Assembly (NCBI GenBank): GCA_903847975.1
Contig: CAINFC010000042.1
Coordinates: 1-64,000, forward strand
Source of the DNA: an uncultured Acidobacteriota bacterium
GTDB taxonomy: Bacteria; Acidobacteriota; UBA6911; CAINFC01
DNA: 64,000 nucleotides
Direction of reading: 5' to 3'
In this document: positions 1 to 64,000 of the stretch, piece by piece
How positions within the stretch are numbered: the first letter of the stretch is position 1
Layout of the letters: the number at the start of each line of letters is the position of its first letter
The notes under the pieces: generated by a model
The model's input: the letters and a program-made list of their open reading frames with translations, nothing else
What the model was told of the DNA's origin: nothing
The model's database searches: none
Program-made: the position numbers and the translations under genes

Positions 1-83
1 CGTAAGGGACGGCAGATTGTGGCCCGGCACGTGAGTGCCGGGTTGGGGCAGGAGCAACCCAAGTCCCATCGGGACGGCAGAAC
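1..83 (-). repeat. Dispersed 220-bp element, copy 1 (cut by window edge)
   Basis: This is the end part of an intergenic element that recurs at 6720-6939, 31361-31542 and 57904-58123. The outer end here is the terminal repeat GGGACGGCAGAAC (71-83). An internal hairpin at 23-42 has arms CCCGGCAC/GTGCCGGG around GTGA. A mini-hairpin GTCCC-ATC-GGGAC lies next to the terminus. Taking the 57904 copy as forward, this copy is inverted. The rest of the element lies left of the window. Confidence 0.85.
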
Positions 84-126
84 AAAATGATATTTCGACT
101 TTTTGCCGGGCCATCAAAAAAGATTG

Positions 127-2478
127 CTATCGCAAAAGAGTCCCGCTGTCGGGCGGATGATCTTTTTCGCTCAGCGCCGCCCAGGCCTCTTCCACCGGCC
201 TGTGGGCCTTTTCGGGAAGCATTCCCTCCGCCAGGTCCATCCACGGTCCGGCGGCCGGCTTCCTTTCCCGGACCCGGCGCAGAGTCTCCTTCGCCACCCG
301 TAGCTTCTCCTCCGGAAGTCCAGCGGGAAGCTCCCTCTCCAGAAAATCGACCAGTCGGGCCACGTGGCTTCGGAAGGCACCGCTGCGCAGATCATCCCCG
401 TTGGCCAGAAAAGCCAGCAGAAGAAGAAGGCTGACCAGAATCCGCTCCTCCTCTTTTTCTCCGGGCATCCCGCCGTCCGGCTCGATCCGTATGCTGAGGT
501 CCATCAGGCGGTCAAAATCCGTCGGCCACGCCGGCAATTCGTTCATACAGGCGGCCGACTCCTCCATCATCGGTAAGGCGCAGCTGAAAGCAACGGGAGA
601 GGGCGGCGCCGCGGCCTCCGGAGCGGAAAGGCAATACATGATTTGCTGCGTCTCCTCCAGCACCATATCCTGGGACAGCCCGAGAGGAACCACCTGGGTC
701 ACCGGCGGCTCGCCGGGCCTGTCTCCGGCCCGTTCCACGACCGCAACCAGAGACATGCTACGGCTCGCCAGGGAGTACTCGCGGCTGAGCGCGGCCAGGT
801 ATTCTTCCTGCCTCGCCGCCGTCCTCCGGCCGATCGCCGAATCGTCCGACTCCAGCCGGGCTTCCGCATCGGTGATCCGCCGTGCGCCCCGCAGCAGTCG
901 CAGTGTCTCCCCGCAGCAGGAATCTGCACCGCTCAGAACGATCCTGCCGGGCGCCTCCTGCGCCGCCGTACTGTAGCGAATCGTTATTCCGTCGTCTGTG
1001 CCGGCGACGCAATCTCCGTAGAGCAGGACCGGGCAGCCCGGAAAGACCGAAGGCGACGGCTCCGGGGACCAACGGCCGCCGGAGGGCTCCAGCCCTTCCA
1101 CCCGGAAACCGACGGCCACGGGACAGGCCACCGAGGCGAAGAGGTCGAGCGCCGCCTGGTCCACGCGCTCGCGGGGCGTCACGAAGCGGCTGATGCCGTC
1201 TGTTTCCCGGGCCAGCAGGGCCAGAAAGCGGTCCTGGCTGGCGCTGCCGATACCCAGGCTGTGCAGGCGGCAGCCGGCCCGGCGCGCTGTCTGCAGGATG
1301 CCTTCCGTCTCGAAGACCTGGCCGTCGGTAAGAATAAAAATGTCCCCGCCCCGGCCGGAGATCATGGCGGCAGCCTCGCGGATTCCGGCGGCCAGCTCGG
1401 TGCCGCCGCGGGCATCGATTTTCGTCAGGAAATCGCGGGCCGCGCGCCGGTTGCGCGGATCCGCTTCTTTCAGCTCCGCGGAGAAAGTCTCGCAACGATC
1501 GTCGAAGGCCACCAGGCCGAACCGGTCCTCCGCCCCCAGCACCGCCAGGCAGGCGGCCAGCGCTTTGCGCGCCTGGGCGATGGGCTCTCCGGACATCGAT
1601 CCGGACCGATCCATCAGAAATACCACATTTCTTGCCGCTTCCTTCCGAACGCCGAAATGGGTCGAGGGAATCAGGGCCGCGAAATGCCTGCGGCCATCCC
1701 CGGTTTGGCCGGAGAGCAGCCGCGTTTCACCCATTTCGGACCGGACGTCCAGAACCAGGTCCCGGTCGGGAAGGTCGGCAGCCGGGGCCAGGATTACGCG
1801 GCGGCTCCCGCAGACGCGGATGGAATGCGAGGGGGAGCCGATCTCTTCGATTCCCCAAGGCACGTCCAGGTCCACTTCGAATCCGATCTGGTGGAGCCCC
1901 CGGGCCGACTTGCGGAAGGCAGGCAGCAGCAGATCGTCGAAGCGGTCCGCGGGCAGCTCCATCTGCAGTTCCTGGTCCTCGAGGAGGATGGCCCTGGCAT
2001 CCGGATGGTAGGAAGGAGCCAGGGTAAAGGGAAAGCGGAACCGGAAGCCGTCGTCACGCAGATCCACACCAGCCAGGATTTCCAGGGCGACCAGAACCTC
2101 TTCCTGCGGATTCAGGTTGCCCAGGCTGAGGTTGACCATCCCGTCCCGATACCCCCGGGCGAGCACGGAGAGGTGACCGGCCGCCACGCCCCGCTCGTAA
2201 TTCTCCTGGGCCTGGCGCGGCGGCTGCAGCTCCGAGTGGGCTTTGAATCCCGGTCCTTGCACTTCGAAGCGGCGCAGCGCCGCATCGCGGGGCAGCAGGA
2301 AGGTATACACCACCTCCAGCGGTTTCCGGGCTGCCGACTGAAACCGGTGCTGCACCACCAGCCGGGCACCGGCAGGCAGAATACGACCTGTCAAAAAGAG
2401 CTGCTGCATGGCCAGCGGCAGCTCGTCCCCACTCCTTGCGCACCGGGGCATAAAAATCCCGGGTTCTTCATTTCTCAT
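127..2478 (-). CDS. VIT domain / von Willebrand factor A domain protein
   Basis: This 783-residue protein has an N-terminal VIT (vault / inter-alpha-trypsin) region, roughly residues 5-150, with the typical stretch about a three-layer 'FLLPRDAALRRFEV' segment. A vWA domain starts near residue 283. The metal-ion-dependent adhesion motif DxSxS is intact (D290-R-S-G-S294), and a later LTDG supplies further MIDAS residues. I see no signal peptide or membrane segment, so the protein is probably cytoplasmic. The start was placed at the ATG at 2478 because that ATG overlaps the stop of the upstream MerR gene by 11 bases; a longer reading back to 2640 would run through that gene. The C-terminal ~200 residues match no domain I recognise. 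The family is known for metal-dependent protein-protein contacts. The target here is unknown. Confidence 0.85.
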   Translation of the reverse strand: MRNEEPGIFMPRCARSGDELPLAMQQLFLTGRILPAGARLVVQHRFQSAARKPLEVVYTFLLPRDAALRRFEVQGPGFKAHSELQPPRQAQENYERGVAAGHLSVLARGYRDGMVNLSLGNLNPQEEVLVALEILAGVDLRDDGFRFRFPFTLAPSYHPDARAILLEDQELQMELPADRFDDLLLPAFRKSARGLHQIGFEVDLDVPWGIEEIGSPSHSIRVCGSRRVILAPAADLPDRDLVLDVRSEMGETRLLSGQTGDGRRHFAALIPSTHFGVRKEAARNVVFLMDRSGSMSGEPIAQARKALAACLAVLGAEDRFGLVAFDDRCETFSAELKEADPRNRRAARDFLTKIDARGGTELAAGIREAAAMISGRGGDIFILTDGQVFETEGILQTARRAGCRLHSLGIGSASQDRFLALLARETDGISRFVTPRERVDQAALDLFASVACPVAVGFRVEGLEPSGGRWSPEPSPSVFPGCPVLLYGDCVAGTDDGITIRYSTAAQEAPGRIVLSGADSCCGETLRLLRGARRITDAEARLESDDSAIGRRTAARQEEYLAALSREYSLASRSMSLVAVVERAGDRPGEPPVTQVVPLGLSQDMVLEETQQIMYCLSAPEAAAPPSPVAFSCALPMMEESAACMNELPAWPTDFDRLMDLSIRIEPDGGMPGEKEEERILVSLLLLLAFLANGDDLRSGAFRSHVARLVDFLERELPAGLPEEKLRVAKETLRRVRERKPAAGPWMDLAEGMLPEKAHRPVEEAWAALSEKDHPPDSGTLLR

Positions 2479-2878
2479 GGTCCTCGTCCTCTTGTTTCTT
2501 CCGTTTGATTTTGAGAGCGAACTCATCGAGTGCCCGAAGCACTTCCCTGTTCCGCCACGGAGCAATATCCTGCCTGACCCAGACGGCCACATCCCCCTCG
2601 AGCGTATAGCACACCCAGGCTTCCGGCTGCGGCAGGGCACTGTGCCGGGGAGGGTGGTCCGGCAAGCGGGCCATCTCCGCCAGAGTCAATCCCTGGGACT
2701 GGCGAGCCAGAACGGTCCGGATCTGCTCCAGATGGCCTCGGCCATAGGTAGCGCCCCGACCGGCCACCTCCGGGCCATCCACCAGGCCCCGGCTGATGTA
2801 AAAACGTATGGTGCGGGCGCTGATCCCGGCTTCCTCGGCAAGTTCCAGCAGAGTCCAGGATTGCTTATTTTCCGGCAT
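2468..2878 (-). CDS. MerR-family transcriptional regulator
   Basis: This 136-residue protein opens with a winged helix-turn-helix of MerR type: WTLLELAEEAGISARTIRFY, followed by the wing and the ISRGLVDGP turn. A second helical region (LAEMARL) follows, and the short C-terminal part is charged and ends in a Lys/Glu tail. There is no Cys cluster for metal sensing, so the effector is unknown. Two ATGs lie side by side (2881 and 2878). GGAGG is four bases from the second, so that start was chosen. The gene is translationally coupled to the VIT/vWA gene by an 11-base overlap, which suggests that this protein controls that gene and itself. HspR-type regulators have a similar size and are a possible relative. 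Confidence 0.85.
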   Translation of the reverse strand: MPENKQSWTLLELAEEAGISARTIRFYISRGLVDGPEVAGRGATYGRGHLEQIRTVLARQSQGLTLAEMARLPDHPPRHSALPQPEAWVCYTLEGDVAVWVRQDIAPWRNREVLRALDEFALKIKRKKQEDEDHEK

Positions 2879-2887
2879 CATGCCTCC

Positions 2888-2924
2888 AGCTTATCAGATT
2901 AAAACAACACTGTCAAGTAGTGTT
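2888..2924 (-). promoter_or_regulatory. Promoter and inverted-repeat operator of the MerR-VIT/vWA operon
   Basis: On the minus strand TTGACA (2911-2916) stands 17 bases before TAAGCT (2888-2893). A perfect inverted repeat AACACT-N7-AGTGTT (2906-2924) covers the -35 box. The 6-7-6 geometry fits a dimeric MerR-type protein, so autoregulation is likely. The -10 box is so close to the ATG that the leader would be nearly absent. An alternative -10 (TTTAAT, 2898-2903) would place the repeat in the spacer, as in classic MerR promoters. Confidence 0.55.
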
Positions 2925-2991
2925 TTATTAAAATGAGCAGAAAACCCGGTTATCGCCCGACGCACTCCCGGGGATCGCAATCCAAAGGCCA

Positions 2992-4245
2992 TTACTCCGG
3001 GAGCCGACGCCAGCCGACGCCCCAGACCAGCGTTCCCAGGAGCAGCGTAAGGGGAACCAGGATCAGAGCTCCGGGCAACGAGCCGGTGAAGTCCGAGATA
3101 GCCCCGACGATGGGCGGGCTGATGGCGTCCCCCAGAATATGGATCGACAGGATGGAAAGGGAGAAGGCGCGGGCCCGGAGGGCCGGGTCGACGCAATTGA
3201 GAATCACCGTGTTGACGGGACCATTATAAAACCACATAAAAAACTGGGCCACGAGCACGCAGAGCATAATCGCCAGGGGATTTTCCAGGTGCAGCGCCCA
3301 CCAGGCAAACAGTGTGGCTGCCGCCATGGACACGGCAGAAAGGGCCAGGTAGGGCTGGCGGGTTCGCCCGCGCAGCCGGTCGGCCAGAAGCCCGCCGGCC
3401 ATGGTCCCCCCCAGTCCGCCAACTACCGTGACGAAACCCACCATGCTTCCCGCCGCTTCCAACCCCATGCCCCGGTAGCGGTAGAGGAAGGTAGGAAACC
3501 AGTCGGCCATAGCCCCGGAGGCGAAGGTGACAGCCGTGTACCCGGCTACGGTGGTGAGATAGGTGCGGTTGCCGGCCAGCGCCGCAAGGGCCCGGGACCA
3601 GCCGGGCGCGGATTCGGGTGGCCGCCGGTCCTGGGCCCCAAGCCCGGGATCGCGGATCAGCAGCGCCAGGAACGCCACCAGGACACCCGGCAGACCCACG
3701 ATCAGAAAAGCGGCCCGCCAGCCAAAGTCTTCTCCCAGGATGCCTCCCAGGATAAACCCCAGGGCGGCTCCCACCGGGATGGCGGTATAAAAAATGGTCA
3801 TGATCCGGTTGCGCCGTCCGGCCGGGTAGAAATCGCTCATCAGCGCCGGGGCTAGCGTGGCATAGGCTGCCTCGCCGATCCCCACCGCGGCCCGGGCGAT
3901 CAGGAAGTGCCAGAACCCGGTCGCCAGCGCTGCGGCTGCAGTTGCCAGGGACCAGAGAAATACCCCGGCGCCGATGAGCCATTTGCGTGAATAGCGGTCC
4001 GCCAGCGCGCCGAACACCGGGCTGGCCAGCATGTAGACGATCACAAAAGCCGAAAGCGGCAGACTGGTTTGGGCATCCGTAAGCTCCAGGTCCGCCTTGA
4101 ACAGGTCTTTGACCGCGCTGGGAACATAGCGGTCCAGGTAGTTCAACATGTTCATGGCCGTCAGAAGCCCCACGGCAAAGGCGGCCCCGGGCAGGACGCG
4201 GCCTTGCTCCGGCTGGCTCCTGGAAGGAGCGATGGAATCGTTCAT
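2992..4245 (-). CDS. MFS transporter (spinster-like)
   Basis: This is a 417-residue, 12-segment major facilitator protein. The N-terminal half contains LNYLDRYVPSAV in the first segment and the loop 2-3 signature GALADRYSRKW. A long cytoplasmic loop (around LIRDPGLGAQDRRPPES) separates the halves. The start was set at the ATG at 4245, directly before MNDSIAPSRS. The longer open frame to 4440 would overlap the divergent promoter region. The substrate cannot be told from sequence. The gene is divergent from the secreted GH36-like glycosidase gene, so uptake of a released sugar or sugar acid is a reasonable guess. Confidence 0.85.
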   Translation of the reverse strand: MNDSIAPSRSQPEQGRVLPGAAFAVGLLTAMNMLNYLDRYVPSAVKDLFKADLELTDAQTSLPLSAFVIVYMLASPVFGALADRYSRKWLIGAGVFLWSLATAAAALATGFWHFLIARAAVGIGEAAYATLAPALMSDFYPAGRRNRIMTIFYTAIPVGAALGFILGGILGEDFGWRAAFLIVGLPGVLVAFLALLIRDPGLGAQDRRPPESAPGWSRALAALAGNRTYLTTVAGYTAVTFASGAMADWFPTFLYRYRGMGLEAAGSMVGFVTVVGGLGGTMAGGLLADRLRGRTRQPYLALSAVSMAAATLFAWWALHLENPLAIMLCVLVAQFFMWFYNGPVNTVILNCVDPALRARAFSLSILSIHILGDAISPPIVGAISDFTGSLPGALILVPLTLLLGTLVWGVGWRRLPE

Positions 4246-4295
4246 TCTGGTTTTTTCCCTTCCCGGGATGCGGTCCCGTTTTCTGTGCAGCGCGT

Positions 4296-4324
4296 TTGTG
4301 TCGATCCAGGCAAAATTATATACT
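4296..4324 (+). promoter_or_regulatory. Divergent promoter region (GH36-like gene / MFS gene)
   Basis: On the plus strand TTGTGT (4296-4301), a 17-base spacer and TATACT (4319-4324) form a good sigma-70-type promoter about 90 bases before the glycosidase ATG. On the opposite strand TATAAT (4315-4320) overlaps the same bases and points at the MFS gene, without a recognisable -35. Overlapping back-to-back -10 boxes would let one factor control both genes. Confidence 0.5.
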
Positions 4325-4415
4325 CTGATCTGGTTCCCGCTCCTCCGGTCTTGCTGTGAATCTTTCTTTCCTTTCGCAGGATGCCCCGGGGAGCGGAAAG
4401 GAAAAGGAGGATCGA

Positions 4416-6680
4416 ATGCGAGTACCAGGAATCCCAACACGAGTATTGCTTCTGCTGCTGGTCCTGCCCGCCGTCGCCCGGGCCCAGATCACACCGTCGG
4501 GTGACCGGATTCTTCTTAAAGCCGGATCCATGGAAAGAGTCCTTTCCCTGCGGGGCGGCAACATCTCCACGCTAAGCTTTTCCGTGGCAGGAGAAGAAAT
4601 GCTGGCCTCCCCGGCGCGGGAGCTTTCGGTGACCGTGGCCCGCGAGGAATCCAACCAGGCGCCACGCCCGCTGCTTCCCGGAGAAACGGCGGAAAAAAAC
4701 GATTTTTCCTCCGCCAACCGCAGCCGCTGGCGCAGCGAAGGGTTCGACCCCTCGCGCTATGACGATCCCCGGCCCCAGGCCCCCCGCTGGGCGGACGCCG
4801 AACCGCTGGAAACCAGAGCCTGGGCCACCCTGGTCGAGCCGCCCTCGGCCGCAATCACCCGTCCGGCGGCCGGCCCGGCCGGCCTGACCTTAACCGCTGC
4901 TTTCCGCAAGGAATCGCTTTTCCACGGCCTTTCCGTGGAACTGGCGTATGAGGTTTTCGAGGATTACCCGGTGATCCGCAAGTCGGTGCGCTTCCGCAAC
5001 CGCGGTCCGCTCTGGCTGCGGCTGGACCGGCTGGTGATCGAGGACCTGCAGCTCTCCGCCCTGACCCGCAAGCCGCTTGCCGCCGCCCTCTTTGGAGCGC
5101 AGCCCAGCGTGGCGGCCTTTGAAAAGCCCGGCTCGACGACCGGGCTGATCGCCGCCAGCGAAATTCCTTCCGCCCTGCGCTCCATTTCCGACCAGGGTGC
5201 CATGGGGTACACCCCGGCCCTCTTCGAATGGGTTCTGGGACCGGGGGAGGAATTCCTGAGCGAGCCGGTATTTTATTTCGGCTTCCACGGGCCGGTTCAA
5301 ACCACGGTCTCCTCGGTCTCTACTCCCCTGGACCGCGCCGTCGAAGGGCCTTACATGGAATTTCTGCACCGGCATATCGGCATCGCCGCTGCCCGGGCGC
5401 CGATGCACGGGCCGCAGTGGATGACCTGGGCCTACTTTTACGACCGGATCGACGACCGGCTGGTGAGGCAGCTGGCCGGCATTGCGGCACGCGCCGGATT
5501 CACGGAAATGCTCCTGGATGACGGCTGGCAGAAGGACCGGCTGGGAACCGAAGTGGACACGGACAAATTTCCCGACTTTTCCGCTACCGCCGCCTGGATT
5601 CGTTCGCAGGGGCTGGCGCTCGGCCTGTGGGTCTCCTGTTTCCGCGACCGCGATTCCCCGGATATGCGCGATATGCCCGAAGGACGCATCCTTCCCGAAC
5701 TGATCCGCAGCCCCAAGCTGCCCGGACTGGCCATGAGCTTTGCCTCCCCCTGGCGGGACTACTACACCCGGGACCTGCTCTCCGTAGCCGGCCGGTTCGG
5801 AGTGCGCTATTTCAAGCAGGATTTCACCAACATCATGTACGGCGACCTGGCCGCGGGTCACGAAAGCCGCACCCGGAAGGAATCGCTGCTGCGCGGGCTC
5901 CGCGGCCTGCTGGCCGCCCAGGCCCGGCTGCGCCAGACGGCTCCGGAGATCGTCAACGAACTGACCCACGAGATCTATTGGGGCACTCCGGGAGTGCCCG
6001 CAGATCTTGCCGTCCTGAAAAGCACCGCCCGCTTTCACATTCCCCCCAACGAGTGCATCGGCTCCGACCTGGCCCGGGAGTTCCGGGGCCGGGCCATCGG
6101 TCCGGAAGAGCATGCCGAAGCGCTGCGCCGTGGATGCTGGCTGGCCCGGCAGCGCTTTTACTCCCACCGCGGCCTGCCGCTCTACCCGCTCGAGTTTTAC
6201 GCCGCGGCCACCTGCAGCCACCAGGGAAGCCTGACCGCCGCCATACAGGACCGGCAGGTGGCCAGCTGGCTGATGGGCTCGCCGGCGTGCTTCTCGGGCG
6301 ACTCGCGCACCCTTTCCGAGGAACATATCGCCCACTACCGCCGCCGATTCGAAGAGGTGCGGCGATTGCAGGAAACCTACGATATTTTCCGGCACTTTCA
6401 GTTCAGCGGAGTTCCCGAGCCGACCGATGCGGACTGGCACTGGTGGGGAAAGCTGGACGAAAAGGGGTGCGGGGCGGTGGTGATCGTTCGCGGCTCCGGG
6501 GGCCCTCCGGGCCGCCAGGTCAACATTCCCTGGGTCCGCAGCGGCAGCCGGTATCGCCTGAAAGGGCTCTTTTCCGGAAAGGACTATGGGATCCGGACCG
6601 GACGACAGCTCCAGGAAAAGGGCCTTCCGGTGGAGCTGGTCGCCTACGGCCAGGAGCTGCTCGAAATCGCCCCGGGCTAG
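4416..6680 (+). CDS. Secreted alpha-galactosidase-like glycoside hydrolase (GH36/melibiase type)
   Basis: This 754-residue enzyme has a Sec signal peptide (first ~23 residues, ending ARAQ). A beta-rich N-terminal domain is followed by a TIM barrel. Hallmarks of the GH27/GH36 clan are visible: MTWAYF, then LLDDGWQ at 366-372, then YFKQDF at 465-470, in which D469 is the expected nucleophile. D551 in IGSD is a candidate acid/base. The start at 4416 is decided by AAGGAGG, six bases upstream; an in-frame ATG at 4356 has no such site and would bury the signal peptide. Sequence alone does not separate alpha-galactosidase from related clan activities. The divergent MFS carrier may import the product. 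Confidence 0.75.
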   Translation: MRVPGIPTRVLLLLLVLPAVARAQITPSGDRILLKAGSMERVLSLRGGNISTLSFSVAGEEMLASPARELSVTVAREESNQAPRPLLPGETAEKNDFSSANRSRWRSEGFDPSRYDDPRPQAPRWADAEPLETRAWATLVEPPSAAITRPAAGPAGLTLTAAFRKESLFHGLSVELAYEVFEDYPVIRKSVRFRNRGPLWLRLDRLVIEDLQLSALTRKPLAAALFGAQPSVAAFEKPGSTTGLIAASEIPSALRSISDQGAMGYTPALFEWVLGPGEEFLSEPVFYFGFHGPVQTTVSSVSTPLDRAVEGPYMEFLHRHIGIAAARAPMHGPQWMTWAYFYDRIDDRLVRQLAGIAARAGFTEMLLDDGWQKDRLGTEVDTDKFPDFSATAAWIRSQGLALGLWVSCFRDRDSPDMRDMPEGRILPELIRSPKLPGLAMSFASPWRDYYTRDLLSVAGRFGVRYFKQDFTNIMYGDLAAGHESRTRKESLLRGLRGLLAAQARLRQTAPEIVNELTHEIYWGTPGVPADLAVLKSTARFHIPPNECIGSDLAREFRGRAIGPEEHAEALRRGCWLARQRFYSHRGLPLYPLEFYAAATCSHQGSLTAAIQDRQVASWLMGSPACFSGDSRTLSEEHIAHYRRRFEEVRRLQETYDIFRHFQFSGVPEPTDADWHWWGKLDEKGCGAVVIVRGSGGPPGRQVNIPWVRSGSRYRLKGLFSGKDYGIRTGRQLQEKGLPVELVAYGQELLEIAPG

Positions 6681-6719
6681 CGGGGCGGACTGGCCTCCGC
6701 GAGCCTTTTTTACGGTTAT

Positions 6720-6939
6720 GTTCTGCCGTCCCCTGCGGGACTTGCGTGTGTGCCACACGGGGCGATATAGCGGAGATCGTACCGTTGTACTCCGTCACGG
6801 CCTTGCAAGGCCCCGCGTAAACCGGAAAACGACTGTTATTCCGGGGCATAAGTCCCGTAAGGGACGACAAGATTATAGCCCGGCAATTCATTGCCGGGTC
6901 GGCTCCTGCACGGGGCAAGTCCCATCGGGACGGCAGAAT
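6720..6939 (-). repeat. Dispersed 220-bp element, copy 2
   Basis: This copy fills most of the 301-base gap 6681-6981. It is bounded by GTTCTGCCGTCCC (6720-6732) and GGGACGGCAGAAT (6927-6939), a 13-base terminal inverted repeat with one mismatch at the very end. Three mini-hairpins of form GTCCC-N3/4-GGGAC lie at 6728-6741, 6852-6865 and 6919-6931. A longer hairpin with arms CCCGGCAA/TTGCCGGG lies at 6879-6898. The copy is inverted relative to the one at 57904 and has the same length. No target-site duplication is visible. Confidence 0.9.
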
Positions 6940-6981
6940 TGGACCCGTCAACCACTTTTTGCCGGTTCGTCGGCCATGACG

Positions 6982-8160
6982 CTATATGCCATCCAGGCCG
7001 CCGTACTCCCGCCAGGCGTCGCGAAAGTGCAGGATCGATTCCCAGGGCGCGTTGTACGGCGTGGTGCAGCTGGCGCCCAGCACAAAGCGGTGCGCATGGG
7101 GGCGCATCCGGGCCAGCAGGCTCCGCGTATAGGCGAATATTTCGCTCCGCGAACGCAGCGCCTCGAACTGCTGGGCGCTGATCCCGCCGGTAACGATCAT
7201 GCGGTCGCCGGAAATTTCCATGGCCTCGTCGAGCTCCACGTCTCCCAGGGTCGGGAAAGCCACGCCCTCCAGGCCGTCCACGCCCAAAGAGGAAATCAAT
7301 GCCAGGTTGGCCTTCTGGCGTCCGCAGGCATGAATGAAAAAAGTGCTGCCGTGCTCGTGGCAGATGCGGCTGGCCTGCTCATAAAAGGAGGCCGAGCAGC
7401 GCTCCACATACTTCGGGGTGTGAAAGGCAGTGTCCAGGTTGTCCATGGAAATCAGCGCCGGGACACCGGCTTGCGCAATCTGGCGCACCAGGTCGAGCTG
7501 CGCCGCCTCGTGCAGCGTGACCATCTCCCCGGCTTCGACGGGATGGTCCATGAGCAGGAAAGTGGTCGCCGGAGCGCTGAACGCCAGGTGCAGCATTTTC
7601 AGCGGGCTGAACAGTTCGCCCGCCATCACCAGGCCCAGGTCTCCCGTCTCCCGGCGGATTTTCTCATAGCGCTCCGGCACGAATTTCCAGCGCCGGGCCC
7701 GCAGCACTTCGAAAAAGCAATCCCGCTGCGCTTCCGGATCGTCCACCAGGAATTTTTCCTGGACCAGGGTGGTCTCCGTGTGAATAAACCGCAGGCGCTC
7801 CCGGAGCGTCCCCCGGGCCGTGCGATACCGCCGCTCGATCACCTGGTCCTGCCCTTCCCGCCGCACCTCCTCCTCGAACCCGACGCCATCCCAGACGACG
7901 TCGCACAGCCCGCCGAACCAGTAGCTCTTCGGATCGCAGTAGACGTTCCGGCTGAACACATCGAGCCCGAGCCAGCGGATCACCTCCAGCTGGCTGCGGC
8001 AGTGGGCGATCTCGGGGGGCAGGGTCCCCAGGTCCATCTGGTGCTGGAACCATTGCCAGTAGTTCGGCCCGTAGGCAAAGCGCGGCGGCGGGCGGCGCTC
8101 CAGGACCGCGGTGACGGCTTCGCGCCCGCGGAGGCACGGGGCGGACATTTCCAGGCTCAT
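6982..8160 (-). CDS. UroD-family protein (MtaA/CmuA-like decarboxylase or methyltransferase fold)
   Basis: This 392-residue protein has the uroporphyrinogen decarboxylase fold. The C-terminal half carries the HACG motif within FFIHACGRQKA, followed by the GVDGLEG and GDRMIVTGG segments seen in the methylcobamide:CoM methyltransferase branch. In that branch the His and Cys help bind zinc. The usual arginine-rich N-terminus of haem-pathway HemE is absent, so a role in haem synthesis is unlikely. No corrinoid protein is encoded nearby. It follows the hexuronate-type MFS gene by 15 bases with AGGAG before its ATG, so the two are probably co-transcribed. Many UroD paralogues in sugar clusters have no known reaction, and that applies here. 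Confidence 0.75.
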   Translation of the reverse strand: MSLEMSAPCLRGREAVTAVLERRPPPRFAYGPNYWQWFQHQMDLGTLPPEIAHCRSQLEVIRWLGLDVFSRNVYCDPKSYWFGGLCDVVWDGVGFEEEVRREGQDQVIERRYRTARGTLRERLRFIHTETTLVQEKFLVDDPEAQRDCFFEVLRARRWKFVPERYEKIRRETGDLGLVMAGELFSPLKMLHLAFSAPATTFLLMDHPVEAGEMVTLHEAAQLDLVRQIAQAGVPALISMDNLDTAFHTPKYVERCSASFYEQASRICHEHGSTFFIHACGRQKANLALISSLGVDGLEGVAFPTLGDVELDEAMEISGDRMIVTGGISAQQFEALRSRSEIFAYTRSLLARMRPHAHRFVLGASCTTPYNAPWESILHFRDAWREYGGLDGI

Positions 8161-8175
8161 GCGCTTGCTCCTTGT

Positions 8176-9468
8176 TCAGAGAGGTTGAGTGGGTTGGGGA
8201 ACCGCGGCATCCAGGCGCATGGCTTCCAGCCGGGGAAGCAAGGCATGCATCACCGCGGCGGCAAGCAGGTAGACCAGGGAAGCGATGGCGAAGGGCACCA
8301 GGTAATTGTTGCCGGTGTATTCCAGCACGCGGCCCACCAGCTGGGAAAACGCCATGCCGCTCAGCGATCCGGCCATCCCGCCGATGCCCACCACCGAGCT
8401 GACCGCCTGCCGGGGCACGGTATCGCTGACCAGGGTGAACAGGTTGGCGGCAAACCCGCAGTGGGCGGCGGCCGCCAGGCCCAGCAGGCCCACGGCCACC
8501 CAGGGATCGGCCACCTGCGGCGTTGCCGCGACCGGCACGACGCACAGCGCGCAGAGAAACAGCGCCGCCTTGCGGGCGGCGTTCACGCTCCAGCCGCGCC
8601 GAATGAGCCACGAAGAAAGCCAGCCTCCGCCGATCCCGCCGCCGCTGGCGGCAAAAAACAGGACCATCAGGGGCAGGCTGCTCTGGGACAAACCTAGGTG
8701 GAAGCGCTTGTCCAGGAAGTCCGGCGCCCAGTAAATATAAAACCACCAGATGGGCGCGGAGGCCGCCATGCCGGTTACAAAAGCCCAGGTCTGTTTGTGC
8801 CGCAACAGGATTCTCCAGGGAATCCGGACCGGCGGATCCGGGGGGTCCTTGCGGATATGGGCCAGCTCCGCCGCGGACACGCGCGGATGCCGGTCCGGAG
8901 GGCCGTAGAGCCGGAGCCAGGCGGCCACCCACAGAAACCCGGCGGCACCGGTGGCCACGAAAGCCGCCTGCCAGCCCCAGTGCAGGGCCAGCCAGGGGAC
9001 CACCAGCGGGCAGACCACCGCGCCGATGTTGCTTCCGGCGTTAAACAGGCCGGTGGCCAGGGCGCGCTCCTCTTTGGGATGCCACTCGGCCACGGTTTTG
9101 ATGGCCGCGGGGAACATCCCCCCCTCGGCCAGGCCCAGCACGGCACGGGCCAGGCTGAACCCGGCCACGGTGCGGGCCATGGCGTGGGCCATGGCCGCCA
9201 GGCTCCACAAGGCCACTGAAAAAAAGAGCCCGAACCGGACGCCGATGCGGTCTATCGACCAGCCCGCCAGGGAATATCCGAAGGCATAGGTCAGCTGAAA
9301 GGCGGTCACCATCCAGCTGTAATCGACCTGCGACCAGCCCAGTTCTCTTTCCAGCGCGGGCTTCAGGATACCGAGCACCGCCCGGTCCACGTAATTGAGC
9401 ACCGTGGCGAAAAACAGCATGGCCACGATCTGCCAGCGCACCCCGCTCATGGTAAGGTTAGGATTCAT
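8176..9468 (-). CDS. MFS transporter, anion:cation symporter family (hexuronate transporter-like)
   Basis: This 430-residue carrier has 12 membrane segments. The LNYVDRAVLGIL first segment, the GWSIDRIGVRFG loop and the RAVLGLAEGGMFPAAIKTVA segment are typical of the ExuT/GudP group of the anion:cation symporter family. The start at 9468 has AAGGAAA upstream; an earlier in-frame codon at 9558 would overlap the kinase promoter. The likely substrate is a sugar acid such as a hexuronate or aldonate, by family resemblance only. Together with the downstream UroD-like gene it forms a two-gene unit, and its product could feed the UxaE-like epimerase encoded at 31573-32817. Confidence 0.85.
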   Translation of the reverse strand: MNPNLTMSGVRWQIVAMLFFATVLNYVDRAVLGILKPALERELGWSQVDYSWMVTAFQLTYAFGYSLAGWSIDRIGVRFGLFFSVALWSLAAMAHAMARTVAGFSLARAVLGLAEGGMFPAAIKTVAEWHPKEERALATGLFNAGSNIGAVVCPLVVPWLALHWGWQAAFVATGAAGFLWVAAWLRLYGPPDRHPRVSAAELAHIRKDPPDPPVRIPWRILLRHKQTWAFVTGMAASAPIWWFYIYWAPDFLDKRFHLGLSQSSLPLMVLFFAASGGGIGGGWLSSWLIRRGWSVNAARKAALFLCALCVVPVAATPQVADPWVAVGLLGLAAAAHCGFAANLFTLVSDTVPRQAVSSVVGIGGMAGSLSGMAFSQLVGRVLEYTGNNYLVPFAIASLVYLLAAAVMHALLPRLEAMRLDAAVPQPTQPL

Positions 9469-9543
9469 TGTTTCCTTCCGCCCTGCAACTTTAGGCCCTG
9501 CGCATGGAAAAATCAAGCCGTGCGCCGATCTCCGCGCAATTCC

Positions 9544-9552
9544 TGCTATAAT
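9544..9552 (+). promoter_or_regulatory. Extended -10 promoter of the kinase gene
   Basis: TGCTATAAT is a consensus extended -10 element. It ends 33 bases before the ATG at 9586. No -35 consensus stands at 17 bases, which is usual for extended -10 promoters. It lies in the 117-base gap between divergent genes. Confidence 0.6.
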
Positions 9553-9585
9553 CCACAATGCGCTCCTTCCGGGCGCGCGAAGAAC

Positions 9586-12489
9586 ATGGTCGACTCCTTA
9601 CCCAAAAAAATCGGTAAATACGAGATTCTGGAACATCTGGGTTCCGGCGCCATGGGCGTGGTCTACAAAGGGATGGATCCGCGCCTGCAGAGGCCGGTGG
9701 CCATCAAGACTCTGTCGGCCGAGCTGGTTGGCAACGACAAGCAGCGCGCCCGGTTTTATCACGAAGCCACGGCCACCGCCCGGCTGACCCACCCCAATAT
9801 CGTTTCCATTTTCGACCTGGACGAAATAGACGGCGTGCCATACATCGTCATGGAATTTGTGGACGGGCTTAACCTGCAGAATCTGATCGAGAGCCGGGTT
9901 TCCTTTCCCATTCCCCAGGTGGTCCTGCTGCTGGCCCAGGCGGCCGAGGGGCTGCACCACGCTCACGAGCAGGGGGTCATCCACCGGGACATCAAGCCTT
10001 CCAACCTGATCCTCAGCCAGGCCGGGGTGGTAAAAATCGTCGACTTCGGCATCGCCCAGATGCTGGAAAGCGAACTGGTGACCCGCACCGGGATCATCGT
10101 CGGGACCCCGGCCTACATGAGCCCGGAGCAGGCCAGCGGCGACAAGGTGGACGCGCGCACCGACCAGTACTCCCTGGGAGTGATCGCTTACGAGCTGTTT
10201 ACCGGAAGCAACCCTTTTCGCGCCGAGACGCTCACCGCGGTCCTGCTGAAGATCCTCCAGCACATTCCGGATCGCAAGGTGCTGCTGGACACCGGTTGTC
10301 CCAAGGCGATCTGCAACATGATTTTCCAGTCAATCGAAAAGGATCGGGAAAAGCGCTTCCCCCGGATGACGGATATTGCCCAGGGCTGCCGCCGGGTGCT
10401 GGAAGACACCGATTCCCTCGAGCAGCTGGACACCTGCCTGATGACCGCAACCCTGCCGGCCGTCGCCAGGGAGACAGGGCAGGATGGCGGAGCGGAAGAG
10501 CTTTCCCGCTGGCAGCAGGAGGGGGTCCGGCTGGCTGGCGAAGGCCGCTACGAGGAAGCCTCCGAGTATTTCGCCCGAGTCCTGGAAAGGGACCCGGCCC
10601 GGCTGGAAGCCATCCAGTGGCGTCAGAAAATCGCCCGCTGGAAGAAAGAAAAGCTGTATCGGGAGACGATCCGCCCCCTGCTGGAGGAAGCGGAATCCAG
10701 GGCGGAAAAAAAGGAATACCTGGAATCCAACCGACTGTACCAGAAAGTTCTGGAGCTGGATCCGGAATACGACGAAGTCCTGGCGGCCATGGAAAAGAAC
10801 CACCGGAACTTCACCGATTCGGAAAAAGCCTCCTGGCTCCTCAGCCGGGCCCTGGAAGCGGCTCACCAGGGTAAATTCGCCGAGGCCTTTGAGAACTACT
10901 CGGAGATGGTCCGCCTGTTTCCGGGCACGAATCAGCTGCCCGTCCTGCGCCGGGAGATATGGAGCGCCTTTCACCGGGAAGTGGCCGGCCGGCTGGAGAA
11001 AACCGATCAGCGGTCGGAAATCCGCGAATCGCTGCAGTGGCTCGAACACCAGCTGGCGCAGAAGCCGGTCATCGCCTTTCTCTGCGGAGCGGGGAACACC
11101 GCGGAAAAAAACAGCTGGCTGGCCATGCTGCAGTCCGTCACCCGGCGGTGGGGCGAGCAGCGGAAAAGCGCCTACCTGCGCCAGCTGCTGTTGCTTCTGC
11201 AGCCCCTGTTTCCCGCCCATCCGGTCATCTCCGCCATGGAGGAGCAGCTGCAGTCGGCCCACCAGGATCTGCTGCGCGATACCGCCTGGCGGCATAAAAA
11301 GCAGCGCCTGATGGCCGAGATCCAGAATTCCCTGCAGCAGGGCGAATATGCCATCGCCCTGATCCAGGCTTTGCGCCTCAGCCAGGAGCATCCCCAGGAC
11401 GAATCCATTCTCAAGCTGCTGGAAACCATTCGAGGCTGCCTGGCCTCCAGCCATGCCCCGCCCGGAGACCCGGCGCAGAGGGAAGCGCCTCCCGCCCCCC
11501 CGGAAGCTTCCAGGCCCGCGGCGAAAGCGGAGGAAAAGCCGGTCGAGCCGGTTGCGGGAGGCCCGGGCGATTCGGCGCGCCAGGAAATCGCAGAGCGGGT
11601 GAAGATCATTTCCGACCGCTTCGACTTCCCTTTTATTGCCGCTCCGCTGCGGGACCGGATTCTGAAGCTGGCGGCGGAGGACCGGCCCGTGGCCCAGCTC
11701 AGCCTGGAGGTGCAGAAGGATTTCGGGCTAACCTTGAAATTATTGAAAAAAATCTGCTCCCTGCCCCGGAGCCGCTTCCGCAACCAGAGCATTGCCATTT
11801 CGCAGGCGATCACCCTCCTGGGGTCCGGAGCGGTCCAGGAGGCGGCCGCCGGCATGGACACGCTGGAAAGTCATCCGGACCTTATCGACCTGCGGGAGGT
11901 CATGCTGCTCTCGCTGCTGACCGCTTTTCACTGCCGGGAAACGGCTTCGCGCCTTCCCGGCCTCGATCCGGAGGAGATGTTCCTTTTCGGCATGGTCCGC
12001 AATATTGGGGAGCTGGCCGTCAATGCCTATTTTCCGGGCGACTACACCCGCTTTCTCTGGCATCTGCACCAGAATTTTTCCACGGAGCAGGAGGCGGCCC
12101 TGGCCGTTCTGGGCTTCACTTTCGAGCAGCTGGCGCAAAAGCTAATCGAAGGATGGAATTTTCCCGCGGAAATGAAAGCCTGCTTCTCCAATCCGCTGCT
12201 GAGCCGCAAGGAAAAAGGCGAAACCAGCCTGCGCCTCCTTTCGCATCTGGTCAACTTCGGGCACCAGCTGACCCAGATCGTTTACCGGCAGCCCAAGAGA
12301 AAAGTCCAGAACGGCCTGTCGTTCCTGCAAAGCTGCTATGGAAACAGCCTGCAGCTCAAGCAGGACGACATCATCGCCATTCTGCAGAGCAGCCTGGGCC
12401 TGCTGCGCCCCACCCTGAGCTCCCTCAAGCTTACTTCGGAGGATCTTCGGCTGGACCGCCAGATTTCCCTGCGCTGGAAAGAGGGCTAG
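9586..12489 (+). CDS. Serine/threonine protein kinase with TPR region and C-terminal HDOD domain
   Basis: This is a 967-residue three-part signalling protein. A Hanks-type kinase occupies about residues 10-270, with all catalytic motifs present: glycine loop GSGAMG (19-24), K41, HRD (133-135), DFG (153-155) and the GTPAYMSPE activation-segment end (173-181). Residues ~300-620 are helical repeats resembling TPRs. After a Pro/Ala/Glu-rich linker, an HDOD domain runs from about 665 to 880 (FDFPFIAAPLRDRILKL..., ISQAITLLG, LFGMVRNIGELA). No transmembrane segment is seen, so unlike many bacterial PknB-type kinases it is probably soluble. HDOD domains are HD-fold, usually non-catalytic signalling modules. 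The start at 9586 gives the normal short lead-in to the kinase. Confidence 0.9.
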   Translation: MVDSLPKKIGKYEILEHLGSGAMGVVYKGMDPRLQRPVAIKTLSAELVGNDKQRARFYHEATATARLTHPNIVSIFDLDEIDGVPYIVMEFVDGLNLQNLIESRVSFPIPQVVLLLAQAAEGLHHAHEQGVIHRDIKPSNLILSQAGVVKIVDFGIAQMLESELVTRTGIIVGTPAYMSPEQASGDKVDARTDQYSLGVIAYELFTGSNPFRAETLTAVLLKILQHIPDRKVLLDTGCPKAICNMIFQSIEKDREKRFPRMTDIAQGCRRVLEDTDSLEQLDTCLMTATLPAVARETGQDGGAEELSRWQQEGVRLAGEGRYEEASEYFARVLERDPARLEAIQWRQKIARWKKEKLYRETIRPLLEEAESRAEKKEYLESNRLYQKVLELDPEYDEVLAAMEKNHRNFTDSEKASWLLSRALEAAHQGKFAEAFENYSEMVRLFPGTNQLPVLRREIWSAFHREVAGRLEKTDQRSEIRESLQWLEHQLAQKPVIAFLCGAGNTAEKNSWLAMLQSVTRRWGEQRKSAYLRQLLLLLQPLFPAHPVISAMEEQLQSAHQDLLRDTAWRHKKQRLMAEIQNSLQQGEYAIALIQALRLSQEHPQDESILKLLETIRGCLASSHAPPGDPAQREAPPAPPEASRPAAKAEEKPVEPVAGGPGDSARQEIAERVKIISDRFDFPFIAAPLRDRILKLAAEDRPVAQLSLEVQKDFGLTLKLLKKICSLPRSRFRNQSIAISQAITLLGSGAVQEAAAGMDTLESHPDLIDLREVMLLSLLTAFHCRETASRLPGLDPEEMFLFGMVRNIGELAVNAYFPGDYTRFLWHLHQNFSTEQEAALAVLGFTFEQLAQKLIEGWNFPAEMKACFSNPLLSRKEKGETSLRLLSHLVNFGHQLTQIVYRQPKRKVQNGLSFLQSCYGNSLQLKQDDIIAILQSSLGLLRPTLSSLKLTSEDLRLDRQISLRWKEG

Positions 12490-12561
12490 GTCCGGCTCCC
12501 CGGCTCCCCGTCTTCCTGCGAATCGATTGGGCTGACGCAGATTGCGATTCCTTCTCCTTCA

Positions 12562-13908
12562 TCAAGCAGAAAGGAAGTAGGGGCTCCGCGAGGGCCGGCG
12601 GAGCAGGCGGTTGGCCTGCGGATCGTCCGGGAAGCGCTCCCGCGCCGGATCCCAGCGCAGCGGGCGCCCCAGCTCCACGGCGATATTCCCCAGGTGGCAG
12701 ACCGTGATCGAGCGGCAGGCCACGTCCGCATCGCTGGCGTTGCGCGCGCGGGTGCGCACGCTCCAGAGGAAATCGGTGTGATGATTTTCCTCCGGGCTGC
12801 GGTGCAGCTCGATTTCGCCGGGACGGATATTCCGGAACCGCAGGGAGGCGGGCTCCGTTTCCAGGACCTCGCGGCTCACCTTGACATACCCTTCCGTTCC
12901 CCGGAAAAGGATGCCCTTGGTCACCCCCGGAATCGGGCCGCGCTCGCAGACCACGCCGCCGGCATAGCGATAGGTCAGACGCCTGGCATTTTTCCCGTCG
13001 GGCGGAAGGATCTCCAGCGGTCCGCTTTCATCCATCCCCAGGCCCCACTGGACCACGTCCAGGACATGGGCGCCCCAGTTGGTCATGTCTCCGCCGGAGT
13101 AGTCGTAATAGGCCATCCAGCCGCCGACCACCCTGGGGTGATAGGGCCGCCAGGGGGCCGGCCCCAGCCAGAGGTCGTAGTCCAGCCAGTCGGGCACCGG
13201 GCCGCCGGCAGGAAGATCGCAGGGCCCCGGGCCGCCGTCGAGATCGAAGGTAATGTGCTTCACCTGGCCGATATAGCCGTTGCGCACCAGCTCGCAGGCA
13301 TGCCGGAAATAGAACATGGAGCGCTGCTGGGTGCCGATCTGAAAGATGGCCCCGTAGCGGCGCACGGTGTCGGCCAGAATCCGGGCCTCCTCGACGGTCA
13401 CCGAAACCGGCTTCTCGCTGTAGACGTCCTTGCCGGCCCGGACCGCGGCGATACCGATGCGGGCGTGCCACCTTTCGCCGGTGGCGCTCAGGACGGCATC
13501 GATATCCGGACGGGCCAGCAGCTCGCGAAAATCCCGATAGGCGGCGCAATCCCGGTTGCCGTACCGGCTGAAAATGATTTCCTGGGCCTGCTGCCTGCGG
13601 CGGGCATTCACGTCGCACACCGCCACGATCTGTACCGCCGGCTGGGCGACGAAGCCCCCTTCCGGTGACCAGATTCCCCCGGCCATCTGCCGGGTGCCCT
13701 GCCCGCCGACGCCGATGCACCCCATGACGATGCGGTCGCTGGGAGCCGGCCTTCCGGCGCGACCCAGGGCCGATGCCGGAACAATGCAGGGTGCGGCGAT
13801 TCCCGAAACCAGGCCTTGCAGGAACCGGCGACGCGCCGTGCAGCCCGATGCCGGTACCGCACGCTTATCCCCGGCGGTCCGGGATGGCTTCCCAATGCAG
13901 CTTTCCAT
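12562..13908 (-). CDS. Tat-exported Gfo/Idh/MocA-family oxidoreductase
   Basis: This 448-residue protein has a twin-arginine signal (ARRRFLQGLVSG) in its first 50 residues. A Rossmann fold follows, with MGCIGVGGQGTRQM for NAD(P) binding. The family's EKP motif is intact (DVYSEKPVSV), and the C-terminal half has the alpha/beta substrate domain. Export with Tat means the cofactor is bound before transport, as in glucose-fructose oxidoreductase. The ATG at 13908 has GGAGGGGGAA eight bases ahead. It is the last gene of a minus-strand run after the GH78-like enzyme, so it probably acts on the released sugar or a glycoside in the periplasm. The substrate is not known. Confidence 0.85.
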   Translation of the reverse strand: MESCIGKPSRTAGDKRAVPASGCTARRRFLQGLVSGIAAPCIVPASALGRAGRPAPSDRIVMGCIGVGGQGTRQMAGGIWSPEGGFVAQPAVQIVAVCDVNARRRQQAQEIIFSRYGNRDCAAYRDFRELLARPDIDAVLSATGERWHARIGIAAVRAGKDVYSEKPVSVTVEEARILADTVRRYGAIFQIGTQQRSMFYFRHACELVRNGYIGQVKHITFDLDGGPGPCDLPAGGPVPDWLDYDLWLGPAPWRPYHPRVVGGWMAYYDYSGGDMTNWGAHVLDVVQWGLGMDESGPLEILPPDGKNARRLTYRYAGGVVCERGPIPGVTKGILFRGTEGYVKVSREVLETEPASLRFRNIRPGEIELHRSPEENHHTDFLWSVRTRARNASDADVACRSITVCHLGNIAVELGRPLRWDPARERFPDDPQANRLLRRPSRSPYFLSA

Positions 13909-13968
13909 AATTTCCCCCTCCGTTGCCGTCTCTGGGATTCCGCCTTCCTCTGCATCCCTTATCCCAGG

Positions 13969-16431
13969 CTAAAGGAATACGAGCTCTTTGCCGCTGAGGT
14001 TTTCCACGTCCAGGCGATAGCCGGCCGGCATGGAGATCCGGCAGACGATCCGGTCCCCTTCCCGCTGCCAGCGGAGCTGGATCTTCCCGGAGGGCACCGG
14101 CAACGTTCCGGCGCACCAGGGCAGGTCCAGGTCGGGGAAGCGCAGCCTCACGGTCTGATTCGAATGGTCCACCGAGTAGAGGCCCAGCACGTCCCGGACC
14201 AGGGTGCGGACGATGTGCGAAGCAAATCCGTGATTGCAGCTGGCCCGGGTGTCGACGTTTTCCCAAAGCGTGCCGGTGCGCTCTTCCATATACAGCAGGT
14301 AGTCGATCGATTCGTCCAGGATGGCCTGCGTCCGGCCGTAGCGCGACAGGATTTCCAGCCGGAGGATGTTGCCGACAAAGGCGTTGGCCGGGAAAATTTC
14401 GGGGAAGTCCCCGGTTTTCGATCTCCGTGGGCCGAACTTCTCAAGCAGGCGCTGCCACAGCGCGGGGTGCGATTCCGGCGAAGCCAGTCCGAAGTAAAAA
14501 GCGAAGTACTGGCAGACCTCGGTGCGGTTGCGGGTGGCACGGAGCGCGCCGTTTTCGCGGACGGCGTTATCGACGAAGAATTCGCCGTCGAAGGATTGCT
14601 GCAGAACGGTCCGGCGGACGCTCTCCGCCTGGCGGGCCAGGGACGGATCCCCGTAAAGCCGGGAGGCCGCGGCAAGCGCCGCGGCGTAAAGCATGTTGCT
14701 CGGATAGTTGACGTCCTGGACAAAGCTGTTGGCCTTGGACCACTCCACAAAGACCCATTTCTCCAGCTTTTCGAGGAGCCCGTCGGCGTTGCGGAATTTT
14801 TCGAAGTAGCGGAAAAGGTTCATCACCCGGGGCTTCAGCCGGGCGGCCATGAGCCGGTCACCGCTGCGCCCCAGGTACTCTTCCAGCTGCAGAACGAACC
14901 AGAGAGCCCAGTTGGGAATGAAAATGCCGTCATTGTGATCCGCGGGGTAGCACATCGGCAGCATGCCGTCGGGCAGAAAGGGAAACCGTTCCGGGAGCAG
15001 GAAGTTTTCCAGGAAATTCTTTTCCAGGGAGGTGTTTCCGCAAAGATCCGCCGCGGTGCGCGCGGTGAAGTAGCTGTCGCACAGCCAGCCGGCTCTCTCC
15101 CGCGAGGCGCAGTCCATGAAGAGGTCGGTGGCATTCTGCCGGAAGGTCTCCCGTCCGGCCTCGAAAAGCCGCAGCAGCCGCACATCGGCGCAGCAAAAGC
15201 CGGCCTCCCAGACTTCCGGGTTGGTCAGCTCGCGCAGATAAACCCCGGAAATCTCGCACTCCCCCTCCCGGGTCATCAGCTTAAGATAGCGAAGGGTATA
15301 GGGCTCGAACGACTCGAGATCATAGCTGCCGGCGGGCAGCTCCCAGGCCACGATGTTGACGCAGCTGAGGCGGCGGAAATCGACATCCCCGCCGGACAGG
15401 ATTTCGTCAAAAAGAAAGAAAAGCCGGACCGGCTTGCGGACCGTCACGCGGGCCCCCGGAAACCCCGTCAGATTGGTTCCCAGGTCCAGGATATAAAAGC
15501 GGTCGGCGCCCATCGGCAATCGGGTGTCCGCCCGGCAGGTTTCCGGCGGCTTCTCCTCGGGAACCGTTTCCACCGACTGCAGTTCGAGGGATGGGATGAC
15601 GGCCAGCTCCGACTCCGGATACCCCTTGAAAGCCGGACCCACCCCGGTGAGCGAACGGTCACGCCACGGCTTGTCCGCCTTCCGACCCTCGCGGACCGAA
15701 CCCCGGGAAACGATCCTCAGCGGCTGCCTCCGCGCAAACTGCGGCAGAGCCACCCGGCGCGGCAGCAGCCGGCGGGCGGGAAGCTCCTCGCACTCCAGCC
15801 CCTCCTGGCCCGCCACGGGATCGGTGCGCCAGCGGTCCGAATGGCTCTCGTACCGGTAAACCTCGCTGAAGGTCCGCTGAAAACTGTAGCGCTGCACTTT
15901 CTGCAGGCGCTGCCGCAGTAGACGGGCCCGGAACGTGGAATCCGGGCCTCCGGTGGCGGCCAGAACTTTGCCGGCCCCGGTGACCGCTTCCGCCTGCAGA
16001 AAGGCCGGCTGGTCCAGGAGGTAGTAGCTGTTGACATTGTAGCCGGCCACTTCGATGGCCAGCATACCGCCTTCCGGCGGCAAAAGACCGTCGAGGTCCC
16101 ACTCGTCGAGGCGATACCAGCCGTGCGGCCCCCGTGCCGGCCCGTGCGCAACGAAGGATCCGTTAAGAAAGGCGCGGTACAGGGAGGAGGCCGCGATGCG
16201 CAGCCGCACCCGGTCGCCTCCCGCCGAGGGGATGCGGCAGCGGAACCCGACCGACAGGTTCATCTCCCTGGACCGGCCCGCCGGCCAGACCGGGCGTGCG
16301 GCCAGAAAGGAAGCGGAGGAAGGCGATCCGGAAGGAGGCGGCATATCAGCTGTCGACGGCGGCTGCGCCATGCCTCGCCAGGACATGCCGGCCGCGGCGG
16401 TTTTCAGAAAATCTCTTCGTTCCCAGCTCAT
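13969..16431 (-). CDS. Alpha-L-rhamnosidase-like glycosidase (GH78, six-hairpin type)
   Basis: This 820-residue exported enzyme has a twin-arginine signal (ERRDFLKTAAAG) at its start. The N-terminal ~350 residues are beta-sandwich domains. The catalytic (alpha/alpha)6 barrel contains DCASRERAGWLCD, which matches the conserved rhamnosidase motif carrying acidic residues used in catalysis. The C-terminal ~90 residues form another beta domain. The start at 16431 is used because the open frame upstream would overlap the preceding transporter gene. The gene is 19 bases after the MFS gene and 60 bases before the oxidoreductase gene. Rhamnose release from plant glycosides or rhamnogalacturonan is the family expectation; the exact substrate cannot be read from sequence. 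Confidence 0.8.
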   Translation of the reverse strand: MSWERRDFLKTAAAGMSWRGMAQPPSTADMPPPSGSPSSASFLAARPVWPAGRSREMNLSVGFRCRIPSAGGDRVRLRIAASSLYRAFLNGSFVAHGPARGPHGWYRLDEWDLDGLLPPEGGMLAIEVAGYNVNSYYLLDQPAFLQAEAVTGAGKVLAATGGPDSTFRARLLRQRLQKVQRYSFQRTFSEVYRYESHSDRWRTDPVAGQEGLECEELPARRLLPRRVALPQFARRQPLRIVSRGSVREGRKADKPWRDRSLTGVGPAFKGYPESELAVIPSLELQSVETVPEEKPPETCRADTRLPMGADRFYILDLGTNLTGFPGARVTVRKPVRLFFLFDEILSGGDVDFRRLSCVNIVAWELPAGSYDLESFEPYTLRYLKLMTREGECEISGVYLRELTNPEVWEAGFCCADVRLLRLFEAGRETFRQNATDLFMDCASRERAGWLCDSYFTARTAADLCGNTSLEKNFLENFLLPERFPFLPDGMLPMCYPADHNDGIFIPNWALWFVLQLEEYLGRSGDRLMAARLKPRVMNLFRYFEKFRNADGLLEKLEKWVFVEWSKANSFVQDVNYPSNMLYAAALAAASRLYGDPSLARQAESVRRTVLQQSFDGEFFVDNAVRENGALRATRNRTEVCQYFAFYFGLASPESHPALWQRLLEKFGPRRSKTGDFPEIFPANAFVGNILRLEILSRYGRTQAILDESIDYLLYMEERTGTLWENVDTRASCNHGFASHIVRTLVRDVLGLYSVDHSNQTVRLRFPDLDLPWCAGTLPVPSGKIQLRWQREGDRIVCRISMPAGYRLDVENLSGKELVFL

Positions 16432-16450
16432 CGGATTTTTCCTCGACAGG

Positions 16451-17737
16451 TCAGGAAGGAAAGGCATCCGGACCGGCGGCGCCCTTGGCGGGAAGCGCGG
16501 GCTCGGCGAAAAGCGGCCGGGTGGCATCGATGCGGAGCCAGGCCAGCGCGGCGACGATCGACATGACGGCAATCGGCACCAGGGGCGCATTGTAGGTGCC
16601 GAAAGCCTTTACCAGGTAGCCGAACAGCACGGTGGTCAGGAAGGAGCCGATCTGGCCGGCCATGTTCATAGCCCCGGTGACCGCCCCGGCGTGCTCCTGC
16701 CCGACATCCAGGCAGACGGCCCAGGCCACCGGCAGGGCGAAATCCGAAATGCTATAGCCGAGCGCCAGGAAAAGAATGGTCCACAGCTTGTCCTGCGTAT
16801 AGATGGTTGCCAGGATCATCAGGGCGGTCAGCACATAAGCGCCGGCCCCGATCCACCGGCGGCCCCAGCGCAGCCCGATCCGGCGGACCAGCGCGTCGCT
16901 GGCCAGGCCCCCGATGGCGTTGGCTGCGGCCCCCAGCACGAAGGGCAGCCAGGAGAGGGCCACCAGGTCACGGCTGGTGTAGCCGCGGCCGTTCTGCAGA
17001 AAGGTGTGCAGCCAGGTGAGAAAGAAGAAGCCGCACCAGGCGTTGGAGTGGTACATCAGCATGATCCACCATAGATTCGGCTGGCGCAGGACCCGGCGCC
17101 AGGAAATCCGGGCATGCCCGCCGCCCGCCGCGCCGCAGGGCATCTCGCGGAGCTCTTCTGCGGGCACCCCCGCTTTTTCGGTCGGGCGATCCCGGAACCA
17201 CAGGTACCACAGACCGGCCCAGACGATGCCCGCCAGGCCGAAGATATAAAAGCTCATCCGCCAGCCGTAAGCTTGTTGGATCGGGATGACCAGAAGCGGG
17301 GAGAGCGCACCGCCCAGCCGGCTGCCCATCCAGACGATTCCCTGGGCCCGGGCCCGCTCCGCCACCGGGAACCAGCGGGCAATGGCCACGGAGCTGTTGG
17401 GGAAAGCGCCGGCTTCACCCGCGCCGAAAAGGAAGCGCACCGCCAGGAGCTGGTGGAAGGATCGGACCCAGCCGGTCATGCTGGTAAAGATCGACCACCA
17501 GGTCACGATCCGCGCCAGGGTGATCCGTGGACCGAAGCGATCGCCCAGAGCTCCGGAGGGAATCTCAAAGGCCCCGTAGGACAGCACGAAGGCGCCCAGC
17601 ACCCAGCCCCATTGCTCCAGGCTGAGCCCCAGGTCCTCCTGCATGGTTTTTCCGGCCACGGAAATGCAAACCCGGTCGACGAAGGTAATAATCGAAAGGA
17701 ACCAGAGGAAGCCGAGAACGCGATATCGGTATTTCAT
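16451..17737 (-). CDS. MFS transporter, anion:cation symporter family
   Basis: This is a 428-residue, 12-segment carrier. The LSIITFVDRVCISVA first helix, the GALGDRFGPRITL loop and the FLFGAGEAGAFPN segment place it with sugar-acid carriers of the GudP/ExuT type. The start is set at the ATG at 17737. The remaining open frame to 18013 reads through the end of the upstream phosphoesterase gene. It lies between that gene (64-base gap) and the GH78-like gene (19-base gap), and so probably imports the product made by the exported enzymes of this run. Confidence 0.85.
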   Translation of the reverse strand: MKYRYRVLGFLWFLSIITFVDRVCISVAGKTMQEDLGLSLEQWGWVLGAFVLSYGAFEIPSGALGDRFGPRITLARIVTWWSIFTSMTGWVRSFHQLLAVRFLFGAGEAGAFPNSSVAIARWFPVAERARAQGIVWMGSRLGGALSPLLVIPIQQAYGWRMSFYIFGLAGIVWAGLWYLWFRDRPTEKAGVPAEELREMPCGAAGGGHARISWRRVLRQPNLWWIMLMYHSNAWCGFFFLTWLHTFLQNGRGYTSRDLVALSWLPFVLGAAANAIGGLASDALVRRIGLRWGRRWIGAGAYVLTALMILATIYTQDKLWTILFLALGYSISDFALPVAWAVCLDVGQEHAGAVTGAMNMAGQIGSFLTTVLFGYLVKAFGTYNAPLVPIAVMSIVAALAWLRIDATRPLFAEPALPAKGAAGPDAFPS

Positions 17738-17801
17738 AACGGCCGATCCATTGTACCGGGAAAGAAGACGTCGATCAACTGGGCCTGCCTTCCCGGAGCG
17801 C

Positions 17802-18734
17802 TCAGCCCGCCGGGCGAAGGGTGTGCAGGGTGATTTCCGGCGGACAGAATAAGCGGATCGGAACGCCGGTGGATCCCGTTCCCCGGGAAGTGTACCCCTG
17901 CAGCCTGCCGTATTTCCATGGGCCCGAGCGCAGCCGGGCCGGGCATTTTCCGTTGCGAATGATGGGGATGCCCCCGGGGAGGCAGATCTGGCCGCCGTGG
18001 GTGTGCCCGGCAAACATTAGGTCATAGCCGGCTTCCTCCACCTGGCGATAGGTTTCCGGGGAGTGGGAGAGCAGCAGGGAAACGGCCCCCGCCGGGCGGC
18101 CCCGCGTGGCCCGGGCGATATCGTGGGTGCGGTAGAAATGCGGATCGTCAATCCCGGCCAGAAACAGCCCGGCACCGCCGGCGGGCAGCAGCGCCGATTC
18201 GTTCAGCAGCAGGCGCATCCCGGCAGCTTCGAGCAGCGGGGCTTTTTCCAGAAAATCGTGATTGCCGAGAATGCCGTACACCGGCTGCCGCAGGGCGGCG
18301 ATGACGCGGGTGGTCTCCTCCATGGAGGGCCGGTAGTCCTGCCGGGTGGAGTTGCGGTAATCCCCGGTCATCACCGCTAGGTCGTATTCCACCGAGGCAA
18401 TCCGCTCCAGCACCACGGGCGTCAGGGCCGGCTCCAGGTCCAGGTGCAGGTCGCTCAGCTGCAGGATCCGGAAGCCGTCGAGCCCGCCGGGCAGCCCCTT
18501 CAGCCGGATCTCGTTGCGCTCCAGGCGCAGGTCCATGAAATTCCGGTAGCCGATGCGGTACAAGCCGGAAGCCTTGACCACCCAGGCCGCCAGGGCATCG
18601 ATGTCCACATACTCTTCCAGCCGCAGGATGCCCTCTCCCTGGTGCACCAGTTCCGCGGCGTGCTCCACCTGCCGGCGCAGTCGTTGGCTGAGCGCTTCCT
18701 CGCCCAGCCGGCTGATCATTGCAGTGTAATCCAT
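17802..18734 (-). CDS. Calcineurin-like metallophosphoesterase
   Basis: This 310-residue protein carries the full two-metal phosphoesterase motif set in order: SDLHLDLE, TGDY, LGNHDF, LLSHSPE and GHTHGGQ. About 110 residues of helical sequence precede the first motif. The arrangement resembles the YaeI/LpxG branch, whose characterised members cleave UDP-diacylglucosamine or other phosphodiesters, but the substrate here is open. No signal peptide is seen. The ATG at 18734 lies inside a longer frame. It was chosen because the upstream extension is Gly/Arg-rich and unlike the family. Confidence 0.8.
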   Translation of the reverse strand: MDYTAMISRLGEEALSQRLRRQVEHAAELVHQGEGILRLEEYVDIDALAAWVVKASGLYRIGYRNFMDLRLERNEIRLKGLPGGLDGFRILQLSDLHLDLEPALTPVVLERIASVEYDLAVMTGDYRNSTRQDYRPSMEETTRVIAALRQPVYGILGNHDFLEKAPLLEAAGMRLLLNESALLPAGGAGLFLAGIDDPHFYRTHDIARATRGRPAGAVSLLLSHSPETYRQVEEAGYDLMFAGHTHGGQICLPGGIPIIRNGKCPARLRSGPWKYGRLQGYTSRGTGSTGVPIRLFCPPEITLHTLRPAG

Positions 18735-18818
18735 GGCTGTTCCGCCCGGCAGTATTATGACACGTTTCCCGCCGGACTTCACGCCGGGCCGGCCCACGTA
18801 CGGCTTCCGGAAGTTGAA

Positions 18819-18852
18819 CCTCTGTGGTCTCTGTGGTCTCTGTGGCTGAAAG
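18819..18852 (+). repeat. CTCTGTGG-type short repeat, left copy
   Basis: Three tandem CTCTGTGGT-like units run here and end in GGCTGAAAG. An inverted copy lies at 19589-19616. Together they bracket the toxin-antitoxin pair. Confidence 0.75.
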
Positions 18853-18921
18853 GGATTGCCATGCGCGATGAGTCGACGGAAAAGATTATAGGCGTTTGTC
18901 TGTATTACCGGCCTGGTCTTT

Positions 18922-18929
18922 GCTATATT
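18922..18929 (+). promoter_or_regulatory. Probable extended -10 promoter of the toxin-antitoxin pair
   Basis: GCTATATT, preceded by T at 18921, gives a TGC-TATATT extended -10 element (TG at 18921-18922, hexamer 18924-18929), about 42 bases before the antitoxin ATG. No clear -35 is seen. Confidence 0.4.
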
Positions 18930-18971
18930 CTGGATTGAGTGGTAATGACTTGAAAAAAGACGGAGACATGT

Positions 18972-19193
18972 ATGCGCGCAAATGACATCCCCGAACTCAT
19001 TGACTTAAGCATTTCAGAAAAGATTCTCCTGCTCGAAGATCTCTGGGATAGCATTGCCAGGGAGGAGACCGCTGTGCCGATTCCCCAAAAGCATTTGGTG
19101 GAATTGGACCGAAGGCTTGAAAAACATACCGCCGCACCGCAGGGGCTCCTGTCGCTGGAAGAGCTTCGATCGAGAATCGATTCGAGAAAATGA
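18972..19193 (+). CDS. Type II antitoxin (putative addiction module component family)
   Basis: This 73-residue protein resembles the addiction-module component family TIGR02574. It has a short N-terminal helix-rich part (LSISEKILLLEDLWDSIA), a central IPQKHLVELDRRL segment and a charged tail ending SLEELRSRI. Proteins of this type neutralise RelE/ParE-like toxins. GGAG stands six bases before the ATG at 18972; an out-of-frame ATG at 18968 is ignored. The stop codon overlaps the toxin start in ATGA, so the pair is translationally coupled. Confidence 0.85.
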   Translation: MRANDIPELIDLSISEKILLLEDLWDSIAREETAVPIPQKHLVELDRRLEKHTAAPQGLLSLEELRSRIDSRK

Positions 19194-19501
19194 TGCATCG
19201 CTTACATTTTCTCCCGGAAGTGGAAGACGATGCCTTTGCCGCCTATGTATGGTACGAAGCAAAATCAACGGGACTTGGCGAGGATTTGTTGAGAATGTTT
19301 TATGCCAAAGCCGGCGAAATTTCACGTAATCCTCTGCTCTTTACGAGAGTTCATAAAGAGTTCCGGCGTTGTCTCCTCCGCAGGTTTCCCTACGCAATCT
19401 ACTTCACCGTAACCGACGGGACAATCCTCATATTGGGTCTCTTCCACTGCGCCCGGGATCCCCAAGGGGTTACTGCTGCTTCGTCAACCCGACACGCCTG
19501 A
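19190..19501 (+). CDS. Type II toxin, RelE/ParE superfamily
   Basis: This 103-residue protein has the RelE/ParE layout: an N-terminal strand, two helices (EDDAFAAYVWYEAKS and LLRMFYAKAGEI), then the beta-sheet FRRCLLRRFPYAIYFTV and the final strand ILILGLFHCARDP. The FPYAIYF and H-x-x-RDP segments are characteristic. Family members either cleave mRNA at the ribosome or inhibit gyrase, and sequence alone does not decide which. The start ATG overlaps the antitoxin stop by four bases. Confidence 0.88.
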   Translation: MMHRLHFLPEVEDDAFAAYVWYEAKSTGLGEDLLRMFYAKAGEISRNPLLFTRVHKEFRRCLLRRFPYAIYFTVTDGTILILGLFHCARDPQGVTAASSTRHA

Positions 19502-19588
19502 TCCATCACGCCGCGGGTTTGAAGAGGGGGTTGCCGATCAATTTCGGGTTGTCCCGGTTGGTGGATGGCGTTTAACGGTTTGTTATTT

Positions 19589-19616
19589 AGCCACAGAGGA
19601 CACAGAGACCACAGAG
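19589..19616 (-). repeat. CTCTGTGG-type short repeat, right copy (inverted)
   Basis: AGCCACAGAGG followed by CACAGAGACCACAGAG is the inverted counterpart of 18819-18852. It lies in the 160-base gap after the toxin gene. Confidence 0.75.
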
Positions 19617-19661
19617 ATTTTCTTTCACAGGGTTCGGGTCGATGGAATGGAGGAGGAAGCC

Positions 19662-20381
19662 ATGCGCCGCAAAAAAGAAATCGGCTGTCTGGGAATTACG
19701 GCAATCAGCCTCTGGTTGATGACCGGGTGCGGTCCGGCCGAGTTTTTACACCCGCTTTTTGAAGAGCCGGAACGGATCCGCATTCCCGGGCTGGCGGGAA
19801 CCTGGATTGCCGTCGACTCCAAACATCCCGAAGAGGAAACGCTTTCGTTTGCCGAAAAGGAAAACCGGGCTTACCTCTTCCGGATCGGTGGAGACGAGGA
19901 AAGCTACATGGGATACGCCGGGCAGATCGCTTCGGACCGGTTTCTGGAAATTCATCCCGAAATCCACATCCGGGGCGGCGGGCGGTTCAAGGTTCCCGCC
20001 CGGACGGCCGGAGCGGATGGCCCGGCCTCACCCGTAGCGATTGCCGACGGGCTCTGCCTGGTTTTCACCAGGATTCCCGCGGGCCTGCCCGCCACGGAGG
20101 AGCTGGAGTTCCGGGTTCTTACGACCCGCATGATCCTCAAGCTCCAGATGGAGGGAGACCGCCTGGCCATCTGGTACCTGGACTCCAAAGCGCTGCAGGA
20201 AATCCTGGAATCCGGCGAGGCCACCCTGGCCCATTCGCTGGAACCCGATTTCCTGGTTACCGCCTCCACCCGCGAGCTGCGCTCCTTCCTGGAGGTCAAC
20301 GACCAGGAAGCCCTGCCCCGCATTTACGTTTCCCTGGGCACCTTCCGGCGAGCCGCGGCGGCGGGTCCGGCCGGTTCTTGA
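19662..20381 (+). CDS. Lipoprotein of unknown function
   Basis: This 239-residue protein begins with a lipoprotein signal: a basic MRRKKEIG start, a hydrophobic stretch and the lipobox LMTGC. The start at 19662 has GGAGGA upstream; the ATG at 19647 does not. The mature part is soluble and mostly beta-strand-like, with no domain that I recognise. It is transcribed in the same direction as the PQQ-like propeller gene, 31 bases upstream of it, and the two may share an mRNA. It is probably anchored in the inner or outer membrane facing the periplasm. Confidence 0.7.
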   Translation: MRRKKEIGCLGITAISLWLMTGCGPAEFLHPLFEEPERIRIPGLAGTWIAVDSKHPEEETLSFAEKENRAYLFRIGGDEESYMGYAGQIASDRFLEIHPEIHIRGGGRFKVPARTAGADGPASPVAIADGLCLVFTRIPAGLPATEELEFRVLTTRMILKLQMEGDRLAIWYLDSKALQEILESGEATLAHSLEPDFLVTASTRELRSFLEVNDQEALPRIYVSLGTFRRAAAAGPAGS

Positions 20382-20412
20382 CAGCACCGGTCCCGTCCCC
20401 TATCATTCCTTC

Positions 20413-21951
20413 ATGCGGTACAAAACAGGACTTTCTCCCCGTCGGTCGCTTTGGGTTCGGCTTTTTCTCTGTGCTCTGGGCGCCATTCTCCCGAACGCCG
20501 CCGGCGCCGACCGGCCGCAGTGGGGGGAATATGGCACACACAACATGACCAGCCAGGAAAAAGGGCTGGTGGAGTCTTTCGATCCGGCCACCGGGAAAAA
20601 TGTCAAATGGGTGGCGCGGCTGGGAACGGAAACCTACGCCACGCCGGTGGTGGCCGGCGGCCGGGTTTACCTGGGAACCAACAACGGCGCCCCGCGCGAT
20701 CCGCGCCGGCAGGGCGACCGGGGCATTCTGCTCTGCCTCGGCGAAAAGAACGGGCAGCTTCTCTGGCAGCTGGCGGTGCCCAAGCTCACCACCAGCATCT
20801 ACTGGGACTGGCCGAACGCCGGCATCTGCTCTCCGGCGACCGTCGAGGGCAACCGGGTTTACCTGGTGAGCAATCGCGGCGAGGTGCTCTGCCTGGATCC
20901 CCCGGGCATGGCCGACGGCAACGGCGGGCCTTTCCGTGAGGAAGGGCGCCACGCGGCACCCGAAGGGGCTCCTCCCGTCGAGCCTTCGGAGCGGGATGCC
21001 GACATCCTCTGGCTTTTCGACATGGTCAAGGAGCTGGGCGTACGGCAGCACGACAGCGCCCACGGATCCATCCTGGCCTACGGCTCCCGCCTGTACGTCA
21101 ACACCTCCAACGGCGTGGACGATTCGCACCGCCGGATCGCTTCCCCGGAGGCCCCGAGCCTGGCGGTACTGGACCGGGAGACGGGCCGCCTGGTGGCGCG
21201 GGACGCGGAGCGCATCGGCCCGCGGATCTTCCACTCGACCTGGTCCTCCCCGGGACTGGCGATGGTGCAGGGGAACCCGCTGGTCTTTTTTGCCGGAGGG
21301 GACGGGATCGTGTATGCCTTCCAGCCGGCCGCGCCCGGAAAGCCGCCGGGCGGGACGCCGTCCTCTTTGACAAAAGTATGGCAGTTCGACGGGGACCCCG
21401 CCTCGCCGAAAACGGAGGTCCACCGCTTCATCGGCAACCGCAAGGAGAGCCCCAGCAACATCAAGAGCATGCCGGTTTTCCACAAGGGAAGGCTGTATGT
21501 GACCCTGGGCGGGGACCAGTGGTGGGGCAAAAACCAGGCCTGGCTGCAATGCATCGAGCCGCCGTCGGGCGGAAGCGGCGGCACCGCGAAAGAGGTCTTC
21601 TCCTATCCGCTGGAGCGGCACTCGATGTGCACGCCGGCGATCTACAACGACCTGGTTTTCGTCGGGGATTCCGGCCGAAGGATCCACTGCCTGGATGCCG
21701 CGACCGGCAAGCCTTACTGGACCCACGATGTGCGCGGCGAAATCTGGGCTTCCCCGCTGGGTGCGGATGAGAAAGTCTATTTCGCTACCCGCCAGGGGGA
21801 ATTCCTGGTCTTTGCGGCCTCCAGGGAGAAGCGGCTGATCGGCCAGACGGATCTGGGCGGCCCCGTCAACAGCACGCCGGTGGCGGCCAACGGAGTGCTG
21901 TATGTCGCTACCGCCACGCACCTGTATGCCCTGCAGAAGAAGGCGCCCTGA
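20413..21951 (+). CDS. Exported PQQ-like beta-propeller protein
   Basis: This 512-residue protein has an N-terminal signal (RLFLCALGAILPNAAGA). Repeated strands of the PQQ-enzyme/quinoprotein type follow, such as YATPVVAGGRVYLGT, ICSPATVEGNRVYLVS, MCTPAIYNDLVFVGD and NSTPVAANGVLYVAT. The repeats form a propeller with about seven or eight blades. The catalytic residues and the haem or adjacent-Cys motif of true PQQ dehydrogenases were not found, so a structural or binding role is more likely. Similar proteins are numerous in Acidobacteriota and Planctomycetota. Confidence 0.8.
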   Translation: MRYKTGLSPRRSLWVRLFLCALGAILPNAAGADRPQWGEYGTHNMTSQEKGLVESFDPATGKNVKWVARLGTETYATPVVAGGRVYLGTNNGAPRDPRRQGDRGILLCLGEKNGQLLWQLAVPKLTTSIYWDWPNAGICSPATVEGNRVYLVSNRGEVLCLDPPGMADGNGGPFREEGRHAAPEGAPPVEPSERDADILWLFDMVKELGVRQHDSAHGSILAYGSRLYVNTSNGVDDSHRRIASPEAPSLAVLDRETGRLVARDAERIGPRIFHSTWSSPGLAMVQGNPLVFFAGGDGIVYAFQPAAPGKPPGGTPSSLTKVWQFDGDPASPKTEVHRFIGNRKESPSNIKSMPVFHKGRLYVTLGGDQWWGKNQAWLQCIEPPSGGSGGTAKEVFSYPLERHSMCTPAIYNDLVFVGDSGRRIHCLDAATGKPYWTHDVRGEIWASPLGADEKVYFATRQGEFLVFAASREKRLIGQTDLGGPVNSTPVAANGVLYVATATHLYALQKKAP

Positions 21952-21960
21952 ACCGCTTTC

Positions 21961-21989
21961 TTGACAAGCGGGAGAATGTTCTTTACTAT
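21961..21989 (+). promoter_or_regulatory. Sigma-70-type promoter of sucAB
   Basis: TTGACA (21961-21966), a 17-base spacer and TACTAT (21984-21989) give a near-consensus promoter. It begins 10 bases after the upstream stop codon and lies about 100 bases before the sucA ATG. Confidence 0.75.
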
Positions 21990-22090
21990 CCCAGCAAGCG
22001 GCACAAGCCGAGTTGCGGGGCAAAAAAGAAAAGAAATCCGGGACGGAGGTCCTGGCCTGGTCCGGCCCTCCGGATCCTGACAGAAAACAT

Positions 22091-24814
22091 ATGAACGGAC
22101 ACACCTATTTAAGCAGCACCAGCCTGTTGGCCATCGACGATCTCTACCGGAAATTCCTGGAAGGGGATGAGACCCTTCCCTCCGACTGGCGCCGGTTTTT
22201 CGAGGGATTTCAGTTCGCCCAGGCGACCATGGAATCCAAGGCGCAGCATTTCTGCACCCACTGCCTGGAAACGGAATTCCGGGTCATGCACCTGATCGAG
22301 GCCTATCGGCAGAGGGGACACTTTTTCACCCGCACCAACCCGGTGCGCACCCGCCGGAAATACAGCCCTACGCTGGACATCGAGCATTTCGGACTGAACG
22401 ATTCCCACCTGGAGCAGGAATTCCGGGCCGGGGCGCTTATCGGCATCGGCCGGGCCAGGCTCAGCGCCATCCTGGAGCACCTGCAGCAGACCTATTGCGC
22501 CTCCATCGGCTGCGAGTTCACCAACATCCGCTTCACCGAAGAAGTCGACTGGCTGAAGGAAAGGATCGAGCCCGGCCGCAACCGCACCCTTTTCCGCCGC
22601 GAGGAAAAGCTGCATCTTTTTTCCGAGCTGGCCCAGGCGGTGCTGTTCGAAGAGTTCATCCTCCGCCACTTCATCGGCCAGAAAAGCTTTTCCCTGGAAG
22701 GGGGGGAAGCGCTCATTCCGGCCCTGCACCTCCTCTTTCATTACGGAGCGGGCCTGGGGGCCGAAGACTTTCAGATCGGCATGGCGCACCGCGGGCGGCT
22801 GAACGTGCTGGCCCACGTGCTGCGCAAATCGATCACCGATATTTTTTCGGAATTCATCGGCAAATATGCCACCTCCCACGACCATTTCGGCGACGTGAAA
22901 TACCACAAGGGGTACTCGCACGGCTTTCAGGTGGACAAAGGCGTCTACGTCTACGTGAACCTGGCCCCCAACCCCTCCCACCTGGAGGCGGTTGCCTCCG
23001 TGGTGGAAGGCATGTCCAAGGCCCGGCTGGTCCACCGCCATCGGGAAAACCGGGACAAAATCATTCCGATCGTCATCCACGGCGACGCCGCGGCCTCCGC
23101 CCAGGGGATCGTCTACGAAGTGGTCCAGATGGCCGGGCTGCCGGCCTACGAGACCGGGGGCACCATCCACCTGGTGATCAACAACCAGATCGGCTTCACC
23201 ACCAACTACCTGGAAGGGCGTACCAGCGTCTACTGCACGGATGTCGCCAAGGTGACCACCTCGCCCGTGTTTCATGTCAACGCCGACGACCTGGAAGCGG
23301 TTATTCACGTGATCCGCCTGGCGGTGGAATACCGGCAGAAGTTCCACCGGGACGTCTTCATCGACCTGCTGGGATACCGCCGCCGCGGCCACAACGAAAC
23401 CGACGAGCCCAAGTACACCCAGCCCCTGCTCTACAAAGCCATCGAGAACCACCCCAACCTGCTGGCCATCTACCGGGAACAGCTCATCGCCGAAAAGGCG
23501 GCCACCGCCGAGGAACTCGACGGGATTACCCGGGGCATCCAGGAGCACATGAAAGCGGCGCTGGCCCAGGCCAAGGATAAAAATCCCTCCCCGGCCCTGG
23601 CCCCGGTTCCCGAGGAGTGGAAAGGGCTGCGCGAGCCGGAGCTGGAGGACTTCCTGTCCTCCCCCGAAACCGGCGTGGACCCCGCGACGCTCGAAGAGGT
23701 GGCCCGCGCCCTCAGCACCCTGCCGGACGGCTTTCCGGTGTTCGACAAAACCCGCAAGGTGCTGGAAACCCGCCGGGAAAGCTTCTTCCAGCGGGCCTCC
23801 GTCGACTGGGCGCTGTCGGAGCTGCTGGCCTTCGGCAGCTTTCTGAAAGAAGGCGTGGGGGTGCGCTTCACCGGCCAGGATGCCGAGCGCGGAACCTTTT
23901 CCCAGCGCCATGCGGTGGTTCTGCGCGAAGACTCCGAGGAGCGCTACGTGCCGCTCAACGCCCTGCGCTCGGACACCGCACGGTTCGACATCCACAACTC
24001 GCTGCTCTCCGAGTTCGGGGTGCTGGGATTCGAGCTGGGCTATTCCATGGCCCAGCCCAAGGGAATCACCATCTGGGAGGCGCAGTTCGGCGATTTTGCC
24101 AACAGCGCCCAGGTGATCATCGACAATTTCCTGGTCAGCTCCCGGACCAAGTGGGCCAAGATGAGCGGCATCATCCTGCTCCTGCCCCATGGCTACGAAG
24201 GGCAGGGAGCCGAACATTCTTCGGCGCGGCTGGAGCGGTTCCTGCAGCTCTGCGCCTGCCTCAACATGCAGGTGGTGCAGCCCACCACCCCGGCCAACTA
24301 TTTTCATGCCCTGCGCCGCCAGATTCACCGGCCCTTCCGGCTGCCGCTGGTGGTCATGACCCCCAAGAGCCTGCTGCGCCACCCCCAGTGCGTCAGCGAC
24401 GTCTCGCTGTTCCACCGCGGCTGTTTTCAGGAAATTCTGGATGACGGCGCCGCCGAGGAAAGGAAAATCCGCAAGGTGCTCTTCTGCTCCGGAAAGATTT
24501 ATTACGAGCTGAAAGCGGCCCGGGACAAGCAGGGAAAAGAGGAGATTGCCCTTCTTCGGCTGGAGCAGCTGTATCCGCTTCCGGAGCACCAGATCCACCG
24601 CCTGGCCGGAAAATACTACCGGGCCTGCGGCAACTGGGTCTGGGTGCAGGAGGAGCCCCGGAACATGGGAGCGTATTACTATTTAAAAGGACATCTGTCC
24701 GGAATCCCCTTCCAGGTCATCAGCCGCCATGAGGCCGACACGCCGGCCACCGGGTACTTCGAGCGGCATGTCCAGGAGCAGAACCAAATTATTTCCAAAG
24801 CGCTGGAGATTTAA
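22091..24814 (+). CDS. sucA: 2-Oxoglutarate dehydrogenase E1 component
   Basis: This 907-residue thiamine-diphosphate enzyme decarboxylates 2-oxoglutarate in the TCA cycle and passes the succinyl group to the E2 lipoyl arm. The N-terminal E2-contact segment is present (YLSSTSLLAIDDLYRKFL). The family signatures HRGRLNVLAH, GDAAASAQGIVYE, NNQIGFTT, RRRGHNETDEP and GTFSQRHAV are all intact, and the length is typical of bacterial SucA. The ATG at 22091 was preferred to an upstream in-frame TTG because it gives the usual N-terminus. sucB follows after 12 bases. No E3 (lpd) gene is in the window. Confidence 0.95.
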   Translation: MNGHTYLSSTSLLAIDDLYRKFLEGDETLPSDWRRFFEGFQFAQATMESKAQHFCTHCLETEFRVMHLIEAYRQRGHFFTRTNPVRTRRKYSPTLDIEHFGLNDSHLEQEFRAGALIGIGRARLSAILEHLQQTYCASIGCEFTNIRFTEEVDWLKERIEPGRNRTLFRREEKLHLFSELAQAVLFEEFILRHFIGQKSFSLEGGEALIPALHLLFHYGAGLGAEDFQIGMAHRGRLNVLAHVLRKSITDIFSEFIGKYATSHDHFGDVKYHKGYSHGFQVDKGVYVYVNLAPNPSHLEAVASVVEGMSKARLVHRHRENRDKIIPIVIHGDAAASAQGIVYEVVQMAGLPAYETGGTIHLVINNQIGFTTNYLEGRTSVYCTDVAKVTTSPVFHVNADDLEAVIHVIRLAVEYRQKFHRDVFIDLLGYRRRGHNETDEPKYTQPLLYKAIENHPNLLAIYREQLIAEKAATAEELDGITRGIQEHMKAALAQAKDKNPSPALAPVPEEWKGLREPELEDFLSSPETGVDPATLEEVARALSTLPDGFPVFDKTRKVLETRRESFFQRASVDWALSELLAFGSFLKEGVGVRFTGQDAERGTFSQRHAVVLREDSEERYVPLNALRSDTARFDIHNSLLSEFGVLGFELGYSMAQPKGITIWEAQFGDFANSAQVIIDNFLVSSRTKWAKMSGIILLLPHGYEGQGAEHSSARLERFLQLCACLNMQVVQPTTPANYFHALRRQIHRPFRLPLVVMTPKSLLRHPQCVSDVSLFHRGCFQEILDDGAAEERKIRKVLFCSGKIYYELKAARDKQGKEEIALLRLEQLYPLPEHQIHRLAGKYYRACGNWVWVQEEPRNMGAYYYLKGHLSGIPFQVISRHEADTPATGYFERHVQEQNQIISKALEI

Positions 24815-24826
24815 AAGAGGAGACAT

Positions 24827-26077
24827 ATGCTTGTAGAGGTCAAAATTCCGAATGTCGGGGAATCGATCGTAACCGCCCGGATCCTTTCCTGGCGCGTGAG
24901 CGACGGGGATCAGGTCAAGGCGGAGGACGAACTGCTGGAGCTGGAAACCGAGAAGGTCACCATCTCGGTGACCTCGGAAGCGACCGGGAAAATCCGGATC
25001 CTGGTGCCGGAAGACCGGGAAGTGGCCATCGGCACGGTGGTGGCCACCATCGAGGCGGAGGGTCAGGCAGCCGCCGAAGCTTCGGCTCCGACAGAAAAGG
25101 CGGAGGAGCAGCAGGTGCCGCCTCCCGCGGCACAAGAGGCGGCAGCTGAGGCCGGCAGCGGCCCTTCTCCCGCCCCGGCAGCGGCATCGGCCGAAAAGCC
25201 TGCCGAGGAGCGGGAGCCTTCGAGAGCGGCGCTGCCGGTGCTGCCCTTTCCACCGGCCGAAGACCGCCCGGAGCCGGCCGCAAGCCAGGCGGTGTCCCGC
25301 CCCGAAGCTCTACGGGCCCCGGCCCGGGAGCCCGAGGCTCCCCGGACCCAGGGCAGGGAAACAGCGGCCGTTCCGCTGAAGACGGGCCAGAGGAAAGTAC
25401 GCATGTCGCTGCTGCGCCAGAGTCTTTCCCGCCGGCTGGTGGCCGTGAAGAACGAAACGGCGATGCTGACCACTTTCAACGAAGTGGACATGAGCTCCAT
25501 CCAGGATACCCGCCGGCAATACGGAGAAGAGTTCCTGAAGGAGAACGGGGTCAAGCTGGGGCTGATGTCCTTTTTCATCCGGGCGGCGGCCGTCGCCTTG
25601 CGGGAATACCCGGAGGCCAACGCCTATATCGACGGGTACGACGTGATTTACCACGATTACGCGGATATCGGGTTTGCGGTCAGCACCGACCGCGGCCTGA
25701 TGGTCCCGATCCTGCGCCGCGCCGACGGGATGAGCTTTGCCGACCTGGAAAAGCAGATCGCCGCCCTGGCGGAAAAGGCCCGGAAAAAAGCCATTACCCT
25801 CGAGGAGTTGGAAGGCGGCACCTTCACCATCACCAACGGCGGGGTGTTCGGCTCGCTGCTGTCCACGCCGATCCTCAATCCGCCCCAGTCGGCTATCCTG
25901 GGGATGCACTCCATACAGGATCGTCCGGTGGCCCGCGAGGGGCAGGTGGTCATCCGGCCGATGATGTACGTGGCGCTCTCCTACGACCACCGGCTGCTGG
26001 ACGGAAAGCAGTCAGTCGGATTCCTGAAGCGGATCAAGGAGCTGCTGGAAGACGCCGCCGCCCTTTACCGCGGGTAA
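24827..26077 (+). CDS. sucB: Dihydrolipoyllysine-residue succinyltransferase (E2), without visible E3-binding domain
   Basis: This 416-residue E2 has one lipoyl domain (residues 1-77, modified lysine K43 in ETEKVT). The C-terminal catalytic domain runs from about 185 to 416, with the active-site motif SYDHRLLDG (H388, D392). Between them lies a ~105-residue Ala/Pro/Glu-rich linker. The small peripheral-subunit-binding domain normally found there, about 35 residues with a conserved start like SPxARRLA, cannot be seen. An AGAGGAGA site precedes the ATG. The gene is coupled to sucA. A missing E3-binding domain would change how dihydrolipoamide dehydrogenase joins the complex. Confidence 0.92.
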
Positions 26078-26128
26078 CAGGCCTTCCGCCAGGCCCTCTT
26101 CAACTACGGTCCGGCCCTGAGTTCCTCT

Positions 26129-26158
26129 CCCCGGCCGAAAAGGGGTGGACGTTTTTTT
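26129..26158 (+). terminator. Possible terminator after sucB
   Basis: A short CCCC / GGGG stem (26129-26132 with 26142-26145) is followed by a T7 run (26152-26158). The stem is weak, so confidence is low. Confidence 0.3.
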
Positions 26159-26234
26159 CTTCCTTCCTGACCTTCCCGTCTTCCCGTGAAATGCCTGGGC
26201 TCACAGGAAGAAAGGAAGAGCGGGAAGAAATGCG
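26157..26234 (+). repeat. 79-bp dispersed repeat, copy 1
   Basis: This polypurine/polypyrimidine repeat reads TTCTTCCTTCCTGACCTTCC at one end and CGGGAAGAAATGCG at the other. It is nearly identical, in reverse orientation, to 34817-34895. Its centre has CTTCCCGTGA facing TCACAGGAAG across about 10 bases. The rest of the 275-base gap 26078-26352 shows nothing else I can name. Confidence 0.8.
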
Positions 26235-26352
26235 GAAGGGTCTTTTGCCGGGAGACGGGAACTTGGGGGGAAGCCCTTTCGCTTTTCTTGGCCGCCTTGC
26301 GGACCTTGCGGTGTGCTTTCCAACTTCCCAGGAAGCGAGAGAGGCCCGCGGC

Positions 26353-27252
26353 TCAAAGGCGAATCATGTCGGTATGGCTCTCGTCGTGCGGGTTGATATG
26401 AATCATGACGTCGCCGATGGTCGGGTACTTCTCAAAGATCAGCTGCTTCACGGTCACGGCGATATCGTGAGACTGCTTGACGGTCATCATCGGATCCATG
26501 TCCAGCTTGAGATCCACGATCAGGAACTGCCCGGAGCGGCGACCGCGGATTTCATGGACATGCTCCACGCCGGTCACCCCCTCCGCCAGGACGGTGATTT
26601 CGCTGATCAGCTCGCCGGACGGCTGGCCGTCCATCAGATCGTGAGCCGCATTCCGGAAGGTTTCGAAGGCGATGTGAAAAATGAAAAAGGCGGTCAGGCC
26701 GGCCGCCAGCGGATCCATCAGCACCCATCCCCCGTAGGCACTGCTCACCCCGATCACCGTGGCCACCGAAGTGAGCGCATCCTTGCGGTGGTCCCGGGCG
26801 ATGGCTTCTACCGCCGGGCTTCCCAGACGCCGGGAAATCCGCCGCGAGTAGCGAAAGAGGCTTTCCTTGATCACGATGGTCGACACCGCCGCCAGCACCG
26901 CGATCAGCTGGGGCTCGGCGAAGGTGCGGTGATAGATGGTTCGAGCCGCATTCCAGAGGATGCCGGCTCCGGTGGCCAGAATCACCAGGGACACGACAAT
27001 GGCCGCGATGCTTTCCGCTTTCCCGTGCCCGTAGCGGTGATCGGTATCGAACGGCCGCCGCCCGATCCGCAGGGCGATCATGGTGGAAAGAATGGCGATG
27101 AAATCGCAGGCGCTTTCTACTCCGTCGGCAAAAACCGCTTCCGATTTTCCGAAATAGCCGGCCAGCAACTTGAAGACCATCAGCAGGGCATTGACATAAA
27201 ACCCTACGGCAATTACGCGGTCCGCCTGTCCGAAGCGCTCGTTCCGATCCAT
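26353..27252 (-). CDS. Cation diffusion facilitator (CDF) metal transporter
   Basis: This 299-residue protein has six membrane segments followed by a cytoplasmic domain of about 90 residues. Metal-site motifs are visible: ADGVESACD in segment 2, HRYGHGKAE after segment 3 and the second-site segment in helix 5. The C-terminal domain (VEHVHEIRGRR...IVDLKLDMD...HINPHDE) matches the dimerising ferredoxin-like domain that binds regulatory metal. CDF proteins export Zn2+, Fe2+, Mn2+ or Co2+ by proton antiport; metal choice cannot be decided here. The gene stands alone, convergent with sucB and about 40 bases downstream of the tldE stop. Confidence 0.9.
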   Translation of the reverse strand: MDRNERFGQADRVIAVGFYVNALLMVFKLLAGYFGKSEAVFADGVESACDFIAILSTMIALRIGRRPFDTDHRYGHGKAESIAAIVVSLVILATGAGILWNAARTIYHRTFAEPQLIAVLAAVSTIVIKESLFRYSRRISRRLGSPAVEAIARDHRKDALTSVATVIGVSSAYGGWVLMDPLAAGLTAFFIFHIAFETFRNAAHDLMDGQPSGELISEITVLAEGVTGVEHVHEIRGRRSGQFLIVDLKLDMDPMMTVKQSHDIAVTVKQLIFEKYPTIGDVMIHINPHDESHTDMIRL

Positions 27253-27294
27253 AGTTCACCAACCTGACTTGCCGGACCAGCTTCCGGCCGTTGA

Positions 27295-28629
27295 CTATTC
27301 GCCCCCGATCTGGAGCTCCCGGACGCGAAACGTCGGGGTCGTGGTGCCGCGGCTGAGGTCCAGATCCGACCCCAGGGCATCGATGCCGAAAAATATCTCT
27401 TCGGCAGTTCCCGCAACAGTCAGGCCCTTCACCGGAAAGGCCACTTTCCCGTTCTCCAGCCAGAACCCGGAGGCTCCGCCGCTGAATTGCCCGTTCACCG
27501 GGTTGATCCCGTAGCCGGTGACCTCCTTCAGCCAGAGGCCCTTCCGGGTGTCCGCCAGAATCTGCCCCGGCTCGGCCGTACCGGCCGCCAGGTAAAAGTT
27601 GTGGGATCCGATACCCGGCAGGCTGTCGAAGCCGCTGCGCGATGCGTTCCCGGTGCTCTTCACTCCGGCGCGCCGGGCCACCGCGGCGTTATACAGGAAT
27701 CCCTGCAGCGTGCCGCGATCTACGACCAGCCGCTTTTGGGTGGGCACCCCCTCGCCGTCGAACGGCCGGCTGGAAATGCCCTTCGGCAGCAGGCCGTCGT
27801 CATAGACGGTGAGCAGCTCGGAGCCGATTTTCTGCCCCAGCTTTTTGGCCAGGAAGCTGGCACCCTGCAGAACCCGCTCGCCGTGGATGGCGCCCAGAAT
27901 TCCGCCCAGCAGAACGCGGGCCACTTCGGGATCGAAAATCACCGCCGCCCTCTGGGTTTTCACCATCCGGGGGTCCAGCATTTCATAGGCATCGCGGGCC
28001 GCCCGGGCGGCGACTTCCTCCGGCTTTTTCAGATCCGTAAAAAAACGCCGACGGCAGGACTGGAAGCCGGAGGACTTCTGGTCCCCCTTTTCGGCAACCA
28101 CCCCGACGCCGAAATAGCATCCGGTGCTCCGGTAGCTTTTCCTCACCCCCAGGGAGTTGGCGATGACCAACTCCTCTTCGCTCTCTCCGTAGCTGGCACC
28201 GGCGCTTTTGGTGATGCGCTTATCGGTCATCGCCAGCTTTTCGGTCTGCACTGCCAGCCGGATCTTTTCTTCCAGGGAAAGGCGCGCGATCTGCGGGTCG
28301 TACAATCCGGCCACTTCGCCCGAAGCCTCCGGTCCGGGCAGGAGATTGTTTTCGTCGGCCGACATGACCCGGGCGAATTCCACCGCACGGGCAATCGCCC
28401 CGTCCAGCGCCTCTTCCCGCAGATCGTTGGAGCCGGCCATGGCCATCCGCCCTTTGACAAAAATCCGGAAGCCCACCCCCTGCGTCGAGGACTCCTCCAC
28501 GGTTTCAACCGCCCCGTTGCGCACTTCCACGCTCAGGCTGCGTCCGCTTTCCAGGTAAACTTCCGCCGCATCCGCCCCTTTTTTCAGGCAGGTTTCCAGC
28601 CACTGATTGGCACGTGTTTTGTTGTCCAT
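27295..28629 (-). CDS. tldE: TldE/PmbA-family metalloprotease subunit
   Basis: This 444-residue protein is the non-catalytic partner of the TldD/TldE protease, which trims microcin-type and other peptides. The N-terminal part (ADAAEVYLESGRSLSVEVRNGAVETVEES) and the C-terminal half (VLQGASFLAKKLGQ, VPTQKRLVVDRGTLQGFLYN) are typical. The HExxxH zinc motif is absent, as expected for TldE. The start at 28629 follows GGAGAAATC and lies 11 bases after the tldD stop. No signal peptide is visible, in contrast with its partner. Confidence 0.9.
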   Translation of the reverse strand: MDNKTRANQWLETCLKKGADAAEVYLESGRSLSVEVRNGAVETVEESSTQGVGFRIFVKGRMAMAGSNDLREEALDGAIARAVEFARVMSADENNLLPGPEASGEVAGLYDPQIARLSLEEKIRLAVQTEKLAMTDKRITKSAGASYGESEEELVIANSLGVRKSYRSTGCYFGVGVVAEKGDQKSSGFQSCRRRFFTDLKKPEEVAARAARDAYEMLDPRMVKTQRAAVIFDPEVARVLLGGILGAIHGERVLQGASFLAKKLGQKIGSELLTVYDDGLLPKGISSRPFDGEGVPTQKRLVVDRGTLQGFLYNAAVARRAGVKSTGNASRSGFDSLPGIGSHNFYLAAGTAEPGQILADTRKGLWLKEVTGYGINPVNGQFSGGASGFWLENGKVAFPVKGLTVAGTAEEIFFGIDALGSDLDLSRGTTTPTFRVRELQIGGE

Positions 28630-28640
28630 GATTTCTCCGC

Positions 28641-30176
28641 CTATCCCCTGGCCGCTTTGGTACCGCCGACATTGATACCCCGGATGCGCACCGTCGGCTG
28701 CCCGGCCGTAACCTCCGCCGACTGTCCTTTTCCGCAAATGCCCGGGCCGAAATCCAGGTCGTCCCCGACCGCATCTATTTTCTGAATGATGTCCAGACAG
28801 CCGCCGATCAGGGTGGCCCCCTTCACCGGCGCCGTTTTCCGACCCCCTTCGATCCGGTAAGCCTCCCGGCAGGTAAAATTGAATTCCCCGGTAATCGGAT
28901 TCACGCTGCCACCGCTGAGGCTCTGCACGTACAGGCCGCTGGTGGTGGAAGAGAGGATATCCGCCGGCTTGTCCTTGCCGTTTTCGATGAAAGTGTTGGT
29001 CATGCGAGGAATGGGCAGGTAGCGGAAGCTCTCCCGCCGCCCGTTGCCGGTGCGCTCCGCCTTCAGCTGCCGCGCCGAGAGAATGTCGCTCATATACTTG
29101 AGCAGAACGCCATCCCTGATCAGCACGTTCCTCTGCATCGGGGTACCCTCGTCGTCGAAATCGGTGGTTCCCCGGAAGTTGGGCAATGTGCCGTCATCCA
29201 CCATGTTGAAGACCGGCGCCGCCACCTTCTGGCCCAGCTTGCCGGTAAAGGCCCCGATTTTCCGGGCGATGTTGTCCGCCTCCAGGGGATGCCCGACGGC
29301 CTCATGCACCAGCACGCCCCCCCAGCCGTTCTGCATGACGACATCCATGCGGCCCGCGGGGGCATCCCGGGCCTCCAGCATGACGATCGCCTCTCGGGCG
29401 CAGGCCCGGGCCGCGCTTTCCGCGCTGCCGGCATCGAAGAGCTCGAAGCCGGAGTGGGCGCTGAGCCGCTCGCGCCCCATATGCGAGGTGCCGTTCCCTT
29501 TGCCCAGGGCCTGCAGGATGAAAAAGAGCAGAGGTAGCTCGTCGGAAACCAGCAGCCCTTCGCTGTTGGCGATCTGCCGGCCCCGGATCTCATCGTAATA
29601 ACTGACGGAGGCCATGGCGATCCGCTGGTCGTAGTCCAGAGCCGCCTGATGGGCGCGCCGCATGACATCCAGCCGCTTCTCGTCGGCCACTTCCTGCAAA
29701 GGAACCCGGACGGTAATGAAGCTTTTACGCTTCCCTTCCCTGATATCGACCGGCGTAACCGGCTTGGATTCCCTGGCGATGGCGGCGGCGACGTCCGCAG
29801 CGCGCATTATTTTTTCATCCGCAAGCTCGTCGGTGTAGGCGTAGCCGGTCTTGTCGCCGGAGAGCACCCGCACGCCGGCTCCCCGGCTGACATTGAACAC
29901 TGCGCTCTTGAACTTGTCCTCCTCCAGGAGAATGCTGCGGGAAATCCGGTGTTCCACATAGACTTCCGCGAAATCTCCCCCTTTTTGCAAAGCACGCCGA
30001 ATGGCTTTTTGGAGAAGGGCCGGATCCAGGGAAGGCCTTCCTTCCGCAGTTTTTCCCGGCACGGCAGCCGGCGCAAAGCCCAGGACAGGGGCACTCAGCC
30101 AGGCACCGCCGCCGGCCAGCCCCCATCCCAGGAGATCCCTGCGCGGTATTTTCCCTTCCGTGACCTGATATCGCAT
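28641..30176 (-). CDS. tldD: TldD-family metalloprotease with twin-arginine signal
   Basis: This 511-residue catalytic subunit of TldD/TldE carries the zinc motif HEAVGH (H291, E292, H296). Unlike E. coli TldD it has about 45 extra N-terminal residues, with KIPRRDLLGWGLAGGG and a following Ala/Pro-rich stretch that look like a Tat signal and cleavage region. No alternative start lies just after this stretch, so the extension seems real. The ATG at 30176 has AAGGAGA nearby. A TATAAT at 30214-30219 (minus strand) is a possible -10. The gene is paired with tldE and divergent from the isomerase gene. Confidence 0.9.
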   Translation of the reverse strand: MRYQVTEGKIPRRDLLGWGLAGGGAWLSAPVLGFAPAAVPGKTAEGRPSLDPALLQKAIRRALQKGGDFAEVYVEHRISRSILLEEDKFKSAVFNVSRGAGVRVLSGDKTGYAYTDELADEKIMRAADVAAAIARESKPVTPVDIREGKRKSFITVRVPLQEVADEKRLDVMRRAHQAALDYDQRIAMASVSYYDEIRGRQIANSEGLLVSDELPLLFFILQALGKGNGTSHMGRERLSAHSGFELFDAGSAESAARACAREAIVMLEARDAPAGRMDVVMQNGWGGVLVHEAVGHPLEADNIARKIGAFTGKLGQKVAAPVFNMVDDGTLPNFRGTTDFDDEGTPMQRNVLIRDGVLLKYMSDILSARQLKAERTGNGRRESFRYLPIPRMTNTFIENGKDKPADILSSTTSGLYVQSLSGGSVNPITGEFNFTCREAYRIEGGRKTAPVKGATLIGGCLDIIQKIDAVGDDLDFGPGICGKGQSAEVTAGQPTVRIRGINVGGTKAARG

Positions 30177-30213
30177 TGCTGTCTCCTTGGATAATCGGTA
30201 TCGAAAACACGTT

Positions 30214-30219
30214 ATTATA
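30214..30219 (-). promoter_or_regulatory. Candidate -10 box of tldDE
   Basis: TATAAT on the minus strand, about 38 bases before the tldD ATG. No good -35 is seen at 17 bases. Confidence 0.35.
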
Positions 30220-30349
30220 ACGCAATCTTCACCGATCCGCGTATGGAGCGTCCGCGGGGGCAACTGGATTTTTCCATCGCTTCAGATTACGATATTGCCG
30301 GTTGGAAAGCGCATGGCCATTTAATTCACCGATTGCAGGAGGAACGACA

Positions 30350-31264
30350 ATGAAACACCAATGGAACCGCAGAACTTTTCTGGCGGGTGCAGTCGCCGGA
30401 GGAGTGGCCCCGGCCGGCCTGCTCGCCGCCGCTCAAAGCAAGGCACGGATCTCCTTTTCCACTCTGGGCTGTCCCAAGTGGGAATGGAAAACCATTTTGA
30501 CCAACGCCGCCCAGTGGGGTTACAACGGAATTGAACTCCGCGGCCTTCTGGGCGAAATGGATCTCACCAAGCGGCCGGAATTCCAGAAGGAGCGGCTGGC
30601 GGAAACCATGTCCCAGCTGCAGGACAAGAAGCTCCGCGTAGTCGGGCTGGGATCCTCGGCCCGCATGCATGAGGCGGATGCGGCTACGCGCGCCAAACAG
30701 CTGGATGAGGGGAAGCGCTTCCTCGACCTGGCCCGGCAGCTGAAAGCGCCGTTCGTGCGGGTTTTCGGGGACAAATACATCCAGGGAGAAGCCAGGGAAG
30801 TGACGCTGGACCGCATTGCCGAAAGCCTGCGCACCCTGGGAAACCATGCCGCCGGCACGGGGGTCACCGTACTGCTCGAGTCGCACGGGGACTTCTATCA
30901 ATCGGCCACTCTTCGGCAGCTGATGGAAAAGGTGGGGATGAAGACGGTAGCCATCCTTTGGGATGCGCACCATACCTGTGTTTCCGGAAAGGAAAAACCC
31001 GAGGACACCTATCGGGAGCTCAAGCCCTATGTGCGCCACGTCCACCTGAAAGATTCCAAAACGCAGGGGGAGAAGCATGCCTATGTGCTGACCGGAGAGG
31101 GGGACGTTCCGATAAGAGAGACCGTGCGCACCCTGGTTCGGAGCGGCTACCAGGGGTATTACAACCTGGAGTGGGAAAAAGCCTGGCAGCCGGAAATCGC
31201 CGAGCCGGAAGTCGCCTTCCCGCACTTTGCCAAAACCATTAGGGAGTACCTGGCGGCTTCGTAA
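30350..31264 (+). CDS. Tat-exported sugar phosphate isomerase/epimerase-like TIM-barrel protein
   Basis: This 304-residue protein has a twin-arginine signal (NRRTFLAGAVAGG). The xylose-isomerase-like TIM barrel follows, with GYNGIELRG, KAPFVRVFGD, VLLESHGDF, WDAHHT, HVHLKDSK and NLEWEKAW segments carrying the expected metal-ligand Glu, Asp and His residues. Exported members of this family are common in Acidobacteriota, Bacteroidota and Planctomycetota and are often paired with Gfo/Idh/MocA proteins. GGAGGAACG precedes the ATG at 30350. The substrate is unknown; a role on periplasmic keto-sugars would fit the neighbourhood. Confidence 0.82.
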   Translation: MKHQWNRRTFLAGAVAGGVAPAGLLAAAQSKARISFSTLGCPKWEWKTILTNAAQWGYNGIELRGLLGEMDLTKRPEFQKERLAETMSQLQDKKLRVVGLGSSARMHEADAATRAKQLDEGKRFLDLARQLKAPFVRVFGDKYIQGEAREVTLDRIAESLRTLGNHAAGTGVTVLLESHGDFYQSATLRQLMEKVGMKTVAILWDAHHTCVSGKEKPEDTYRELKPYVRHVHLKDSKTQGEKHAYVLTGEGDVPIRETVRTLVRSGYQGYYNLEWEKAWQPEIAEPEVAFPHFAKTIREYLAAS

Positions 31265-31360
31265 AGAAGCCCGGGGATCAGGGGACCGGGTGGGGTTCCG
31301 GAACCTCCTTGCTGTTTGCCACTACAACCGAATGAAATTGCAAACAGCAGGTATTGATAT

Positions 31361-31542
31361 GTTCTGCCGTCCCGATGGGACTTGATCTGTGCCTGGAGCC
31401 AACCCGGCAATAAATTGCCGGGCCACAATCTTGCCGTTCCTTGCGGGACTTTGCTGCGGAATAACCGTCCTGTGCCGGTTTACGCGAGGTCTCACAAAAC
31501 GGTGGTCATAGCATATGTGAGTCCCGCCGGGGACGGCAGAAG
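31361..31542 (+). repeat. Dispersed 220-bp element, copy 3 (182-bp form)
   Basis: This copy fills the 308-base gap 31265-31572. Its ends are GTTCTGCCGTCCC (31361-31373) and GGGACGGCAGAA (31530-31541). The CCCGGCAA/TTGCCGGG hairpin lies at 31403-31422 and the three mini-hairpins are present. Compared with the 220-bp copies, about 38 bases are missing from its right half. It has the same orientation as the copy at 57904. Confidence 0.88.
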
Positions 31543-31572
31543 CGGACCCATCCTTCCGGTGAGCTCTTTTTT

Positions 31573-32817
31573 CTACAGAAAAAGACGCTTCAGGTGGCGC
31601 TCCAGGATGTTTTCCGTCACCTGCCGGGCAATGGTCTCTTCGTACCGGTCCAGGGCGTGCAGGAACCGTTCCCCCATTTCCGCTGCCACCTTATAGCCGA
31701 CATGGAGCAGCTGGCGGAAGTGGAGGTTAAACTCCGGACAGGCAGGATCATGGCGCAAGGCACCGGCATACTGTTCCGGTGACCAGCCGTTCACCGCCTC
31801 CGGCCGGGGCAGCTTTTCCCGGTGGATGTCAATCACCGTAGCATAAGGCCCGGCCATTTCCTCGTAGCGCTGGTAAGCGCCGGCATACACTTCGCGGGCC
31901 ATCGCCAGCCCCTCTCCTCCCGCCATGGCCAACCCGATCAGCTCCTCCAGCCAGGTGGTGCCTGCCGTTTTCAGGTGCACCCCGGCATCGAAGCGTCGCA
32001 GGGCCTTCTGCATCGGACCGTAGATCGAGAACTTGTCGCTGCCGGAATGAACGCTCAGCTTGAGATTGGCAGGCAGGCCGAATTCCCGGACGGCAAAAGC
32101 GATGACCGCCAGGTCTTCGCAGAATTCCTTCTCAAACCGGCTGAGGTCGCCCACATAGTCGACCCCCTTATTAAACCGGCCGCTGAATTTCGGGGCAATG
32201 GTTTGCGCCGGAATGCCTTCTTCCGCGATGGCGGAGAGAATGAACAGCAGCTCCACCGGGGTCTGGGCGAGATCGGTCTCATCCATGGAAACCTCGGCGA
32301 TGAAATCTTCCGTCCCTTTGGCACGGCAGATATACCGGTAGATTTCTCCCGCCTGACGCACGGCCAGAAGATACTTCCGGGCCGTGTTTTCAATGGCAGC
32401 CATGGAGATTTCCAATGGAGAATCCAGGCCCGGGATGTCGAGCAAACCGGCATAGCGGCTTCGGCCGGCGGTAAAGGCCCGTATTTCCTCTTCCCCGACC
32501 GGCTTGCCGGTAAAGTCCGCCACATCGATGGTAAAAAAGTCGCTGGCGGCCAGAAAGGCATCCACCGTTTTCAATCCGATATGGTCCGCATCCACATGAT
32601 AGGGCCGATCCCATCCAAGGGACTGCACCGCCCGGTCCGCCTCACGGCGCACGCTTTCCGGGCGGGTTCCGATAATCTGGTGCTCCCGGTTGGATTTATT
32701 CCATACCGGAACCACTTCCACTCCCAGGGAAAGGGCCTGCATCATCGCAGCCAGCTGGGCTTTCCCCTGGTGGGCGAAGCGGTCCCCCACTCCCATGCTG
32801 TATTTTGCCAGTTGCAT
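31573..32817 (-). CDS. uxaE: Tagaturonate epimerase (UxaE-like)
   Basis: This 414-residue protein resembles the UxaE family, which interconverts D-tagaturonate and D-fructuronate in galacturonate breakdown; the family was characterised in Thermotoga. The start KYSMGVGDRFAHQGKAQL and the internal KFSGRFNKGVDYVGD and LSVHSGSDKFSIYGP segments are family-like. The His and Asp/Glu residues in these segments are candidate metal ligands. CAGGAAG precedes the ATG. It lies 23 bases after the DUF11 gene on the same strand. Hexuronate-type MFS carriers in the window fit its role. The remaining uronate genes (uxaC, kdgK, kdgA) are not in the window. Confidence 0.75.
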   Translation of the reverse strand: MQLAKYSMGVGDRFAHQGKAQLAAMMQALSLGVEVVPVWNKSNREHQIIGTRPESVRREADRAVQSLGWDRPYHVDADHIGLKTVDAFLAASDFFTIDVADFTGKPVGEEEIRAFTAGRSRYAGLLDIPGLDSPLEISMAAIENTARKYLLAVRQAGEIYRYICRAKGTEDFIAEVSMDETDLAQTPVELLFILSAIAEEGIPAQTIAPKFSGRFNKGVDYVGDLSRFEKEFCEDLAVIAFAVREFGLPANLKLSVHSGSDKFSIYGPMQKALRRFDAGVHLKTAGTTWLEELIGLAMAGGEGLAMAREVYAGAYQRYEEMAGPYATVIDIHREKLPRPEAVNGWSPEQYAGALRHDPACPEFNLHFRQLLHVGYKVAAEMGERFLHALDRYEETIARQVTENILERHLKRLFL

Positions 32818-32840
32818 AACTTCCTGGGTCCTCCGGATTT

Positions 32841-34610
32841 CTACAACCGCCCCATGCGGAACAGGAAAAAGCTTCCGGAAGCGGCCAGCAGCAGAAGCAG
32901 GGTGATAAAACCGGAACCGTCCAACAGGGGAGCTGCGACGGGCTGATCCTCCACATAAAGGGTTGCCTGTGCGCTGGAACCCGCTTCGCAGGCGCTGGAG
33001 TTGACAATACTGGTGCTATTGAGCTTCGCGCCGAGAGTGGTTCCCTTGACCGTAAGGGAAATGGCACAGGAGCCCTTGGCCGGTATGGTCCCTCCGGTCA
33101 GCTGGAAGGACTGGGATCCGGCCGTGGCAGTCACAGAACCGCCGCAGCTGCTGGTCAGATTGTTGGGCGTGGCAATGATCACCCCGGCTGGCAGAGTATC
33201 GGTAAACTGGATATCCGTCAGGGCGGCATCATTGGCGGAAGGGTTGGTCAGCGTAAAAGTCATCGTGGACAAGCCGTTCAACAAAACGCGGCTGGGGGTG
33301 AACGACTTGGTCATCACCGGGGGCGCGTGCAGGACGACCGTCAAATCCGCCTGGGCCTGGTTCCCCTGGCCCCCTTCGCTGCAGTTGACGTTGTCGGTCA
33401 CATTATTGCGGATAATCCGGCAGGGAGCCGGACCGATCGTATTGTCGGTCACGTTCACCTCGATGGTGCAGGATTTTTTAGCCTGCAGGACCCCGTTGCT
33501 GAGGGTAACGCTCGTGCCTCCCGGCAAGGCGGTGACGGATCCTCCGCAGGTATTGGATACATTCACCGGGTTCGACAGGATCAGTCCGCCGGGGAGGTTG
33601 TCCGTAAGGCTGATTCCGCTCAGGGTGGTAATGTCGTTCGAATTGGTCACGGTGAAGGTCAGCTTGGAATTCCCTCGCACCGAGATCACCGAGGGGAAAA
33701 AGGACTTGGCAATCGTCGGCGGGCTCACCACTGTCAGGGTCGCCTGGGCGGCGTTGCACGGCAGGGTTTCATTGGCTGTGATTTCACTGGTTTTGTTTGT
33801 TTTTATCCCGGCGGAATTGCTGGTCACATTGACCTTGATCGTACAGCTGGCTCCCGGATTGACCGATCCACCGGTAAACCGAATGATCGTGGATCCGGGC
33901 AAGGCATTCACCGTCCCGTTGCAGGTGTTCTGGATGTTCGGCACGGAAGCCACCAGCAGCCCGTTCACCAGGGGATCATCAAAAGTCAGGCCGGTAATGG
34001 CCACGGGATTCCCCACGGGATTGCCGACGGTAAATGTCAGAACGGAGGTTTTGTTCAGGGCGATGATCGAAGGCAGGAAAGATTTGGAAAAAGTCGGAGC
34101 CGCCACAATATTGATCACGTCCGACGCTGTGGGTCCGTTTGCTGTTCCGGTAGCGGAGGCGTAGACAGTATTCGTAAAATGACCGACGCCGATGCCGGTC
34201 ACATTGACATGCACCGTGCAGCTTCCGAGTCCCGGCAGGGTCGCCCCGCTAAGGCTGATCTGCCACCCGGCCGGAGGAGCGGTCACCGTTCCATTGAGGC
34301 AGTCATGACCTACCGTGGGGGGGTTCGGCAGCTCCAGCCCGTCGGGCAGATAGTCGGTAAACTTCACCCCGCTTAAAGCCGCCTGGTTGGGGTTCGTAAC
34401 CACGAATGTCAGAAGTGTGGTGCTGCCGAAGGGAATGCTTTTGTGCGTGAAACTCTTGACGATGTTGGGAGGCTGAAGAGCCTGAGAATAAACGCTTCCG
34501 GCAGACAGAAGCAAGAGCGCCAGGAACAAGTTTCCGGCACGAAGGCAGCAATCCGGGATGCGGGAACGATAGGACGGTAAAGCAATTTGTTTTATAAGTG
34601 ATGCGGCCAT
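32841..34610 (-). CDS. DUF11-repeat surface/exported protein
   Basis: This 589-residue protein has a signal peptide (LFLALLLLSAGSVYSQ) and four Ig-like DUF11 repeats of about 120 residues. Each repeat starts with a recurring unit such as IVKSFTHKSIPFGSTTLLTF, FSKSFLPSIIALNKTSVLTF, IAKSFFPSVISVRGNSKLTF or MTKSFTPSRVLLNGLSTMTF. Each repeat contains paired Cys, as in DxxCNGTV and SCTI. The C-terminus is a short hydrophobic segment followed by FLFRMGRL, a layout like sorting tails of the IPTL-CTERM kind, though the signature is not exact. It is probably displayed on the cell surface, with an adhesive or structural role by analogy. A good promoter lies upstream. Confidence 0.82.
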   Translation of the reverse strand: MAASLIKQIALPSYRSRIPDCCLRAGNLFLALLLLSAGSVYSQALQPPNIVKSFTHKSIPFGSTTLLTFVVTNPNQAALSGVKFTDYLPDGLELPNPPTVGHDCLNGTVTAPPAGWQISLSGATLPGLGSCTVHVNVTGIGVGHFTNTVYASATGTANGPTASDVINIVAAPTFSKSFLPSIIALNKTSVLTFTVGNPVGNPVAITGLTFDDPLVNGLLVASVPNIQNTCNGTVNALPGSTIIRFTGGSVNPGASCTIKVNVTSNSAGIKTNKTSEITANETLPCNAAQATLTVVSPPTIAKSFFPSVISVRGNSKLTFTVTNSNDITTLSGISLTDNLPGGLILSNPVNVSNTCGGSVTALPGGTSVTLSNGVLQAKKSCTIEVNVTDNTIGPAPCRIIRNNVTDNVNCSEGGQGNQAQADLTVVLHAPPVMTKSFTPSRVLLNGLSTMTFTLTNPSANDAALTDIQFTDTLPAGVIIATPNNLTSSCGGSVTATAGSQSFQLTGGTIPAKGSCAISLTVKGTTLGAKLNSTSIVNSSACEAGSSAQATLYVEDQPVAAPLLDGSGFITLLLLLAASGSFFLFRMGRL

Positions 34611-34670
34611 GCGATCACCCTTTTCCCTGTAAAAAATAATTCAGATTAATGGTAATTGTGAAGCCCCTAA

Positions 34671-34699
34671 ATAATATCGTAAGGCAGGCGAATGTACAA
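34671..34699 (-). promoter_or_regulatory. Promoter of the DUF11 gene
   Basis: On the minus strand TTGTAC (34694-34699), a 17-base spacer and TATTAT (34671-34676) form a good sigma-70-type promoter, about 60 bases before the ATG at 34610. Confidence 0.6.
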
Positions 34700-34816
34700 T
34701 ACGATTCTAATTAGGTTTATCGGACGGGGCAACCGGGGGTCGATCCCCCTCCGGCAGGCCGCTTCGCTAAGACGACAAATTCGTTAAAAATCACCGCTCC
34801 TGGCGACCGACCCTTT

Positions 34817-34895
34817 CGCATTTCTTCCCGTTCTTCCTTTCTTCCTGTGAGTCCTATCTTTTCACAGGAAGACGGGAAGATCAGGAAGGAAGAAA
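34817..34895 (-). repeat. 79-bp dispersed repeat, copy 2
   Basis: This is the inverted counterpart of 26157-26234. The perfect internal inverted repeat is CTTCCTGTGA / TCACAGGAAG. Differences between the two copies are confined mainly to the central ~10 bases. Confidence 0.8.
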
Positions 34896-34946
34896 GAAGC
34901 TATCCGTGTATTTCGGATGGGAAGAGGGACTTTTCACAAAAAAGAT

Positions 34947-35116
34947 GATGAAGGTGCAAAAAGTCTTCCATTTCACAGAAACACCCCAAAACCGACGAAC
35001 AAACGAAAGCCGTTTTGAGTACAGTCTTCAGACTGCGCGCTGCAAGCAGGTTTCAGCTTGTACCAGGCAAGCTAAAGCTTGTACTCTACACGAAGGAGAC
35101 TTTTTGCACTTTCATC
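34947..35116. repeat. 170-bp segment bounded by 19-bp inverted repeats
   Basis: GATGAAGGTGCAAAAAGTC (34947-34965) faces GACTTTTTGCACTTTCATC (35098-35116) with one mismatch. Inside, GAGTAC (35017-35022) faces GTACTC (35081-35086), CAGTCT-TC-AGACTG forms a small hairpin, and AGCTTGTAC occurs twice. The 538-base gap 34611-35148 holds only this segment, the 79-bp repeat and the DUF11 promoter. Confidence 0.7.
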
Positions 35117-35148
35117 AAAGATGCCGGATTCATTGATCCATGCACGGC

Positions 35149-36147
35149 CTAAGGTTTGATGTACTTCTGGTAGGCGGCTTCCACCGTTTTCCCGTCCAGC
35201 TCCCCTTCAAAAAACAGCACGCGGTAGCGGAAGACGGCCTTGGCGCCGGGCTTGAGAACCAGCCCGAATGGCTTGGGATCCGCCTCCTTGTGCGCTTTCT
35301 GGAAATCGAGCTGCCCGAGAGGATTCACGCTGAAACAACCGTAGCCCCGGGCGTGCCAGTACGTAGGGCTGTTGACGCCGGAGGGATGACTGAAAATGAC
35401 GATTCCCAGTTTCCTGCCATCCTTTTCGCCCTGCAGCCGCACCCAGTTGGCCCGCTTTCCCCAGACACCCTTCTCCAGCTCCTGGCCATTGGAATTCAGA
35501 TAGCGGCCGGTGGCCTTTTCCGTCAGGAACTGGGCAATGCGCACGGCAAACATTCCTTCTTTGGTGTCGCCGAAAGCCACTTCTTTATCCAGCGCTTTCA
35601 GGGAAATATCAAAATCGATGGCATACTGTCCGGGGCTCAGGACCAGAAAATCCATCTGGCGCTCTTCATCGAGGAGGGCTGCCTTGTCGGGGCCAACCCA
35701 TTTGGAAAGGGTTTTGAGAGTTGCCTTTTTCTTTCCGCTCTTCATTGCCAGAACCTTCTGGTGCTGAATGGCGGGAAGCTCCGCCTTGCTGTTCCCCCAA
35801 AACAGGTTGTTTTTTGCCCCCACCTCGTCGACGGTAAAAAAGAGTCCCTGGTGGTGCGGATGATCGGTATCTTCTCCAGCTACTTTTTCGAAGGGGTAGG
35901 AACGCGTCATGGGCACTCCGGACGGGCTGAGGATCGGCCAGAGGACCGGTTTGGTCTGCAGGATGCCCGGCGCCGCCAGTGGCTTGGCCGGATCCGGCGT
36001 ATGCCGGTAGGTGGTCCAGGCTTTTCCGTCCACCAGCACGTCGATCGCATTTCTGCCCTGTTTCAGCTCCACCTTCTGGGCCATTCCGTGCATCCATGGC
36101 AGCAAAAGGAAAAAGCCGACGATCCAGAACCTGTTTTTAGAAAACAT
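35149..36147 (-). CDS. Exported DUF6807 (PmoA-like) protein
   Basis: This 332-residue protein has a signal peptide (FWIVGFFLLLPWMHGMAQ) and the DUF6807 fold, with YRHTPDPAKPL, the HPHHQGL motif (DTDHPHHQGLFF) and NSPTYWHARGYGCFSVNPLG. The start was moved to the ATG at 36147 because AAGGAGGTC stands seven bases ahead; the upstream ATG at 36165 lies inside that site. The label PmoA in databases is historical and does not mean methane oxidation. Members often occur with sugar oxidoreductases, and no reaction is established. It directly follows the ADP-ribosylglycohydrolase-like gene, so the two are probably co-transcribed. Confidence 0.82.
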   Translation of the reverse strand: MFSKNRFWIVGFFLLLPWMHGMAQKVELKQGRNAIDVLVDGKAWTTYRHTPDPAKPLAAPGILQTKPVLWPILSPSGVPMTRSYPFEKVAGEDTDHPHHQGLFFTVDEVGAKNNLFWGNSKAELPAIQHQKVLAMKSGKKKATLKTLSKWVGPDKAALLDEERQMDFLVLSPGQYAIDFDISLKALDKEVAFGDTKEGMFAVRIAQFLTEKATGRYLNSNGQELEKGVWGKRANWVRLQGEKDGRKLGIVIFSHPSGVNSPTYWHARGYGCFSVNPLGQLDFQKAHKEADPKPFGLVLKPGAKAVFRYRVLFFEGELDGKTVEAAYQKYIKP

Positions 36148-36171
36148 CGGAAAGACCTCCTTCATGATTTT

Positions 36172-37743
36172 TTAGCGAAATACCACCAGGCGATCAATGG
36201 CAACGTCGGTCTTCCGGCCTGAGCCATAGGATTCTCCCCGGACGAGTATTTTCAGTTGATGAGATTGATTTTTAAGACCGAACACATGCCAGATGGCTTC
36301 TTCCCCTTTGGAGCGCCCCTCATCGGAGCAGACATCCACCGTCCTGTGCAGCTTCCCGTCCAGGAATATGTCTGCCTGGCCCCCTTCCGGCAGAAAGGGA
36401 CCTACTACGATCGCTCCGGTTCCTTCGAATCCGATCAGAGCCGCCGCATTTTTGTCGGAAGCCATCCGGGAAGATTCTTTCCGCGAAGGATCCAGGGGGC
36501 CCCAGTTGCCGACCCATTTCCACCGGGAATCCGAGAAGGGAACCGATTCCGCCGGCGAACCGTAGTCGTCCCACACTTCCAGGGCCGGGGCTTTCGGTTT
36601 TTGCACCGGGATCAGCAAATCGGATCCGTCGATCCGGCCTCCGTACTTCCGGACCATGTCCACCGCCCGCTCGAGATTGTAGGAGACAATGGTGCGGAAG
36701 CTGAAACGAGTGTAATTAAAGACCCGGTCGGCAATATCCGCTATGCCGCTTTTCCACTCTTCCGGAATGGCATGATATCCGATCATCACTCCCAGAATTC
36801 CGGCGGCGGTGGAGGCATTGCAATCCGAATCCTGGCCGGCCCGTGTGGCGATTTCCAGCGTGCGCGCGAAATCGCCCTGTCCGTAGAGCAGGCCCAGCAC
36901 GATATAGGCCCCGTTCAGCTTGGCGTCGATATTGAAGGAATCCAGGGCCCCCGCCGGGCAGGGTTCTCTCTGGTCCCACTTCTTGCCGATCAGGTCCCAG
37001 ACTTTTTTCCAGTCGTCGGGATATTGCTTGGACCAAACCAGGACGTCCAGGATGAGCTGCGCGTAAGGACTCCCGCCGGGAATGCAGGCCAGCCCGTTTT
37101 GCACCACCCGAAGCCGGTCGGTTTCCACAAAGGCGGCGCTGTACATTCCGGCGACAAACATGCCCCCGTAGAGCCCGTCCCCGTAATTCATGACCCGGCC
37201 GGCCCGCGAGGCAATGCGGTTCGACCCGCGATAGAGGCCGGGGGCCATCAGGCCGATAAAATCGGCTTCAATCTGAAAATCGATGTCGTTGGCATGGGCG
37301 TTGTAAAGGGGCATCCCGGAAAGGCCCGCGGGAACTCCGCGGCGCAGGGCCCGCCGGGCAGCCAGATTGGCGTGCCACAGCCCGTATTCCGCATTCCGGA
37401 AAAGCCGTCCGAAGTCGGCGGTGGTGGCATTCAGCCCGTTGGTATCCAGCACCTCCGCCAAGGTCATATTGACATAGAGGTCGTCCTGATTGAGTGAATT
37501 CGAAACCCGTTCCGGCTTCCAGGGCGGCAGATCTTCTTCCATGATCCGCCCCTGGGCGCGGAACTCGGTCGGTGCGGCAAAGCTGACACCGATCATCTTG
37601 CCCGCCCAGCCACCGGCAATTTTGTCTTCCAGCTCCTCTTGCGAAATCCGATGCAGACGCTTTCCGGAAGCCCAGCAGGGAGAGAATCCGGACCAGGCGG
37701 CCAGCACCAGGATCAGTGCCTTGATGGTTAAACGATATCGCAT
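36172..37743 (-). CDS. Exported ADP-ribosylglycohydrolase-family protein
   Basis: This 523-residue protein has a Sec signal (ALILVLAAWSGFSPCWA), then the all-helical ADP-ribosylglycohydrolase domain (about residues 35-390), then about 120 residues of beta-rich C-terminal domain. Metal-site motifs are visible in LNQDDLYVNM and in GQDSDCNASTAAG, the latter being the family's Mg-binding signature. Classic members remove ADP-ribose from proteins in the cytoplasm. A Sec-exported member cannot easily do that, so another glycosyl substrate is more likely. The ATG at 37743 is the first of a two-gene unit with the DUF6807 gene. Confidence 0.8.
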   Translation of the reverse strand: MRYRLTIKALILVLAAWSGFSPCWASGKRLHRISQEELEDKIAGGWAGKMIGVSFAAPTEFRAQGRIMEEDLPPWKPERVSNSLNQDDLYVNMTLAEVLDTNGLNATTADFGRLFRNAEYGLWHANLAARRALRRGVPAGLSGMPLYNAHANDIDFQIEADFIGLMAPGLYRGSNRIASRAGRVMNYGDGLYGGMFVAGMYSAAFVETDRLRVVQNGLACIPGGSPYAQLILDVLVWSKQYPDDWKKVWDLIGKKWDQREPCPAGALDSFNIDAKLNGAYIVLGLLYGQGDFARTLEIATRAGQDSDCNASTAAGILGVMIGYHAIPEEWKSGIADIADRVFNYTRFSFRTIVSYNLERAVDMVRKYGGRIDGSDLLIPVQKPKAPALEVWDDYGSPAESVPFSDSRWKWVGNWGPLDPSRKESSRMASDKNAAALIGFEGTGAIVVGPFLPEGGQADIFLDGKLHRTVDVCSDEGRSKGEEAIWHVFGLKNQSHQLKILVRGESYGSGRKTDVAIDRLVVFR

Positions 37744-37822
37744 ACTTGCCTTCCTTTTCCTTCCCTTTTCGAGTAAGGGATTATTCCACAAATTTCGGTG
37801 TAAAAGGAAGGACGGGAAGAAA

Positions 37823-37872
37823 GGCCGAAGGGCCGGCGCCGGCCGTCGAAACGTCCGGCTTCGGCCCTTTTT
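37823..37872. terminator. Hairpin terminator between gspD and the ADP-ribosylglycohydrolase gene
   Basis: GGCCGAAG (37823-37830) pairs with CTTCGGCC (37859-37866) around a GC-rich loop that can fold further. It is followed by T5 on the plus strand and by TTTCTT on the minus strand, so it could end the type II secretion operon transcript. Confidence 0.6.
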
Positions 37873-37901
37873 CGCAGACGGGAGATCGCTCCGGGCGGCT
37901 A

Positions 37902-40484
37902 TCAGGGACCGGTTTTTGGGGCCGGAGGCAGCGTGGTGGTGGTGGTGGTGGTCGGCGGCGGGGCGGCGGGCAGCGTCGTAAGGGTGGTCGCCGGAGCCGC
38001 AGGCTGCGTGGGGCCGGGCACCGCTTGGGCCGCCTCCTTCTGCTCCGCGGCATTTGCCTTTCGGGCTTCCTCCGCCTTCTGCTTCTCGGCCTTTTCCTGC
38101 GCTTTCTTTTCCTGCTCGGCCTCTTCCTTTTCCTTCTTTTCCTGGTCTTTCAGGCGCTGCTCTTCCGCCTCCTGGCTGCTTTCCGCAAAGGTGCGCTGCA
38201 TCTTGCGGACCATCTTGCGCAAATCCTCGTAGCGCCCTTCAAATTCCAGAGTGGCATCCTGGTGGGCCACCGGATCCTTGATCACCTTGGCCTCAATCAG
38301 CACCACAATCTCGGTGCGCACGTTGCTGCGGGTCGACGTGCCGAAAAGAAAACCGAGAATCGGAATATTCCCCAGAAAAGGAATGGCGGACCGCGAGGTG
38401 GACAGGCTGTCGCGCATTACGCCGGCAATGACTACCCCCTGGCCGTCCTTCACGATCAGCGTAGTCTGCACCGAACTTTTGGTGATCTTGGGGGTCAGGG
38501 CCTGCCCGCCGGAAACCTGGCTGACCTCCTGGGCGATTTCCATGGTCACCATCCCGGAGGCCGTAATCCGCGGGCTGACGGCCAGAATAACGCCGGTCGG
38601 CCGGTACTGGATCTGGTTGAAATAGGAATTGGTATTGACGATGTTCAGGGCGTTGCTGTAGGTCGAGGTCGAAATGGGCACTTCGTCGCCGACCTCGATC
38701 TTGGCCTGCTGCCCGTCCAGGGCCAGGACGGAAGGGGCTTCCAGCACTTTGAGGGTGGTTTTGGTCTGCAGGGCCACCAGGCTGGCCGCCAGCTGCTTGG
38801 CATTCATCACCTGAAATACCGTGGTGCCGGCCAGCTGGCCGGCCGTGGCCGCGCCAATGGAGAAATCCGTCGTCCGCCGGGTGCGCAGGTTCTGGGTGGT
38901 GGTATTCTCCCCTGTGCCGCTGCTGGCGGTAACCCCGCCCAGATTTTCGAAATACCACTGCACGCCCATGGAAAGATCGTTGTTCAGCCCGACCATGAAA
39001 ACCTTGGCTTCGATCAGAACCTGGCGCGGCAGAACATCCAGGATCTTGATGGTTTTCAGGAGATACTCGTAATCGGGCTGGGTGGCGGAAATCACCAGCG
39101 AGTTGTTCAGATCGTCGACCACGATGCGCATGCTGCCGCTCCCTCCGCTGATCATCCCCGAATCGATGTTCAGGGAGCCGGAAAGCTGCGGGCCCAGCTG
39201 CTGGGACTGCAGCTGGATGTTGGAACCCAATCCGCCACCCATGCCACCCATGCCGCCCATGCCCATGCTGCCGCTCATGCCGCCCATGCCCATGCTACCG
39301 CTCATCGAGCTGCGCTGCTGCATGGAGTTGCTCAGCGTGGATTGCCGCCCGCTGCCCTGGCGGGATTGGCTGCTGGTCCCCCCGCTGCCCCCTTCGGAAT
39401 AGAGCTGCGAGAGGATGCCGGCGATGTTGCCGGCGGTGGAGTTCTGCACCGGGTATACGAAAATCTGCTGGCTCCGGCCCTGCGGGCTGTCCAGCCGGTC
39501 TATCCAGCTCTGCACCTTTTCCAGAACCCGCGAGGAATTGGCCACCACGAAAATGCTGTTGAGCCGCTCCACCGGGATGATATTGACGCCGGTATTCAGA
39601 TCCTTGGCGCCGCTGGCGACCACCTTCGCCAGGTCCTCGGCCACCTCCTTCACTCCGTAATACTTGATCTTGATCAGGTCGACAAAAGTGCGGTCGAACA
39701 CCCGTCCGTCGATGGCGCTGACGATCTGGCGGATCCGACGGACGTTATCCTTGAAATCGGTGATGATCAGCAAATTGGCCTTGACGTAGGTCACCATGGT
39801 GCCGCCGTTGGAAATGAACGGAGCGATCACCTGCTGCATCTCGCCGATGGGAACGAACTCCACTGGGATGATATGCGTGGAAAGTTCGCGGTCGGAAAAC
39901 AGCTCGGCATCCCGGGGGCTGACCAGGGGCGGGATCGGCACATTGGCCGGGACCGGCGGCTGGGAAGGAACCGGAGGGGCGGACGTGCCCGGAGCCGGCG
40001 CGCTTTCGCTCTTGCCCGGTGTCGGGACGGACGGCTTGCTCTCCTTGACCGGCACCGGCTTGACGTATTCGCTGTAATCGAAAACCCCCAGGGGGATTTT
40101 TATCCCGCTGCTGATCGGCAGGATCTGGTAAATCGACCCCTGTTTGACGATGGCCGCGTTGTTCATTTTCAGGATGGTTTCGAATACGGCAAAAAGATCC
40201 CGTTTCAGAATCGGCTTTTCGGTACGCATGTTCACCTTGCCGGCCACCTGGGGATCCACCATGAAATTGATGCCCAAAGTGTTCCCGACAAAGGTGATGA
40301 TTTCGGTAAGATCCGCATTCTCAAAGTTCAGGGTGACCGGAGTTTCCCCGTCCGACTGCGCTTCCAGCCATGAAATCCGGCTCCCCGAGGCCAGCAGAAA
40401 GAAGGCCAGGCCGAAAACCAGAGCGCCTCGCCGGCACCGGGACCCACGGATTTTCATAAAAAGACTCATTTTCCTAAGCATCAT
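37902..40484 (-). CDS. gspD: Type II secretion outer-membrane secretin
   Basis: This 860-residue protein forms the outer-membrane channel. It has a signal region (ALVFGLAFFLLASG), N-domains beginning VTLNFENADLTEIITFVG, and repeated N1/N2 modules. A Gly/Met/Ser-rich insertion sits near residues 390-425. The secretin core follows (VLEAPSVLALDGQQAKIEVGDEVP, then VSPRITASGMVTMEIAQEVS, then RSAIPFLGNIPILGFLFG). The C-terminal ~130 residues are a Lys/Glu/Ala coiled coil and a Pro/Thr-rich tail with a (GTG)n-type tract. The start is at the ATG pair at 40484. It is the last gene of the secretion operon; in classic systems gspD is near the front. Confidence 0.92.
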   Translation of the reverse strand: MMLRKMSLFMKIRGSRCRRGALVFGLAFFLLASGSRISWLEAQSDGETPVTLNFENADLTEIITFVGNTLGINFMVDPQVAGKVNMRTEKPILKRDLFAVFETILKMNNAAIVKQGSIYQILPISSGIKIPLGVFDYSEYVKPVPVKESKPSVPTPGKSESAPAPGTSAPPVPSQPPVPANVPIPPLVSPRDAELFSDRELSTHIIPVEFVPIGEMQQVIAPFISNGGTMVTYVKANLLIITDFKDNVRRIRQIVSAIDGRVFDRTFVDLIKIKYYGVKEVAEDLAKVVASGAKDLNTGVNIIPVERLNSIFVVANSSRVLEKVQSWIDRLDSPQGRSQQIFVYPVQNSTAGNIAGILSQLYSEGGSGGTSSQSRQGSGRQSTLSNSMQQRSSMSGSMGMGGMSGSMGMGGMGGMGGGLGSNIQLQSQQLGPQLSGSLNIDSGMISGGSGSMRIVVDDLNNSLVISATQPDYEYLLKTIKILDVLPRQVLIEAKVFMVGLNNDLSMGVQWYFENLGGVTASSGTGENTTTQNLRTRRTTDFSIGAATAGQLAGTTVFQVMNAKQLAASLVALQTKTTLKVLEAPSVLALDGQQAKIEVGDEVPISTSTYSNALNIVNTNSYFNQIQYRPTGVILAVSPRITASGMVTMEIAQEVSQVSGGQALTPKITKSSVQTTLIVKDGQGVVIAGVMRDSLSTSRSAIPFLGNIPILGFLFGTSTRSNVRTEIVVLIEAKVIKDPVAHQDATLEFEGRYEDLRKMVRKMQRTFAESSQEAEEQRLKDQEKKEKEEAEQEKKAQEKAEKQKAEEARKANAAEQKEAAQAVPGPTQPAAPATTLTTLPAAPPPTTTTTTTLPPAPKTGP

Positions 40485-40566
40485 TTCCCCTATCTTACAG
40501 GACCGATTCATAAATAATGTCTTCACTGGCTTTCCTAAACTCCGGGCGGAAACCGCAAATCCTTCC

Positions 40567-41418
40567 CTATTGCGGATCCGGGGGGCGAACCACGTCGCCA
40601 AAGGGGGTACGGATCACCCTCCGCCCCTGGTCGTCGATAAATTCGTTGCGCTGCATAGGCCGGCTGGTCCTCGCACCTCCGGCCTGGGAGCCGGCCCGGC
40701 CTTCCCCGCCGGCGGTTTGGCCCGGCACCGGGATGGATCGCGCCGCGGCCGGAGCGTTGGCGGCACCGGGAGCGGCGGCAGGCGTGGACGGCGCAACCAG
40801 CGCGGGCGCTCCGGACGGGGCACCGGCTCCCGCACCCACTTGAATGATCTGGCTGGCGCTGACCGGCGTAGCCCTGTCCGGTACCTGGCGCCCCTGCCGG
40901 TTGGCAGGATCAAAGAGGCTGATCACCTGGCTGGTCACCTGACCGGCCGAAGAGGTGTAGGCGAACTCAACCCGGTCGGCGGTAATCTGGTTCACTTTGT
41001 AGCCCTCATAAAGGTCCCCGATGCGCAAAGTGTCAACGGCCCTTTTCCCCGGCTGAACCTGCTGGCGCCGGACCAGGGCCCTCATCTGGTCGCCCACTTT
41101 GGCAACCCCGACCAGAATCGGCTTGGGATTCATCGGGGGTACGGCCTCAACAGCCTGATTGTCCTCCTGGCTTTTCAGGTTGCGGCTTTCCAGGAAAAGG
41201 TTCTTGGAGGAGACCGGCTCGTAGGCGGCTGCCGAAAGGGTCACCGGAGCATATCCTCCCATAGAAACCGGCCGCTTGTCTTCTCGCTCCGCCACGACCG
41301 GGATGGAAGCGGAAGAATGCTCCATACGGAATTTCTGGAAATCCCTCCTGACCTGCCGCCCCAGGCTGATGCAGAGGACCAGCAGCAAAGCATCCAGCAC
41401 CAGTACTCTTCGGTTCAT
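40567..41418 (-). CDS. GspC/PilP-like inner-membrane linker protein
   Basis: This 283-residue protein has one N-terminal membrane segment (LVLDALLLVLCISLG). A central domain (KPILVGVAKVGDQMRALVRR to LRIGDLYEGYKVNQITADRVEF) resembles the homology region of GspC/PilP, which binds the secretin N-domains. A long Ala/Pro/Gly-rich tail follows. There is no PDZ domain. It sits directly between gspM and gspD, the place that pilP has in pilMNOPQ operons. The role as a bridge to the secretin is inferred from that position and from the central domain. Confidence 0.7.
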   Translation of the reverse strand: MNRRVLVLDALLLVLCISLGRQVRRDFQKFRMEHSSASIPVVAEREDKRPVSMGGYAPVTLSAAAYEPVSSKNLFLESRNLKSQEDNQAVEAVPPMNPKPILVGVAKVGDQMRALVRRQQVQPGKRAVDTLRIGDLYEGYKVNQITADRVEFAYTSSAGQVTSQVISLFDPANRQGRQVPDRATPVSASQIIQVGAGAGAPSGAPALVAPSTPAAAPGAANAPAAARSIPVPGQTAGGEGRAGSQAGGARTSRPMQRNEFIDDQGRRVIRTPFGDVVRPPDPQ

Positions 41419-41478
41419 GTCTGTTCTTTCCGTCGATCAATCATGGAATCCGCCCTGCCGCCCGCCGCCTTCCCGTCC

Positions 41479-42087
41479 TCACGGATAGGAAGAAACAGCC
41501 GGCCGGGAGGCCGCTTTATCTTTTTCTTTCACTTCCGGGCTTTTAATATACGAGGAGACCAGCACCGAAGGGTAAAGCAGGAAGTTGTTCTTGATGTTGG
41601 TGCTGCGCAGGTTCAGCTCGGAAATAAACAGGTATTTGGGGTAGTTCCGGATGGCCACCAGGAAGTTGACCAGCTGGTCCGGAGCGCACTGCGAATCGAT
41701 CTTGGCCGAAATACGCTGGTATTCCTCCTTGTAGCGTTTCGGCTGGTTGAATTCCTTTCTCTGGACGGCAAAGCCGGCATCGGTGGCTATTTTATTGATG
41801 ATATCCTGCAGGCTGGAAGACACCATGGTATTTTCGGCCACATCCAGAAACAGCGGATCGAAGGAGGCAATCCGCTTCTTGTTCTCATCCAGCCGGGCCA
41901 GATATTTCTCCTTGGAAGCCACCCTGGCCCGATAGCGCGCCAGAAGCTGGCTCTTGGTCTCCATCTCCGTGGAGATTTTCTTGAAGCCTTCCATCAGCGG
42001 CAGCACTCCATACATGATCAGGAGTACCAGAGCGCAAATCACTCCGCCGAAAATCACTACATTGCGGTCCCGTTGCGTCAGTTGCAT
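41479..42087 (-). CDS. gspM: GspM/PilO-like assembly-platform protein
   Basis: This 202-residue protein has a short cytoplasmic start, one membrane segment (VVIFGGVICALVLLIMYGVLPL), a coiled coil (FKKISTEMETKSQLLARYRARV) and a ferredoxin-like periplasmic domain, the PilO/GspM layout. The start overlaps the end of the gspL gene by 10 bases, so the two are translationally coupled. In the complex it would pair with GspL in the inner membrane. Confidence 0.78.
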   Translation of the reverse strand: MQLTQRDRNVVIFGGVICALVLLIMYGVLPLMEGFKKISTEMETKSQLLARYRARVASKEKYLARLDENKKRIASFDPLFLDVAENTMVSSSLQDIINKIATDAGFAVQRKEFNQPKRYKEEYQRISAKIDSQCAPDQLVNFLVAIRNYPKYLFISELNLRSTNIKNNFLLYPSVLVSSYIKSPEVKEKDKAASRPAVSSYP

Positions 42088-43496
42088 CCTTTGCCCTCCA
42101 GCCGCGCCTTGATAAAAAAGCGCTCCTTATTGCTGATCGGATCCCGGGTAATCGGTGCCTGGTGCTCCGGAGACTTCAGGTAATTGGACTTGGAGAGCAG
42201 CGGCATCAACTGGGAAGCAGACTGGGTGAATCCCTGGATCAGCACTTCCCCTTCCCGGGTGTTCAGGAAGTTTAGATAGATATCGTCCGGAAACATGTTG
42301 GTCATTTCCAGCATCGCCTCCAGGAGATGGTCCTTGGCACAGAACATCGTTTCCAGATCCTTGATTTTTTCCTCCAGCTGCTGGTTCTGCTTCCGGAGGG
42401 CTTCGACCTCATCCACCTGAGGCCGCAGAGCGGCAATTTCCCGGTCCAGTTCCTGGACGTAAATGTATTCCTGCACCCACTGGCGTCCAAAGTAACCAAT
42501 TCCGAGCACCAGAAGGGCGGCCAGAAGAACATAGGTCGGCACCATGGCATACGGATTCTTCCGGGGCCGCAGTTCTTCCGGCAGAAGGTTCAGGGAAGGC
42601 ATCGATTTCCCCTGGAAGGCATCCAGAGCCAGACCCAGCGGAACCGCCATTTCCGGAAGCTCCGCGGCCATGGAGATCGGGGTGCGATAGCGGATCTGGG
42701 TGGTCAGAAGTCCGACATCCGGAAGATCGGCGGCCAGACCCCGTCGGAACTCTTCGGCGGCAGACCCGGAAAAAAGCACCCCTTCCACGGATTCGGCCAT
42801 CTGCCGCGCTGCGGAGAGCCCGTGCTCCATGGTGTCCAGGACATCGCTGGCTGGAAAAACGCGGTTTTCCGGCAGAGGAACCACCCCGGAATATACCGGC
42901 TGTTTCTTGTGCAGGCCGATCACCTCCACCGTCTTTTCCCCAAAGTCATAAAGGAAATAAGGGGTATCCTTCAGCCGGTCGCGTCCCTGGGACCACAGCT
43001 TCCAGAGAGCAAACGTGGAGACCTGGACGCTGCGGAAAGGGATCTGCAGCTCCTTGAAACAAAGCAGGTAATCATCGAGCACCGACTTGCGGACCAGGGC
43101 CAGCATCACGGATATCTTGGCGTTGCCGGCCTCTACGCTCTCCCCCACGATGCTGAAATCATAATAGAATCCGTTTTCCTCGGAGGGCTCGTAGTTTTCC
43201 ACCTGGAATTTCATGACCTGCCCGAGATTGGATTTGACTTCCATCGGAAAGGTGAGCAGCCGAACCAGAACCTGTTCCCGCGGAAGACCCAGAATGACAT
43301 GCTCCCGATGAACCTTTTTTTCCTTGAAAAAAGCGCTCACCTGGCGCTTGAGTTCCAGGATGGGCAGGTGGCGGAAGTCGGCGATCCGCTTGATGCCGGT
43401 TACTGAAATGCTCTGTACGCCTTTGCGCAAGCAGGCCAGGAGCAGGTGATCCCCGCGGATCTCTATTCCTGCTGCGGATGTCCAAGTGGTAATCAT
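42078..43496 (-). CDS. gspL: GspL-like protein (PilM- and PilN-like parts in one chain)
   Basis: This 472-residue protein has an N-terminal actin-like domain of PilM type (VHREHVILGLPREQVLVRLL, then MKFQVENYEPSEENGFYYDFS). A PilN-type segment follows, with SLNLLPEELRPRKN, one membrane helix (VLLAALLVLGIGYFG), a heptad coiled coil and a small periplasmic domain. This is the composition of GspL, which recruits the ATPase GspE. A 101-base gap separates it from gspK, wider than elsewhere in the run. Confidence 0.82.
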   Translation of the reverse strand: MITTWTSAAGIEIRGDHLLLACLRKGVQSISVTGIKRIADFRHLPILELKRQVSAFFKEKKVHREHVILGLPREQVLVRLLTFPMEVKSNLGQVMKFQVENYEPSEENGFYYDFSIVGESVEAGNAKISVMLALVRKSVLDDYLLCFKELQIPFRSVQVSTFALWKLWSQGRDRLKDTPYFLYDFGEKTVEVIGLHKKQPVYSGVVPLPENRVFPASDVLDTMEHGLSAARQMAESVEGVLFSGSAAEEFRRGLAADLPDVGLLTTQIRYRTPISMAAELPEMAVPLGLALDAFQGKSMPSLNLLPEELRPRKNPYAMVPTYVLLAALLVLGIGYFGRQWVQEYIYVQELDREIAALRPQVDEVEALRKQNQQLEEKIKDLETMFCAKDHLLEAMLEMTNMFPDDIYLNFLNTREGEVLIQGFTQSASQLMPLLSKSNYLKSPEHQAPITRDPISNKERFFIKARLEGKGCN

Positions 43497-43597
43497 AAAA
43501 AAGCCTAATTAAATTCCGTTCTTTGTCTGTCTCTGAAGATGCGAATGCAAACGAAAAAGACGTCAAGAATACCGCAAGATGGTCAAATTCTCCTAAA

Positions 43598-44650
43598 CTA
43601 CCGTACCATTTCGTTCCAGTATATGGTCCGGTACCCCACCGACTCCTGCGGATCAATGACAATAATGGACCGCAAAGTGTTTTTAATGCGGCTCCCGGGA
43701 ATCTCCGCCGTGGATTCCAGGCTGAAGCAGTTGGATTTCCGACCGACGCTCAGCCATTCCGCGGCGCGGCCCAGGGCCGCCGCGCTGGTCTGGCTGACTT
43801 CCGCCATGTTCAGGAACGGCTTGACCAGCCGGCGCTCGTACAGCATCTGCGCAAATTGCGGTTCCATGTCGGGGATCGCCATCAGCACCGGCAGGGGAGC
43901 GGAATTCAGGTTGATCTGGATGGAAAAGGTGTATACCGTAAGGTAATTCACCAGGCCATACCGTTCCAGGATGCGGCCCTGTTCATCCTTCACCTTGATC
44001 CCGTAGAACAGCTCCGGCGTCATCCCCTGAACCAGAAGCAGCTCCTCCACGGTATCGAACGGCCCGTTCTTGGCGCGGTAGGGCGGATCGAGGCTCATGT
44101 AATACTCGTCCTCCGCGCCGTTCAGGCGGTGATTTTTGTCGGCATCCACCCAGTCGAGAATCGAGTCGATAATCATATCCGCCCGCTCTTTTTCCACGCC
44201 GATGGCCGCGAACAGGCGATGGTAGACTTCCTCCGTGGTGAAGTTCAGGTTGATTTTGCCGTTCTCGTCCATGATACGGGTGGTCACCCTTCCCTGCGGG
44301 AAATCGCTGGTGACAAAGCCCAGATCCAGATCATCGGGCGGAAGGAGCGCCGTATCCGCGGTCGGGGCCACCGGAGCCGGAAGCGCCGTCCGGCGCAGCA
44401 GGCGGTACAGGCTTTCCGCCATACCGGTGCGGGCCAGGTAGTGGGCGGTCACTTTGTCCTTGTTATTGCGGGCGGCATTGAACTCGATGCGAATCGACTT
44501 GGTAAACGAAAGAGTCATCAGGGAAACGATTGCCAGAACCCAGAGGAGCACCACCAGGACCACACCCCGGGAGCCGGAACCGGCATTCCGGGCCGTCTGC
44601 GGACCGACCCGCGGACCAGGAAAGTATATCTTTACGAATCTGTCCGGCAT
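43598..44650 (-). CDS. gspK: Type II secretion minor pseudopilin
   Basis: This 350-residue pseudopilin begins its hydrophobic helix with SRG-VVLVVLLWVLAIVS, a prepilin peptidase site without the usual Glu at +5, as is normal for GspK at the tip of the pseudopilus. Helix-rich SAM-like GspK regions follow (RTGMAESLYRLLRR, ILDWVDADKNHRLNGAEDEYY, NLNSAPLPVLMAIPDM). The start at 44650 leaves a leader longer than average, about 25 residues. It is 12 bases downstream of gspJ. Confidence 0.88.
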   Translation of the reverse strand: MPDRFVKIYFPGPRVGPQTARNAGSGSRGVVLVVLLWVLAIVSLMTLSFTKSIRIEFNAARNNKDKVTAHYLARTGMAESLYRLLRRTALPAPVAPTADTALLPPDDLDLGFVTSDFPQGRVTTRIMDENGKINLNFTTEEVYHRLFAAIGVEKERADMIIDSILDWVDADKNHRLNGAEDEYYMSLDPPYRAKNGPFDTVEELLLVQGMTPELFYGIKVKDEQGRILERYGLVNYLTVYTFSIQINLNSAPLPVLMAIPDMEPQFAQMLYERRLVKPFLNMAEVSQTSAAALGRAAEWLSVGRKSNCFSLESTAEIPGSRIKNTLRSIIVIDPQESVGYRTIYWNEMVR

Positions 44651-44662
44651 CGCTTTCCAGGG

Positions 44663-45499
44663 CTACGGCTGGGGCTGCGGTTGAGACTGGGGAGTCAGCT
44701 GCTGAAAAAGGCTGCGGGAGCCCATTCCCGCTTTTCCCTTAAACGGTTCGGCAATCACCGGGATAATGATCCGGTGCCGGTTTCCCATGCGTCCCACATC
44801 CTCGTTGAGAATCAGCTCCAGGGCCACCGCTTTGGGAAGACCGATCATTTGATCGCTGTCCCATTCCGACTGCCAAACGGTTTTCCTGGTCAGGGGATCC
44901 ACATCCAGGTATTCCCATTTCATTTCCCGGATTTTGTCAAAGACCACCAGTCCCTTCTGGTCCATGGAGAGGTACTGGTTGCGCAGAAGCATCGACCGGT
45001 CCAGGTACAGCGTTTCGCTTTCCACCAGCTCGTAGCCGTCCCCTTCGGCCATGCCGCGGGTACGGTAGGAAACCAGATTCAACCCGGCGCTCTCCATAGG
45101 TCGCATCGGGTAGACGGAAAGGAACCTTAATTCCGTGGGGCCGCCGAGGAACACCGGGGTGTTCATCGCCGCCATGCCGGGCTGCATCCCCGGCATCATG
45201 GTGGGGTCGGTGGGCAGGACGGTCCCCGGAGGAAAAGCCTGGTTGCGGACGTCCAGCGCAAATGCGCAGCTGATCTGCTTCCGGAGGAGCTGCGCCATGA
45301 TCCGGAACCGCTGGGAGCTTTCGATTACCTGGTCGCCGCGCGTCCAGAAGCGGCTGCTCATCCGGAAGGCGCCGAAAATCATGGCCGCCATGCCGCTCAG
45401 GATGGTCATGGTTACCAGAAGCTCGAGGAGCGTGAACCCCCCGGCGCCTCCGCGGCGGAAGGCCAACCGGGACTTGCGGCGAAAATGGGCCGGGCGCAT
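44663..45499 (-). CDS. gspJ: Type II secretion minor pseudopilin
   Basis: This 278-residue pseudopilin has the cleavage site GG-FTLLELLVTMTIL with Glu at +5. After the helix comes FRMSSRFWTRGDQVIESSQRF and a beta-rich domain typical of GspJ. A Gln/Pro-rich end (SQPQPQP) is present. The gene is five bases after gspI. Confidence 0.88.
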   Translation of the reverse strand: MRPAHFRRKSRLAFRRGGAGGFTLLELLVTMTILSGMAAMIFGAFRMSSRFWTRGDQVIESSQRFRIMAQLLRKQISCAFALDVRNQAFPPGTVLPTDPTMMPGMQPGMAAMNTPVFLGGPTELRFLSVYPMRPMESAGLNLVSYRTRGMAEGDGYELVESETLYLDRSMLLRNQYLSMDQKGLVVFDKIREMKWEYLDVDPLTRKTVWQSEWDSDQMIGLPKAVALELILNEDVGRMGNRHRIIIPVIAEPFKGKAGMGSRSLFQQLTPQSQPQPQP

Positions 45500-45504
45500 G
45501 GTCC

Positions 45505-46152
45505 TCAGGGCTCCTCATATCCCCGGCGATATCCTCCGCCGCGCAATCCGCTTCCCCGGCCGCTGCCCCCCCGCGGGCCGAAAAGCCCGCCGGACGGATT
45601 GGCGGAAGGCAGCTGCCCCGGCACCAGCCCGGATCCAACTCCCAGGGGCCCGGTCTTTTGCAGGACGTTGATCACCTTGGCGCAATGCAGCACATACTGG
45701 TGCTCCTGCTGCCGGTATTTCCATTGAATGACCACCTCGAGATCCAGAAGCCGCAAGGGAAAAAGCTGCGCCTGGTCCTGGCCCAGAGCCATCTGGCTGA
45801 GAGCCTGAGGATCGGGTGGCATCACCCGCTCCACCGCCGCAGCTTGCCATCGGTAGCCTTCCTCGAAGGAGCCGTTCATGGAGTAGCCGTCCAGAACCTC
45901 CGGGTTGACCAGCAGCTCGTTCATAATGTTCTGCGCATAGCTGCCGGCCATGAAGTACTGGCTGACCCGCGAAATGTTGGTGAAGCCGCCGGAGATCAGC
46001 TGCATGGTAACCGTCAGGCTGACGGCCAGGATGGAAAGGGCCACGATCACTTCCAGAAGGGTAAACCCCTCCTCCGGACCCGGGCAGGGAGCGACCCCGG
46101 CCCGCAGCGCGAGCGGAGCCCGACGGGTGGCGGATGCTTCAGGAGCGCCCAT
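45505..46152 (-). CDS. gspI: Type II secretion minor pseudopilin
   Basis: This 215-residue pseudopilin has a long leader and the cleavage site EEG-FTLLEVIVALSIL with Glu at +5. It is somewhat longer than classic GspI (~125 residues), because the C-terminal part after QTGPLGVG is Gly/Arg-rich and probably disordered. Its start overlaps gspH by 14 bases. Confidence 0.83.
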   Translation of the reverse strand: MGAPEASATRRAPLALRAGVAPCPGPEEGFTLLEVIVALSILAVSLTVTMQLISGGFTNISRVSQYFMAGSYAQNIMNELLVNPEVLDGYSMNGSFEEGYRWQAAAVERVMPPDPQALSQMALGQDQAQLFPLRLLDLEVVIQWKYRQQEHQYVLHCAKVINVLQKTGPLGVGSGLVPGQLPSANPSGGLFGPRGGSGRGSGLRGGGYRRGYEEP

Positions 46153-46645
46153 TTTCCTTGTCCTTGACGACCCGGGCGATGCCGGTCACCGGATCGGTGC
46201 GCAGCGTAACCTTTTCCGGGCTGCCGGTCACCTGCAGCACCATTTCGGCAGCGGTTGCATTCCCTTCCGGGTAAAAAAGAATATCCACCTGGTCCGCCCG
46301 GCGCGCCTCGGCACCTTCAATGCGCACCGCCTCCACCTTCAGGAACTCCTTGTCCAGCGGGTACTTTTTGATCGCCTCCCCGAAGGCATCGGTCAGCTGG
46401 ATGTTCTGTTCCACAAAATCGACGCGCACCAGAAAAATCGCCTGCTCCCGGATGGCGCTTTCCCGGGCGATGCGCATGATGTTCACGATATCCCGTGCCG
46501 TGGTCCGAATGCGCACCCCCCGCGAGCCGCGCCCCATGTTGGGCAGAATCAGCGAGGTCAGAATCCCGATGATCAGAACCACCACCAGGACTTCCAGCAG
46601 GGCGAAACCGGAGCGGCTCCGGAGTGCTATGTTTCCGGGTTTCAT
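46139..46645 (-). CDS. gspH: Type II secretion minor pseudopilin
   Basis: This 168-residue pseudopilin has the cleavage site RSG-FALLEVLVVVLIIG with Glu at +5. It is followed by ARDIVNIMRIARESAIREQA, the GspH-type helix continuation, and a beta-sandwich. It overlaps gspI and is 22 bases downstream of gspG. Confidence 0.86.
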   Translation of the reverse strand: MKPGNIALRSRSGFALLEVLVVVLIIGILTSLILPNMGRGSRGVRIRTTARDIVNIMRIARESAIREQAIFLVRVDFVEQNIQLTDAFGEAIKKYPLDKEFLKVEAVRIEGAEARRADQVDILFYPEGNATAAEMVLQVTGSPEKVTLRTDPVTGIARVVKDKENGRS

Positions 46646-46667
46646 AGGGCTCCTGCCGGACGAGCGG

Positions 46668-47117
46668 CTATTTCCCCAGGCTCCAGCTGGTTACGTCGGC
46701 GTTTTCCCCCTCGCCGCCCTCCTGCCCGTCGGCTCCGAGGGCCAGAAGGTCATATTCGCCGTGCTGCCCGGGGCTGCGATACACGTATTCCCTTCCCCAG
46801 GGATCCTTGGGAACCGAGTTTTTCTTCAGGTAGGGGCCCTTCCACTGGTCGCCGCCGGGATTGTTCAGCAGGGCCTGCAGGCCCTCGTTGCCCTGCGGGT
46901 AGTGGCCCATATCGAAGCTGTACAGGTCCAGAGCCTGCTCCAGCTCGGCGATCTGCACCTTGGCCAGCTCGCGCTTGGCCCCCTTGAGGCGCTCCATGAC
47001 CTTGGGACCCACCACCGTGGCCAGCAGCCCGAGGATCACCAGAACCACGATCAACTCAATCAGCGAAAAGCCGGCCTGGCCGCGGCGGCGTTTGCGCTCC
47101 TCCCTTTTCCACTCCAT
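46668..47117 (-). CDS. gspG: Type II secretion major pseudopilin
   Basis: This 149-residue protein is the main pseudopilus subunit. It has a very basic leader (EERKRRRGQAG), the cleavage site AG-FSLIELIVVLVILG, and the strictly family-like continuation ELEQALDLYSFDMGHYPQGNEGLQALL, then DPWGREYVY and GADG near the end (the Ca-binding loop region). AAAGGAGGAG stands before the ATG, the strongest ribosome site in the operon, which fits a highly made subunit. Confidence 0.95.
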   Translation of the reverse strand: MEWKREERKRRRGQAGFSLIELIVVLVILGLLATVVGPKVMERLKGAKRELAKVQIAELEQALDLYSFDMGHYPQGNEGLQALLNNPGGDQWKGPYLKKNSVPKDPWGREYVYRSPGQHGEYDLLALGADGQEGGEGENADVTSWSLGK

Positions 47118-47141
47118 GAATTTCTCCTCCTTTACGATCAG

Positions 47142-48365
47142 CTAGAAAGGAACATCGTTGATGCTGAAAATGGACCAGAGCATCGAGACCACCATGGTCC
47201 CGATCACGATTCCCATAAACAGGATCATCAGCGGCTCGAACAGGGCAATCAGGCGCTGCACCGACTGCCGCACATCCCCGTCGTAGGTGTCGGCGATCTG
47301 CAAAAGCATGACGTCCAGCTTCCCGGACTCCTCGCCGACACGCAGCAGGTGAATCGCCAGGGCGGGGAAAACTCCCGTAGCCTGAATCGGATTGGTCAGG
47401 CCTTCTCCTTTTTTCACCCCCATGCGTATGGGATCCATGGCATTGGCGATCGACTTGTTGTTGATGGTTTCCTTGACGATGGCCAGGGCCTGCAGCAGCG
47501 GAACGGCGCTGTGCAGCAGCGTGCCCAGGGTCCGCGCAAAGCGGGCCACTTCCATCTTCTGCAGCACCTTGCCCAGCAGGGGAACGCGCAGCAGGCGCGT
47601 ATCCCAGCTCAGACGGCCTTTGTCCGTCTGCACCCAGCGCCGGAAGGAGAGGTAGCCCATGGCTCCTCCCGCCAGGATCAGCCACCAGAAGGTGCTGAAG
47701 AAGTCGCTGATTCCCATCATGATCCGCATGGGCAGCGGAATGGCCACACCCACATCCGAAAAAACCTTGGCGAACTCCGGGATGACGAATACCACCAGGA
47801 TGCACACCGAAGCCACTCCGACCATGGCCAGCAGGGCCGGGTAGATCAGGGCGGAAGTGAAATAATTGCGCAGCGCCTCGGAGGCCTGCAGGAACTCCAT
47901 CACCCGCTCGATCACCTGGGTCAGGGCCCCGCTGGCTTCTCCCGCTTTGACCATGTTGGTGTACAGCTTGGGGAAGACGCGGGGGTGCTCGGCCATCGCT
48001 TCCGCCAGGGACTTTCCTCCCTTGATGTCGCGCAGCACTTTCTGGACCACCTCCCGAAAGACCTTTTTCTCGGAAAGCTCGGAAAGAATCGCCAGGCTGC
48101 GATCCAGGGGCAACCCGGACTTGAGCAGGGTGGTGAGCTCCTGGCTGAAGAGCAGCAGGTCCTTGGTGGCCACCCGCTCCACTTTCCAGGGCATCTGGAA
48201 ATTCATGGCCATCAGGGACTTCTTTTCCTCCGCGGAGCTGACCTTGATGGGCAGGAAGCCGGTGTCGCGCAGCTTGGCCAGAACGCCGGCCTGGTCGGCG
48301 GCATCCATGAAGCCTTCCGCCACCTTGCCGTCCAGGGAGGTCGCCTTGTAATAATAGGAACCCAT
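47142..48365 (-). CDS. gspF: Type II secretion inner-membrane platform protein
   Basis: This 407-residue protein has two T2SF domains and three membrane segments, with SYYYKATSLDGKVAEGFMDA at the start and LREVVQKV / GLTNPIQATGVFPALAIHLLRVGEES in the repeated domains. The start at 48365 overlaps the gspE stop by one base (TGATG). The in-frame extension to 48431 lies inside gspE. Confidence 0.93.
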   Translation of the reverse strand: MGSYYYKATSLDGKVAEGFMDAADQAGVLAKLRDTGFLPIKVSSAEEKKSLMAMNFQMPWKVERVATKDLLLFSQELTTLLKSGLPLDRSLAILSELSEKKVFREVVQKVLRDIKGGKSLAEAMAEHPRVFPKLYTNMVKAGEASGALTQVIERVMEFLQASEALRNYFTSALIYPALLAMVGVASVCILVVFVIPEFAKVFSDVGVAIPLPMRIMMGISDFFSTFWWLILAGGAMGYLSFRRWVQTDKGRLSWDTRLLRVPLLGKVLQKMEVARFARTLGTLLHSAVPLLQALAIVKETINNKSIANAMDPIRMGVKKGEGLTNPIQATGVFPALAIHLLRVGEESGKLDVMLLQIADTYDGDVRQSVQRLIALFEPLMILFMGIVIGTMVVSMLWSIFSINDVPF

Positions 48366-50089
48366 CAGGCCTCCTGACTCACCCGCAGAACCTCCGAAAT
48401 GCTGGTGATTCCGGACATAACCTTCAGCCACCCGTCCTGCCGCAGCGTTCGCATCCCGTGGCGGATGGCCGCCTGCTTGATGGTATTGGAATCGGCTTTG
48501 CGCGTAGTCAGCTCGCGCAGTTCGTCATTCATCAGCATCAGCTCGTAGATTCCGATTCGGCCGATGTAGCCGGTCTCGCCGCACTTGGGGCAGCCGGTGC
48601 CTTCAAATACTTTCATCTCCCGCGCGGAGCGGGTCCCGGTAAGGCCCAGCTCGTCGAGCATGGTGGCATCCGGCGGCGCGGGACGCTTGCAGTCCGGGCA
48701 GATGACCCGCACCAGGCGCTGGGCGAGCACCCCGATGACCGAGGAGGCGATCAGGTAGTCCTCCGCCCCCATATCGATCAGCCGGGCGATCGCCCCGGGG
48801 GCGTCGTTGGTGTGCAGGGTGCTGAAAACCAGGTGGCCGGTCAAAGCCGATCGGATGGCGATTTCCGCGGTTTCCAGGTCGCGGATTTCCCCGATCATGA
48901 TCACGTCCGGGTCCTGGCGGACGATGTGGCGCAGCCCGGTGGCGAAGGTCAGGCCGATCTGAGTATTGACCTGCAGCTGGTTGATGCCGTCCATCTGATA
49001 CTCCACCGGATCTTCCACGGTAATGATCTTCTTGTCCGGCTGGTTGATCTTCTGCAGGGCGCTGTAGAGTGTGGTGGTTTTGCCGCTCCCGGTCGGGCCG
49101 GTCACCAGGAAGATGCCGTGGGGCCGGGTGATCAGGTATTCCATGGAGTCCAGGGAGTCCTTGGGAAAGCCCAGCCGGGTGATATCGTAGAGCGTGTTGT
49201 TGCTCTTGTCCAGGATGCGCATGACCACGCTTTCCCCGTACATGGTGGGCAGGGTGCTGACGCGCAGATCCACTTCCTTGCCGAGTACCTTGAGCTTGAT
49301 CCTCCCGTCCTGCGGAATTCTCCGCTCGGCGATGTTCAGCTTGGCCATGATCTTGATGCGGGAGATCACCGCCGCCTTGAGCTTTTTCGGCGGGCTTTCC
49401 ACGTCATGAAGAATGCCGTCGATGCGGTAGCGGACCTTCAGGTCTTTTTCGAACGGCTCGATATGCACGTCGCTGGAGCGGCTTTCGATGGCCCGGGAGA
49501 TGATCATGTTGACCAGGCGGATCACCGGGGCTTCCGAAGCCAGGTCCTTCAGGTGCTCCACATCTTCGATATCTTCGGAAAGGGAGTCGATTTCCCCTTC
49601 CCCGATTCCTTCAATGATCCGCCCGAACGTCGAGCTGGCGGAACCATAGAATTTCTCCACCAGGTCCAGAACCTCGTTTTCGGTGGCCATGTAAATGCGC
49701 ACCTCCAGCCCGGAGTGCTGGCGGACGGCTTCCAGCGTTCCGACATCCAGGGGATCCGCCATAACGATGGTAATGGTTTGTTCGTCGACGGCGATCGGCA
49801 CAAACTTGCACTGCTTGAGGAAGCGCAGAGAAAAGGTGTTCTCCATCGCCGGAACGGCGGGAAATTCCTCGGTGGTCATTACCGGAATCCGGAGCTGCTC
49901 GCTCAGGGTGTAAAGCAGGTCCCTCTCGGAAATGTAGCCCAGGTCCACCAGGATCCGGCCGATTTTTTCCCGGGAGCTTTTTTGCGCGGTGACCGCCGTC
50001 CGCAGCTCCTCCTCTTCCAGGAGGTCTTTCTCGATCAGCATCTGACCGAGCAGTTTGCGCTTTTTCAGCGTGGCAAGATTAATACTCAA
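48365..50089 (-). CDS. gspE: Type II secretion ATPase
   Basis: This 574-residue ATPase powers pseudopilus assembly. An N-terminal MshEN-type domain (KRKLLGQMLIEKDLLEEEEL) is followed by the catalytic domain with Walker A VTGPTGSGKTT (near residue 330), Asp and His boxes (EDPVEYQ, VFSTLHTNDA), and a zinc module with CPDC and CPKC (about residues 463 and 498). No ATG fits. A TTG at 50089 gives the family's normal start and has AAGGAT upstream; it overlaps the preceding gene's stop by 11 bases. An ATG at 50149 would add about 20 residues within that gene. Confidence 0.93.
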   Translation of the reverse strand: MSINLATLKKRKLLGQMLIEKDLLEEEELRTAVTAQKSSREKIGRILVDLGYISERDLLYTLSEQLRIPVMTTEEFPAVPAMENTFSLRFLKQCKFVPIAVDEQTITIVMADPLDVGTLEAVRQHSGLEVRIYMATENEVLDLVEKFYGSASSTFGRIIEGIGEGEIDSLSEDIEDVEHLKDLASEAPVIRLVNMIISRAIESRSSDVHIEPFEKDLKVRYRIDGILHDVESPPKKLKAAVISRIKIMAKLNIAERRIPQDGRIKLKVLGKEVDLRVSTLPTMYGESVVMRILDKSNNTLYDITRLGFPKDSLDSMEYLITRPHGIFLVTGPTGSGKTTTLYSALQKINQPDKKIITVEDPVEYQMDGINQLQVNTQIGLTFATGLRHIVRQDPDVIMIGEIRDLETAEIAIRSALTGHLVFSTLHTNDAPGAIARLIDMGAEDYLIASSVIGVLAQRLVRVICPDCKRPAPPDATMLDELGLTGTRSAREMKVFEGTGCPKCGETGYIGRIGIYELMLMNDELRELTTRKADSNTIKQAAIRHGMRTLRQDGWLKVMSGITSISEVLRVSQEA

Positions 50090-50714
50090 TGATGCGAATC
50101 CTTTTCTTAAACTCGGACGGGTCCATCTGCCGGGCGGCCCGAGCGGCAATATCTCGTTTGAAGGCCCGCAGCACCACGGTGCGGTTGCGGCTGGCCTGGG
50201 TGATGTTCTGATCTACAATATAGGCGACAATGGCGATGGAATCCGTCTCCTTCAGCTGGTTGATGGCATTCCCGTAATCGGCGATCACCCCGACCAGCCG
50301 CTCGCGGAGATCCACGATCTTCTGCTCCCGCTCCCTGGGATCGGCCGTCTCCGGCCGGCGCATGGTGCCGAACGGGGTTTCCGTGGTGGCCGCTTTGATG
50401 TTGACCAGAAAGGAAACCGTCACCCCATAGTCGTTCAGAAAAACCCCCTTGCAGCGGTCGACCAGGGCAAAGGGGTTCGGGAAAAGCTGCCCCAGGGCCT
50501 GGTTGACGATGGCTTCGAAAATTTCGATGTCGTTGCGCATCTGCTGGTAGTTGACCTCGACGCGCCCCTGCGCCCGCCCCGTTGCGGGGGCCAGCAGGAT
50601 CCCGACCCCCAGCCAGAAAAGAAGAGGCAGCAGAAGAAAGCGGTCCGGGTTCCGGCGCCGCCGGCCGAGCCCCGCGGTAACAGGGTGTGAATGTGCTTCC
50701 GAATAATGAACCAT
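50079..50714 (-). CDS. Exported protein of unknown function in the type II secretion operon
   Basis: This 211-residue protein has a basic N-terminus (GLGRRRRNPDR), a hydrophobic segment (FLLLPLLFWLGVGILLAPATG) that ends like a Sec cleavage site (GRAQG), and a soluble part with one internal Cys (DRCKGVFL). The soluble region VNYQQMRNDIEIFEAIVNQAL matches no family I know. It overlaps gspE by 11 bases and follows the anti-sigma gene by 25, so it belongs to the operon. It may be an accessory or pilotin-like periplasmic factor, but that is a guess from position. Confidence 0.75.
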   Translation of the reverse strand: MVHYSEAHSHPVTAGLGRRRRNPDRFLLLPLLFWLGVGILLAPATGRAQGRVEVNYQQMRNDIEIFEAIVNQALGQLFPNPFALVDRCKGVFLNDYGVTVSFLVNIKAATTETPFGTMRRPETADPREREQKIVDLRERLVGVIADYGNAINQLKETDSIAIVAYIVDQNITQASRNRTVVLRAFKRDIAARAARQMDPSEFKKRIRIIEY

Positions 50715-50739
50715 AACCGTCGATTGTAACCGAAAGTTG

Positions 50740-51393
50740 TTAATACTTGGATTGACGCATGAACCTGGCGTTCTGCTCCAGGAGAAGGCTGTTCCGCTCA
50801 ATGGTCTGGTAGTAGGTCTGCTGCAGGGACCCCAGCTCCTCGCGCAGCCGGGTCAGATCGGCCTGCCGTTGATACTCCAGCGCGTCCATGGTTTTCTGCA
50901 GAAGGGAAAGTGTCTGCTGGTTCTGCCGGGCTTCCTGCTGCGAGAGGATTTTTTCCAGGGAAACCAGGACCTCCGGCCCGAGGGTCGGAGAGGGCAGCGG
51001 ATTCCGGACGGGCTCCGCCGCGGCGGGGGTGAGCCACGCCGATTGCAGGGCAACCGTTCCCTCCCCCCAGGCCAGCTGCACTCTACCCAGGACGACCCCC
51101 AAAGCCAGCAGCAGCAGGGCGGCGGCATAAGCCATCGACGGCCGGAACCAGGGGGGCAGGGAGAGCGAAAGCCAGGGCGACTTCCGGGCCTGCGGCTTCA
51201 GGAAAACCAGCCGTTCCGGCGGCTCCTCATCCTTCCAAAGAGAAAAGGTATGGCGTGTTTCCCGCAGGTCCAGGTACTCCGCCGCACACTGCGGACACCG
51301 GGAGAAGTGCTCCCGGAAACCGGGTGGCAGAGAGCCCGCCTCCTCCCCGTAGAGCAGATCGATCAGAACCGGCCGCGCTTCCTGGCATTCCAT
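50740..51393 (-). CDS. Anti-sigma factor with zinc-finger (zf-HC2) domain
   Basis: This 217-residue membrane protein has an N-terminal anti-sigma zinc motif C3-x25-H29-x3-C33-x2-C36 (ECQEAR..., EHFSRCPQC). One membrane helix near residues 88-105 (MAYAAALLLLALGVVLG) is followed by a ~110-residue periplasmic part that ends in a Gln-rich coiled coil. The arrangement is that of a membrane-bound anti-sigma holding the ECF sigma factor encoded 37 bases upstream. The periplasmic part could sense secretion or envelope state. Confidence 0.88.
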   Translation of the reverse strand: MECQEARPVLIDLLYGEEAGSLPPGFREHFSRCPQCAAEYLDLRETRHTFSLWKDEEPPERLVFLKPQARKSPWLSLSLPPWFRPSMAYAAALLLLALGVVLGRVQLAWGEGTVALQSAWLTPAAAEPVRNPLPSPTLGPEVLVSLEKILSQQEARQNQQTLSLLQKTMDALEYQRQADLTRLREELGSLQQTYYQTIERNSLLLEQNARFMRQSKY

Positions 51394-51430
51394 ATGAAGT
51401 CTCCCTCTTTCCTGATCCGTTCCGCAGGAT

Positions 51431-52033
51431 CTATTTCGAAACCGTTTCCGCCGGGGCCCGACGCTGTTCCCACTGCCGCCGCATGGCCTCCAGCCCCAGA
51501 TAAAGCCGCGATTTGACCGTACTGACCGGACTGCCGAGCACCTCGGCGATTTCGTGAAACTTCAGCCCTTCGTACTCCTTGAGGATCAGCACCACCCGCT
51601 GCTCTTCGGACAGCTGGGCCATCGCCTGGCGCACCCAGAGCTCGCCCTCCCGCCGGGCCAGAATCTGCTCGGGATTCAAGGATGCTTCGCCGGAGCGCTT
51701 CTGCATCTGCAGATCGGCCGTCTCCAGGTTTTCGGGCTCGTCGATAGGCACCATGCGCCGGCCGCCGGTGGACCGGACCCGCATGCGGCAGGCGTTCAAA
51801 GCAATGGAGTACAGCCAGGAGGAGAACCTCTCCGGCTCCCGAAGGGAGGAAAGGCGCTGGAAGGCGCTGGTGAATACGTCCTGGCAGAGATCCTGCGCTT
51901 CCTCCCGGTTTCCGCGGTAGCGCAGGACAAAATTGTAAATTCTTTTTTCCCACCTGCGCACCAGGATATTGAAGCCCTCCTGGTCGCCGGACAGATACCG
52001 GGAGACCAGCTGGCCGTCGGTCAGCTCGTTCAT
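51431..52033 (-). CDS. ECF-type RNA polymerase sigma factor
   Basis: This 200-residue sigma factor has region 2 (FNILVRRWEKRIYNFVLRY to AQDLCQDVFTSAFQRLSSL) and region 4 (LSEEQRVVLILKEYEGLKFH and the helix-turn-helix IAEVLGSPVSTVKSRLYLGL). Regions 1.1 and 3 are absent, which defines the ECF group. It stands first in the run that continues with its anti-sigma and the type II secretion genes. I found no promoter upstream that I could firmly assign to an ECF sigma. Confidence 0.92.
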   Translation of the reverse strand: MNELTDGQLVSRYLSGDQEGFNILVRRWEKRIYNFVLRYRGNREEAQDLCQDVFTSAFQRLSSLREPERFSSWLYSIALNACRMRVRSTGGRRMVPIDEPENLETADLQMQKRSGEASLNPEQILARREGELWVRQAMAQLSEEQRVVLILKEYEGLKFHEIAEVLGSPVSTVKSRLYLGLEAMRRQWEQRRAPAETVSK

Positions 52034-52141
52034 TTTCGTTGGTACCGCGCTTCACATCCAGGCATGATGCGGCAGAAAAGAAAAAAGTCGGACGGGCCCG
52101 CAGAAAAATCACAAAAACAGGACTTCCGACGGAGGGGGCCG

Positions 52142-56276
<4,135 letters not shown>

Positions 56277-56307
56277 GGGAAAATGGCCGTTCCGGGAAAC
56301 TCATGAT

Positions 56308-56332
56308 TGCCATCATGAAATCATGAATGGCA
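56308..56332. promoter_or_regulatory. Imperfect inverted repeat in the secA leader
   Basis: TGCCATCATGA (56308-56318) faces TCATGAATGGCA (56321-56332) across AA with one bulged base. It lies between the secA promoter and ATG and also just upstream of the proline dehydrogenase gene. It could be an RNA hairpin in the secA leader or a protein-binding site. Confidence 0.45.
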
Positions 56333-56366
56333 TGTTGTATCGGATCCCAAACTTTATAAACTTTTT

Positions 56367-56375
56367 ATTATATCA
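56367..56375 (-). promoter_or_regulatory. Extended -10 promoter of secA
   Basis: On the minus strand TGATATAAT is a consensus extended -10 (hexamer 56367-56372), about 91 bases before the secA ATG. The overlapping plus-strand sequence TATTAT (56366-56371) could serve the divergent proline dehydrogenase gene, which lacks a clear ribosome site. Confidence 0.5.
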
Positions 56376-56383
56376 AAAATCTC

Positions 56384-57298
56384 ATGCTTAAAAGCCTGGT
56401 CTATGCGCTCTCGGATAATCGGACCATCACCGGATTTCTCTCCCGCCGCGGAATGAGCAGCGGCTTTGCCCGGCGTTTCGTGGCCGGCGAAACCCTGGAG
56501 GATGCCGTCCGCTGCGTCCGGGAGCTCAACGGCAAGGGTATACCATGCAGCCTGAACTTCCTCGGCGAGCATGTCAAGGACCGCCGCATGGCGGCCGCTG
56601 TAGTGGACAGTTACCTGGCGGCGCTCGACGGGATTCAGGAGCAAAAGCTGGACAGCAACCTCTCAGTCAAGCCTTCCCAGCTCGGCCTGGACATCGACTT
56701 CGACTTCTGTCTCGCCAACCTGCAGACGGTCATGGAGCGGGCCGCCCGGTACGGCCTGTTTGTCCGGATTGACATGGAAGGATCGGAGTACACCGAGCGG
56801 ACCCTCGAACTGCACCGGAAAATCCGCGAACGGTTTCCCCTTGTGGGAACTGTCATTCAATCCATGCTCCGCCGAAGCGCAGGGGATATCCGTGACCTGA
56901 ATGCCATGAAATCCCGGGTCCGCCTGGTCAAGGGAGCTTACAAGGAACCCCCTGCCGTCGCCTTCCAGAAGAAATCGGAGGTGGACGAGTGGTTTCAGCG
57001 CCTGAGCGAAATGCTGCTCCGGGATGGGGTCTTCCCGGCCCTGGCCACACAGGACCCGGCGATGATCGACCATGCGGTCCGCTTTGCGGACCGAAACCGG
57101 ATCCCGAAAGAAAGCTATGAGTTCCAGATGATTCTGGGAGTGCGGCGCGACCTGCAGGAATCGCTGAAAAAAGAAGGCTACGGGGTCCGGGTGTACGTCC
57201 CCTTCGGCAAGCAGTGGCTTCCTTATTTCATGCGCCGCCTGGCGGAGCGGCCGGCCAACATTCTTTTTGTCCTCCGCAACCTGATTGCGGAAAGGTAA
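56384..57298 (+). CDS. Proline dehydrogenase (monofunctional)
   Basis: This 304-residue FAD enzyme oxidises proline to pyrroline-5-carboxylate. The barrel signatures LSVKPSQLGLDID, RIDMEGSEYTERTL, RVRLVKGAYKEP, LATQDPAMIDHA and FQMILGVRRDLQ are present. The C-terminal substrate motif YFMRRLAERPAN, whose arginines bind proline's carboxylate, is intact. The length fits single-domain PutA/FadM-type enzymes, not the bifunctional PutA. The companion P5C dehydrogenase is not in the window. The gene stands alone, divergent from secA. Confidence 0.93.
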   Translation: MLKSLVYALSDNRTITGFLSRRGMSSGFARRFVAGETLEDAVRCVRELNGKGIPCSLNFLGEHVKDRRMAAAVVDSYLAALDGIQEQKLDSNLSVKPSQLGLDIDFDFCLANLQTVMERAARYGLFVRIDMEGSEYTERTLELHRKIRERFPLVGTVIQSMLRRSAGDIRDLNAMKSRVRLVKGAYKEPPAVAFQKKSEVDEWFQRLSEMLLRDGVFPALATQDPAMIDHAVRFADRNRIPKESYEFQMILGVRRDLQESLKKEGYGVRVYVPFGKQWLPYFMRRLAERPANILFVLRNLIAER

Positions 57299-57314
57299 GC
57301 GGCGCGCGCGCCGC
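57299..57314. other. 16-bp perfect GC palindrome between convergent genes
   Basis: GCGGCGCGCGCGCCGC begins on the base after the proline dehydrogenase stop and ends eight bases before the stop of the opposite gene. It has no T-tract, so a simple terminator is not certain. Confidence 0.55.
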
Positions 57315-57321
57315 AGATCGC

Positions 57322-57747
57322 CTACTTCCCGGGCAATCCGCCCATCCACCCGCTGCGGTGCGGATCGAGGCCCGGCACGCTTCTCCGGACGAGGAGCGCC
57401 CCCTCGGGTCCGGCCTGAGACCAGTGCCCCGCATAGCAGAAGCGGCGGTTGGCAAGCGGGGCCCGTTCGGGGGGAAAATCCAGAAAAAGGATCCGGTCCC
57501 CCTTCTGCAGGCGGCACTCGACCTCCGACCGGCCGTCTTCGGCAGGCACGAAGATGGAGTGCGAACCTTCCCCGATGGTCAGCAGCGTGGGAACCGCGGG
57601 ATGATGCGGGTCGGCTGCCTCCCCCGGCTTCTTCTCGACGTGGATCGGCGCCTCCGCCTCCCGGCAGTACTCCGCCGTCAGGTCCAGCGTCCCGAAGCGG
57701 GCCAGGCCGGTTTCCGGATCGGTGATCACCGCAACGACTCTTTCCAT
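57322..57747 (-). CDS. Small protein of unknown function
   Basis: This 141-residue reading frame starts MERVVAVITDPETGLARFG and looks like a compact beta-rich protein, with no signal peptide, Cys pattern or domain I recognise. The start at 57747 is the only ATG that gives a protein-like N-terminus; the longer frame to 57900 runs into the edge of a dispersed element. It is convergent with the proline dehydrogenase gene. The codon choice is like that of its neighbours, which supports it as a gene, but no homologue is recognised. Confidence 0.6.
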   Translation of the reverse strand: MERVVAVITDPETGLARFGTLDLTAEYCREAEAPIHVEKKPGEAADPHHPAVPTLLTIGEGSHSIFVPAEDGRSEVECRLQKGDRILFLDFPPERAPLANRRFCYAGHWSQAGPEGALLVRRSVPGLDPHRSGWMGGLPGK

Positions 57748-57903
57748 ATCAGCCTCCTGTTCTCGATTGGCAATTTCAATTTTCACCCAAAGAATATAAG
57801 AATCGCCGCAAGAAAGGAAGGTGTCCGGGCGCTCCTGACCTGGAGCGGGGCTTCCGGCCTTGCCTACCGAAAAGCCGGAGCGGAAAAAAGTCTGCCTCAT
57901 GAT

Positions 57904-58123
57904 GTTCTGCCGTCCCGATGGGACCTGCCCCGTGCGGGAGCCAACCCGTCAATGAATTGCCGGGCCACAATCCTGTCATCCCTTACGGGGCTTGCACCCC
58001 GGAATAACAGTCGTGTGCCGGTAAACGAAGGGCCTTCCGAGTCCATGGCGGAGCACAACGGTGCGATATCCGCTATTTTGCCACTTGGGACGCACCCGCA
58101 AGCCCCGTCAGGGACGGCAGAAC
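57904..58123 (+). repeat. Dispersed 220-bp element, copy 4 (reference copy)
   Basis: This complete copy has perfect 13-base terminal inverted repeats: GTTCTGCCGTCCC (57904-57916) and GGGACGGCAGAAC (58111-58123). Mini-hairpins of GTCCC/GGGAC type occur at the left, middle and right. The long hairpin at 57945-57964 has one mismatch (CCCGTCAA/TTGCCGGG). As in copies 2 and 3, the bases AT stand directly before the GTTCTG end. No open reading frame of note is inside. Confidence 0.9.
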
Positions 58124-58134
58124 ACAACAATACG

Positions 58135-58176
58135 GACTTCTTGCACCTCTATCAGAAAAGAGGGCCCGGCAAAAAG
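58135..58176 (+). repeat. 42-bp direct repeat, left copy
   Basis: It begins GACTTCTTGCACC, continues with ATCAGAAAAGA and GGCCCGGCA, and recurs with about eight differences at 58433-58474. The two copies bracket the palindrome-rich block. Confidence 0.65.
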
Positions 58177-58187
58177 TCTCAGAACCC

Positions 58188-58417
58188 CGAAAGGGGCTCC
58201 GGATCACAGCCCGGGGTTGCGCCTCACAGGCGCTACCCCGGGTAGGCGGATTTGTTTAAAACCCAGCCCTGAAAGGGCTGCGCAAACACCTGCCATGGCT
58301 GAATTTTGCGCAACCCTTTCAGGGTTGACGCCAAAGGGTGTCCCTGCCCGGCGCAGGCGCGACGGGCACCAACCCCAGGCTGTGTTACGAAGCCCTTTCA
58401 GGGCTATCCCCAACGGA
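58188..58417. repeat. Palindrome-rich intergenic block
   Basis: A long hairpin lies at 58210-58242: arms CCCGGGGT/ACCCCGGG and GCGCC/GGCGC around a small loop. Several short stems of the type AGCCCT-GAA-AGGGCT and CCCC-GAAA-GGGG follow (for example CAACCCTTTCAGGGTTG and AGCCCTTTCAGGGCT). Such GCCCTTTCAGGGC blocks are known as dispersed repeats in several phyla. With the other repeats it accounts for the whole 789-base gap 57748-58536. Confidence 0.7.
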
Positions 58418-58432
58418 AATTCGATGATGTGG

Positions 58433-58474
58433 GACTTTTTACCGCTTCATCAGAAAAGATGGCCCGGCACAAAG
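58433..58474 (+). repeat. 42-bp direct repeat, right copy
   Basis: It begins GACTTTTTACCGC and shares ATCAGAAAAGA and GGCCCGGCA with the left copy at 58135-58176. Confidence 0.65.
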
Positions 58475-58507
58475 AAAAGGCCTCCTGCCTTGCGGCAGGA
58501 GGCCTTT
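58471..58507 (-). terminator. Rho-independent terminator of the TonB receptor gene
   Basis: A perfect 14-bp stem, AAAGGCCTCCTGCC (58476-58489) with GGCAGGAGGCCTTT (58494-58507), encloses a four-base loop. On the minus strand it is followed by TTTTCTTT. It lies 30 bases after the receptor stop codon. Confidence 0.85.
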
Positions 58508-58536
58508 GGCGGATGCAGGTTCCAGTCGGGAGGCGC

Positions 58537-61500
58537 CTAGAAGATCAGGCGCAGTCCCAGCTGTAGAATACGAGGGTCGGTGGTACTGGTCACCTGGCCA
58601 AAGTTGGAACTTCCGACGGTCGTGGACACACCCCAGAAAGAACGGTGATTGGGCATGTTGTACATTTCCGCCCGGAATTCCAGCTTCATCCCCTCCCGGA
58701 TCGGGAAGTATTTCTGGGCCGACATATCCCAGTTGTTCATACCCGGTCCGACAACGGAAAAGCGCCCCACGTTTCCGTGTGTTCCCGCAGCAGGAACCGC
58801 AAAAGCAGCGGTATTGAAAAAACGGTCGGCGGTCTTCTCGTCAACCTGCCAGTCGGCCACCTGGTTGGGTCTTTGCGTGCCCTGGGAGGTGCCGGCCACA
58901 TCGCCGCTGATGGTAATGGTCATGGGCCGTCCGGACTGCAGGGTGGTTACCCCGGACAGCTGCCAGCCGCCAAACGCTTTTTTATACCAGGTATTTGCCT
59001 CCAGCCAGAAAGGCAGAGGGTAGATATAGCTGAACACGAAGACCTGGCGACGGTCGAAGCTGGAAAGGGAACGGTCCCGGCGCCAGTCGTAGCTGTACAT
59101 GGGTGTTTCGCTGTAACCGGTGGCGTCGGCAATGTTCTTGGACCAGGTGTAAGCGATATTGACCAGGCCGCCGGTCTTGAAGTTCTTGCGGAACTGGGTT
59201 TGCAGGGAGTGGTAGTTGAACGTTCCCTGGGTGACCAGCTGGTTGATCGTTCCGTAGCCCTTGTAAGGACGCAGAGCGGCAGGATCAATACCGGGATTCT
59301 TCTGGCGGGTTCCTTCCGGAAGCTGGTTGATATCCAGGCCCATGTACTGGTTGTACCCCATGCTGCCCACGTAGGCGACATCCAGCATCGTGTCCGCCGT
59401 CAGCTTATGCTGAACACCCATGCTCCAGTTCTGGACCGTGGGTACCTTTACGTTGACATCGTACGAACTGATATTCATCGGCAGCAGTTTCGTTCCGCCC
59501 CCCTGTGGATTTTCCAGATTGGCGCTGTAGATAGTGGTATCTTTTACGAAGGGAGGATTGTTGATCCGTCCGAAGACAAAGTTCCCCTGCACCCGCTCAA
59601 AGAACATCCCGTAGCCGCCGCGCAGCACGGTTTTCTGCTGACCGGTCAGGTCGTAGGCAAACCCGAGCCGCGGCCCGAAAGTACCCAGGTCATAAGGGGA
59701 AATCTCCTTGGGAAGCCCGCGGAACAGGCCCTTGTAAAGGGGATCGCTGGCATTGGGTATGCGGGACAGTGCCGCAGCCGGGAAAGAGCTCCCTCCGACC
59801 ACCAGTCCGTTGATCGGATCTCCGCTGTTGGCCACCAGGGTGCCGTCGTTATTGACCTTCATGGCCTTGGCGCTGTCGAAGAACCGGGGTGCGAAAACCA
59901 CCGCGTTCTGCAGCTGAGCGTACTGCGGCTGCATCAGGGCGTACCGCGCACCGAAATCGAAGGACAACCGCTTGGAGGCCTTCCAGTTGTCGGAAGCATA
60001 CATTTCGATCTGTGTAAAGCGGAACCAGCCTTCCCGGCCGGAACTGGCCTCGTTGTACGTGGCGAAATTACCCAGCAGGGCATCGGCCAGAGCGTTTCCG
60101 GAATACAGGGCATGTCCGCTGGCATAGCTGACCGTACCGTTTACCGCCGGCTGATTATCCTGGTTTTTACGGCTGCGCATGATCAGGATGCCGGTTTTAA
60201 AGGTGTGACTGCCGATGACCTTGGAGAAATCATCCTTGAACTGGAAAACCCGGTTGAAGTTCTGCCAGATAGCTGCCGTTACGCTCAAGCCGTTGAATCC
60301 GGCGATATTCAGCGTGGGAATGGCGTTGTTAACGCCGTAAATCATCGGGTAGTTGACGCCCTGCCCCGAGCGGCTGAAGTCCTTGATAAACACCGGATTC
60401 GGCTTGAAATTGATTTGAGCGATCACATTTCCGGTGGCCGTTACCTGAAAAGTGTTCACTGTGGTCGGGCTGGCCACCCAGGTCCATTTGGTGCTGGCAT
60501 TGGAGCCGGGGATCTGACGGTCGTAGGTAACCGGCGTAGCCGTGTTTTGCAGCTGGAAGAAGGCATCGCGCATGTAATGCACCGCAAACTGGTGAGCGGT
60601 GCTGAGGTTGTAATCCACCTTATAGATGTACTGATTTACGTTCAGCGGATTGGGCGCCTCGAACACATAGTTGCCCCCCGAACCGGTGTAATTCGGCATC
60701 GGATAGTTATCCACCAGGCGCTTGCTGTTCTTGCTGAAACGGGTGGCCGGAATGATTCCTCCCGGGAAAGGCTGCCCGGTCAGAGGATCCTTGGGCCAGG
60801 CCGAAGAAGCCAGCGCGGAAAAATCCCCGTTGCGCTGCGCCGCCGTGGGAACCGTCCAGAAGGTGGGAGCGCCCTTGCGCAGACGCTTGAATTCCATGGC
60901 CGTGAAAAAGAACAGCTTGTTCTTTTCGGTGTTGAACCTGCCGGGAATAAAGATCGGCCCTCCCAGGCTGCCGCCGAAATCGTTCCAGCGCAGCGTCTGT
61001 TTCTTATTGGCTTTGGGCAGGTTGAAGGTTCGGGCATCGAAGGCGTCGTTGCGCACATATTCGTAAACGCCCCCGTGAAAGCTTTGGGTGCCGCTCTTCA
61101 GGGCCAGATTGATGATCGCCCCGGAGTTCTGCCCGTATTCGGCGTTGTAATTGGTAGTCAACACCTTGAACTCGGCGATGGCATCGGGACTGACGTTGAC
61201 GAAGTTGTTGCCCCCTCCGCCGTTGTCCTTGTTGTCGGCACCGTCGACATTCCAGGACTGGGTGTAGTCGCGCCCGCCGTTGATGTTCTGGCCGCTGGCA
61301 TTGGATCCGTATCCGCCGAGCAGATCGAAACCGCTGCGGGTGCTGGAGGAAACGCCCGGCAGCAGAGCCAGAAGCTGGATGTAATTGCGGCCGTTGAGCT
61401 GCAGCAGCGTCGCCTGATCGCCGGTCACCAGGCGGCCGACTTCGCCGGTGGTGGTTTCCACCATGGCGCTGTCGGCGGTGACGCTGATCGACTCGGTCAG

Positions 61501-61833
61501 CGTTCCGATTTCCATGCGAACGTCGATATTCAGCTTGGATCCGACGGTTACATTAACGCCGGTCTGCTGAAATTTTTTGAAGCCCTGCACTTCGCAGGTG
61601 ATTTCGTAGGAACCGATAGGGATATTATTGATAACGTAGTAGCCGTTATCGGCGGTCGCCGCCGTACGGGGCATCCGGGTCTCCGTGTGGATTGCGGTTA
61701 CCGTGGCTCCCGGGACTGCCGCACCGCTGGGGTCATGAACAAATCCTGAAATCTGCTGGGAAGTGTACTGCGCCATGGCAACGGGGGCCATCAGCAGGAT
61801 CAGGAGAATAAAAGTAAAACATCTGGCCTTCAT
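58537..61833 (-). CDS. Oar-like TonB-dependent receptor with carboxypeptidase-regulatory domain
   Basis: This 1098-residue outer-membrane protein has a signal peptide (FTFILLILLMAPVAMA). A CarboxypepD_reg-like domain follows (about residues 25-110: ISGFVHDPSGAAVPGATVTAI ... GSYEITCEVQGFKKF). The plug domain is Gly/Asn-rich around LLGGYGSNASGQNINGGRDY. A 22-strand beta-barrel comes next and ends with the aromatic residue F (LRLIF). Receptors of this class are a hallmark of Acidobacteriota and are thought to import oligosaccharides or other large nutrients. No SusD-like partner is adjacent. AAAAGGAGACAG precedes the ATG. Confidence 0.9.
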   Translation of the reverse strand: MKARCFTFILLILLMAPVAMAQYTSQQISGFVHDPSGAAVPGATVTAIHTETRMPRTAATADNGYYVINNIPIGSYEITCEVQGFKKFQQTGVNVTVGSKLNIDVRMEIGTLTESISVTADSAMVETTTGEVGRLVTGDQATLLQLNGRNYIQLLALLPGVSSSTRSGFDLLGGYGSNASGQNINGGRDYTQSWNVDGADNKDNGGGGNNFVNVSPDAIAEFKVLTTNYNAEYGQNSGAIINLALKSGTQSFHGGVYEYVRNDAFDARTFNLPKANKKQTLRWNDFGGSLGGPIFIPGRFNTEKNKLFFFTAMEFKRLRKGAPTFWTVPTAAQRNGDFSALASSAWPKDPLTGQPFPGGIIPATRFSKNSKRLVDNYPMPNYTGSGGNYVFEAPNPLNVNQYIYKVDYNLSTAHQFAVHYMRDAFFQLQNTATPVTYDRQIPGSNASTKWTWVASPTTVNTFQVTATGNVIAQINFKPNPVFIKDFSRSGQGVNYPMIYGVNNAIPTLNIAGFNGLSVTAAIWQNFNRVFQFKDDFSKVIGSHTFKTGILIMRSRKNQDNQPAVNGTVSYASGHALYSGNALADALLGNFATYNEASSGREGWFRFTQIEMYASDNWKASKRLSFDFGARYALMQPQYAQLQNAVVFAPRFFDSAKAMKVNNDGTLVANSGDPINGLVVGGSSFPAAALSRIPNASDPLYKGLFRGLPKEISPYDLGTFGPRLGFAYDLTGQQKTVLRGGYGMFFERVQGNFVFGRINNPPFVKDTTIYSANLENPQGGGTKLLPMNISSYDVNVKVPTVQNWSMGVQHKLTADTMLDVAYVGSMGYNQYMGLDINQLPEGTRQKNPGIDPAALRPYKGYGTINQLVTQGTFNYHSLQTQFRKNFKTGGLVNIAYTWSKNIADATGYSETPMYSYDWRRDRSLSSFDRRQVFVFSYIYPLPFWLEANTWYKKAFGGWQLSGVTTLQSGRPMTITISGDVAGTSQGTQRPNQVADWQVDEKTADRFFNTAAFAVPAAGTHGNVGRFSVVGPGMNNWDMSAQKYFPIREGMKLEFRAEMYNMPNHRSFWGVSTTVGSSNFGQVTSTTDPRILQLGLRLIF

Positions 61834-62159
61834 CTGTCTCCTTTTCTCATGTTTGAAACGAGTGAACTATATCGTTACCGCATGTGGGCCGGGGATCACA
61901 TTTCGCCCTTTGAAATAAAGAAGTGTTACCCCAGCACCGGATGAATAGAACCTGGAGATATTACGTAACTCCGAGCAATGTGAATTTAGTTCAGAAGGGG
62001 GAAGGAGTCAAGGGTGAAAGAACCGTAGGTACAACCGTAATCATAAGGCAGATATCCTTCCGGTTCGAGAGGCGCTCCTGGTCCGAATCCCAGGCAGCTC
62101 CGCCCTTTACATCGGGGACAGTTTGACAAACTTCTATTTTTCTTCCTAAGCTTTCTATT
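61834..62159. other. 326-base divergent intergenic region
   Basis: It separates the TonB receptor (minus) and the next gene (plus). It has an AT-rich stretch near 61905-62000 and a possible plus-strand promoter at 62123-62152. I found no tRNA; one tRNA-arm-like stretch was rejected. Confidence 0.6.
62123..62152 (+). promoter_or_regulatory. Candidate promoter directly before the ATG at 62160
   Basis: TTGACA (62123-62128), an 18-base spacer and TAAGCT (62147-62152). The start of transcription would fall on or next to the ATG, and no ribosome site is visible, so a leaderless message is possible. Confidence 0.45.
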
Positions 62160-63578
62160 ATGAGAACCTGTCTCGCAGGACTTGTGTTTCTCGTGCTCGG
62201 AGGCATGGCGGGTCACGGGGAAACGGTAGCGTCCCTCCCCCCCACGCTCTACCTGCCGCTGATCGCCCGGGAAACGGCGGAGTCGCCGCTGCAGCCCTCC
62301 GACTTCACCTACCTGGGGGCGTTCCGGCTGCCGGAAGGGCGCGAGCGGCCCTACACCTTCGAATACGGGGGAAACGCGATGACTTTCTGCCCGGAGGGGG
62401 ATCCCTCCGGTCCGGCAGACGGCTTCCCCGGCTCGCTCTTCCTCAGCGGCCATGACCGGCTGCCTTACAGCGAGCTGCCCAACGGCGGCCAGATCGCGGA
62501 GATCCGCATTCCTGCGCCGTCGAAAGCCAGGGATGTCGCTTTGCTGCCCCGTGCCGCCCTGCTGCAGGATTTCCACAATGTGGCCGCCGGTTTTTTTCCG
62601 GGCCTGGATGAAATCCCTCGCATGGGAATGCAGTTTCTTCGATCCGCGGCCACCGGAGCGAAGATTCACCTGGCCTGGGGCCAGCACTTTCAGGAGACGG
62701 CCGGCGCTTCCCATGCCTGGTTCGATCCCAACCTGTCGGCGCCGAACACCCGGGGCACCTGGTTCATCGGAAGCCAGTCCCTTTACAGCGTCAACGATTA
62801 CATGCTGGAGATACCGGCCGCTTGGGCCGAGCGCTTCTCCCAGGGCCGGCCGCTTGGAACCGGGCGATTCCGGGACGGCGGCTGGTCGGGAATGGGGCCC
62901 GCCCTGTTTGCCTACCGGCCGTGGACGGATGCCGGTGCCGCTCCGGCGGACGGCACGCACCTGATGGAAACGACGCTTCTTTTGTATCAGGATTCCGCCA
63001 CCACCGAGTCCATAGAAAAATGCCTGAGCGGCTACCAGCACCCGGACGAGTGGCAGGGAGCCGCATGGATCACAACGCCCGGCGGGAAAACCGCCGTCCT
63101 GTTCGCCGGCACCAAGGGAATCGGGGCCAGGTACTGGTACGGTTACATAAATCCGGCAGGGCCCGACATCCCTTGCGTGGACGTGGACCTGCTCGGGCAG
63201 TTTCCCCTTTGCCGGCATGCGGACGGGACTCCCTGCGGAACCGAGGATCTCAGTGGCTGCTCCGGGCACAATCTGTACCGGGGATGGTGGAGCTCGCGTT
63301 TTGCGGCCCGGATCATTTTCTACAATCCCGCGGATCTGGCCCAGGTCGCCCGGGCGGAGAAATCCTCCTGGCTGCCGCAGCCGTACGCCGCCCTGGACCT
63401 GGACCAGGCGCTCTACCTCAATCCCGGCCAGGTGGAAACCGAGATGCTCGGCACCGGCCTGCAGCGCCGATACCGGATCGGCGACATGACCTACGACCGG
63501 AACAGCCGGCTGCTCTACCTTCTGGAACTTTTCGCGGATGGAGCGGCGCCGGTGGTGCACGTCTGGCGCCTTGACTGA
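62160..63578 (+). CDS. Exported protein of unknown function
   Basis: This 472-residue protein has a signal peptide (RTCLAGLVFLVLGGMAGHG). The mature region is rich in aromatic residues and Gly, with possible blade-like segments (FTYLGAFRLPEG, SLFLSGHDRLPYSE, GDMTYDRNSRLLYLLE). Six Cys residues suggest disulfides. I do not recognise a family; a beta-propeller-like fold is my best description. The following gene starts 46 bases later and is also exported, so the two may act together. Confidence 0.78.
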   Translation: MRTCLAGLVFLVLGGMAGHGETVASLPPTLYLPLIARETAESPLQPSDFTYLGAFRLPEGRERPYTFEYGGNAMTFCPEGDPSGPADGFPGSLFLSGHDRLPYSELPNGGQIAEIRIPAPSKARDVALLPRAALLQDFHNVAAGFFPGLDEIPRMGMQFLRSAATGAKIHLAWGQHFQETAGASHAWFDPNLSAPNTRGTWFIGSQSLYSVNDYMLEIPAAWAERFSQGRPLGTGRFRDGGWSGMGPALFAYRPWTDAGAAPADGTHLMETTLLLYQDSATTESIEKCLSGYQHPDEWQGAAWITTPGGKTAVLFAGTKGIGARYWYGYINPAGPDIPCVDVDLLGQFPLCRHADGTPCGTEDLSGCSGHNLYRGWWSSRFAARIIFYNPADLAQVARAEKSSWLPQPYAALDLDQALYLNPGQVETEMLGTGLQRRYRIGDMTYDRNSRLLYLLELFADGAAPVVHVWRLD

Positions 63579-63624
63579 AACGCAGCTTTCCGCCCCGCCC
63601 GGCAGGCGGGCCCGCCGACCGCTT

Positions 63625-64000
63625 ATGAAAACATGGATTCCGCTGGCCATTCTGTCTTTTTGCTTTTCGGCCGCATGCCTCGCTGGAGAGGTATCCGGAG
63701 ACCCGCTGGTTTCCTTTCCCGGCCCCTGGGCGTTTCAGATCCCGCACAGCGCCATGATCCTGGTAACAGATGAGGAGCTGGAAATTCTTTCCTCCGACCC
63801 CGACCGGATCATCGACCTCAGTCTTGGAACGCGGCCGCGGAAAGAAAGCCTCCGCCAGGTCTGCCGGGCGGCGCAGGAAAAAGGACATTCCACCCTGGCC
63901 CTGGCGTTCGACCACTTCTTCCAGCAATACCGTCCCGGGCAGCACACCCCCCGGCGGCTGATGCCGGACATGGACGAGTACATCGGGCACATCGCCCGCA
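63625..64000 (+). CDS. Exported protein of unknown function (cut by the right window edge)
   Basis: An ATG at 63625 opens a frame without stop to the end of the window (125 codons visible). The first ~21 residues are a signal peptide (KTWIPLAILSFCFSAACLAG). The mature part begins GEVSGDPLVSFPGPWAFQIP and is rich in acidic and His residues. I do not recognise the family. It lies 46 bases after the preceding exported-protein gene on the same strand. Confidence 0.7.
   Translation, partial: MKTWIPLAILSFCFSAACLAGEVSGDPLVSFPGPWAFQIPHSAMILVTDEELEILSSDPDRIIDLSLGTRPRKESLRQVCRAAQEKGHSTLALAFDHFFQQYRPGQHTPRRLMPDMDEYIGHIAR

Follow-up and report, generated by a model that had tools for sequence, protein, structure and literature searches.

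The window, a 64,000-nucleotide stretch from the draft genome of an uncultured bacterium (G000; 8.13 Mb in 326 contigs, 99% complete), contains at 57904–58123 a repeat that an initial annotation described as a 220-bp non-coding mobile element with 13-bp terminal inverted repeats. The features at this locus and at the related sites in the window are as follows.

57868–57873, unstranded: left target duplication CGAAAA, 5/6 identical to the right AGAAAA
57874–58153 (280 bp), plus strand: the described element at its full extent, flanked by cGAAAA and aGAAAA
57874–57892, plus strand: outer left terminal repeat GCCGGAGCGGAAAAAAGTC, a decayed GATn6GCAAAAARTC, as far from the core as its counterparts in sister copies
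57904–58123, plus strand: core A-B-C-mid-D, the 220-bp element of the initial annotation (sequence match)
57912–57924, plus strand: hairpin A, GTCCC-GAT-GGGAC, which the initial annotation wrongly read as belonging to a terminal repeat; the same hairpin occurs in other phyla
57945–57964, plus strand: hairpin B, CCCGTCAAT-GA-ATTGCCGGG, REP-like; its NTRG foot is on the other strand
57978–57991, plus strand: hairpin C, ATCCC-TTAC-GGGGC
57993–58098, plus strand: middle region of ~103 bp, specific to G000, with no match among the loci fetched from other genomes
58102–58115, plus strand: hairpin D, an inverted C-like hairpin
58135–58153, plus strand: outer right terminal repeat GACTTCTTGCACCTCTATC (end comparison)
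58154–58159, unstranded: right target duplication AGAAAA, which is also the junction with the next element (junction scan)
58160–58451, unstranded: second element of 292 bp, with the same end class around a GC-rich interior unrelated to that of the described element (cccggggttgcgcc...ggcgctaccccggg), AGAAAA on both sides, chained to the described element
34947–35116, unstranded: 170-bp member of the outer family with another interior and 19-bp ends, between perfect duplications AAAGAT (34941–34946 and 35117–35122)
6720–6939, minus strand: core copy 2, whose outer left end reaches ~6971 (GACGAACCGGCAAAAAGTGG on the minus strand) and whose other end is decayed
31361–31542, plus strand: core copy 3, whose middle is shortened and which has no clear outer ends (sequence match)
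1–115, unstranded: one more copy, truncated where the contig begins so that its C-B-A end is left; its outer end GACTTTTTGCCGGGCCATC stops at 115 and is followed by AAAAAA and a GAT-type end

The four copies listed by the initial annotation (1–83, cut; 6720–6939; 31361–31542; 57904–58123) are present at those coordinates, in both orientations, and the copies at 6720 and 57904 share 83% identity over ~219 bp. With at most one mismatch, GGGACGGCAGA occurs 11 times in the window versus 2.6 expected, a count reached in none of 100 shuffles. Across G000 the 220-bp query gave at least 48 matches (40 of 193 first-look candidates were scored), with at least 40 copies, and the A-hairpin motif TTCTGCCGTCCCGATNGGGACTTG, with up to three mismatches, has 59 genome-wide matches versus none in the reversed control. 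Dozens of copies match over the full length and are spread beyond the window, so the idea of an element family stands; no intact gene was found inside the copies, which are intergenic or lie near the 3′ ends of genes, as had been proposed. Repeat copies also lie at position 1 of the window and at many other contig ends in G000 (for example C27, C122, C211, and C310). The repeat probably breaks the assembly at these points, so that the copy numbers would be underestimates. The 220-bp repeat has no match in 99 other genomes of the same class and phylum, the window has no Rfam match above the gathering score, and no viral contig contains the exact core motif or the exact outer junction. Rather than standing alone, the 220-bp repeat forms one layer of a dense repeat network specific to this genome.

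Two features that had been taken to define the element proved to be internal or variable. The 13-bp repeats are not termini but the internal hairpins A and D, and conservation runs ~30 bp further on each side. Nor is the length fixed at 220 bp, since full elements measure 216, ~283, or ~350 bp. This ladder of 216/283/350 bp proceeds in 67-bp steps, the length of one A-B unit. Hairpin A (GTCCC..GGGAC) and hairpin B (CCCGGCAAT..ATTGCCGGG) together form this 67-bp unit, which is lost or gained, presumably when hairpins A, C, and D recombine with one another. GTAG REPs are palindromes of 20–40 bp with a GTAG or GTGG foot; hairpin B is palindromic over 20 bp, and its foot is here mostly NTAG or NTGG. 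Membership of the CGTC class of REPs was considered for the CCGTCCC motif and rejected: REPs of that class have a stem that nearly always begins with A-T pairs and does not include CGTC (PMC3733652), whereas here CGTC is partly inside the stem. Folded as single-stranded DNA, the element scores far better than its shuffles (z ~ −4), as is expected of inverted repeats. RNAalifold returned a covariation term of +0.37, with two-sided pair changes in 6 of 52 predicted pairs, and this weak covariation leaves a conserved RNA structure unsupported.

Beyond the core, most copies carry an outer inverted repeat, GATnnnnnnGCAAAAA[A/G]TC, and the consensus ends are GATn6GCAAAAARTC...GAYTTTTTGCn6ATC. Alignment of the flanks gives GATGGCTTCGCAAAAAATCG-TTTTTTCGTCCG on the left of most copies, GATn6GCAAAAAGTGGTTGACGGGTCCG as a second left type, and AACAAAATGAAATTTCGACTTTTTGCGAGATTATC as the right continuation. 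Measured from the middle region, the ends fall at 126–129 or 59–62 bp on the left and at 49–54 or 116–118 bp on the right. Of 42 core copies, 26 retain a recognisable left end, by a criterion that 7% of random positions also satisfy, and 27 of 39 retain a right end; the outer ends are decayed or missing in the 6720 and 31361 copies.

The initial annotation saw no target-site duplication, because reading stopped at the internal hairpin; at the true ends, the described copy is flanked by cGAAAA (57868–57873) and aGAAAA (58154–58159). Three sister copies have perfect 6-bp duplications (L004, AGGAAA; L009, ATTTAA; L017, ATTCAT), and 8 of 24 copies in the 220-bp core family have 6-mers matching at five or more positions, versus 2.4% in the control. 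Among GATn6GCAAAAA...TTTTTGCn6ATC elements considered as neighbouring junction pairs, duplications are perfect in 15 of 25 and match at four or more of six positions in 24 of 25, where random pairs are expected to match perfectly in 1.4% of cases; an independent scan for 6-bp duplications found them in 9 of 26. Several unrelated interiors share the same outer ends, and their duplications are alike. The interior of 34947–35116 contains gcaagctaaagcttgt palindromes and recurs across the genome.

Many of these elements are chained. Allowing up to two mismatches, 159 sites carry the junction TTTTTGC-N6-ATC-N6-GAT-N6-GCAAAAA, versus none in the reversed control, and with up to one mismatch it is absent from 99 relatives. 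Successive chained elements have one 6-mer in common, and in L064 three such 6-mers (AGTCCT) stand in a row. New copies may often insert in the 6 bp between the end of an older element and its neighbour, which would produce chains whose successive members meet at a common 6-bp junction. Isolated, non-chained members also have perfect duplications (34947–35116 in the window, L009, and L078), so these 6-mers are more than the loops of a fixed hairpin.

The described family thus shows three of the traits by which a MITE is recognised: it is short and non-coding, has terminal inverted repeats at fixed boundaries, and has a target-site duplication. The earlier suggestion of a non-autonomous mobile element that is MITE- or BIME-like is borne out in both its halves, with an outer layer that is MITE-like (inverted ends, 6-bp duplications, fixed boundaries) and a core built of REP/BIME-type hairpins. 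We consider it probable that the 220-bp feature is the core of a non-autonomous MITE whose ends lie ~30 bp outside it, which was most likely mobilised in trans by an IS1182-family DDE transposase that makes 6-bp target duplications and which carries a REP-type array. The element appears to be inactive at present.

A candidate for the motor comes from the transposase families searched in G000 (PF01797, PF01609, and PF05598). Outer ends of the MITE type were found at only one of five DDE_Tnp_1 loci, L243; the other four, with other ends or none, were rejected as the motor. L243 harbors, at 1297–3180 (contig C220), a decayed 1884-bp insertion sequence with DUF772 and DDE_Tnp_1 matches, the former being the only DUF772 match in G000. 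This remnant is similar to IS1182, is bounded by GATGGCTTCGCAAAAAAG...CTTTTTTGCGAGATTATC, and has pieces that match the NCBIfam IS1182 model below the model cut-off. It is present in a single copy, interrupted by stop codons and frameshifts, and the 6-mers on its two sides are unequal (ATCCTT/AGAGAA).

IS1182 relatives in 297 related genomes were too distant for comparison (25–27% identity). Among plasmid relatives, ISMno10 and an Azospirillum IS1182 have ends that start with GAY and 6-bp duplications (CGACCG and AAACTC), and one Microvirga relative has a 7-bp duplication. The closest plasmid relative, also from Microvirga (38.6%), contains GACGGGGCGGTAAAAAGTC inside a longer terminal repeat and has a 9-bp duplication; beyond the shared core its repeat runs on for a further 18 bp, which makes the end match partial. 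A Microvirga plasmid IS1182 at L251 2895–4714 has an open 544-aa ORF, 36-bp terminal repeats, and the 9-bp duplication ATGGAGTGG, and bears no annotated feature in its record. In G000, the 6-nt loop between facing ends has received many of the insertions, but at non-chained sites there is no clear palindrome. A member of the IS1182 family, IS1272, targets stem-loops, and duplication of the loop is one branch of the published model (PMC5678879). An IS1182-family DDE transposase acting in trans is the likely motor.

The outer ends could instead have been moved by a transposase outside the IS1182 family, missing from the assembly or of another family. We regard this as unlikely: the assembly is in 326 contigs, many ending in these repeats, and the searches covered the three families named above, which leaves room for such an enzyme, but the IS1182 remnant has the same ends, and GAY ends with 6-bp duplications occur among IS1182 relatives.

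Part of the core also occurs outside G000. One scan found at least 62 stretches of the A-B-C part in metagenome-assembled genomes (MAGs), including those of Verrucomicrobia, Planctomycetes, Hydrogenedentes, Lentisphaerae, Desulfobacteraceae, and Acidobacteria. The best foreign match of the A-B-C array is a Lentisphaerae locus, with 80% over 92 positions. In these foreign loci hairpin B stands ~20 nt after A, and an ATAG foot is present in 37 of 48. Within an Acidobacteriaceae MAG (L099 5567–5821), three direct A-hairpin copies with 116-bp spacing alternate with a ACCCCGGG-type palindrome, like the second interior in G000.

These hairpins accompany transposase genes. In 60 Y1-transposase regions from 18 genomes chosen for holding the motif, a near/far comparison internal to this sample placed 21 strict A hairpins within 500 bp of Y1 genes and one further away, corresponding to 0.36/kb within 500 bp of TnpA genes versus 0.004/kb beyond, a 93-fold difference. 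The associated enzymes score as IS200 TnpA rather than RAYT, and Y-x3-Q-x2-HH is invariant in all 10 aligned TnpA proteins. This motif is the signature of TnpA-Y1 subclass 1.2 of Quentin et al. 2018 (PMC6006769), where the subclass is found mostly in Cyanobacteria and Bacteroidetes and is not listed as REP-flanked. Across the 60 regions, a hairpin of looser definition lies near 27 of 45 genes with the signature versus 2 of the 15 that lack it (Fisher p = 0.002, with related genes not being independent). Two loci, L205 (G102:C166) and L186 (G116:C21), contain an IS200-type TnpA of ~150 aa with Y-x3-Q-x2-HH inside A-B double-hairpin arrays; the A hairpins recur with a 67-bp period in L186, and in L205 they flank the gene on either side. 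A cognate Y1 gene flanked by its repeat, which marks a REPtron, was thus found in other genomes and not in G000. There, no intact IS200-type TnpA was found, the alignment query included, and the lone Y1_Tnp, a truncated 81-aa IS200-type ORF with no repeat beside it, was rejected as the present motor. The A-B unit was probably spread by IS200-type TnpA in other phyla, and in G000, where this enzyme is missing, the array would ride inside the MITE.

These arrays around TnpA genes in other phyla also lend weight to a reading in which the 220-bp core itself is a mobile REP/BIME array moved by an IS200-type TnpA, and the outer repeats are simply pre-existing palindromes into which it prefers to insert, REPs landing inside larger palindromes having been described (PMC3733652). 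We judge this unlikely, slightly more so than a motor from outside the IS1182 family, since G000 has no intact TnpA, the spacing of the left, core, and right parts is constant across dozens of copies, it is the outer ends and not those of the core that the duplications flank, and the same duplications accompany elements that combine these ends with other interiors. It is very improbable that host-maintained structural or regulatory hairpins (bidirectional terminators, mRNA stabilisers), spread by gene conversion, account for both the outer junction hairpin and the core. The folding at z ~ −4, the location near 3′ ends, and the fact that the element could in principle be transcribed agree with such a role, but it predicts neither identical 6-mers flanking one element with different 6-mers between elements nor the perfect duplications of the non-chained members, and pair changes on both sides at so few positions (6/52) do not support selection on an RNA fold.

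Returning to a REP-type array carried by a MITE, we put forward, as a serious but tentative possibility, that the array belongs to an unrecognised REPtron class, in which a subclass 1.2-type IS200-like TnpA (Y-x3-Q-x2-HH) is paired with its own ~67-bp double-hairpin repeat (a GTCCC hairpin plus an ATAG-footed palindrome) in at least five phyla. In G000 the enzyme may have been lost and the repeat captured in an IS1182-type MITE, so that it would have been spread by an HUH and then by a DDE transposase. If the capture is true, it would be a clear case of a REP array switching its vehicle. The analysis also corrects the boundaries of an abundant repeat network in an uncultured bacterium and gives it a testable motor, documents chains of elements that share a single 6-bp junction, and describes a widespread, apparently undescribed double-hairpin repeat linked to an IS200-type enzyme class not reported with REPs.

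MITEs that carry a REP are already known, a precedent being QMITE2 of Coxiella burnetii (PMC10969869), and the described element is a variation on them. Like QMITE2, it is short and gene-less, with inverted ends, direct repeats, and an internal palindrome comparable to the GTAG type (PMC10969869). Unlike QMITE2, its REP part is an expandable 67-bp array, and its family has several unrelated interiors per set of ends and is chained via shared 6-bp junctions. Within the IS1182 family (IS1272, ISMno10), GAY-starting ends and 6-bp duplications like those of the element are seen in ISMno10 and the Azospirillum member, while two Microvirga elements have duplications of 7 and 9 bp; the element also has the ends of the G000 remnant. 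It differs in having no transposase and in its inner end sequence, GCAAAAARTC as against ACTGTTGGCGAA in ISMno10, and the remnant, unlike the MITE family, is without matching duplications. The A-B repeats resemble REPs, BIMEs, REPINs, and REPtrons in being intergenic hairpins of alternating orientation that, in other phyla, surround a Y1 transposase gene. They depart from GTAG REPs, with their GT[AG]G foot, in the prevalence of ATAG (37/48 foreign loci), and from REPtrons based on RAYT (TnpA_REP) in the extra GTCCC hairpins that flank each REP and in an associated enzyme that scores as IS200 TnpA and is absent from G000. Finally, the hairpin-associated TnpAs share Y-x3-Q-x2-HH with TnpA-Y1 subclass 1.2, and, unlike the account in PMC6006769, A-B hairpins often surround genes with this signature in other phyla.
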